DNA of 38,571 nt, taken from an uncultured Bacteroidia bacterium (GTDB lineage Bacteria > Bacteroidota > Bacteroidia > J057 > CALLMJ01). Below, piece after piece: positions 1 through 38,571 of the stretch. Position numbers and translations under genes: made by a program. Positions within the stretch are counted from its first letter, which is position 1, and each line of letters opens with the position of its first letter. Under the pieces are notes generated by a model that was given only the letters and a program-made list of their open reading frames with translations, was not told where the DNA came from and ran no database searches. The DNA is taken from NCBI GenBank assembly GCA_938005475.1, contig CALLNY010000099.1, forward strand, positions 1-38,571, written 5' to 3'.

Positions 1-607
1 AGCCTGTGTTATCTTCGTAGGCAGAAAAAAATAGTTTTCCATTACATATCACAAAATTATTTGGAAAACTACCATTTACTCCCGGATTTATATCTTTAAC
101 TATTACAGTGCCTGCGGTAGTCCCATCAGTTTTCCATAATTCTGTTCCTTCATTATTCGAAGTAGCGTTAAAATACAGTTCATTGTTAAAAATGAAAAAT
201 TGAGAGGGATAAGAACCCGAGTTGGGAATAGTATCAATATCTTTGAGTAAATAAGTACCCGCAGTAGTGCCATCGCTGACCCATAATTCATAACCATGAG
301 TACCGTCATCTACGGTAAAAAATAACTTATTCTGAAATACAATTTGGTCAACATACCCAGAATTACACCCAGAACTTCCCGGATTAATATCCTTAACAAG
401 CATTGTACTTTGAGTAAGAGAATCGTAAGCCCATAATTCATTTCCGTAATTTTGGGTGTTTGCCCAAAAAATTACTTTGTTGTTCAAATAAACCATTAAG
501 AACGGATTGGACTCCCCATTCGGTTCTACATCAAATTCTTGGAAATTTTGCGAAAATCCATTCAATGAAAGAAGCAAGCAAAAAATGAAAAAATGATTTT
601 TCTTCAT
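1..607 (-). CDS. Secreted ELW/DGT-repeat protein, N-terminal part (cut by window edge)
   Basis: Reading leftwards from the ATG at 607-605 the frame stays open to base 1, giving about 202 residues with no stop, so the gene continues outside the window. It begins with a classical signal peptide (MKKNHFFIFCLLLSLNGFSQ). The mature part is made of repeats of roughly 45-55 residues with the signature ELW-x2-DGT-x2-GT-x-LVKDI-N-x-G, seen as NELWAYDS, YELWVSDGTTAGTYLLKDI and TELWKTDGTTAGTVIVKDI. Such repeats occur in large secreted or surface proteins of Bacteroidota, often T9SS cargo and probably beta-propeller-like; their function is not established. A -7-like box lies at 642-649. The C-terminus, where a sorting tail would be, is not visible. 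Export and the repeats are certain; the role is unknown. Confidence 0.85.
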   Translation of the reverse strand, partial: MKKNHFFIFCLLLSLNGFSQNFQEFDVEPNGESNPFLMVYLNNKVIFWANTQNYGNELWAYDSLTQSTMLVKDINPGSSGCNSGYVDQIVFQNKLFFTVDDGTHGYELWVSDGTTAGTYLLKDIDTIPNSGSYPSQFFIFNNELYFNATSNNEGTELWKTDGTTAGTVIVKDINPGVNGSFPNNFVICNGKLFFSAYEDNTG

Positions 608-641
608 AATAAGAATTGGTTATATGATTTTTTATTTATTG

Positions 642-649
642 CAAAGATA
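642..649 (-). promoter_or_regulatory. Putative -7 box for the ELW-repeat gene
   Basis: On the minus strand this reads TATCTTTG, an exact match to the Bacteroidota -7 consensus TAnnTTTG, 34 nt upstream of the start codon at 607. No TTTG-like -33 element is evident at the usual spacing. Confidence 0.5.
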
Positions 650-689
650 AAAAACTTTTTTATTGCTATAACACATTAAAAAATTTTTT

Positions 690-695
690 TATAAT
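690..695 (+). promoter_or_regulatory. Possible TATAAT-like promoter element ahead of the viperin operon
   Basis: The AT-rich stretch between the divergent ELW-repeat gene and the 111-aa gene has no TAnnTTTG on the plus strand. It does contain TATAAT, about 50 nt before the start at 747, with TTGCTA 21 nt further upstream (663-668), which is longer than normal sigma-70 spacing. In DNA this AT-rich the match may be chance. Confidence 0.2.
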
Positions 696-746
696 GAAAC
701 TTTTAACCTCAAATATCGTAAAAATGAGAAAAAACTATGAAATCAA

Positions 747-1082
747 ATGGCAAAATATGTCAAACAAAAAATTTATCAATTTTGTAAAACTAAACATTTC
801 TATAAAAGCGCTTTTGAAAGAGCGATTCATGACGAATTACTTGAATGGGTTTTAAGGTTTTACCAAGACCAAAACAAGAAAAAAGTGGTTGCGGTATTTC
901 CAAAAAGTTTTCTTGAAAAACATAATCTAGAAAATAAAGGGCATTTAGTAATTATCATTAAATTTAACAAATTACTTATAACTACGTATTGGTGTGAAGA
1001 TGTTTCAAAATTAAAAACCCGAAAAGAACATGTCGTAAAATTTCCTGAAAACAAAAAAATAAATCAATATACAACACTATGA
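747..1082 (+). CDS. Unknown 111-aa protein coupled to viperin
   Basis: I do not recognise this protein with confidence. It is basic, predicted alpha+beta and soluble, with no signal peptide or membrane segment. Its order of elements is a helix with SAFERAIHDELLEW (about residues 21-34), a strand KVVAVFPKSF (46-55), HNLENKG (59-65), then LVIIIKFNKLLITTYW (67-82) and a Lys-rich tail. The 'helix, then strands ending in a hydrophobic TxYW' layout recalls small RelE/DUF4258-type proteins, but the similarity is weak and no catalytic set is evident. A stop at 738-740 in the same frame makes ATG 747 the first possible start; ATGs at 724 and 737 are in other frames. Its TGA overlaps the next ATG (ATGA at 1079-1082), so it is translationally coupled to the viperin gene. 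A real gene with a linked role is likely; its function is unknown. Confidence 0.7.
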   Translation: MAKYVKQKIYQFCKTKHFYKSAFERAIHDELLEWVLRFYQDQNKKKVVAVFPKSFLEKHNLENKGHLVIIIKFNKLLITTYWCEDVSKLKTRKEHVVKFPENKKINQYTTL

Positions 1083-1927
1083 AAACACATAAGATTATGA
1101 AAACAAAACTTTCTCAAACGATTAATTTTCATTTGACAAAAGCTTGTAACTTTCATTGTAGTTTTTGTTTTACAATGTTTGATGATATAGAAAAAGGATT
1201 AAATAAAAGTCAACATTTAACTATTATTAAGATGATAGCGGAAAGTGAATATTTTGATAAAATCAACTTTACAGGTAGAGAACCAACACTTATAAAGTAT
1301 CTACCCGAGTTAATTGAGTATGCGCAAAAATTAGGACTAAAAACGGGGATGATTACCAATAGTTGGCTGTTAACCTCTGATTATTTAATGCAACTTATTC
1401 CCTACTTGAATACGCTGATAATCAGTATTGATAGCTTCTTTCATGAAACCAATCTTATTATTGGAAGGGAATGTAGACAACAAACTTTATCTTTTGAACA
1501 CTACCTTCGTATTGCCAATTTCTGCCATGAACATGGTATAACCTTAAAAATCAATACTGTTGCTAATAATTTTAATCAAAAAGAAGTTCTTACAGATTAC
1601 ATAAATCAATTAAGTCCTAAACGTTGGAAGATTCAAAGAGTGACTAAAATTGAAGGACAAAACGCTAAAACCTTTTCTGAATTTGAAATTTCTGATGATG
1701 TGTTTTACGAATTTGTTCAAAGAAACCGACAGTCATTGAAAAAAGAAATCAAATTTTCTGTTTATGATTACGATAAAGTAAAAAATGCCTACCTTCTAAT
1801 GGACCCGCTCGGTAGATTGTACACAGACTGCTTAGGAACCCACGTTTATACTTCAAGTGTATTAGAAATCGGATTAAATAAGGCTTATGAACTACTTAAA
1901 GGATTTGTTAACAATCTTTCATGGTAA
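1079..1927 (+). CDS. Prokaryotic viperin (pVip), radical-SAM antiviral ddhNTP synthase
   Basis: Viperins use SAM and a [4Fe-4S] cluster to dehydrate a nucleoside triphosphate to its 3'-deoxy-3',4'-didehydro form, a chain terminator for viral polymerases; bacterial and archaeal pVips act as anti-phage proteins. The radical-SAM motif CX3CX2C is C23-NFH-C27-SF-C30. Matches specific to viperin, compared with my memory of human RSAD2, are SIDSF and NLIIGR (116-130; human SCDSF, NVLIGR), LKINTVANNFN (156-166; KINSVINRFN), NQLSPKRWKIQ (176-186; ALNPVRWKVF), IEGQN (191-195) and AYLLMDPLGR (237-246; SYLILDEYMR). At 282 aa it lacks the animal N-terminal amphipathic helix, as expected. Oddities are GREP (66-69) in place of GGEP, TNSW (93-96) where SNG/TNG is usual, and a short C-terminus ending ...NNLSW without an obvious RGGxYxW-like segment. 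It overlaps the upstream 111-aa gene by 4 nt. No nucleotide kinase is adjacent. Family call firm; catalytic competence uncertain. Confidence 0.9.
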   Translation: MKTHKIMKTKLSQTINFHLTKACNFHCSFCFTMFDDIEKGLNKSQHLTIIKMIAESEYFDKINFTGREPTLIKYLPELIEYAQKLGLKTGMITNSWLLTSDYLMQLIPYLNTLIISIDSFFHETNLIIGRECRQQTLSFEHYLRIANFCHEHGITLKINTVANNFNQKEVLTDYINQLSPKRWKIQRVTKIEGQNAKTFSEFEISDDVFYEFVQRNRQSLKKEIKFSVYDYDKVKNAYLLMDPLGRLYTDCLGTHVYTSSVLEIGLNKAYELLKGFVNNLSW

Positions 1928-1990
1928 GTATGAATAGAGAGTAAAATTTCTTAAAGTACGTTTTCATGAACTAAAAATTACATATCGCCA

Positions 1991-4396
1991 TCAAAATATA
2001 CTTATTATACGAATAGACCAGGGGGTGTATCCTTTTAAGAAATCGTAATTACCGTAAACTCTATAAAAAAATCCCACACCTAAAAATCGTAAGGTACTAA
2101 TTTGTTTAGCAATTTTTTCAGGGAATAAATTAAAAATAGCAAGACCTGCTTCGGCATAACCATTATTTAAAAAGTAGGTTTCATATTCAGGAGGAAGGAT
2201 ATTTATATTTGTTTTAGCGTAATAACCTTGCCCAATCAATACCAAATCTGGCGAATATTTTTTAGAAGGGAAATTGGGATTATTTAGAGCATGTTTGAGT
2301 TCTAAATAAAATTGTTGTTTAGCTGTAAAGATATAAAAGGGTAGTGTATTAAAAGTATGATTATCAGAGACAAAAGCAGGTTTTCCCATAGTTCTCAAAA
2401 CCATAGTTCTACTTAAATGATGGTTATCAAAAATTTGAGAAGCAGTAAGCCATAAATGTAATATACCTACTTTGTGGAAGTTCATTTTATGTTGGTATCC
2501 TAGTAACCAAGTTTGATACTGATTTTGCGCGTCTAAGAAAGGGATAGCTTTTCTATACTCTGCCCAAAATAGGGGTCCTTTATTTTCCTGAATGAACAAT
2601 TTTCCGTTGTAGCGAGTCAATTTTTCTAAGGGAGCATAACGCAATCGGAGAGCGGCTTCTGCAAAATTGGTTTTATCATTTGAGAAAGAGGGTTGGGATT
2701 GTTCATAAATTGCTTTACCTTCTAAATTTAAGTTATTAACAATAGGGAAAAAAATGCTTGCAGAATAATGTTGATAGTATTCCCAATTTTTAATATAGAA
2801 ATCACGGATATTCCAACTGAAAGTATTGTGTTGGTAAAGCCATTGAGCGTTTTTTAGTTCATATCGTAAAGCGGAACCTAGTTCTCTGATACTGAACTCG
2901 TAGTTTAGATGTAACCGAAATTCTTTATTTTTGAGAGGATAAATTTGGGTATATCCACCATATTTCCATCTTTTATCACCAAAACCAAAGCCTAACCAGC
3001 CTCCCAACGTAAAAGACTTGCTAATTTTTTCATTGGTTTGTAACCCTATACCTAAATGTGATTTTTCTATCCAATTATAATTAAAAAGCCGTTTTAAATC
3101 CACATCCCAATATTTTGTACCAATAAATCCTTGCTGTAACTTGTTAATTTGGCGTACGACCGAAACTAATTTAGCTTTACTTCCGAGACTATCAATTTTA
3201 ATATAAGTATTTTGCTCTTTGTTGGTGAGGGGTTGTAGGCGATGCTCTTCTAAAACTTTATCTGTTAATTGTGCAGCGCTTTCGTCTACTTCTAATTCTA
3301 TATTAGAAAAGTCTTTATTTCTGAATTCCGTATTCAGGTTTATATCCTTTAAAAAAGATTCTACATTGAGTATCAAGCGGCTCGATTGGGATTGTGTGGA
3401 ATCTGTTTTATTTTGAGCAGAACTGATATAAATATTCATCAGAATATTCGTATTTAACTGGTAAGGGAACCAAAAAGTATCATTGACTTGCTCATAAAGT
3501 TGTTGAATTTTGATATCTTTTACAAAAGTAAAATCTTCAGGGATATCCATATTAGCGATGATAGAAATCAATTGATAATACTTGGTATGAAATTTTAAAT
3601 TTCCTTTGAATCCTAATTTATTTTTTCGGGGATAAAATTCAATAGTGATAATGGAGTCTTGCCCCACGAATAGGGTATCTTTGATTTCATATTCATAATG
3701 ATTAAGTGCTGTACTCGCAATAGGTGATAAATTTTCTACTCCTAAAACCTTAATCCAATTATCATAAAAAGATAAATCTTGTAAATTAGTAGGTGAGAAA
3801 GGAATAACCATTCCTGGTAAACCACTCATTTTGGAGGCTTTCACTATCTCATTACTCTTGTTAGGCTTTTTATATTTTCGTTCGGTTACCGTTTCCCATA
3901 GAAAAAAATCTGATTGAGAAAAAAAGTTCTGATACTCTTTTTGAATTCTTTCTTGATTTTCAGGGTAACTTTTCATTTTATTATAAGAAGTATAAGAAAA
4001 TTGCTCTAAATTCATGGGATTATTCCTTTTTGCATTTTGTTGAATTAATCGTATATAGCGGTAAGCTGGATTATCCTTTGAAGTTATGGTAATACCTTTG
4101 ATTTCTATTGGTTTTTCCACTAAAAGAATTTGCTGTAAAGATTGTAGTTCTACTGCTTTAATTGTTTGTGTTTCATAACCTATATAGGAAATTTTTATTA
4201 GGTCTTGGGGTTCTGCATCTATCTTAAAAGAACCGTTCAAGTCCGATAATACAGCAATATTTTTACTGATATTTTGAATACTTCCAAAGGGTAGTGGTTC
4301 GAAGGTTTTGGAGTCTAGAAGCTTTCCTTGAATGATTTGGGCATGAAGGCTTGTAACAATAATTTGAAGTAAGAGGAACAGGAATATTTTTTTCAT
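1991..4396 (-). CDS. DUF5686 / carboxypeptidase-regulatory-like outer-membrane protein
   Basis: About 801 aa. I place the start at ATG 4396 (MKKIFLFLLLQIIVTSLHAQ, a clean signal peptide). An in-frame TTG at 4414 would put six residues ahead of the signal and lies upstream of the promoter box. After the signal comes a CarboxypepD_reg-like beta-sandwich (about 25-115: IIQGKLLDSKTFEPLPFGSI, then GSFKI and ISYIGYET), as found at the N-terminus of many Bacteroidota outer-membrane proteins. This is followed by the long DUF5686 region (PAYRYIRLIQQNAKRNNP onward), rich in alternating aromatic strands in its C-terminal half, consistent with a beta-barrel. Its function is unknown. It is convergent with the viperin gene, 63 nt apart with no clear terminator. 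No T9SS tail is present; it ends in an aromatic-rich strand, as barrel proteins do. Confidence 0.85.
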   Translation of the reverse strand: MKKIFLFLLLQIIVTSLHAQIIQGKLLDSKTFEPLPFGSIQNISKNIAVLSDLNGSFKIDAEPQDLIKISYIGYETQTIKAVELQSLQQILLVEKPIEIKGITITSKDNPAYRYIRLIQQNAKRNNPMNLEQFSYTSYNKMKSYPENQERIQKEYQNFFSQSDFFLWETVTERKYKKPNKSNEIVKASKMSGLPGMVIPFSPTNLQDLSFYDNWIKVLGVENLSPIASTALNHYEYEIKDTLFVGQDSIITIEFYPRKNKLGFKGNLKFHTKYYQLISIIANMDIPEDFTFVKDIKIQQLYEQVNDTFWFPYQLNTNILMNIYISSAQNKTDSTQSQSSRLILNVESFLKDINLNTEFRNKDFSNIELEVDESAAQLTDKVLEEHRLQPLTNKEQNTYIKIDSLGSKAKLVSVVRQINKLQQGFIGTKYWDVDLKRLFNYNWIEKSHLGIGLQTNEKISKSFTLGGWLGFGFGDKRWKYGGYTQIYPLKNKEFRLHLNYEFSIRELGSALRYELKNAQWLYQHNTFSWNIRDFYIKNWEYYQHYSASIFFPIVNNLNLEGKAIYEQSQPSFSNDKTNFAEAALRLRYAPLEKLTRYNGKLFIQENKGPLFWAEYRKAIPFLDAQNQYQTWLLGYQHKMNFHKVGILHLWLTASQIFDNHHLSRTMVLRTMGKPAFVSDNHTFNTLPFYIFTAKQQFYLELKHALNNPNFPSKKYSPDLVLIGQGYYAKTNINILPPEYETYFLNNGYAEAGLAIFNLFPEKIAKQISTLRFLGVGFFYRVYGNYDFLKGYTPWSIRIISIF

Positions 4397-4400
4397 AAAA

Positions 4401-4408
4401 CAAAGATA
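4401..4408 (-). promoter_or_regulatory. -7 box 4 nt from the start of the DUF5686 gene
   Basis: The minus strand reads TATCTTTG, an exact TAnnTTTG. Only four bases (4397-4400) separate it from the ATG at 4396, so transcription from this box would begin at or near the start codon. No clear -33 TTTG was found. Confidence 0.5.
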
Positions 4409-4436
4409 AAGCAAAATTTTAAATTAAGATAACTTT

Positions 4437-5393
4437 TTAGGGTGAAAATAATCTATGAGCCCATGCGGCGGCTTCCATAAGCCATGCTATGCCTAAGTGG
4501 ATTGCTATGCCTCCCCAGATACTATCTGTTTTGTAAGATAGTACTCCTAGAATAATTGCCCCAAAAAATGAGCCTATCGTCTCTCCAACAGGTTTCTCAA
4601 AATGAATAAAAACATAAACTGTTGCCATAGCAAAAATAACACTACTTCCCACATGCCGTAGTAAAGCAAAAATAATAAACCCCCTAAAAAATAGTTCAAT
4701 AAAGATGAAATCTATACCATAACACAACTCAAAAATCGCTACTGTCAGCCAGTTGTTCCAGCCTAAATATTCTTCTGCTTCGCTATATTCAGGTAAGTAC
4801 CTTGGGTATTGTTTCAGGAAGTCCTCTGTAAAAGATGCTCCAATCACCAACGGAATCATTACTATGAACATCCAAAAATATAATGATAAATTTTGTTTTT
4901 GTTGGGGAAATAAGCCATAAAAACTTGGGCTATTTTGTGTATCATTAAGTTTCCAGTAACCATAAATAATTGGCATAATTAAAATAGGCTTCATCGTATT
5001 ATTTAGGCACTTCAAAAGAAAATATTGTACTTCATCACGCACATTTTCATAAATCCAAAAACGATAAAAGAAATCAAAGTTTACATAAATGGTAAAAATA
5101 ACCAGTAAAACGCAACTGATTTTCCAAAAAGATTTTTGGGATAAGATTTTTTTTTCGGGGTAATAAAGATGGTAAATCAGGAAAGTAGAGAACCATGCAA
5201 ATCCGTAAAACAAAAAATAAAATAAGAAATGCCATCCTTGGTGTACTTCAGGGTTATGGATATAGTTACTTTCAAAATGAAAGTAGTAATTGATAAAAAT
5301 ACATAAAGCGTTCCATAGAAATAGGGATAAAAGAAAGTTGTTTTTAGGGTGTTCTTGGTAAAAATCTTGGAGAAAGTGAATAATTTTGATCAT
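4437..5393 (-). CDS. CPBP-family membrane protein (Abi-like/CAAX protease fold), variant active site
   Basis: 318 aa with about eight hydrophobic segments. The C-terminal third carries the CPBP intramembrane-protease pattern: FIELFFRG (231-238) for motif 1, VFIHFEKP (261-268) for motif 2 with H264, and IAIHLGIAW (297-305) for motif 3 with H299. Normal motif 1 is EExxxR; here the first Glu is Ile232, leaving E233 and R237. Family members cleave prenylated proteins or peptides in the membrane or have scaffold roles; no substrate can be named. Its ATG overlaps the TGA of the upstream 207-aa gene (4 nt), so the two are co-translated. CPBP family likely; whether it is a protease is open because of the missing Glu. 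Confidence 0.75.
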   Translation of the reverse strand: MIKIIHFLQDFYQEHPKNNFLLSLFLWNALCIFINYYFHFESNYIHNPEVHQGWHFLFYFLFYGFAWFSTFLIYHLYYPEKKILSQKSFWKISCVLLVIFTIYVNFDFFYRFWIYENVRDEVQYFLLKCLNNTMKPILIMPIIYGYWKLNDTQNSPSFYGLFPQQKQNLSLYFWMFIVMIPLVIGASFTEDFLKQYPRYLPEYSEAEEYLGWNNWLTVAIFELCYGIDFIFIELFFRGFIIFALLRHVGSSVIFAMATVYVFIHFEKPVGETIGSFFGAIILGVLSYKTDSIWGGIAIHLGIAWLMEAAAWAHRLFSP

Positions 5394-6013
5394 TTTTTAT
5401 TTTTCTTTTTTTTGATGATGGAAATTCTAATCTTAAACCAACCTTTGTTGGGGTCTTTAAGTTTTTGTTTGTAATATTTTCTTTGGAGGAAGGTTCCCCC
5501 TAAACGGAACTCTACCATTGGTAAAAAATGATTTAAGATTTGTTTATTGGGAGCGGGTTGTATTGGGAATCGCGATAAAGTTTCTTTGGCGTACATAGCC
5601 CCTAAACCAAATTCTGCGTAAACAGTTCGTAAATAATTCAGAGGTACTCTTGTACAGAAAGTAAGCATATAGAGTTTGAGGTCTGTACGGGGTTTATTCA
5701 GGCTTCGGTTTCGTAAATCAGAAAGCAAATAATCATCTAAAAAATAGAAATTTGCGTAGATAGGTCTATCATTACGAATTTTTCCGTTGTAATTAAATAG
5801 TTTTTGGGATAAACCTACTCCCCAATAAAAAGGACCTGGCGCTAAACGCAAGGTGGTATTATGTTTATGAAAATCTAAACTCGGGAAACCAAAGGTATGT
5901 AGCCCACCTGCACCAATGGATGCTCCTATTTTAAGGCGCTTAGGTTCTAATATTTGGGAATAACCATTAACAATAAAAATCGTTATAAAAAAAAATAGAA
6001 TAATTTTTCTCAA
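5390..6013 (-). CDS. Exported beta-rich protein, probable outer-membrane barrel, unknown
   Basis: 207 aa starting with a signal peptide (MRKIILFFFITIFIVNGYSQ). The mature part alternates short amphipathic strands with glycines and aromatics (KIGASIGAGGLHTFGF, YAEFGLGAMYA, PMVEFRLGGTF), as in small outer-membrane beta-barrels of the PorT/OmpA-like type of Bacteroidota. I do not recognise a named family. It ends in a strongly basic run (KKKKNKK). It is the first gene of a two-gene unit: its stop overlaps the start of the CPBP membrane protein, which suggests a shared process. A promoter box lies at 6027-6034. Confidence 0.7.
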   Translation of the reverse strand: MRKIILFFFITIFIVNGYSQILEPKRLKIGASIGAGGLHTFGFPSLDFHKHNTTLRLAPGPFYWGVGLSQKLFNYNGKIRNDRPIYANFYFLDDYLLSDLRNRSLNKPRTDLKLYMLTFCTRVPLNYLRTVYAEFGLGAMYAKETLSRFPIQPAPNKQILNHFLPMVEFRLGGTFLQRKYYKQKLKDPNKGWFKIRISIIKKKKNKK

Positions 6014-6026
6014 ATCCTAATTGGGG

Positions 6027-6034
6027 CAAATATA
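6027..6034 (-). promoter_or_regulatory. -7 box for the barrel-like/CPBP unit
   Basis: The minus strand reads TATATTTG (TAnnTTTG), 13 nt ahead of the ATG at 6013, inside the 68-nt gap after yggS. It implies separate transcription from trxB-yggS and a leader of only a few bases. Confidence 0.5.
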
Positions 6035-6081
6035 AAAAGAAAATTGGTAAGATTAGAAAAAATTCAATAGGTTAATAGTAA

Positions 6082-6768
6082 TCAAAGTTTTATATTGCGT
6101 TCTCCAAAGATGGCTGTTCCGATACGCACCATTGTACTACCTACCTGTATGGCTTCTTCATAATCCCCAGACATTCCGATACTTAATTCTTGCATTTGAA
6201 TTTGTTCGTTTTCTTTCTTTTTACAAGATTCAAAAAATTCTTTTAAATGTTTAAATTGATTTAGTATAACACTTTTATTATCAGTATTTTCTGCTATTGC
6301 CATAAGCCCTTGTATTTTTATGTTAGGGTACTTTGTAATATTTTCAAGTAATTGAAGAGCTTCATTAAAAGAGCAACCATTTTTTTGAGGTTCATCAGAG
6401 ATATTGATTTGAATGAGAATCGGGATTAAGCGATGGTGTTTTAGAGCTTGTTTTTGAATTTCCGTTAGTAATTTTTCAGAATCTACGGAATGAATTAGAT
6501 GCACAAAAGAAGCAATGTATTTTACTTTATTAGTTTGGAGATTACCAATTAAGTGCCAACGGATATCATGAGGTAACAGTGGTACTTTTTGAATAAGTTC
6601 TTGGACACGATTTTCGCCGAAGTCTCTTTGCCCTGCATGATATGCTTCTAAGATAGCTTCAATAGGTTGATTTTTACTTACAGCAATAATTTGGGGAGGC
6701 TTAACTTGATATTTTTGAGATATTTGAAGGATTTTGTTTTGGAGGTTTTGTAGATTTTGTTTTACCAT
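6082..6768 (-). CDS. yggS: YggS/PLPBP-family pyridoxal-phosphate homeostasis protein
   Basis: 228 aa, the normal length of this single-domain PLP-binding TIM-barrel family (E. coli YggS, human PLPBP). These proteins bind PLP without known catalysis and influence vitamin B6 and amino-acid pools. Visible signatures are IIAVSKNQP with the PLP lysine K32, FGENRVQE, DIRWHLIGNLQTNK, HSVDS, ILIQINISDEPQKNGC, GLMAIAE, LSIGMSGDYEEAI and VRIGTAIFG, which together cover the whole barrel. It lies 12 nt downstream of trxB on the same strand and is probably co-transcribed with it. No membrane or signal segments. Confidence 0.92.
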   Translation of the reverse strand: MVKQNLQNLQNKILQISQKYQVKPPQIIAVSKNQPIEAILEAYHAGQRDFGENRVQELIQKVPLLPHDIRWHLIGNLQTNKVKYIASFVHLIHSVDSEKLLTEIQKQALKHHRLIPILIQINISDEPQKNGCSFNEALQLLENITKYPNIKIQGLMAIAENTDNKSVILNQFKHLKEFFESCKKKENEQIQMQELSIGMSGDYEEAIQVGSTMVRIGTAIFGERNIKL

Positions 6769-6780
6769 GAAGAGATGAGG

Positions 6781-7716
6781 TTAGATAATTCCTTTGGAGG
6801 AGAGCCATCGTTCTGCATCTAATGCCGCCATACAACCGCTTCCAGCCGCTGTAACTGCTTGTCTATAGATATGGTCTTGGGCGTCTCCTGCGGCAAATAC
6901 ACCTTCTACGTTCGTATAGCTACTTTTGCCTTTAGTAATAATGTAGCCATTTTCGTCCATATCTAACTGTCCTTTAAAAATTTGTGTATTAGGTTGATGA
7001 CCAATTGCGACAAAAAAACCTTCTATCGGTAACTCAAAAATTTCATTTGTTTTATTATTTTTAAATCTTGCTCCAGTTACTACCTTTTCTCCGAGAATCT
7101 CTAACGTTTCTGTGTTCCAGTAGATGGTGATATTGGGAGTTTTTTGGATACGTTCTTGCATGATTTTAGAGGCTCGCATCACGTCTCTTCTTACGATAAG
7201 ATTTACTTGCTTGCATAATTTCGATAAATATAATGCTTCTTCTGCGGCAGTATCTCCTCCTCCAACCACTGCAACCGTTTTCCCTTTATAAAAGAAACCA
7301 TCACAAACTGCACAAGCACTCACCCCAAAACCATTTAAACGTTGCTCTGATTCTAATCCTAACCACTTTGCGGAAGCCCCTGTCGCAACAATGACTGCAT
7401 CGGCAGTTATTTCTTTACCGTCATCCGTCCATAGTTTTTTAGGATTTTGAGAAAAATCTACTTTGTTAATCAAAGTGTAACGGATATCCGTACCGAAACG
7501 CTCTGCTTGTTTCCTAAAATCTTCCATCATTTGAGGTCCTAAAATACCATTAGGGTAACCTGGATAATTTTCTACCTCCGAAGTAATAGTTAGTTGGCCA
7601 CCCACTTGTAATCCAGTGAACAAAACAGGTTTTAGATTGGCACGAGAAGCATATAAGGCTGCCGTATATCCCGCGGGGCCTGAACCAATAATTACACAAT
7701 GAATATGTTCTGCCAT
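6781..7716 (-). CDS. trxB: Thioredoxin reductase
   Basis: Flavoenzyme passing electrons from NADPH through FAD and a redox disulfide to thioredoxin in the cytosol. Start taken as ATG 7716 (MAEHIHCVIIGSGPAG, 311 aa); a longer in-frame start at 7734 would add six residues and falls inside the promoter box. The FAD Rossmann motif GSGPAG is at 11-16, GGQL at 39-42, the catalytic CAVC at 135-138, the NADPH motif GGGDTAAEEA in the middle, and the C-terminal FAD motif GVFAAGDAQD. All catalytic elements are intact. It heads a trxB-yggS pair. Confidence 0.96.
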   Translation of the reverse strand: MAEHIHCVIIGSGPAGYTAALYASRANLKPVLFTGLQVGGQLTITSEVENYPGYPNGILGPQMMEDFRKQAERFGTDIRYTLINKVDFSQNPKKLWTDDGKEITADAVIVATGASAKWLGLESEQRLNGFGVSACAVCDGFFYKGKTVAVVGGGDTAAEEALYLSKLCKQVNLIVRRDVMRASKIMQERIQKTPNITIYWNTETLEILGEKVVTGARFKNNKTNEIFELPIEGFFVAIGHQPNTQIFKGQLDMDENGYIITKGKSSYTNVEGVFAAGDAQDHIYRQAVTAAGSGCMAALDAERWLSSKGII

Positions 7717-7731
7717 TTTATTAATAAAACG

Positions 7732-7739
7732 CAAAATTA
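7732..7739 (-). promoter_or_regulatory. -7 box for trxB
   Basis: The minus strand reads TAATTTTG (TAnnTTTG), 15 nt ahead of ATG 7716. It overlaps the alternative start at 7734 and so supports the shorter TrxB. Confidence 0.5.
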
Positions 7740-7771
7740 CATATTAAATATAACAAAAAAAAGCTGTATTG

Positions 7772-8797
7772 CTACAATGGGAATTTTCCTATATTCTCGA
7801 GGTCGTATTTCATCATAATTTCTACAAGTTGTGAGAAAGTAGTTTTAGGCTTCCAATTTAATAATTTTTGGGCTTTAGAAGCGTCTCCGACTAATATATC
7901 TACTTCTGAGGGTCTAAAATAGCGTGGGTCAATTTCAACGATAACACGATTAGTTTTTTTATCAATTCCTTTTTCTTGTAAACCTTGCCCTTCCCAAACG
8001 ATATCATAGCCAACATATTGAGCGGCAAGTTGAACAAATTCTCTGACGGAGTGGGTTTCTCCGGTAGCAATTACGAAGTCTTCGGGGTTATCTAATTGTA
8101 GCATTTTCCACATAGCTTCCACGTATTCAGGGGCATAGCCCCAGTCTCTTTTTGCGTTAAGATTTCCTAGTTTAAGCGTTTGTTTTTTTCCATGATAAAT
8201 TTCAGATAAACCGACGGTGATTTTACGTGTAACAAATGTTTTTCCTCTTCTTTCTGATTCATGATTGAATAGAATTCCATTACAAGCAAATAGATTATAA
8301 GCTTCTCTAAAATTTTTGACAATCCAAAAACCATAGATTTTAGCCACGCCATAAGGACTTCGGGGGTAAAAGGGAGTTTCTTCATTTTGGGGGATAGCCT
8401 GTACTTTTCCATATAATTCGGAGGTAGAGGCTTGATAAAATTTAGCTTCTTTACAATGATTTTGCATAGCATCTAAAATACGGAGAGTTCCCATAGCATC
8501 TACTTGTGCAGTATATTCAGGGACCTCAAAGGAAACTTGAACATGGCTTTGTGCGGCTAAATTATAGATTTCATCAGGTTTGATGCTGGATAATAGTTTA
8601 TTTAGGTTTGAACTATCTGTAACATCCCCATGATGTAGTTTTAGATGTGGATGAGAAAAGATATGGTCAATTCTTTGTGTATTAAAATTGGAAGCCCTTC
8701 GGATTAAACCATGAACCTCGTAGCCTTTTTCTAATAATAATTCTGCTAAATAAGAACCATCTTGCCCTGTTATGCCCGTTATAAAAGCTTTTTTCAT
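7772..8797 (-). CDS. gmd: GDP-mannose 4,6-dehydratase
   Basis: Converts GDP-D-mannose to GDP-4-keto-6-deoxymannose, the first step towards GDP-fucose and related sugars of surface glycans. Start chosen at ATG 8797 ([17 protein letters not shown]); the preceding in-frame residues are not part of the family. About 341 aa, matching the extended-SDR family. The NADP motif GITGQDG is at 8-14, [15 protein letters not shown] at 33-47, TSE at 125-127 and the catalytic YxxxK is Y149/K153. NHESERRG and [14 protein letters not shown] are typical Gmd segments. The next enzyme of the fucose route (fcl/wcaG) is not nearby. It follows tyrS and the FAD oxidoreductase, but a promoter box at 8802-8809 suggests independent expression. 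Confidence 0.95.
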
Positions 8798-8801
8798 ATC
8801 A

Positions 8802-8809
8802 CAAAAATA
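8802..8809 (-). promoter_or_regulatory. -7 box 4 nt from the gmd start codon
   Basis: The minus strand reads TATTTTTG (TAnnTTTG) with only four bases before ATG 8797. A transcript from here would be essentially leaderless. No clear -33 was found. Confidence 0.45.
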
Positions 8810-8828
8810 CAAAGAAACCAGTAATAAT

Positions 8829-9683
8829 TTATTTTAAGATTAAAGCTAGTGCTTCGTTAGCAATTCGTAACCCTTCTAAAATCCCTCTACCACCCACTCC
8901 ATTTAGATAGATGATATTATTTTGTTTTAAGCAGAACGCTCTACCTGTGTAAGAGTAAGGCTTTACTCCTTGCAATGATTTTAAAATATGGAAATCAATT
9001 TTGAAATTATCATGAAACAAATCTAATGACTCATGATTGGGACCAATCCAATATTCTAATGGATTAGCCGTAGGAATAATAAAAAACTGTTTCCAATAAA
9101 TGGTAGAAACAATTGGTTTAGGAGTGGATATTTTAAAAATTTGCCCTTCTTTTGGATAGATAGGAAGCTTAGGGTTATCTTTTAAGGATTCTATGCCACC
9201 AGCATGAATGAAAATAGGAATTTGTTTATCTGGAATAATACTATAACAAGTTCTTTGATAGTTAGAGAATTTTAGGAATTTATGATTAAGAATATCCCAA
9301 ACTTTTTTTACTTGAAGATAGCCAGATTTAGGGAAGAAGATGTAGTTTTCTTGAATTTGAATAAATTCGGGGAAGCGTACAGAGAGTGCATACCAATCGT
9401 TCCATAGTCCATGTTCATCAGAATAATATTTTAATCCCACAGGGTGGAAATATTCTTTGATGTTCCATGAATCTAAGAACTGTAAGAAGTTTATAAAACT
9501 ATTATAACCAAATTTTTTCCACGAAGCAGTTTTAAAATTAAAAGGGTGTACAATTCCTGCGGAAGCCCAAGAATGAGGGACTTCATAAGGATTAACGGAT
9601 TGAATTACTTTAAAACCATTTTTTAAAAGAAGACACACCATAAAGGTGGCTGTCATTCCATTTCCTATAACACCTACTATCAA
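8829..9683 (-). CDS. DAO-type FAD-dependent oxidoreductase, substrate unknown
   Basis: 284 aa. The N-terminus has the dinucleotide-binding fold ([24 protein letters not shown]) with GNGMTA standing in for GxGxxG, then [11 protein letters not shown], as in the D-amino-acid/glycine-oxidase (DAO) superfamily. The C-terminus carries the matching FAD contact [21 protein letters not shown]. The middle has GLKYYSDEH and EYWIGPNHE. It is shorter than typical DAO enzymes (about 350-400 aa). The substrate cannot be inferred. Its ATG overlaps the tyrS stop (4 nt), so it is co-translated with tyrS; this pairing has no obvious metabolic logic. Confidence 0.75.
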
Positions 9684-10954
9684 GACTTTATAATTAAATG
9701 ATAATTTTTCTTACCTTTTTGAACTAAAATAAATTTATTCATTATCCAGTCAACATCAGCAAACTGGAAATCTGGATTAATTTTATTTTTATTAACTTTA
9801 AGAGCGCCAGCTTGTAACGCTTTACGAGCCTCCGATTTAGAGGGGTAAATTTGTAATTCCGCTAGAACTTGTACTGCATCTTTAGGCACATTGAAATAGT
9901 TTTCTGGGACATTCACAAAAGGAACGCCTTCAAAAATTTCTTGAAGTTCGTTCCAATCAAAATTTAAGAAACTTTCTTTATGAGCATTACCAAATAAAAG
10001 TTCAGAAGCTTCTACAGCTTTTTGCAAATCCTGTTTAGAATGAACAAGAGTGGTTACATATTCCGCTAATTTTTTTTGCCCATAGCGTAGATGTGGTTGG
10101 CTACTATGAACTTGGAGAATATCTTCAATCTCATGTTGTGAAAGAAAAGTAAAAATTTTGAGTAATCTTTCTACGTCATTATCAGCGGTATTGAACCAAA
10201 ACTGATAAAATTTGTAGGGAGAAGTTTTTTTAGGGTCAAGCCATATGTTACCGGATTCGGACTTACCAAATTTAGAGCCATCTGCTTTTGTTAAGAGAGG
10301 CGCTGTGATAGCTTCGGCTTCGCTGTTTGCTATTTTTCTGATAAGCTCAATACCAATTGTAATATTGCCCCATTGGTCGGCACCGCCCATTTGAATTTTG
10401 CAGTTATAGTGTTGATATAGATATAAGAAATCGTAAGCCTGCAAAAGTTGATAAGAGAACTCGGTAAAAGAAATCCCTGTTTCTAATCTTTTCTGTACGG
10501 ATTCTTTGGCAATCATGTAGTTAATAGAAATATGCTTACCAATAGTACGCAGGAAATCTAAAAGATTAAAATCTTTAAACCAATCATAATTATTAAGAAT
10601 TTTAGCCGGATTAGAGATATTAGGGGAGAAATCCAAGAATTTTTCTAGTTGCGCTTGGATACACTGTTGATTATGAATTAAAGTATCTTTATCCAGGAGA
10701 TTTCTTTCTTTAGATTTTCCGGAAGGGTCTCCTATCATACCTGTTGCACCACCAACCAAAGCAATAGGCTTATGCCCAAATTTTTGAAATAAAGCAAGAA
10801 GCATAATTTGCATTAAATTCCCTACATGCAAAGAATCAGAGGTGGGGTCAAAACCAATGTAAACGGTTTGGCTACCTTGTTCTAATAAATTTTTTATGTT
10901 AGGAGTATGATTTTGCACAAATCCACGCCAGATAAGTTCATCCAAGAGATTCAT
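9680..10954 (-). CDS. tyrS: Tyrosyl-tRNA synthetase
   Basis: Class I aminoacyl-tRNA synthetase charging tRNA-Tyr. Start set at ATG 10954 (MNLLDELIWRGFVQ), 424 aa, the family's usual length and beginning; the open frame extends 30 residues upstream but that part is unlike TyrRS. HIGH-type motif HVGN at 43-46 (preceded by DPTSDSL), GGATGMIGDPSGKS, QMGGADQWGNI for tyrosine/ATP binding, and the KMSKS-type loop KFGKS. The C-terminal S4 RNA-binding domain contains YPSKSEARKALQAGALKVN. It leads a unit with the FAD oxidoreductase. Confidence 0.97.
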   Translation of the reverse strand: MNLLDELIWRGFVQNHTPNIKNLLEQGSQTVYIGFDPTSDSLHVGNLMQIMLLALFQKFGHKPIALVGGATGMIGDPSGKSKERNLLDKDTLIHNQQCIQAQLEKFLDFSPNISNPAKILNNYDWFKDFNLLDFLRTIGKHISINYMIAKESVQKRLETGISFTEFSYQLLQAYDFLYLYQHYNCKIQMGGADQWGNITIGIELIRKIANSEAEAITAPLLTKADGSKFGKSESGNIWLDPKKTSPYKFYQFWFNTADNDVERLLKIFTFLSQHEIEDILQVHSSQPHLRYGQKKLAEYVTTLVHSKQDLQKAVEASELLFGNAHKESFLNFDWNELQEIFEGVPFVNVPENYFNVPKDAVQVLAELQIYPSKSEARKALQAGALKVNKNKINPDFQFADVDWIMNKFILVQKGKKNYHLIIKS

Positions 10955-11207
10955 GTTCAAATAAAATTTTAAATTTTTTTTGTAATAACAAAATAACGTT
11001 GTATATTTGTTGCAAAGTTGGTGAAAGGAACGCTTATAAAGCAACTTTTTAAAAAAAAAATTTTAGAAAAAGATTTTTGAATATGAAAATTTGCTTTATT
11101 TGCAGTTGGATAAATCAACAATAATTAGAAAAATTAAGTACTTGATAATTAAAAAAATAGAATTTATGGAATATATTTTTAAATCGGCTTTAAAAAATAA
11201 CTTAAAC

Positions 11208-12539
11208 ATGAATAAGATAGGTAAACAGCTTTTTGCCTTGATGTTGCCATTCATTCTTATTTCATTCTATGGAAATGCTCAAACAGGACCCGGTAAGAAT
11301 GCTTATAAGCAGGGTGAAGCATATCGTAAAAACAAGCAATATCTTGAGGCAGTTCAAAAATTTGATGAGGCTATTAAGTTAGAGCCTTCTAATGCACGTT
11401 ATTACTATAAAAAAGGATATTGCCAGATTAGACAAAATCCTCCGGCAGTAGATGGTGCTATAGAATCTTTCAACCAAGCTATTAGCAACAAAAAAGATTA
11501 CTCTGAAGCCTACGCAGCATTAGGAAAAATCTATTATAACGATAAACTGGGTAAGAAAGATATTAGTAGAGCAATACAAAATTTCAATTCTGCCTTCCAA
11601 TACGAGCAAGATAACAGTAAAAAAGTTAACTACAAACTTATGGTAGTTAAAATTTTAATGAAAGAAGGTAGATATACTGAGGCAAGGGGTGAATTACAAC
11701 AAGCTAAAAGTTTAACGCCTGATGATCCTAACATACTATTATATGAAGGTCAAATTGCTGGTGGTCTTAACAATTGGTCAGAAGCATTGAGCGTATTCAA
11801 TAGAGCAGTTGAAAGAGTAAAAGGGTTACCTGCAACAGAAACCGATAAATACTATTTTGCACTTGGTGAAGCTCAATGGAGAACAGGGGACACTAAATCC
11901 GCAGAGGAAACTTGGAAACAAGTTCAATCTCCCAATTATCAGAACAAAATTAAAAAAGTTAAAAACAGCAATAATCCCGCTGGGCCTTTCCGTATTGCTA
12001 TGGGCTACTTTAAAGTAGACGAAATGGATGAAGCTATGACCTATCTAAAAAAATCTCTTGAACTTTCTCAGAACTATGCTCCAGCACACCAATTGATGGG
12101 TATGATATATTATAAAAAAGGACAAAATAGTTTAGCTATTCAAAGTTTAATGAAAGCTGTTGAAAATCAAACTGATGAGAATAAAAAAGCTAAACTCTAC
12201 AACACTATGGTAAAAATTCAAATGAATTCAGGAGATTATAGTGGTGCATTGGCTACTGCAAATAAAATCTTAGAAAAAACGAATAATAATACTATCCGTT
12301 TCTTGAAAGCAAAAGCGGAATATAAATTAGGGCAGTATCCACAAGCCATATCTACTTTAGAGGCTTTACTACCGAATGAAGCAGACCCCAACAAAAAAGC
12401 TCCTTACAATTTCGTTATTGGTCTGGCGGCAAAAAAATCAGGAAATATGGATAAAGCCGCAAAAGCATTCAAAGATGCCCAATTTGGTTCCTTTAAAGCC
12501 GCGGCTAAAAAAGAGTTAGAAAATATCTCTAAAAAATAA
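11208..12539 (+). CDS. Exported TPR-repeat protein
   Basis: About 443 aa from ATG 11208, which begins a clear signal peptide (MNKIGKQLFALMLPFILISFYGNAQ). The frame is open back to a TTG at 11091, but that extension would bury the signal. The mature protein is a chain of 34-residue tetratricopeptide repeats (AYKQGEAYRKNKQYLEAVQKFDEAIKLEPSN; SEAYAALGKIYYN; APAHQLMGMIYYKKGQNSLAIQSLMKAVENQ; APYNFVIGLAAKKSGNMDKAAKAF). TPRs are protein-docking scaffolds, here probably periplasmic. No enzymatic domain is present, so the partner is unknown. It is a single gene ended by a strong hairpin terminator at 12563-12594. Confidence 0.85.
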   Translation: MNKIGKQLFALMLPFILISFYGNAQTGPGKNAYKQGEAYRKNKQYLEAVQKFDEAIKLEPSNARYYYKKGYCQIRQNPPAVDGAIESFNQAISNKKDYSEAYAALGKIYYNDKLGKKDISRAIQNFNSAFQYEQDNSKKVNYKLMVVKILMKEGRYTEARGELQQAKSLTPDDPNILLYEGQIAGGLNNWSEALSVFNRAVERVKGLPATETDKYYFALGEAQWRTGDTKSAEETWKQVQSPNYQNKIKKVKNSNNPAGPFRIAMGYFKVDEMDEAMTYLKKSLELSQNYAPAHQLMGMIYYKKGQNSLAIQSLMKAVENQTDENKKAKLYNTMVKIQMNSGDYSGALATANKILEKTNNNTIRFLKAKAEYKLGQYPQAISTLEALLPNEADPNKKAPYNFVIGLAAKKSGNMDKAAKAFKDAQFGSFKAAAKKELENISKK

Positions 12540-12562
12540 AATTCAATCAAAAGATAAAAAAG

Positions 12563-12594
12563 TAAGGCTATCTCGTAATAGCCTTATTTTTTTT
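12563..12594 (+). terminator. Rho-independent terminator of the TPR gene
   Basis: Perfect 9-bp stem taaggctat/atagcctta (12563-12571 and 12578-12586) with a 6-nt loop, followed directly by eight T residues (12587-12594). It lies 23 nt after the TPR stop codon and upstream of the PhoD promoter box. Confidence 0.9.
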
Positions 12595-12618
12595 ATTGGT
12601 ATTTTAAATAATTTCTAT

Positions 12619-12626
12619 TATTTTTG
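12619..12626 (+). promoter_or_regulatory. -7 box for the PhoD-like gene
   Basis: TATTTTTG matches TAnnTTTG; an ATTG at 12595-12598 lies 20 nt upstream as a partial -33 element. The start codon is 14 nt downstream. Confidence 0.5.
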
Positions 12627-12640
12627 CAAAAAAAATCTTT

Positions 12641-14491
12641 ATGAGAAAAAAAATCTTATTTCTTTCAGTTTATTTTCTTTATTGTTACAGCGCTTATGCA
12701 CAAGAAAAACGTGTTACATTAGACCCTCTTTATGCTCCATTTTATCATGGTGTGGCATCAGGGGACCCATTAACGGATAGAGTAATCATATGGACTCGTG
12801 TTACTCCAGATTCTAATTTTACGGGAAATATTACCGTAAATTGGAAGATGGCAACGGATACCTTGTTATCCAATGTGGTGCAACAAGGGAGTTTTGTGAC
12901 CAATGAGGACAAGGATTTTACAGTAAAGGTGGATGTTACAGGCTTACAACCCAATACATGGTATTATTATGAGTTTGAAACGAACGGGCGTAAATCCTTG
13001 ATTGGGCGCACTAGAACTGCACCATCCGGCTCGGTTGATTCTTTGCGGTTTGCTATTGTATCTTGTTCAAGTTGGCAACATGGCTATTTTAATGTGTATG
13101 GATGTATAGAATCAAGAAATGATATTGACGCAGTCATACACTTGGGAGATTATATTTATGAATATGATTCCGCTTCTTTTTCAAATGGTACAAGAATACA
13201 CGAACCTACCCATGAAATACTTACTCTTGCAGATTACAGAATCCGCCATTCGCAATATAAATTAGACCCTCAGTTGCGAAAATTGCATCAACAGTTCCCT
13301 TTTATTACGGTATGGGATGACCATGAAACGGCTAATGACTCTTATAGAGATGGTGCCCAAAACCATACGCCAAGCACTGAAGGAGATTGGTTCATTAGAA
13401 AAAATAATGGAGTTAGAGCCTACAAAGAGTGGATGCCTATTCGTGAACCTGACCCTAACGATACCATTCGAATCTGGAGACAGTTCACCTGGGGGAACCT
13501 AATGAATCTTATGATGATAGATACTCGTTTGTATGATAGAGATGTACAAGTTGCAATCAATGCCCCAAATTTAAACGACACTACTCGTAAAATGATAGGT
13601 CAAATTCAGTTGGCTTGGCTTGAAAATCAATTAGCCAATAGTAACCAAAAATGGAATGTCATCGGGCAACAAGTTATGTTTGCTCCGTTAAAAGCTCTAG
13701 GGCAACCTATCAATATGGACCAATGGGATGGTTATCCCGCAGAAAGAAAAAGAATAATGGACTTTATCATGAATAATAATATTCCTAATCCCGTTATTTT
13801 AACAGGCGATATTCATACTTCGTGGGCTAATGATATACCCTATCAAAATTATAATGGGACAACCGGTGCAGGCTCTATGGGAGTTGAATACGTAACTTCT
13901 TCTGTAACCTCACCAGGAGCTGATTTTATATCTTCACTAACAGGACTAGGAGTACCTCTAATAAAATCACAAAACCCTCACATGAAATTTGTGGATATTA
14001 CTAAAAGAGGATTTGTACTTTTAGACCTAAACCATCAAAGAATTCAAGGGGATTATTATTTTGTGGATAGAGTAGATCAAATCAGTAATCAAGTTACCTT
14101 TGCAGAAGGTTGGTATTGTGAGGATGGTACTAGAAGATTGCAAAAAGCGAATTCTGCATCGGTAAGACAAGGAACATTGCCCATTAAAGCCCCTGCATTA
14201 CCTAATAATCCTGTAAATAAAAATAAATCCACTAACTTTTTGGGAATTTCCTCTTATCCAAATCCTTATCAAAATACTTTTACCTTACAATTTTATACAC
14301 ATAAACCTGCTTTGATAAATGTAAAAATATTAGATTTACAAGGTAAAGTGGTAAAAACTTATCCTGCGTTCCAATCTATTGCGGGCCTAAATCATTACAA
14401 TATCGAAACTCCCAATGTGAGTTCAGGTACTTATATCCTCTTAATGGAATCACAAGGAGAAATTTTCCAAAAAACGATTATTAAAAATTAA
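12641..14491 (+). CDS. PhoD-like alkaline phosphatase/phosphodiesterase, T9SS-exported
   Basis: 616 aa with three parts. A signal peptide (MRKKILFLSVYFLYCYSAYA) leads to a PhoD N-terminal domain (FYHGVASGDPLTDRVIIWTR, about 35-53, followed by a fibronectin-like region to about 128). Next is the PhoD metallophosphatase domain with HLGDYIYEYD (167-176), VWDDHETANDSY (224-235) and a late DIHTSWAN, all expected metal/catalytic motifs. The last 80 residues (SSYPNPYQNTFTLQF ... GKVVKTYP ... SSGTYILLMES ... KTIIKN) form a type A T9SS sorting domain, so the enzyme should be secreted and surface-attached or released. Likely role: phosphate release from phosphomonoesters or diesters outside the cell. 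No Pho-box or phosphate genes are next to it. Monocistronic, with a terminator at 14515-14548. Confidence 0.93.
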   Translation: MRKKILFLSVYFLYCYSAYAQEKRVTLDPLYAPFYHGVASGDPLTDRVIIWTRVTPDSNFTGNITVNWKMATDTLLSNVVQQGSFVTNEDKDFTVKVDVTGLQPNTWYYYEFETNGRKSLIGRTRTAPSGSVDSLRFAIVSCSSWQHGYFNVYGCIESRNDIDAVIHLGDYIYEYDSASFSNGTRIHEPTHEILTLADYRIRHSQYKLDPQLRKLHQQFPFITVWDDHETANDSYRDGAQNHTPSTEGDWFIRKNNGVRAYKEWMPIREPDPNDTIRIWRQFTWGNLMNLMMIDTRLYDRDVQVAINAPNLNDTTRKMIGQIQLAWLENQLANSNQKWNVIGQQVMFAPLKALGQPINMDQWDGYPAERKRIMDFIMNNNIPNPVILTGDIHTSWANDIPYQNYNGTTGAGSMGVEYVTSSVTSPGADFISSLTGLGVPLIKSQNPHMKFVDITKRGFVLLDLNHQRIQGDYYFVDRVDQISNQVTFAEGWYCEDGTRRLQKANSASVRQGTLPIKAPALPNNPVNKNKSTNFLGISSYPNPYQNTFTLQFYTHKPALINVKILDLQGKVVKTYPAFQSIAGLNHYNIETPNVSSGTYILLMESQGEIFQKTIIKN

Positions 14492-14514
14492 TCAGAAATT
14501 ACTTTTTGCAATAC

Positions 14515-14548
14515 AAAATACTGCTTTTAATTAAGCAGTATTTTTTTT
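14515..14548. terminator. Bidirectional terminator between PhoD-like and patatin genes
   Basis: Perfect 12-bp stem aaaatactgctt/aagcagtatttt (14515-14526 and 14533-14544) around a 6-nt loop. It is flanked by Ts on the right (to 14548) and by As within the left arm, so it can act on both the converging transcripts ending at 14491 (+) and 14566 (-). Confidence 0.88.
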
Positions 14549-14565
14549 AGTATAGTTTAAAACAA

Positions 14566-15576
14566 CTATAAAAAGACTTTTTCAACATCTATGCTATCCT
14601 TAAAGCCTATACAATCATAACTTTCTTGTATCCATTCATTACCGTATCGCATACCTATATCATGTAAATGACTGATAAAGTCCCAAGAGGCATTGAGTTT
14701 TGAGGATATGCTGTAATCCTTTAAGGCTTCATCTGCACTAATTGCGTGAAAACGAATTTTTCTACAACCTTCTAATGTGACGCCTCTATCAAGGAGTTTA
14801 TTAATAAAATGAATCATTTTCATTTCAGCCATGAGGCTGGAATTAAAAGAAATTTCATTGATACGGTCTTCAATATCTTTGGCAGTTTTAGGGATTTCTT
14901 TGATTTTGATAGGGTTAATTTTAAGAATGAGAATATCATCTACATCTGTATTTTTGATTAAGGGAAATATCGGTGGATTACCCATATAGCCACCATCCCA
15001 GTAAGCATTGTAATCAATTTCTACAGCTTGAAATATAAACGGTAAACATGCAGAAGCCATACAAGCATCAGCGGACAATTCCTCGCCCATAAAAACTTTG
15101 GGTTTACAAGTTAATACATTCGTTGCACACAGGAACAACTTGGTTTTTGTGGCTTTTTTTAATACTTCAAAGTCAATAACCTCTTCTATTACTTCTTTTA
15201 AAGGATTGTAATTCAATGGGTTTAATTGATATGGAGAAAAAATATGCGTCATTATACTAAAAAGATTATACCCCGGCGATAAGTCCATATCTCCTTTATT
15301 TATCATCATATCTAACAAAGAAGGTTTGAGTATGGAATATTTAGATTTTTGAGAGATTTTTCTCCAAAAAGTACTTAAAACTTCTTTTGCTTTTTCTGGA
15401 CCGCCTAAATTTAAGCCATAAGCCAATGCGGAAGCATTCATTGCGCCGGCACTCGTTCCTACTACTCCAGCAATCTCTAAATCCGGTAAGTCTAATAATT
15501 TTTCTAATATTCCCCAAGTAAATGCACCATGAGCTCCTCCACCCTGTATAGCGATACCTATTCTTTTCTTTTTCAT
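14566..15576 (-). CDS. Patatin-like phospholipase (RssA-type)
   Basis: 336 aa. Patatin-family acyl hydrolases use a Ser-Asp dyad to cleave membrane lipids. The oxyanion loop is QGGGAHGAF (11-19), the nucleophile elbow GTSAG with S42, and the dyad aspartate D194 in DGGYMGNPP. No signal peptide is present, so it is presumably cytoplasmic or attached to the inner face of the membrane. The length and lack of a barrel separate it from the large outer-membrane patatins (PlpD type) of Gram-negatives. It is a single gene with an upstream promoter box at 15621-15628. All catalytic residues are intact. Confidence 0.9.
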   Translation of the reverse strand: MKKKRIGIAIQGGGAHGAFTWGILEKLLDLPDLEIAGVVGTSAGAMNASALAYGLNLGGPEKAKEVLSTFWRKISQKSKYSILKPSLLDMMINKGDMDLSPGYNLFSIMTHIFSPYQLNPLNYNPLKEVIEEVIDFEVLKKATKTKLFLCATNVLTCKPKVFMGEELSADACMASACLPFIFQAVEIDYNAYWDGGYMGNPPIFPLIKNTDVDDILILKINPIKIKEIPKTAKDIEDRINEISFNSSLMAEMKMIHFINKLLDRGVTLEGCRKIRFHAISADEALKDYSISSKLNASWDFISHLHDIGMRYGNEWIQESYDCIGFKDSIDVEKVFL

Positions 15577-15620
15577 GGTATTATTTTAAACCGCAATTAA
15601 ATACTTTTTTTCTTTTCTAT

Positions 15621-15628
15621 CAAATGTA
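15621..15628 (-). promoter_or_regulatory. Putative -7 box for the patatin gene
   Basis: The minus strand reads TACATTTG (TAnnTTTG), 44 nt before ATG 15576, in the 150-nt divergent gap shared with the gene at 15727. Confidence 0.4.
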
Positions 15629-15700
15629 TTTTATTTATGCAAAGCTTTTCTTGAAATCTAAAAAAATAATTTCTATTTATCTGATATTCAAAAAATATCA

Positions 15701-15708
15701 TATTTTTG
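15701..15708 (+). promoter_or_regulatory. -7 box for the 15727 / pepA / pdxA run
   Basis: TATTTTTG matches TAnnTTTG and lies 18 nt ahead of ATG 15727, the first gene of the closely spaced plus-strand run. No good -33 at 19 nt. Confidence 0.45.
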
Positions 15709-15726
15709 TAATTGTTAAAAGGTTAA

Positions 15727-17124
15727 ATGATTGCATTATTTAATTTGATTAAGTCGCTATCCAAAGAAGAAAAAAGGCTATATACTACCTATGGCAGTCC
15801 AACTCGTTTCAAAAATATCTATCAAAATTATTTAAAAGCAGAAGCATTTTCTAAAGCTTTAGATGCCGAGATTTATTCAAACTTTTATTCTGATACTACG
15901 AAAGCCTACTACTCTATGCAAAAAAAAGAACTTTACGAAGATATTCTAGCAGTTCTACTAGAACATTCAAACCCTCAAAATCCTTTTTACAATTACTACA
16001 AAGCTATCGCTAAAATAGGAATTCTACTAGAAAGAAATTTACCAGATGATGCAAAAGAATATGCCCAAACTTTAAAATTAAACCCTGAAAAATTTTCTAG
16101 CGCCCACATCAATTTATACAACGAACTTCTTTTTTCTGCGTTTGAAGCTTCTCAGAACGCTTCTTTTCTTGATTTTATTCAATTTCTTGAGTCTACGCCT
16201 AGTTCATGGGATTATCAAAGAACAATATTATTGAAAATAAAATTACTTAATATCAATTTAGATGGTTTAGATATTGAAAAAATTCAGAACTTTGCATCGC
16301 AAGTTTATCAAGAAATAAAAAATATCCCTGAACCTAATTATTCATTAAAAATGGCTAGTATTCAAGCATTAAACCTTAAACAAGATTTTTTAAGTGCTCA
16401 TAAAGAGCTCACTAACATTTATATGAGCCATTACAAAGATATTTTAGACCAAAAAGAAGCATTAGATTGTTTGACTATGCTCATGAATTCTTGCTTAAAA
16501 AATGGTGATTTTCTATTGCTTAATTCCATCATTTATAAAACACAATCTAAAATAAATACCATCCCGGAAAACCTTAAATTAAATTTCTTGTTACCTTACT
16601 ACGAAAATACTTCATTATTTCATTTTTATGAAAATGACCTTCCAGCCGCTTTAAAAGAAATCCAGTTCGTTATTGATAATTCTCCTGTAACAGAACTTAT
16701 AGAAAAAGCCATTTGTTACAAAATGGCTATGCTAGTCGCTGGTGATTTACAATACCAACTCACTAACGAATTAAATGAATATGCTACCAAGTATCCCTTT
16801 ATTATCCAAAATCCTTATATCATCATTTGCGATATCCTCGCCTCTATCAATAACCAAATAAATAAAAATGAACTTATTACTAAAATAGAAAATTTAATCC
16901 AAATAGCAAAGAAAAACAATCAAAAAAATATATTAACGATTGCAAAAATGCTATCAGAATTTATCTATAAAAGGAAATTCACTATCGAAGAAAATATCAG
17001 AGTTTTTCCACCTGAATGGGAGCCCATTTTAGCAGTAAATCTATGGATAAAAGCAAAAATAGAAAGAATCTTCTACTACAACTTAATTACAGAAGAATGG
17101 CTTAAAAGAAGAAAAGTTTTTTAA
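15727..17124 (+). CDS. All-helical TPR-like protein of unknown function
   Basis: 465 aa, no signal peptide, no membrane segment, almost entirely predicted alpha-helix. The N-terminus (IALFNLIKSLSKEEKRLYTTYG) resembles the opening of long helical Bacteroidota proteins of unknown role that begin 'LIKSLSKEEKR'; I know no characterised member. The rest looks like degenerate helical-hairpin repeats (PDDAKEYAQTL, SAHINLYNELLFSAFEAS, EKAICYKMAMLVAGDL). It is followed after 1 nt by pepA, so the two are co-transcribed and probably co-translated. A cytoplasmic scaffold or regulator is possible; nothing in the sequence gives a direct function. Confidence 0.7.
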   Translation: MIALFNLIKSLSKEEKRLYTTYGSPTRFKNIYQNYLKAEAFSKALDAEIYSNFYSDTTKAYYSMQKKELYEDILAVLLEHSNPQNPFYNYYKAIAKIGILLERNLPDDAKEYAQTLKLNPEKFSSAHINLYNELLFSAFEASQNASFLDFIQFLESTPSSWDYQRTILLKIKLLNINLDGLDIEKIQNFASQVYQEIKNIPEPNYSLKMASIQALNLKQDFLSAHKELTNIYMSHYKDILDQKEALDCLTMLMNSCLKNGDFLLLNSIIYKTQSKINTIPENLKLNFLLPYYENTSLFHFYENDLPAALKEIQFVIDNSPVTELIEKAICYKMAMLVAGDLQYQLTNELNEYATKYPFIIQNPYIIICDILASINNQINKNELITKIENLIQIAKKNNQKNILTIAKMLSEFIYKRKFTIEENIRVFPPEWEPILAVNLWIKAKIERIFYYNLITEEWLKRRKVF

Positions 17125-17125
17125 T

Positions 17126-18595
17126 ATGAATCATATCAAAATACAGATTATCAGTCAATTACCTGAAAAAATTGAAAATAGTTTAATCGCGGTTGGGGTT
17201 ACCTCAGATAATATTGAAATGCTTAAAAATCAAATAAGCATTTTTCCCAATCATCCGGAGCTAATCACAAAAGAAAAATCCCTTTCCATTCAACCTAATG
17301 AAAATTATGCATGGATTTTTCAAGGGTACCATCTATTTAATGACCTAGAACCCGAAAAATTTAGAGGACATATCCATCAATGGGTTAACCAACTAAATAA
17401 AAATAGCTTTCAAAATTTATACATTTTATTTCCAGGTATTGAACAACATCCTAAAAGTCAATTACTTATTCGTGCTATGGGCGAAGTTCCTATCCTTTCA
17501 AACTACCAATACCTCAAACTCAAAACTCAAAAAGAGATTAATTCCTTACAAAATGTATTCGTAATTACAGAGAACCCCCATCATTTACGAGAACTTCAAA
17601 TAGCCCAAAATGTAGCGAATGCTACTTGCTTGGCAAGAGATTTCGTAAATGACCCCCCTAATCTTTTAGATGCTGTAATCCTATCTCAGAAAGCCGTAGA
17701 ACTCGGAAAACAATTCGGTTTTAGAGTAGAAGTTTTTGAAAAAACGAGAATAGAAAACTTAAAAATGGGAGGTCTACTCAATGTGAATCGTGGTTCCAAA
17801 GTACCTCCAACTTTCACCATTTTAGAATGGAAACCGCAACACTCTAAAAACGATAAACCAATTGTTTTAGTAGGCAAAGGAGTTACTTTTGATACAGGAG
17901 GATTGAGTTTGAAACCTTTTGATGCTATGTCTACGATGAAATGTGATATGTCAGGAGCGGCGGCTGTGTTAGCTACATTTTGTGCTATTGCAACCAATCA
18001 TTTGCCTTATCATGTCATTGGATTAATCCCTGCTACCGACAACCGCCCCGGTGAAGATGCTTACACCCCTAATGACGTCATTACTATGTATGATGGTACT
18101 ACCGTAGAAGTCCTAAATACCGATGCCGAAGGTAGATTGATTTTAGCCGATGCATTAGCTTTTGCTAATCAGTATGAGCCGGAGCTTATTATAGATCTAG
18201 CTACCTTGACTGGTGCCGCAGTGGTAGCAGTAGGTGATTCTACCATTGCTATGATGTCCACAGCTAATCCCGACGTAACTCACCAAATCATACAAGCAGG
18301 CTTTGATGTTCATGAACGTATGGTTCAATTCCCTCTTTGGGATGAATATAAAGAGTTGATTAAGTCCGATATCGCTGATATCAAAAATATCGGACCAAGA
18401 AATGCAGGAGCCATTACAGCCGCTAAATTCTTACAACATTTCGTAAAATATCCCTGGATACATTTAGATATCGCAGGACCCGCTTTCTTGAGTAATCCCG
18501 ATTCTTACAGAGGCAAAAATGGTACAGGTGTAGGCGTAAGATTATTGTATAAGTTTTTAGAAACTTATGAGCACTGGAGCCAACCCAAAGATTAA
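17126..18595 (+). CDS. pepA: Leucyl aminopeptidase (M17 family)
   Basis: 489 aa. Cytosolic two-metal aminopeptidase removing N-terminal residues in peptide turnover. The C-terminal catalytic domain has VGKGVTFDTGG (249-259: K251, D256), K263, the metal aspartate D274 in MKCDMSG, and the family signature NTDAEGRL (331-338: D333, E335, R337). The N-terminal macro-like domain (1-165) is present but divergent. It directly follows the helical protein and overlaps pdxA by 29 nt. Metal ligands and the catalytic Lys/Arg are complete. Confidence 0.95.
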   Translation: MNHIKIQIISQLPEKIENSLIAVGVTSDNIEMLKNQISIFPNHPELITKEKSLSIQPNENYAWIFQGYHLFNDLEPEKFRGHIHQWVNQLNKNSFQNLYILFPGIEQHPKSQLLIRAMGEVPILSNYQYLKLKTQKEINSLQNVFVITENPHHLRELQIAQNVANATCLARDFVNDPPNLLDAVILSQKAVELGKQFGFRVEVFEKTRIENLKMGGLLNVNRGSKVPPTFTILEWKPQHSKNDKPIVLVGKGVTFDTGGLSLKPFDAMSTMKCDMSGAAAVLATFCAIATNHLPYHVIGLIPATDNRPGEDAYTPNDVITMYDGTTVEVLNTDAEGRLILADALAFANQYEPELIIDLATLTGAAVVAVGDSTIAMMSTANPDVTHQIIQAGFDVHERMVQFPLWDEYKELIKSDIADIKNIGPRNAGAITAAKFLQHFVKYPWIHLDIAGPAFLSNPDSYRGKNGTGVGVRLLYKFLETYEHWSQPKD

Positions 18596-19664
18596 AGTCG
18601 GTATTACTATGGGAGATGTCAATGGCATCGGTCCCGAACTCATACTCAAAACCTTCGAAGAACCTGCTATTACAAATTTATTTACGCCTGTAATTTTTGG
18701 ATCTGGTAAAGCACTATACTTCTACAAGCAACAATTAGGTTATTCAAAATTTAACTATAAAGGGATACAAGACGCCTCCCAAGTTCAAGAAAGCCGCGTT
18801 TATTTTGTAGAATGTTCTCACAAATTAGATAAAGTTAAAATAGGAACTCCAACCGAAGAAAGTGGTTTAGCCGCCTATCTCGCTCTCAAAAAAGCTACCC
18901 ACCAACTGCTTGAAGAAAAAATTGATGTCCTTGTTACCCTTCCTATACACAAAAAAAATATCCAAAATCCTGAATTTCAATTCCCAGGTCATACTGAATA
19001 CTTTGCAAGTCTATTCCAACAACAACAGTACCTTATGTTTATGGTTCATGAGGATTTGCCTTTAAGAGTAGCTGTCGTTACGGGGCATATCCCTATTACG
19101 AAGGTCTCTTCATCTTTATCTATTGAAAAAATTTACGAAAAAATTCAAATCATGGATTTGTCTTTAAAAATTGATTTCAGTATAGAAAGACCCAAAATAG
19201 CAGTTTTAGGCTTAAATCCACATGCTGGAGACGAAGGTCTTCTTGGAAATGAAGAACAACAAATTATTCAGCCCGCTATCCAAAAAGCAATAGATAACCA
19301 AATTATCGCTATAGGACCTTACTCTGCCGACGGCTTCTTTGCTAAAGGTATGTGGAAAAAATTTGATGCCGTACTTGCTATGTATCATGACCAAGGACTT
19401 ATACCCTTTAAAACTCTATCCCAAGGAGACGGTGTAAACTTTACTACAGGTCTTCCTATCATCCGAACTTCCCCTGACCATGGACCCGCCTTTGATATCG
19501 CCGGAAAAAATATCGCAGACCCCACCAGCTTTAAAAACGCTATCTATCTTGCAATTGATGTCTTCAGAAGAAGAACCGAAAATATCAACCTAATTCAAAA
19601 TAAACTTCAAACAGTCGTACCTAATGAAACTCAACTAGATGACGAAAAAATTGCTTTAGAATAA
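18567..19664 (+). CDS. pdxA: 4-hydroxythreonine-4-phosphate dehydrogenase
   Basis: Oxidises 4-phosphohydroxy-L-threonine in the DXP-dependent route to pyridoxal phosphate. 365 aa, slightly longer than E. coli PdxA. Motifs: GITMGDVNGIGPELI at the N-terminus, LPIHKKNI, PGHTEYFA with a metal His, VVTGHIP, LGLNPHAGDEG, YHDQGLIPFK with a second His, and TSPDHGPAFDIAGK with the third His. The ATG at 18567 lies inside pepA (29-nt overlap), but the next ATG (18609) would remove part of the first strand, so the overlap looks real. It sits far from yggS in the window, though both touch B6 metabolism. Confidence 0.95.
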   Translation: MSTGANPKIKVGITMGDVNGIGPELILKTFEEPAITNLFTPVIFGSGKALYFYKQQLGYSKFNYKGIQDASQVQESRVYFVECSHKLDKVKIGTPTEESGLAAYLALKKATHQLLEEKIDVLVTLPIHKKNIQNPEFQFPGHTEYFASLFQQQQYLMFMVHEDLPLRVAVVTGHIPITKVSSSLSIEKIYEKIQIMDLSLKIDFSIERPKIAVLGLNPHAGDEGLLGNEEQQIIQPAIQKAIDNQIIAIGPYSADGFFAKGMWKKFDAVLAMYHDQGLIPFKTLSQGDGVNFTTGLPIIRTSPDHGPAFDIAGKNIADPTSFKNAIYLAIDVFRRRTENINLIQNKLQTVVPNETQLDDEKIALE

Positions 19665-19668
19665 ATTT

Positions 19669-20859
19669 ATGGATATCTTACGTTTCATACAAAATAAATC
19701 GGAAGAAATCTTTCATAAAGTAGTGGAATATAGAAGGCATTTACATCAAAATCCTGAATTAGCTTTTGAGGAACATCAAACATCCGAATTCATTCAAAAA
19801 AAATTAGCTGAATTAGGTATCCCATTTCAAAAAGGCTTAGCTAAAACAGGTGTTGTAGCGTTGATTGAAGGAAAATCTCCCGGTAAAACTATTGCCTTAC
19901 GTGCGGATATGGACGCTCTACCTATCTGCGAAGCCAATACTTTTGATTTTAAATCTAAAAATAAAGGGAAAATGCATGCTTGCGGGCATGACGCCCATAC
20001 TGCTTCTTTACTCGGAACAGCCGAAATCCTGAACGAAATTAAAGAACACTTTCACGGAACAATCAAACTTATTTTTCAACCCTCAGAAGAAAAAATACCC
20101 GGTGGTGCTTCAGTTATGATTCAAGAAGGTGTACTACAAAATCCCCAAGTAACGCAAATCTTCGGACAACATGTCTCTCCAAATATCCCCACCGGAAAAA
20201 TTGGTATTCGTTCAGGAATGTATATGGCTTCTGCTGATGAAATCTATTTAACCATTCACGGAAAAGGAGGGCACGGCGCTCAACCCCATACTACAATTGA
20301 CCCCATGGCCATTACCGCTCAATTGATTACTACGCTTCAACAAGTTGTTAGTAGAAAAGCAGACCCCCGTATTCCTTCCGTCCTTACTTTTGGTAAATGT
20401 ATCGCTAACGGCTCAACTAATATTATCCCCGAAAATGTTTACTTGGAAGGTACTTTTAGAACTTTCAACGAAAAATGGCGAAACGAAGCCCACCATTGGA
20501 TATCCCAAATTACACATCAGTTATGCCAAGCCTTTGGTGCAAAAGCCGAACTTCATATTGTTAGCGGCTATCCCGTATTGTATAATGATGAAGCCCTAAC
20601 CCAAGCTACCAAAAAATTCATTATAGATTATGTCGGTGAGAACCATGTTATTGATTTAGATTTATGGACCGCCGCTGAAGACTTCGCCTATTATACCCAC
20701 CAAATACCCGGTTGTTTCTACCGTCTCGGAACAGGTAATGAATCTAAAAATACTTGTCACGGCTTACATACCCCACAATTCAACATAGATGAAGATGCAC
20801 TCAAAATCTCTACAGGTTTAATGGCTTGGATCGCTTTTAATCATCTGAAAATAAATTGA
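19669..20859 (+). CDS. M20 family amidohydrolase (N-acyl-amino-acid/hippurate hydrolase type)
   Basis: 396 aa, the usual size of M20D amidohydrolases, which hydrolyse N-acyl amino acids or related amides with a two-metal centre. The sequence shows RRHLHQNPELAFEEHQTSEFI, RADMDALPI, the metal motif MHACGHDAHTA, QPSEEKIPGGA with the catalytic Glu, the dimerisation-domain start GKGGHGAQPH, and a late GCFYRLGTG with CHGLHTPQFN. No signal peptide; cytosolic. It starts 4 nt after pdxA and ends the pepA-pdxA run. The exact substrate cannot be told from sequence. Confidence 0.92.
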   Translation: MDILRFIQNKSEEIFHKVVEYRRHLHQNPELAFEEHQTSEFIQKKLAELGIPFQKGLAKTGVVALIEGKSPGKTIALRADMDALPICEANTFDFKSKNKGKMHACGHDAHTASLLGTAEILNEIKEHFHGTIKLIFQPSEEKIPGGASVMIQEGVLQNPQVTQIFGQHVSPNIPTGKIGIRSGMYMASADEIYLTIHGKGGHGAQPHTTIDPMAITAQLITTLQQVVSRKADPRIPSVLTFGKCIANGSTNIIPENVYLEGTFRTFNEKWRNEAHHWISQITHQLCQAFGAKAELHIVSGYPVLYNDEALTQATKKFIIDYVGENHVIDLDLWTAAEDFAYYTHQIPGCFYRLGTGNESKNTCHGLHTPQFNIDEDALKISTGLMAWIAFNHLKIN

Positions 20860-21011
20860 TTTTCTATAAATAGCACAAAATGTAACCTATCAATCCATGC
20901 CATTAAGCGCTCATCATGAAGAAATTTTTGCTTACTATGGAGATGCTTATTGAGTATTTATCTCTTCGTTTATTTATAAATTATGCACGAGAATTATTTT
21001 TTACAACCAAA

Positions 21012-21033
21012 ATAATGCGTATCTTTGCATTAT
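21012..21033 (+). promoter_or_regulatory. gyrB promoter with overlapping inverted repeat
   Basis: TATCTTTG at 21020-21027 matches TAnnTTTG, with a TTTT at 20997-21000 exactly 19 nt upstream as a weak -33. The box is enclosed by a perfect 7-bp inverted repeat ataatgc/gcattat (21012-21018 and 21027-21033). It lies 29 nt before the gyrB ATG. The repeat could be an operator or supercoiling-sensitive structure; that part is inference. Confidence 0.5.
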
Positions 21034-21041
21034 AAATTTAA

Positions 21042-23009
<1,968 letters not shown>

Positions 23010-23038
23010 ATTGTTACTCCTCTCATAAAAAAAAATAC

Positions 23039-23046
23039 TATTTTTG
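23039..23046 (+). promoter_or_regulatory. -7 box for ppa
   Basis: TATTTTTG (TAnnTTTG) 17 nt ahead of ATG 23064, in the short gap after gyrB. No -33 at the expected place. Confidence 0.45.
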
Positions 23047-23063
23047 CAAAAAATATAATCATA

Positions 23064-23600
23064 ATGAATCTGTGGCATGAATTAACACCAGGGCAAAATG
23101 CACCTTCTATTGTGGATGCAATAATTGAAATTCCCAAACGCTCTCGTGTTAAATATGAAATTTGTAAAAAAACGGGATTACTAAAACTGGATAGAATTTT
23201 ATATCCAAGTGCTCATTATCCTACAAATTATGGATTTATCCCTCAAACTTTTTGTGGGGACGGAGACCCCCTAGATATTCTTATTCTCTCTGATGACCCC
23301 TTCGAACCCCGTTGTATGGTTAGTGCTAAAGTAATTGGTGTCATAAATATGATTGACCAAGGAGATCCTGACGACAAAATTTTAGCCGTTGCTGAAAAAG
23401 ATATTACACACGCTCACATCAATGATATCTCTGACTTGCCCCCTCATAGCCTTAAAGAAATCCAAAATTTCTTTGAAACTTATAAACTCCTAGAAAATAA
23501 AAAAGTAGAGATTAAAGGTATTTACAATAAACAAAAAGCACTCCAAGTAATTGAAGAAAGTATTAAACTTTATGACACTACTTTCAGAGTAAAAGGCTAA
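23064..23600 (+). CDS. ppa: Inorganic pyrophosphatase (family I)
   Basis: 178 aa cytosolic enzyme splitting PPi to two phosphates, pulling biosynthetic reactions forward. Motifs: IEIPKRSRVKYE with the substrate-binding Lys/Arg, RILYPSAHYPTNYGFIPQTFCGDGDPLDILIL, which contains the DGDPLD metal-binding signature, and VINMIDQGDPDDKILAV with further metal aspartates. Full length for bacterial family I. Encoded 54 nt after gyrB. Confidence 0.97.
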   Translation: MNLWHELTPGQNAPSIVDAIIEIPKRSRVKYEICKKTGLLKLDRILYPSAHYPTNYGFIPQTFCGDGDPLDILILSDDPFEPRCMVSAKVIGVINMIDQGDPDDKILAVAEKDITHAHINDISDLPPHSLKEIQNFFETYKLLENKKVEIKGIYNKQKALQVIEESIKLYDTTFRVKG

Positions 23601-23770
23601 ATCTGTTTGTTTCCAGCAATTTCAAATGTTTTTTTAAATTCAGAACAAAACACTACCAGAAAATAAAGTATTATAAAAATGTGTAGGAGATGGTCGTTAT
23701 TGCGAACAAACTAAACTTTTCATAGGGTTAGATTATCTCAGTTGGAATGGAAAAGCATATTAAACTAAAA

Positions 23771-25297
23771 TCACTCCCATTCAATAGTTGCGGGAGGTTT
23801 AGAAGAAATATCGTATACTACACGGTTTATACCTTTAACTTGGTTAATGATTTGGTTAGAAATACGGGCTAAGATATCGTAAGGGATAGGCACCCAGTCA
23901 GCGGTCATACCATCGGAGCTTGTAACGGCTCGTAATGCTACGACTTTCTCATAAGTCCTTTCATCTCCCATAACGCCGACGCTATGGGCATCTAATAAAA
24001 CTGCTCCTGCCTGCCAAATTTTATCGTACCAGCCCGTCTGTTTTAGTATATCAATAAAAATGGAGTCCGCTTCTTGAAGTAATTTAACCTTTTCTTCAGT
24101 GATATCTCCTAAAATGCGAATAGCTAAACCTGGACCTGGAAAAGGATGTCTATTCAGAATATTTGTAGGTAAACCTAATGCTTTTCCAATTTTACGTACT
24201 TCATCTTTGAATAACATACGTAAAGGTTCTACTACTTTCAGATGCATCTTTTCTGGTAAGCCTCCAACATTATGATGGGATTTAATCGTTACTGAAGGTC
24301 CTTTTACACTTACACTTTCTATGACATCAGGGTAGATAGTTCCCTGCGCTAGCCATTTTACTTCCTGAATTTTATGGGCTTCAGCCTCAAATACTTCAAT
24401 AAAAACCCTACCAATAATTTTTCTTTTTTGTTCAGGATCATGGATTCCCTTTAATTCATGGTAGAACCGGTGTTGTGCTTTTACACCGATAACATTTAAG
24501 CCTAACTGTTGATAAGAACTTAAAACTTCTTCAAATTCATTCTTACGAAGTAAACCATTATCAATAAAAATGCAATATAAATTTTTACCAATAGCTTTAT
24601 TGAGTAGTAAAGCACTTACACTGGAATCCACTCCCCCAGATAAACCTAAAACTACCTTATCATTATTCAGTTGGTTTTGGAGTTGTTGTACAGTAGATTG
24701 AATAAAAGAAGTGGGAGTCCAAAGTGGTTGAATATGACATATTGCAAATAAAAAATTGCGAATAATCGTTTCTCCTTCCAACGAATGAGTTACTTCGGGA
24801 TGGAATTGAATACCATAAATAGGTTCATTTTGTATTTGATAAGCCGCATTTTGAATATTATCCGTTGAACCAATACAAATCGCATTTGGCGGAAGTTGAA
24901 TAATAGTGTCTCCATGAGACATCCACACTTGTGAATGACCAGAAAGATTTTTTAAAAGTAAGTTATCTTTTTGTATAGGAATCAAATTTGCACGCCCATA
25001 CTCTCTTGTTTGAGATGCTTGAACTTCTCCTCCTAGATGTTTGGCTATCCATTGAGCACCATAACAAATCCCCAGAATTGGGCATCTACCTCTGAACTTT
25101 TCTAAATCAAAATGGGGTGCACTATCCTCATTCACCGAGCATGGACTGCCTGAAAGTATTATACCTTTTATATCCGGGGTCCAATCCGGAGCATGATAAT
25201 AAGCATAAATCTCACAAAACACATTTTGCTCTCTCACTCTACGAGCGATCAGTTGCGTGTACTGTGAACCAAAATCTAATATAACAATCTTTTCCAA
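23771..25297 (-). CDS. guaA: GMP synthase (glutamine-hydrolysing), probable TTG start
   Basis: Converts XMP to GMP using glutamine and ATP. The class I glutamine amidotransferase domain has [15 protein letters not shown], the catalytic Cys in GICYGAQ, and His/Glu in [13 protein letters not shown]. The ATP pyrophosphatase domain has the P-loop GLSGGVDSS, and the C-terminal dimerisation domain ends [11 protein letters not shown]. There is no in-frame ATG near the N-terminus. A TTG at 25297 gives (M)[13 protein letters not shown], the normal family start (508 aa). The frame continues up to another TTG at 25345, but that extension crosses the promoter box at 25312-25319. It is divergent from the sigma-factor gene. 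Confidence 0.95.
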
Positions 25298-25311
25298 AAT
25301 TAAAATTCGAA

Positions 25312-25319
25312 CAAAATTA
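25312..25319 (-). promoter_or_regulatory. -7 box for guaA
   Basis: The minus strand reads TAATTTTG (TAnnTTTG), 14 nt before the TTG start at 25297. Its position inside the longer frame argues for initiation at 25297. Confidence 0.5.
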
Positions 25320-25368
25320 TAAATAAACCTCTTATCTAAAATCAAATTTTCTAAAACAAAATTATCGT

Positions 25369-25376
25369 TATCTTTG
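25369..25376 (+). promoter_or_regulatory. -7 box for the sigma-factor operon
   Basis: TATCTTTG (TAnnTTTG) 11 nt before ATG 25388, with a TTTT near 25347-25350 as a weak -33. It implies a leader of a few bases only. Confidence 0.5.
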
Positions 25377-25387
25377 CACTAATAATT

Positions 25388-26236
25388 ATGGGACTTTTCT
25401 TCTCCAAAAAAGACTCAAAATCCATTATCAACCTTATCAAAGAGGGAGATGTAAAAGTTATTTCTCAAATTTATCAGGATTATTACCCTGAAGTTTACCA
25501 ATTTATTAACGATGAAAAACAAGCCAAAGATTTATTGAAAAAAGCAATTTTAGTTTTGAGAAGTTTGGTTTTAAGTAATCGTGTAAAAGAAAATTTTGAT
25601 ATTCAAAAGTTTTTAGTTAATTGGTGTAGAAAACAATTTGAAGAGTACCAATCTAATAAAGATTTAGAAGAAAAAATTTACAACAGTTTGAAAAATAATG
25701 ATGGTTGGGCTTTCTATTATATCAATATGACTTATCTCCCTTCTGTTGTTCAGTATGTAAAACTACATGGTGGTACCAAAGAAGATGCTGAAGACGTTGT
25801 CCAAGATGCTATTTTAGCGTTAATCAACAATGTAAATGAAGGAAAATATGAACTCCAAGAATCAACCAAAATTAAAACTTATTTTATTGGCATTTGTAAA
25901 AATATATGGAAAGAACATTTAAGAAAAAAAGCACGTTACGCCACTTTCTCCGATTTTGATTTTAAAATTGAAGAGTTTGAAGGTTATGACTTTTTATATG
26001 AACTCACTGAATGGGAATCACTTACCGAAAGACAAAAAATCGTTCTTGAAGTTTTTGATAGGGCAACAGATACCTGTAAAAAAGTATTAAGCTACTTCTA
26101 TTTTAAAAATTATTCCCATGAAGAAATCGCTGAAAAAATGGGATTCTCTAACGCTGAATCCTCAAAAACTCAAAAAAATAAATGTTTAAAAAAATTAAAA
26201 ATATCCGTTCTCAACAGATTAAACGAACTTAATTGA
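25388..26236 (+). CDS. ECF-type sigma factor with an extra, degenerate region 2 at the N-terminus
   Basis: 282 aa, about 90-100 longer than a normal ECF sigma factor. Residues about 104-185 form a standard sigma region 2 (AFYYINMTYLPSVVQYV, EDAEDVVQDAILALI, KTYFIGICKNIWKEHLRKK). Residues about 228-275 form region 4 with a helix-turn-helix (CKKVLSYFYFKNYSHEEIAEKMGF). Residues about 12-90 look like a second, decayed region 2: INLIKEGDVKVISQIYQDYYPEVYQF, then QAKDLLKKAILVL where DAEDVVQDA is expected, then FLVNWCRKQFEEY. It should direct RNA polymerase to a specific promoter set. It is followed immediately by a small membrane protein resembling an anti-sigma factor. Sigma identity firm; the role of the extra domain is unknown. 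Confidence 0.85.
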   Translation: MGLFFSKKDSKSIINLIKEGDVKVISQIYQDYYPEVYQFINDEKQAKDLLKKAILVLRSLVLSNRVKENFDIQKFLVNWCRKQFEEYQSNKDLEEKIYNSLKNNDGWAFYYINMTYLPSVVQYVKLHGGTKEDAEDVVQDAILALINNVNEGKYELQESTKIKTYFIGICKNIWKEHLRKKARYATFSDFDFKIEEFEGYDFLYELTEWESLTERQKIVLEVFDRATDTCKKVLSYFYFKNYSHEEIAEKMGFSNAESSKTQKNKCLKKLKISVLNRLNELN

Positions 26237-26241
26237 TAATT

Positions 26242-26601
26242 ATGCAACAGATTGACGATTTTGATTTAATAGATAAATATTTAAGAAATGAAATGACCCC
26301 CGAAGAAGCCAGTGCTTTTGAAAAAACACTTGCTTATAACCCAGAGCTTAAAAAGGAAGTCGAAATTCGTTATGATATTATAGTTGGAATTAGAGCTTCA
26401 GAGCAAAACCATATCCTTGAAGAACTCAATAAAATCGATAACCAAAAAAATTTAGATAACGAAATCATTTATGCTTCTAAAAAACAAACTAGTTCTAAAA
26501 CAATTAAACTAACTAAAAATAAAATAAATCAAAACCTTTGGTTATGGATGATATTGCTCCTATTCATTATAGCGTTAATCTTTTTGTTTGCAATAAATTA
26601 G
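26242..26601 (+). CDS. Small single-pass membrane protein, anti-sigma-factor-like
   Basis: 119 aa from ATG 26242 (MQQIDDFDLIDKYLRN); an in-frame TTG at 26233 overlapping the sigma stop is a less likely start. The N-terminus DLIDKYLRNEMTPEEASAFEKTLAYNPELKKEVE is the zinc-free anti-sigma-type helical domain common after Bacteroidota ECF sigma genes. A Lys-rich linker and one transmembrane helix at the C-terminus (about 98-118, LWLWMILLLFIIALIFLFAI) follow. There is almost no periplasmic part, so it cannot sense outside signals by itself. The gene lies 5 nt after the sigma gene; regulation of that sigma factor is the natural inference. Confidence 0.75.
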   Translation: MQQIDDFDLIDKYLRNEMTPEEASAFEKTLAYNPELKKEVEIRYDIIVGIRASEQNHILEELNKIDNQKNLDNEIIYASKKQTSSKTIKLTKNKINQNLWLWMILLLFIIALIFLFAIN

Positions 26602-26639
26602 GATATTTATTAATATTTTTTTAATTAATCTTTCGGTTA

Positions 26640-27344
26640 ATGAACTATAAAGACTTAGTACCATCACAAGACGCAACGCATTTCCTTTATAAAGGCAAGC
26701 CAATATTCGGAAAAATATTTAAACAAGTTTTTAAATTCCACGAGCCGGGGCTTGCTCCTGTATTAGACGACAGCGGCGCTTATCATATTGATGTTCTTGG
26801 AAATCCATTGTATAATGAACGTTACTTACGAACCTTCGGATTTTACTGTAAACGCGCCGCAGTAATTGATACACAAAACCTTTGGTTTCATATTAACGAA
26901 ATTGGGCAACGTGTGTATAAACAATCCTTCACGTGGGTAGGTAATTACCAAGAAAATCTTTGTACTGTCAGAAATAAAAATAACCATTACTTCCATATTG
27001 ATTTATATGGAAACCGTATTTATGAACAAAATTATTTATACGCTGGTGATTTTAAAGATGGTTACGCTTGTGTAAAAGACCTTAATGGTTGGAAACATAT
27101 AAATACCAAAGGAAATGACCTAAATGGTATTTATTTTTTAGATTTAGGTGTTTTTCATAAAGGTTTTGCCACAGCAAAAGACCTTAATGGATGGCTCCAT
27201 ATAGATATGCAAGGAAGAGAACTTTATAAACAACGTTATTTAATGGTAGAACCTTTTTATAATGGCTTCGCCTTATGTACATATTTTGATGGCACCAAAA
27301 TCATTATCAATGAAGAAGGAAAAGAAATACTAACAATACATTAA
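26640..27344 (+). CDS. WG-like repeat protein
   Basis: 234 aa without signal peptide or membrane segment, built from about four to five repeats of some 40-45 residues with the pattern YHID-x2-G-x2-LY-x3-Y-x3-G-x-F-x2-G-A-x-V-D-x-NGW: AYHIDVLGNPLYNERYL, YFHIDLYGNRIYEQNYLYAGDFKDGYACVKDLNGW, WLHIDMQGRELYKQRYL. These resemble WG/KWG repeats, beta-rich modules of unknown function in many bacterial proteins. It begins 38 nt after the anti-sigma-like gene on the same strand and may be its operon partner or a target of the sigma factor. No enzymatic motif is visible. Confidence 0.8.
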   Translation: MNYKDLVPSQDATHFLYKGKPIFGKIFKQVFKFHEPGLAPVLDDSGAYHIDVLGNPLYNERYLRTFGFYCKRAAVIDTQNLWFHINEIGQRVYKQSFTWVGNYQENLCTVRNKNNHYFHIDLYGNRIYEQNYLYAGDFKDGYACVKDLNGWKHINTKGNDLNGIYFLDLGVFHKGFATAKDLNGWLHIDMQGRELYKQRYLMVEPFYNGFALCTYFDGTKIIINEEGKEILTIH

Positions 27345-27520
27345 AAATGTCCATAAGTTCTTGCAATATAGAATACCACATTTATTGAACAATCCCCTTA
27401 AAACAAATAGACCGTGTCATACTTGTGAACAAAACTGTATGATAATCAGAAAAAATTCTTTTTTATTTAGCTTACAATAAACTTATTAACCTAAATAACT
27501 GTTAATAAATAGATATAATT

Positions 27521-28531
27521 ATGCGATTAAATATCAATAGATTTGTAATTTTGAGTTTAATATTTAGTTGCCAGCAAGTTAATTTTCAAGCGAAAAATTT
27601 TCAGGATAAACAGCATAAAACCATTAAAATGAACATAGATTGGACACAATTTAAACCCAAAAAAGAAGGCGATTACAATGTTTTAAGTCCTGACGAAGAG
27701 TATGTAATCCTAAAAAAAGGGACCGAAAGACCTTTAACAGGGAAATACTACAAAAACAAAGCGCATGGAATTTATTTATGTAAACGCTGTGAAGCACCTT
27801 TGTATTTATCAAAAGATAAATTTGATTCAGGCTGTGGATGGCCGAGTTTTGATGATGAAATACCGAATGCTATTAAAAGAATTCCTGATTATTCGCATGG
27901 TATGGTACGAACGGAAATCGTTTGTGCCAATTGTGGCGCTCATCTAGGGCATGTTTTTGAAGGAGAAAATTTTACTCCTAAAAATGTAAGGCATTGTGTA
28001 AACTCTACCTCTTTGCTTTTTATTCCAGCGGAAGCTATCCAAAAACCTAAAGAATATGCTTACTTTGCGGGAGGCTGTTTCTGGGGAGTAGAATATTATT
28101 TCTCAAAACAAAAAGGCGTCATCGCTACTCGAGTAGGTTATACGGGTGGAAAAATTCAAAATCCTACTTATGAGCAAGTTTGTTCTAAAACTACGGGGCA
28201 TGCCGAAGTATTAGAAGTAGTATTTAACCCCCAAGAAACGGATTTCAGAACTTTATGTAAATTATTCTTTGAAATCCATGATCCTACCCAACTGAATCGC
28301 CAAGGTCCTGATATTGGAGAACAATACCGCTCCGAAATTTTTTATGTTAACGAACAACAAAAAGCTATTGCGGAAGAACTTATCGATATTCTAAAACAAA
28401 AAGGATACAAAGTAGTAACCAAAGTAACCCCCTTTGAGAAATTTTGGAATGCAGAAGAGTATCACCAATTATACTACGAAAAAACAGGCAAAATCCCTTA
28501 TTGCCATAAATACACTAAACGATTTGATTGA
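27521..28531 (+). CDS. msrBA: Fused methionine sulfoxide reductase MsrB-MsrA, exported
   Basis: 336 aa fusion repairing both R- and S-methionine sulfoxide. The MsrB domain (about 38-170) has zinc-type cysteines C87/C90 and C135/C138, GCGWPSF and the catalytic C159 in RHCVNS. The MsrA domain (about 178-330) has the catalytic C186 in GGCFWGVE, GYTGG and GHAEVLEV. The N-terminus (MRLNINRFVILSLIFSCQQ) is a hydrophobic signal with Cys17 at a near-lipobox IFSC, so a periplasmic, possibly lipid-anchored enzyme is likely; Phe at -2 makes the lipobox imperfect. Domain order is B then A, the reverse of the MsrA-MsrB pair in neisserial PilB. The stop codon lies within a terminator stem shared with the convergent nuoG gene. 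Confidence 0.93.
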   Translation: MRLNINRFVILSLIFSCQQVNFQAKNFQDKQHKTIKMNIDWTQFKPKKEGDYNVLSPDEEYVILKKGTERPLTGKYYKNKAHGIYLCKRCEAPLYLSKDKFDSGCGWPSFDDEIPNAIKRIPDYSHGMVRTEIVCANCGAHLGHVFEGENFTPKNVRHCVNSTSLLFIPAEAIQKPKEYAYFAGGCFWGVEYYFSKQKGVIATRVGYTGGKIQNPTYEQVCSKTTGHAEVLEVVFNPQETDFRTLCKLFFEIHDPTQLNRQGPDIGEQYRSEIFYVNEQQKAIAEELIDILKQKGYKVVTKVTPFEKFWNAEEYHQLYYEKTGKIPYCHKYTKRFD

Positions 28532-28553
28532 TATTTGTAATCAAATCATTTTT
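28521..28553 (+). terminator. Hairpin terminator spanning the msrBA and nuoG stop codons
   Basis: Perfect 9-bp stem gatttgatt/aatcaaatc (28521-28529 and 28539-28547), 9-nt loop, then ATTTTT. The left arm contains the last msrBA codons and the right arm contains part of the nuoG stop, so the 14-nt gap between the convergent genes is used twice. The T-run serves the plus strand only. Confidence 0.7.
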
Positions 28554-30252
28554 GAGCAAACTCTAACTGGCTCATTTTAAATACTTCTTTTCTTTGTCTT
28601 TTAGGAAGTCTTAAATCTTTGATTATAGGTAATTTAGATTTTATTTTATTGAATATTTCCAAATGATTTTGGTAGTGGAGTTCTTTGTTATTCGGAAGCA
28701 TATAAGAGAAAAACATCCAGGAAGGTAAACAATCAATAATATGGTCGGGGTTTCGCCAATTGTCAGTTAATTGCCCACCTGCGTCTAAACGAGATTTAGG
28801 CAGGGACATCCACATTTCTGGTGTCATCCTTTTGATTTGACGAGCCATTAGAGCTACTTGTGGTACTTGATTACAGTTAATAAATACACCATTTTGCTCT
28901 GTATGAGTAGCCGCAGGTAATAAATAAGTAAATTGTTCGTAACCTCTAACGTAGTTATAGCCATGAACAATAAAGATTTTATGAGAAGCATATTTAGAGA
29001 GGGATTCTGCGGTACGGTCATCTTCTAGGATATATATTACTTCAGCTTTTTGAACTTTTTCCGTTAGGTCTTCTAAAGAAATTGCTTTAAAACCTATTAA
29101 CTCCGCTCCAGCCGTGTTAGGTGTTATATCATTCTTTTTCAAGAAGTTATCTCCAAAAGTGATGTCTTCATGTTTAACATAAAAAATATCATTACCTCCA
29201 AAAGCGTTAGCAAATTGTTTGAGGGCATATTGATTTTCTACGGAAGCAAAGGCAGAGCCAATAAATAAAATTTTTCCTTTATGTTGCGTGAGTAGGTTTT
29301 TTATTCCATTGAGGGCATCCTCAAAAGTAACGGGGGTATCACCTTTTGCTTTGGCTCCAGAGATACGATTTTCATTGAGCCACTGAATGTTTAATCTTCC
29401 TTCGTCACACATCCAATACTGATTGACAGCTGGGTTTTCTCTTGGAGTTAAACGCATGACTTGATTATCGCGTACCCATATGTCCACAGCGCAGTTATTT
29501 GCACAGGAGGTACAGATAGAAGGAGTGTAATTCATTTCCCAAACGCGTGCTTTAAAACGAAAAGCTTCGGAAGTTAAAGCGCCAACGGGGCAAATGTCTA
29601 TTACATTCATAGAATAGGGGTCATCAAAAACTAAACCCGGTGCCGCCGCAGGAAAATTTTTATCTCCTCTTGAAATGATGGTTAACTGGTTAGATTTAGA
29701 AATTTCTTCCGTAAATCGGACGCACCGTGTACAGTTGATACATCTTTCCGCATCTAAAACAACACGGGGTCCTAAATGAATTCGTTTAGGTTTATGTACT
29801 TTTTCTAATTCAAAACGAGAACCTTCCGGTCCATATTTGTAAGTATTGATTTGAAGAGGACATTCACCGGCTTGGTCACAAATGGGGCAATCTAACGGGT
29901 GATTTATCAACATAAATTCTAAAACACCTTTTTGGGCTTTTTCTACTATTTTAGAAGTTTTATGGGTTTTTACGTGCATACCATCTGCTAATGGAGTATT
30001 ACAAGCAGTAGAGGGCTTCCTTCCCCACATAATTTTGGGATTACCCTGCTCATCGAATTCAGGTTGTTTAGTCTCACGATTGATAACAGGCATTCCTGTT
30101 TCTACTAAACACATTCTACAATTTGTAGGAATAGACATAGCAGGATGATAACAAAAATAAGGAATTTCTATTCCATTATCTAACGCAAATTGAAGTAAAT
30201 ACGGATTTCCTTCAAACTCGTAACTTTTTCCATCTATAATGACTTTACCCAT
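28546..30252 (-). CDS. nuoG: NADH-quinone oxidoreductase subunit G-like iron-sulfur protein
   Basis: 568 aa. NuoG carries electrons through several Fe-S clusters in the peripheral arm of complex I. An N-terminal [2Fe-2S] ferredoxin domain has C34, C45, C48 and C84 (YFCYHP, NCRMC, STACNTP). The His/Cys motif HPLDCPICDQAGECPLQ follows, then the [4Fe-4S] motif CINCTRC...CPVG, then the molybdopterin-type Fe-S motif CTSCANNC...WMCDEGR, which would hold the extra N7-like cluster. The remaining 270 residues are a shortened molybdopterin-oxidoreductase-like domain, much smaller than in E. coli NuoG (about 900 aa). No other nuo genes are adjacent in the window, so it is a solitary subunit gene. A formate-dehydrogenase-like partner role is an alternative. 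Confidence 0.88.
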   Translation of the reverse strand: MGKVIIDGKSYEFEGNPYLLQFALDNGIEIPYFCYHPAMSIPTNCRMCLVETGMPVINRETKQPEFDEQGNPKIMWGRKPSTACNTPLADGMHVKTHKTSKIVEKAQKGVLEFMLINHPLDCPICDQAGECPLQINTYKYGPEGSRFELEKVHKPKRIHLGPRVVLDAERCINCTRCVRFTEEISKSNQLTIISRGDKNFPAAAPGLVFDDPYSMNVIDICPVGALTSEAFRFKARVWEMNYTPSICTSCANNCAVDIWVRDNQVMRLTPRENPAVNQYWMCDEGRLNIQWLNENRISGAKAKGDTPVTFEDALNGIKNLLTQHKGKILFIGSAFASVENQYALKQFANAFGGNDIFYVKHEDITFGDNFLKKNDITPNTAGAELIGFKAISLEDLTEKVQKAEVIYILEDDRTAESLSKYASHKIFIVHGYNYVRGYEQFTYLLPAATHTEQNGVFINCNQVPQVALMARQIKRMTPEMWMSLPKSRLDAGGQLTDNWRNPDHIIDCLPSWMFFSYMLPNNKELHYQNHLEIFNKIKSKLPIIKDLRLPKRQRKEVFKMSQLEFAQK

Positions 30253-30438
30253 TTTTCTTTTTTTCTATTAAACCACAAAGTAAAGAAAAAAAATCAATAA
30301 AGTGCAAATTTTTTTGTTTGGAAGTGTTATTTATAAAACAGGAAAAGCGAGGTAATATTACTTCTCTTTTAAAAATTTTTAGGTTTGTAGAAAGTTTATT
30401 TTTTCAATTTTTCACTAAAAACCATTAAACAATTTGTT

Positions 30439-30462
30439 AATCAATTGTTCATAAGATTGATT
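30439..30462. repeat. Inverted repeat, possible operator
   Basis: Arms aatcaat (30439-30445) and attgatt (30456-30462) are perfectly complementary across a 10-nt spacer, about one helical turn centre to centre plus a half, and lie 62 nt upstream of the -33 element at 30524. AT-only arms make chance formation plausible. Confidence 0.25.
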
Positions 30463-30523
30463 GTTTTGTTTGATACATAAAAATTATTGTAATGTTAAGA
30501 ACGATAATTCATGAAAATGGTTG

Positions 30524-30554
30524 TTTGTACAAATCAAATTTTTATTTAGGTTTG
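30524..30554 (+). promoter_or_regulatory. Full consensus Bacteroidota promoter, leaderless context
   Basis: TTTG (30524-30527), exactly 19 nt spacer, TAGGTTTG (30547-30554): a perfect match to TTTG-N19-TAnnTTTG. The start codon of the lipoprotein gene is only 4 nt downstream (30559), so the mRNA should begin at about its ATG. Confidence 0.8.
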
Positions 30555-30558
30555 CAGT

Positions 30559-31404
30559 ATGTATCAATGGTGGATAGTAGTACTGATTTATTTAATCAGT
30601 TGTGGCTCGGATAATGACCCCAATAATAAAGTAATTGTAAGATACAAAGATTCAGAACTTACAGTAGGAATTTTAAAAAGTATGTTACCTGAAAATTTGT
30701 CTACGGCGGATAGTGCCAGAATTGCAAGCCTCTTTATTGACCAATGGATAGCTGATCAAATCATCGTACAAGAAGCAAAATCTAAAATACCTGATATCGA
30801 AAAAAAAATTGAACCTATGGTTCAAAACTATAAAGATAAACTGATGATTATGGAACTCAAAAAAAAATATGTAAACGATTTAAATACTAATGATATACCT
30901 GAGGACACTTTAAGAGCATGGTATGAAAGAAAAAAATCTTCCTTCGTTGCAGGACAAAATTATTATAAATGTTATTATATTATGACCGACCGAGATGATA
31001 CCCCTGAAATCAGAAAACGCTTAAAACCGGTCAAAGACAAAGATTTTACTATCGTTAAAAATTGGTGCGAAAAGAATAAAGTATATTTTCATTTAGAAGA
31101 TGAATGGATAGACCACGCCACCTTTTTAAAGAAAATTCAAAGTAAAATTCCTAGCCAAAACCTATCTATTTTGCCTCCCAGCAATACCGTTTTTTTTGCT
31201 ATCACCTATCAACCCAAACCCATATTTCATTTTTTTTTAATGATAGACGTTATTAAATCAGGGCAACCTTTACCTTTTGAAATGGTAAAAAATCAAGTAG
31301 CTAATTTAATCATTCATGAAAAAAGTAATAAAGGATTTGAGGAGTATGTTAATCAGATGCTATTAAAAGTAAAAGAAAACAAAGAAGTTCAATTTTTTGA
31401 ATAA
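30559..31404 (+). CDS. SurA/PrsA-like chaperone lipoprotein without visible PPIase domain
   Basis: 281 aa. A short signal with lipobox LISC (MYQWWIVVLIYLISC) predicts a lipid-anchored periplasmic protein. The region KVIVRYKDSELTVGILKSMLPEN...ARIASLFIDQWIADQIIVQEA is the SurA_N/trigger-factor-like helical start of parvulin-type chaperones. A parvulin domain should follow, but residues about 120-240 show no clear PPIase signature, and the C-terminal helix (FEMVKNQVANLIIHEKSNKGFEEYVNQMLLKVKEN) closes the chaperone module as in SurA. Likely role: holding outer-membrane protein precursors. It leads an operon with lptB 3 nt downstream, a sensible partnership in envelope assembly. Confidence 0.8.
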   Translation: MYQWWIVVLIYLISCGSDNDPNNKVIVRYKDSELTVGILKSMLPENLSTADSARIASLFIDQWIADQIIVQEAKSKIPDIEKKIEPMVQNYKDKLMIMELKKKYVNDLNTNDIPEDTLRAWYERKKSSFVAGQNYYKCYYIMTDRDDTPEIRKRLKPVKDKDFTIVKNWCEKNKVYFHLEDEWIDHATFLKKIQSKIPSQNLSILPPSNTVFFAITYQPKPIFHFFLMIDVIKSGQPLPFEMVKNQVANLIIHEKSNKGFEEYVNQMLLKVKENKEVQFFE

Positions 31405-31407
31405 AAC

Positions 31408-32136
31408 ATGAAGGTTTTAGCACAGGGTCTTATCAAACGATATAAAAAGAGGACAGTAGTAAAAAATGTAACTTTAGAGCTTTCGCAAGGCGAAATTGTA
31501 GGATTATTGGGGCCGAATGGTGCCGGTAAAACTACCTCTTTTTACATGATTGTCGGTTTAATTAAGCCTGACGGTGGTAAAATTTTTTTAGATGACCGAG
31601 ATATTACAGATTTACCTATGTATAAAAGAGCTCAACTGGGATTAGGATATTTAGCACAAGAAGCCTCTGTTTTTCGTAGATTATCTGTTGAAGATAACAT
31701 TTTAGCTATCTTGGAAATGCGTACTAACCTCAACAAAAAAGAAAGAAAACAAAAAGTACAAGAACTTTTAGAAGAATTTAGCCTTACGCATGTGCGTAAA
31801 AATTTAGGCATTATGCTATCAGGAGGCGAACGAAGGCGTACCGAAATCGCACGTGCCCTGTCTGTTGACCCTAAATTCATTTTATTAGACGAGCCTTTTG
31901 CAGGCGTTGACCCTATTGCCGTGGAAGAAATACAATCTATCATCTTAAAACTCAAACAAAAAAATATTGGTGTCCTTATAACCGACCATAACGTCCAAGA
32001 GACACTCTCTATTACAGAACGCTCCTACTTACTTTTTGATGGACAAATCCTAAAATCAGGAACTCCCGAAGAACTTGCCGCAGACGAACAAGTACGGAGA
32101 GTATATCTCGGTGAAAAATTTCAACTTATCAAATAA
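31408..32136 (+). CDS. lptB: LPS transport ABC ATPase LptB
   Basis: 242 aa cytosolic ATPase that powers LPS extraction by LptFG and its passage over the LptCAD bridge. Walker [10 protein letters not shown] (about 37-45), Q-loop in [18 protein letters not shown] (the RRLSV segment is characteristic of LptB), signature [15 protein letters not shown], Walker [17 protein letters not shown] and the switch His in [10 protein letters not shown]. The neighbouring lptA/lptC genes usual in Proteobacteria are absent; instead a chaperone lipoprotein precedes it and a GH3 protein follows. Confidence 0.95.
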
Positions 32137-32144
32137 CTTTGGGT

Positions 32145-33665
32145 ATGTTGCTCTCAATCCTCAACTATTTCGGTAAAAAATATTTCCAAAACCGCTATTT
32201 AAAACAGGTTTTGCCATGGCAAAATCAGCCTATTACAATCCAAAATCAAGTTTTTAACTATCTTGTCTCTAACGCTTTCAATACCCATTTTGGTAAAGAC
32301 CATCTTTTCCCTAAAATTCAAACTATCAAAGACTTCCAAAAAAACGTTCCCGTTAGAACTTATGAAGCCTTTTATCCTTACATCGAAAGAATATTAAAAG
32401 GTGAAGAAAATGTTCTATGGAAAGGAAAGACCACTTGGTTTGCTAAATCCTCAGGTACCACCAACGCACAAAGTAAATTTATTCCCATTACCCCAGAATC
32501 TTTGAACGACTGTCATTTCAAGGCTGGCAAAGACATGCTTGCTACTTATTTTTATTATTATCCTGATAGTCAATTATATAAAGGTAAAGCTTTGAGTATT
32601 GGTGGTTCCCATCAAATCAATCCGCTGAATAAACATTCTCAATACGGAGATTTAAGTGCTGTACTCATACAAAATATGCCTTTTTTTTACGAGTTTTTTA
32701 GGACTCCCCCAAAAACTATCGCTCTCATGAGTGAATGGGAAACTAAAATAGAAGCTATGGCAAACTACACCATGAAACAAAATGTTACTTCTATCGCAGG
32801 TGTTCCTACCTGGACCGTTGTCCTTCTTCAAAAAATATTACAAAAAAACCGCAAAATCCATATTCAAGAAGTATGGAAGAACCTTGAAGTTTTTTTTCAT
32901 GGTGCTGTAAGTTTTACACCTTACAAACAAACCTTTAATACTCTTGCCCCTAAATTACGCTACATGGAAATTTATAATGCTTCCGAAGGTTATTTTGCAT
33001 TTCAAACTGAACCCACTGACCCCAGCATGCTTTTGTTACTTAATCATGGCGTCTTCTTTGAATTTATTCCCTTAAATCAAATCGAAAAAGAATTTCCCGA
33101 TTCCATTCCCATAACTGATTTAGAAATTGGTAAGACTTATGCTCTGGTGATTTCTACGAACGGAGGATTATGGCGTTATGCTATCGGAGACACGATTACA
33201 ATCACTCAAAAAAAACCCCTTAAAATTTTAATAGCAGGTAGAACAAAGCATTTTATCAATGCTTTTGGAGAAGAACTCATGGTTGGTAATACTGACCAAG
33301 CTATCGCTTACGCTTGCGAAAAAACACAATCTATTTTAGTAGAATATACCGCAGGACCTATTTATTTTCAAGATAGTCAAGCAGGAGGGCACGAGTGGAT
33401 TATTGAATTTGAAAAAGCTCCTGATAATGTTTATTATTTTTTTGAGTTAGTAGATACGAAACTAAAAGAAATCAACTCCGATTATGCCGCTAAACGCTAT
33501 CATGACATGGCTTTGCAATTTCCCAAATTTCATGTCGCACCCAAAGGTTTTTTTTATCAATGGCTCAAACAAAAAGGAAAACTTGGAGGACAACACAAAG
33601 TACCCCGCCTTAACAATGACCGAAAACTGATAGATGAACTACTCCAGTTACTTAAAACTTTATGA
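32145..33665 (+). CDS. GH3-family acyl-adenylating protein
   Basis: About 506 aa from ATG 32145 (MLLSILNYFGKKYFQ); a TTG two codons earlier is less likely. Members of the GH3 family, known from plants as ATP-dependent acyl-acid amido synthetases, belong to the adenylate-forming superfamily. Visible signatures are the nucleotide loop WFAKSSGTTNAQSKFIPIT (the P-loop-like SSGTT), YNASEGYFAFQ, GLWRYAIGDTI and AGRTKHFINAFGEELM at the domain hinge. Bacterial GH3 proteins are common in Bacteroidota, with no established substrate. It sits between lptB (8-nt gap) and the K+ channel (4-nt overlap), so envelope or lipid acylation is one guess only. Confidence 0.9.
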   Translation: MLLSILNYFGKKYFQNRYLKQVLPWQNQPITIQNQVFNYLVSNAFNTHFGKDHLFPKIQTIKDFQKNVPVRTYEAFYPYIERILKGEENVLWKGKTTWFAKSSGTTNAQSKFIPITPESLNDCHFKAGKDMLATYFYYYPDSQLYKGKALSIGGSHQINPLNKHSQYGDLSAVLIQNMPFFYEFFRTPPKTIALMSEWETKIEAMANYTMKQNVTSIAGVPTWTVVLLQKILQKNRKIHIQEVWKNLEVFFHGAVSFTPYKQTFNTLAPKLRYMEIYNASEGYFAFQTEPTDPSMLLLLNHGVFFEFIPLNQIEKEFPDSIPITDLEIGKTYALVISTNGGLWRYAIGDTITITQKKPLKILIAGRTKHFINAFGEELMVGNTDQAIAYACEKTQSILVEYTAGPIYFQDSQAGGHEWIIEFEKAPDNVYYFFELVDTKLKEINSDYAAKRYHDMALQFPKFHVAPKGFFYQWLKQKGKLGGQHKVPRLNNDRKLIDELLQLLKTL

Positions 33666-34687
33666 ACTCAGGAACTAAAAAACTCATTGTCCGTTTAATA
33701 GTATCTTTTTTCTTTTTATGTTCCAGTCTTGTAATAGGAACTTGGGGGTTTATGTATTTTGCCAATTATGATATTTATGAAGCCTTTTATATGACCGTTA
33801 TTACTATTTCTACTGTAGGCTATGGAGAAATCAAACCTTTAAATTTTGAAGCTAGAATCTTTGCTTCTTTTTTCATCATTTACAATATTTTTATTCTGGC
33901 TTACTCTTTGTCTACATTAGGCGCTTACATTTTTGAAGGAGAAATCAGAAATATATTCAGTTCGTATACGCATTCAAGAAAAATTAAAAGCATGAAAAAT
34001 CATATTATCGTATGCGGTTTTGGTAGATATGGGCGTTCCGTATGCCAACAATTAATTCACAATAAAAATTCTTTCCTAGTTATAGAAAATTCCTCAGATA
34101 AAGTTAAAGAAGCAGAGAAATTAGGATATACTATTATTGAAGGGAACGCAATGGAAGATAAAATTTTAGTACAGGCGGGAATAAGAGCTGCTTCCAAATT
34201 GATTTGTTGTTTACCGCAAGGAGCAGATAATGTTTATATAACTTTAACAGCTCGAGAAATTAACCCACATATTATGATTATAGCAAGAGCAGAGCAAGAA
34301 ACTGACGAAAAAAAACTATATATAGCAGGGGCTAACCATGTCATTAAACCTAATGCTGTAAGTGCTACTATTATCGCAAAGCTGGTGCAACATCCCGAAG
34401 TGGTCGGCTTTATGCAATTAATTATGGGCTTATCTGCAACCGAAACAACTTTAAATGCTGTCAATTTCCTTGACCTTAAAAGTGAATTTAAAAATAAATC
34501 TATTCAAGAATTAAATCTAAAACAAAAAACTGGGGTCAATGTGATTGGATTATATGATAAAATTCAAGAACAATATATTGTTAATCCTGAACCCAATACT
34601 ATTATCCACGAAGACCTAACCTTAATCGTTTTAGGAAATCGCAAACAAATTGAACTTTTATATAAAATTTATTGTAGAACATTTTAA
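33662..34687 (+). CDS. Potassium channel with RCK (TrkA-N/TrkA-C) gating domains
   Basis: 341 aa. Two transmembrane helices (about 10-33 and 66-92) flank a pore loop with the K+ selectivity filter TVGYGE (51-56). A cytoplasmic Rossmann-type RCK_N domain starts at IIVCGFGRYGRSV (about 115-127: GFGRYG), followed by a TrkA-C domain (about 255-341). The layout is that of MthK/GsuK-type ligand-gated channels. No second filter is present, so it works as a tetramer. Its ATG overlaps the GH3 stop (ATGA). Confidence 0.93.
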   Translation: MNSGTKKLIVRLIVSFFFLCSSLVIGTWGFMYFANYDIYEAFYMTVITISTVGYGEIKPLNFEARIFASFFIIYNIFILAYSLSTLGAYIFEGEIRNIFSSYTHSRKIKSMKNHIIVCGFGRYGRSVCQQLIHNKNSFLVIENSSDKVKEAEKLGYTIIEGNAMEDKILVQAGIRAASKLICCLPQGADNVYITLTAREINPHIMIIARAEQETDEKKLYIAGANHVIKPNAVSATIIAKLVQHPEVVGFMQLIMGLSATETTLNAVNFLDLKSEFKNKSIQELNLKQKTGVNVIGLYDKIQEQYIVNPEPNTIIHEDLTLIVLGNRKQIELLYKIYCRTF

Positions 34688-34699
34688 ATTCTTATAAAC

Positions 34700-34906
34700 A
34701 TGAAAATATTATTAAATGGAAATTTATCAGAAATCCCCGAAAAACTAAGCTTATTAGAACTTTTAAAACAGTATGAAATTGATGAACGCACAGAAGGCGT
34801 TGCTGTAGCAGTTGATGAAAATTTAGTTTTAAAGTGTAATTGGGAGGCGTTTGTCCTTCAAGAAGGAAATAAAGTAGAAATTGTATGGGCAAGACAAGGG
34901 GGCTAA
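34700..34906 (+). CDS. thiS: Sulfur carrier protein ThiS
   Basis: 68 aa ubiquitin-like protein; the C-terminal Gly-Gly (VWARQGG) is adenylated by ThiF and converted to a thiocarboxylate that donates sulfur to the thiazole of thiamine. Residues MKILLNGNLSEIP, LSLLELLKQYEI, GVAVAVDENLV and EGNKVEIVWARQGG fit the family over its full length. No other thi gene is in the window, so it is detached from the usual thiSGHCE cluster. It lies 12 nt after the channel gene and 5 nt before the T9SS gene, inside the operon. Confidence 0.9.
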   Translation: MKILLNGNLSEIPEKLSLLELLKQYEIDERTEGVAVAVDENLVLKCNWEAFVLQEGNKVEIVWARQGG

Positions 34907-34911
34907 TCTAT

Positions 34912-35895
34912 ATGACAAAAATGTGGAAATATATTCTAATGCTTCTCTCATGGAATAGTATTTACGGACAATTTGCTCCTCCTGTAGGACAGCCCGGTAG
35001 TACGGCTATACATAAAGACAGTAGCATTATTGTAGGGTGGGCAAAGACCTGCCAGATACAAAGGGGATATATAGACATAAAAAATCCCACTCAAGGGAGT
35101 GCTAGCGTAGGACAAGAAAGTTTTGCTCTAGGGATTGCCGATAATTCCGTAGTTAGCCTTGGCGATAGTGGTGTTGCCATTCTTACTTTTGATTACCCTA
35201 TCTTCAATGGAGCAGGTCCCGATTTTGCTGTATTTGAAAATAGCTTTAACGGCACATTTTTAGAACTCGCTTTCGTAGAAGTCTCTTCGGATGGTACTCA
35301 TTATGTACGCTTCCCCGCTATCTCCTTAACTGACACCGCTACCCAAGTTGGTACCTTCGGTTCTCTGGACGCCACCAAAATTCATAACCTCGCAGGAAAA
35401 TACGCCGTTTACTATGGAACGCCCTTTGACCTAGAAGACTTAAAAGATAGTACACAAATAGACCTTCAAAATATTACGCACATCAAAATCATTGACGTTA
35501 TAGGCTGTATGGACCCTAACTATCGAACTTACGACTCCCAAGGTCATCCTGTCAATGACCCATATCCCACCCCTTTTGCTAGCGCTGGTTTTGATTTAGA
35601 TGCTATTGGTGTAATCCATTGGAACACCTCTACTTCAAAAGAAAAAAACACTCCCCCCCTACAAATTTATCCTACTTTTTGGGATAATTCAGTTCCCCGA
35701 AAATTACACGTTATTTCTCATGAAATTCCTTTAAATTTACAAATACTTACCCTTCAAGGTAATGTAGTCATTGAATTAAAACCTCATAATAACCATTCTA
35801 TCATAGACTTAACTCCTCTTTCCTCAGGAATTTTTTTTGTAAATGTAAGGTTAGCAGAAGGTTATTACAGCCAAAAAATCTTTATTCAAGATTAA
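34912..35895 (+). CDS. Secreted cell-surface protein with T9SS sorting tail
   Basis: About 327 aa from ATG 34912 ([20 protein letters not shown], a signal peptide). A frame start at 34885 would overlap thiS and spoil the signal. The central domain has [40 protein letters not shown]...[17 protein letters not shown]; this '[11 protein letters not shown] ... [10 protein letters not shown]' pattern marks a jelly-roll-like surface-protein family of Bacteroidota, whose role is unknown to me. [13 protein letters not shown] segment closes the domain. The last 80 residues ([10 protein letters not shown] ... [11 protein letters not shown] ... [11 protein letters not shown] ... QKIFIQD) form a T9SS type A sorting domain. 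The 3' end overlaps the convergent rsmA by 14 nt. Confidence 0.85.
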
Positions 35896-36629
35896 GTTTC
35901 CAATTAGAAAGTTCTATAAAATCTTGAATAGTAAGCTGTTCAGGCCTTAAATTTTTGAATTTCTCAGGCAAAATCGGAATAAGATTTTTTAAACTATTGC
36001 TTAACATTTTCCTACGTTGTTGGAAAGAAGTTTTAACAACTTGAAATAAGGTTTCTTTATGGAAGTTAGATATTTGTTTTTTTGATTGCAAGGTTATAAC
36101 GGTAGAATCTACTTTGGGCTGAGGAAAAAAACGCCCGTTTTAACATGAAAAGCAATTTTACACTCATAAAATAAACCTAAAAAAACCGATAAAATACCAT
36201 AAGCTTTTGAGCCTGGGAGGGCTGTAATTCGCTCCGCAACTTCTTTTTGTATCATTACCACTGCAAAATCAATTTTTTCGTGATTTTCAATAATATGAAA
36301 AAAAATCGGAGACGAAATATTGTAAGGTAAATTTCCGATAAAAAATATTTTTTTTCCGGAAAATTGTAAGATAAAATATCTTGGTGCAAAATGGTTAAAT
36401 GATGATGATGGAAACGAGTTTGTAAATATTGAATAGATTCAGGGTCTAAATCTAGGGCAATGATAGGATTAGGTCTTTTTATTAGGTATTGAGTAAGTAT
36501 TCCTTTGCCCGGACCCACCTCAACAATAAGAGCTTGTTCGTCATCAGTGGGTAAAAGTTGAACTATCTTTTGTGCAATAGCAGGTTGTATTAAAAAATGT
36601 TGACCAAGATGTTTTTTAGGTTTTAGCAT
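35882..36629 (-). pseudogene. rsmA: rsmA (16S rRNA dimethyladenosine transferase) with two frameshifts
   Basis: RsmA (KsgA) dimethylates two adjacent adenines in helix 45 of 16S rRNA. The N-terminus from ATG 36629 is intact (PKKHLGQHFL, SAM motif EVGPGKGILTQ, ALDLDP), then the frame breaks after NFPEKK. Adding one base to the eight-T run at 36348-36355 restores IFFIGNLPYNISSPIFFHII, including the catalytic NLPY, and the frame continues through KEVAERI and KAYGILSVF to GVFF. There a second break occurs at the seven-A run 36125-36131; one more base restores PQPKVDST and the C-terminal domain to the stop at 35882. The corrected length is about 249 aa, near normal. Both faults are one base short in homopolymers, so sequencing or assembly error is as likely as real inactivation. 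Confidence 0.88.
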
Positions 36630-36642
36630 AAAAATTTGTTAA

Positions 36643-36672
36643 CAAAAATAATCAAAATTCTACACAAACAAA
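36643..36672 (-). promoter_or_regulatory. Promoter for rsmA
   Basis: On the minus strand TTTG (36672-36669), an 18-nt spacer and TATTTTTG (36650-36643), a near-perfect Bacteroidota promoter, ending 13 nt before the rsmA ATG at 36629. Confidence 0.6.
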
Positions 36673-36809
36673 TGAAAATTCTATTTTAATAAGAAAAATT
36701 CTCTAAACGAATTTATATCAAAAAAAAGTATTAAATCATACTACAAAATAATATTTTGATTATTGTTGAGAAAAAATCATAAGAAAATAAAAAAAATTTT
36801 TTAATTTGT

Positions 36810-36841
36810 GATTATGAATTTCATAATCTTTTATAGATTTG
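36810..36841 (+). promoter_or_regulatory. SusC-gene promoter with a 19-bp palindrome
   Basis: TAGATTTG (36834-36841) matches TAnnTTTG. Just upstream is a near-perfect palindrome, gattatgaa-t-ttcataatc (36810-36828, 9-bp arms, one central base), lying between a TTTG at 36805-36808 and the -7 box. The TTTG-to-box spacing is 25 nt, longer than the usual 19, so expression may depend on a protein bound at the palindrome. The start codon is 33 nt downstream. Confidence 0.55.
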
Positions 36842-36874
36842 TAGCAATAATCATACAACTAAAAAACTAATATT

Positions 36875-38571
36875 ATGAAAAGATTAACATGGGTAGTCCT
36901 TTTATTACTATCGGGGAGTTTGGCTTATGCTCAGCCTGATATTCGTAAGAAAGGAACTAAAGACAAAGCAAAAGAAGAAACTACAACTACCGAAAAAACC
37001 GTACAAATGGATTTGTTAAGAGGGAAAGTTGTAGATGATAAAAATGAGCCAGTAGCGGGAGCCACGGTAGCCGTGATAGATAAAATGTCTGGTGGGGTGA
37101 TTACGGGGGCTTACACGGATGATAAAGGAGAATTTAATGTTGCAGTCGATTTATCCAAAGGGAAGTATGCTTTAAAAGTTACTTACGTGGGGTATCGTGC
37201 CGCTATGTTAGACATTGAAGGAGCAGGAAGAAGTTATGATTTTGTGCTTGTTTCTGATGTAGTGGGAATTGAAGAAGTGGTGATAACCGCTTTAAATATG
37301 CAAGAAAAGAAAGCGAGTTTAGGTTTTTCTGTTCAAGAATTGAAAGGAAGGGATTTAGTGCAATCGGGGGAGAATAATGTAGTACAAAGTTTAGCAGTAA
37401 AAGCGGCGGGTGTACAAATTATTCAATCGACTGGGGTTCCGGGGGCCTCTTCCAAAATTCTAATTCGTGGAAATGCGTCTATCACAGGTGAAAATCAACC
37501 ACTCTTCATTATTGATGGTGTCCCTATGGATAACTCTACGAATACCTCCGGAAATCCTTTGGATGGTTCTAATAATCTTTTGAAATCTACGCCGCAGTCT
37601 AATCGTGCAATAGACCTTAATCCCGATGACATTGAAAGTATCACTATTTTGAAGGGTCCAGCCGCCTCAGCTTTATATGGCACTCGTGCAGGCTATGGAG
37701 CCATTGTCATTACGACTAAAAAAGGTGCTAAAAGCAATGGACTGAATATTGAAGTAAGTAATTCTACCGAGTTTAGTACTCCTAACCGTTTAGACCCTAT
37801 CCAAAAAAAATACTCTCAAGGTGTGAATGGCAAATTTATACCACCAACCTCGATTGATGGTAACCCCAATATGCGTTTCTCTTACGGCGCTTCTTTTGAT
37901 ACCCTAGAAGGAAGAAGACTTGTTCCCGTTTTTGATAATTTCGGAAATATCGTTGACTCTACAAACGTTAGAGTTGTGGATAACCAAGAAAAATTCTTCC
38001 AAACCGGGGTAAGTAATACCACTACTTTCGCTTTAAGTGGCGGTAATGAAATTTCTTCTTATAGAATTTCTTCTTCTCATTTAGAACAAAGTGGTATTGT
38101 ACCTAATTCCGCTTTTCATCGCTCTACCTTACGTTTTTCAGGACAAACCAATCTACTTAATAAAATTACTGCTTTTTCTACTATCAATTACACCAATTCA
38201 GGCGGTAGAAGAGTACAACATGGCTCTAACTTATCTGGGGTTATGCTAGCATTATTAAGAACTCCTGCGAATTTTGATAATTCCGAAGGTTATGAAGTCA
38301 ATGGTATACCACGAAAATATGCCCGAAGTTATGATAATCCCTTCTGGTCTGTTTACAAAAATCCTTTTACGGATAACGTAAACCGTATCATCGGAAGTAC
38401 TGCTTTCTCTATTGACTTAATAAACTGGTTAAATGTTACTTACCGAATAGGTTCGGATTTTTATACTGATAGAAGAAAGCAAGTTTATCACCCTTTATCT
38501 CGTGAATATTTCGGCGCTGGAGGAATGATTTACGAAGAGATGATTAACTTCCAAGAAATTTATAGTGATTT
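36875..38571 (+). CDS. SusC/RagA-family TonB-linked outer-membrane receptor, N-terminal part (cut by window edge)
   Basis: From ATG 36875 the frame is open to the window end (565 codons). Signal peptide MKRLTWVVLLLLSGSLAYAQ, then a charged, Lys/Thr-rich linker of about 30 residues, then a CarboxypepD_reg-like domain (LRGKVVDDKNEPVAGATVAV ... GEFNVAVDL ... YVGYR). Next is a TonB-box-like VVGIEEVVITAL and the plug domain (SLAVKAAGVQIIQS, ILIRGNASITGENQPLFIIDGVPMDN, DDIESITILKGPAASALYGTRAGYGAIVITTKKG). Beta-barrel strands follow. SusC receptors import oligosaccharides, peptides or other large nutrients, with a SusD lipoprotein usually encoded just downstream, outside this window. The substrate cannot be inferred. 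Confidence 0.95.
   Translation, partial: MKRLTWVVLLLLSGSLAYAQPDIRKKGTKDKAKEETTTTEKTVQMDLLRGKVVDDKNEPVAGATVAVIDKMSGGVITGAYTDDKGEFNVAVDLSKGKYALKVTYVGYRAAMLDIEGAGRSYDFVLVSDVVGIEEVVITALNMQEKKASLGFSVQELKGRDLVQSGENNVVQSLAVKAAGVQIIQSTGVPGASSKILIRGNASITGENQPLFIIDGVPMDNSTNTSGNPLDGSNNLLKSTPQSNRAIDLNPDDIESITILKGPAASALYGTRAGYGAIVITTKKGAKSNGLNIEVSNSTEFSTPNRLDPIQKKYSQGVNGKFIPPTSIDGNPNMRFSYGASFDTLEGRRLVPVFDNFGNIVDSTNVRVVDNQEKFFQTGVSNTTTFALSGGNEISSYRISSSHLEQSGIVPNSAFHRSTLRFSGQTNLLNKITAFSTINYTNSGGRRVQHGSNLSGVMLALLRTPANFDNSEGYEVNGIPRKYARSYDNPFWSVYKNPFTDNVNRIIGSTAFSIDLINWLNVTYRIGSDFYTDRRKQVYHPLSREYFGAGGMIYEEMINFQEIYSD

Follow-up and report, generated by a model that had tools for sequence, protein, structure and literature searches.

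Closest described systems

The closest described relatives of the locus reported here are the prokaryotic viperins (pVips; NF038283, PADLOC pVip; Bernheim et al. 2021). Genes of the hicA and relE types adjoining pVips have already been reported (mBio 2024, PMC10865869), and a small toxin-like gene beside a pVip is in general prior art. The role of Tyr302 of mouse viperin as an active-site tyrosine has been reviewed (PMC8124187). In BlsE, a nucleoside radical-SAM enzyme, the changes G73A and G74A in the GGEP motif abolish activity; not every radical-SAM enzyme has GGE, and the BlsE paper cites BioB as an enzyme that still works with AAW in its place (PMC3715490).

We analysed a 38,571-nucleotide stretch of DNA from an uncultured Bacteroidia bacterium (hereafter, the window), which is a whole contig (G000:C99), one of the 105 contigs of a 2.63-Mb draft genome. 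Near its start lies a viperin gene preceded by a small partner gene. The viperin resembles described pVips in full-length homology, fold, the N-F-H-X4-CX3CX2C motif, the catalytic tyrosine and a patchy distribution, but it has GREP instead of GGEP, carries E229Y and lacks the conserved C-terminal segment. Mouse viperin (RSAD2; 6q2p, 5vsl) shares its fold (TM about 0.83), 28% identity and the catalytic tyrosine, but the window protein has neither the ER-targeting N-terminus nor the C-terminal tail; in substrate-bound mouse viperin chains, ~30 more residues are ordered than in substrate-free chains. The nearest relatives, from Raineya sp. SKYG86 (L043), Flavobacterium lacus (L044) and Bacteroidia MS502-39 (L045), have an equal gene order and similarly tight spacing, but in them both GGEP and the C-terminal segment are intact and evolution is slower. 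As in the pVip loci of PMC10865869, a toxin-like small gene adjoins the viperin and its predicted fold is compatible with RelE; however, the window partner matches no curated model and its family matches none well, and, compared by description, it may or may not belong to the same family as the RelE proteins reported there. The features discussed below are as follows.

1..608, minus strand: secreted ELWxTDGT-repeat protein (from its translation), flanking, cut by the contig end and outside the unit
747..1082, plus strand: small partner protein of 111 aa, from an unnamed pVip-associated family with a RelE-like predicted fold (homologues beside or fused to pVips; AlphaFold2, VIA-align)
1079..1082, plus strand: ATGA, 4 bp shared by the partner's stop and the viperin's start, which probably couples their translation (sequence)
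1079..1927, plus strand: viperin-family radical-SAM protein (pVip homologue) of 282 aa (NF038283, PADLOC pVip, PDB viperins, AlphaFold2)
1145..1168, plus strand: CX3CX2C [4Fe-4S] cysteines C23, C27 and C30 within N16-F-H-X4-C-X3-C-X2-C (cysteines invariant in 42 pVips)
1274..1285, plus strand: GREP replacing the SAM-binding GGEP (G67R, codon AGA at 1277-1279; Gly in 95/95 other pVips)
1763..1765, plus strand: E229Y at a column invariant in other pVips (the local alignment may hide a one-residue deletion)
1790..1792, plus strand: Tyr238, the equivalent of mouse viperin catalytic Tyr302, kept (PDB alignment; invariant in 42 pVips)
1883..1924, plus strand: divergent short C-terminus replacing the KFxxRxGxY segment of other pVips (pVip alignment)
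1991..4414, minus strand: CarbopepD_reg_2/DUF5686 outer-membrane-type protein (domain match; synteny with the congener G001), convergent flank, outside the unit

Identity and ancestry of the viperin

The pVip equivalog NF038283 matched ORF 1079-1927 with 226.9 bits (2.7e-67), well over its curated cut-off of 180, and the PADLOC pVip model did so at 7.1e-67; the next non-viperin family scored 54 bits, and the MoaA and SPASM families did not exceed that. By sequence, the best matches in the PDB were nine distinct viperin or viperin-like sequences, with viperins at 1.3e-33, and BlsE also appeared among the PDB matches. An AlphaFold2 model built from 42 pVips showed a viperin fold with a pLDDT of 92.5, and its top 30 Foldseek matches were all viperins (TM about 0.7-0.85). 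A preliminary description had read the protein as a viperin along its length rather than a generic radical-SAM enzyme, and every motif it quoted was found (CNFHCSFC, ISIDSFFHETNLIIGR, KINTVANNFN, SPKRWKIQ, IEGQN and YLLMDPLGR). Because viperins lead the profile, PDB and fold matches, that observation is confirmed and generic radical-SAM alternatives are excluded, including MoaA and SPASM (54 bits or less versus 227 for viperin). We are nearly certain that the protein belongs to the viperin family by descent; it adds one more member to an established defence family.

In a maximum-likelihood tree in which every row was a pVip, the window viperin was placed in a Bacteroidota clade (SH-aLRT 92) together with L007, L008, L043 (Raineya), L044 (F. 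lacus), L045, L048 and L032, the last from the same genus; its exact position within the clade is uncertain owing to a long branch. This terminal branch measured 1.32 versus 0.18-0.46 in the sisters (that is, 3-7 times longer), and the sister pVips were 51-70% identical among themselves but only 38-43% identical to the window viperin. Tajima relative-rate tests against L043 reached significance whichever of the three outgroups was used, whereas those against the other sisters gave mixed outcomes. Using a home-made GY94 branch model, in which dS was saturated and one branch length was at its bound, we obtained an omega of 0.035 on the window branch versus 0.018 elsewhere, a rise that was not significant (LRT 2.8); under the same saturation, omega = 1 was rejected on that branch (LRT 17.5), which counts against plain neutral decay of the branch as a whole. 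Both reading frames of the pair (747-1082 and 1079-1927) are still open. The codon result weakly suggests that the window viperin is under continued constraint.

The survey also turned up viperins in other states. Seven IMG/VR contigs (L123, L124, L125, L126, L128, L130 and L131) carry an intact-looking pVip at about 5940-6830, and these form one clade (SH-aLRT 100) with N-to-S and A-to-C changes in common. The neighbours that were checked are phage genes: a DNA polymerase gene that overlaps the viperin in L124, genes for an Erf-like annealing protein and an exonuclease in L123, and a terminase gene in L125. No full viperin was found in named phages. Separately, the pVip genes of L048, L055, L013 and L014 are frameshifted or truncated, and their sequences suggest that viperin decay is not rare.

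A small partner recurs beside pVips

Searches of Pfam, NCBIfam and PADLOC gave no match of note for the 111-aa partner. We collected its homologues by phmmer and with a profile built from the phmmer matches, the members being ~100 aa long. Of the 80 fetched loci, 15 had a member of this family next to the pVip gene or joined to it: upstream in L043, L044, L045 and L061; downstream in L060, L064, L080, L086 and L120, and at 0.4-0.5 kb in L054 and L088; and fused to the pVip C-terminus in L049-L052. Three loci from related genomes (L002, L003 and L005) have the partner next to the pVip in addition to these 15. Across 149 related genomes, five of the eight strong partner matches fell in pVip genomes (Fisher p = 1e-4, or 8e-4 once the window genome is left out). 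The other three (G033, G112 and G124) have no pVip alongside, which shows that the family also exists apart from viperins. This recurrence beside pVips rules out an orphan or chance ORF.

The four fusions, from rumen and gut Bacteroidales, encode proteins of 389 aa (L049:5995-7161, L050:5956-7122, L051:5956-7122 and L052:5959-7125), and their gene structure is strong evidence that viperin and partner would act together. Longer pVip ORFs of ~460-485 aa, with the partner gene just downstream, occur in L060, L064, L080, L086, L002 and L005; read by eye, those of L002 and L005 look like a viperin fused to a nucleotide-kinase-like domain. Family members also occur without a viperin in L152 (4117-4464) and L153 (4334-4681), where they follow a 174-aa gene and one that by eye resembles a TauD-type oxygenase gene.

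The partner model has a core pLDDT above 90. In VIA-align its top row was HigB2 at a low Z of 5.1 (rmsd 3.0, 70 aligned), followed among the leading rows by further weak structural matches (RelE2 at 4.7, RelE, YafQ, HigB1 and BrnT), and Foldseek with the same model returned nothing below 0.001. RelE-superfamily and DUF4258 profiles did not match the window partner; DUF4258 weakly touched 4 of 17 family members, at best at 6.3e-5 in the outlying L085 (23.6 bits versus a cut-off of 25). On the strength of the modelled fold, we lean towards a RelE-like protein as the preferred reading. An assignment to HicA was rejected, as no HicA model matched. We also dismissed the idea that the window partner is degenerate, having lost R at H+4: F. 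lacus has S there too, and the window partner agrees with its family at every column of at least 90% conservation.

Genomic setting

The compact two-gene unit of the preliminary description held up: the ORFs overlap by 4 bp, which makes translational coupling of partner and viperin probable from the sequence, and the gene order recurs in relatives. That this is a two-gene pVip unit whose small partner recurs elsewhere is, in our view, well supported. The flanks are also as described, both genes for envelope-type proteins lying on the minus strand, and housekeeping genes make up the remainder of the contig (TyrRS, GyrB, GMP synthase, PdxA, NuoG-like, MsrAB and others). Promoter-like sites around the pair were no more frequent than chance, no terminator-like site was found around it, and there was no Rfam family in 1-5000 and no tRNA in the window. 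At 29%, the GC content of the pair falls in the 6th percentile of the window.

The congener G001 has a DUF5686 orthologue with 76% identity, and similarity extends as far as the stop codon of this gene (window position 1990) and no further; the sequence beyond is unrelated to the pair, and the G001 contig ends ~235 bp further on. The G001 viperin lies on another contig, is only 46% identical to that of the window and stands beside a sigma-54-activator gene. This neighbour (L032:819-2654; G001:C69), divergent from the viperin, encodes a 612-aa protein that has a sigma-54 activator domain, is uncharacterised in its N-terminal half and may be a regulator. The comparison fits a site that is variable between congeners, through gain, loss or exchange. 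Distribution is likewise patchy: among 149 related genomes, 11 scored above the family cut-off. Close homologues were found neither in plasmids (at most 34% identity) nor in named phages; single-sequence scans of genome_contigs and viral_contigs returned nothing, and an alignment query did find homologues. The proposal of a 'mobile defence cassette' stands only in part: its one argument is the broken synteny with the congener, because no integrase, transposase, tRNA or defence island was found among the window genes checked.

Conserved and altered residues

We compared the window viperin with other pVips in an alignment of 96 sequences, of which 80 were loci fetched from genome_contigs and the others came from related genomes and viral contigs. 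The cluster motif N-[FY]-H-X4-C-X3-C-X2-C is present (N16, H18, C23, C27 and C30), Tyr238 corresponds to mouse Tyr302 by our own count, and K157, N159, R130, K184 and N195 are retained. GREP was unique to the window viperin among the 96, a set in which GGEP could be somewhat over-represented since the fetch used [NT]F[AV]GGEP or the cysteine motif; the cysteine pattern would catch the window viperin, which left room for other GREP copies. The FxxRxGxY segment that is conserved at the C-terminus of pVips is absent. Among the 21 core columns identical in all other pVips, the window viperin differs at two (G67R and E229Y), a number that no other sequence reaches; of the 50 columns with at least 90% conservation, it is changed at 9 versus a mean of 1.6, the largest departure in the set. 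GREP, the lost C-terminal motif and the partner's recurrent family were not among the points of the preliminary description.

Weighing GREP together with the BlsE glycine-to-alanine result, and the BioB counterexample against it, we consider loss of ddhNTP-synthase activity likely, by sequence and by analogy. Two features common to active viperins are lost, so the protein may no longer make antiviral nucleotides. The earlier expectation of a working ddhNTP-making defence enzyme thus found no support in the comparison: GREP is unlike all 95 other pVips and the C-terminal segment is missing, and for these reasons ddhNTP-based anti-phage defence by the window copy would be the less probable outcome.

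Interpretation

We propose that the locus is a two-gene prokaryotic-viperin operon in which a putative RelE-like protein is followed, across a 4-bp overlap, by the viperin homologue. It would descend from the Bacteroidota pVip clade that has an equal gene order in Raineya, F. lacus and MS502-39, and the pair was probably acquired horizontally at a variable site. Judging from published pVips and the fold, the viperin of this clade would cleave SAM reductively and dehydrate an NTP to a ddhNTP, which would stop phage RNA synthesis by chain termination; the partner would work together with the viperin and might be an RNase. The window copy keeps the cysteines, the catalytic tyrosine and the conserved Lys, Arg and Asn residues, but in it the second Gly of GGEP is replaced by Arg, an invariant Glu is lost and the C-terminal segment is missing; it is most likely weak or inactive as a ddhNTP synthase and eroding, with both frames still open. 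On balance we favour this combined reading, a horizontally acquired pVip operon whose viperin is weak or inactive and eroding; the viperin's fate is probably best described as eroding or repurposed.

It seems unlikely to us that this is a fully active pVip, able to produce at least one ddhNTP despite the Arg in GGEP, to close the active site although the usual C-terminal segment is missing, and to protect against phage. The score over the curated cut-off, the retained cysteines, Tyr238 and the five Lys, Arg and Asn residues named above, the high-confidence viperin fold and purifying selection over most of the branch all speak for activity, but the unique GREP, the missing C-terminal segment and the BlsE precedent, in which the corresponding Gly-to-Ala change kills the enzyme, weigh more heavily with us. 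Errors of assembly or sequencing could in principle account for part of the aberrant residues (GGA to AGA for GREP, one frameshift for the C-terminus). The contig comes from a draft assembly, and the +1 frame at the C-terminus reads ..IFHGKYE, which loosely resembles the family's KFxxRxGxY and is suggestive of a frameshift; however, that resemblance is short, and a long branch with many independent changes across the whole protein cannot be error, which leaves this explanation highly improbable.

Repurposing could also have produced a pseudo-enzyme that performs no radical chemistry, still binds either its partner or a nucleotide, and keeps the RelE-like protein under control as an antitoxin or sensor. 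Apparent translational coupling, the lack of any other antitoxin gene beside the partner, frames that remain open at an omega below 1, the recurrent adjacency and known fusions, and a partner that retains its conserved columns would all fit such a role. Against it, related pairs with intact GGEP make enzymatic activity likely to be ancestral, and the four broken pVips show that simple decay is common, so that we give repurposing a slim chance. Its fuller form, a viperin turned regulator or antitoxin of a coupled RelE-like RNase, with nucleotide-analogue defence giving way to toxin-based defence, is slimmer still.

Significance

The altered active site of the window viperin, in an operon that we read as acquired and eroding, warns that a profile match is not proof of a working ddhNTP synthase. 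Phage-encoded viperins merit a study of their own. The partner gene is the stronger link to the pVip literature and the useful lead; its small, uncurated family occurs on either side of pVips and also in fusion with them. The way in which RelE-like proteins work with viperins, a question raised in 2024, becomes directly testable in intact relatives, for instance from Raineya and F. lacus.
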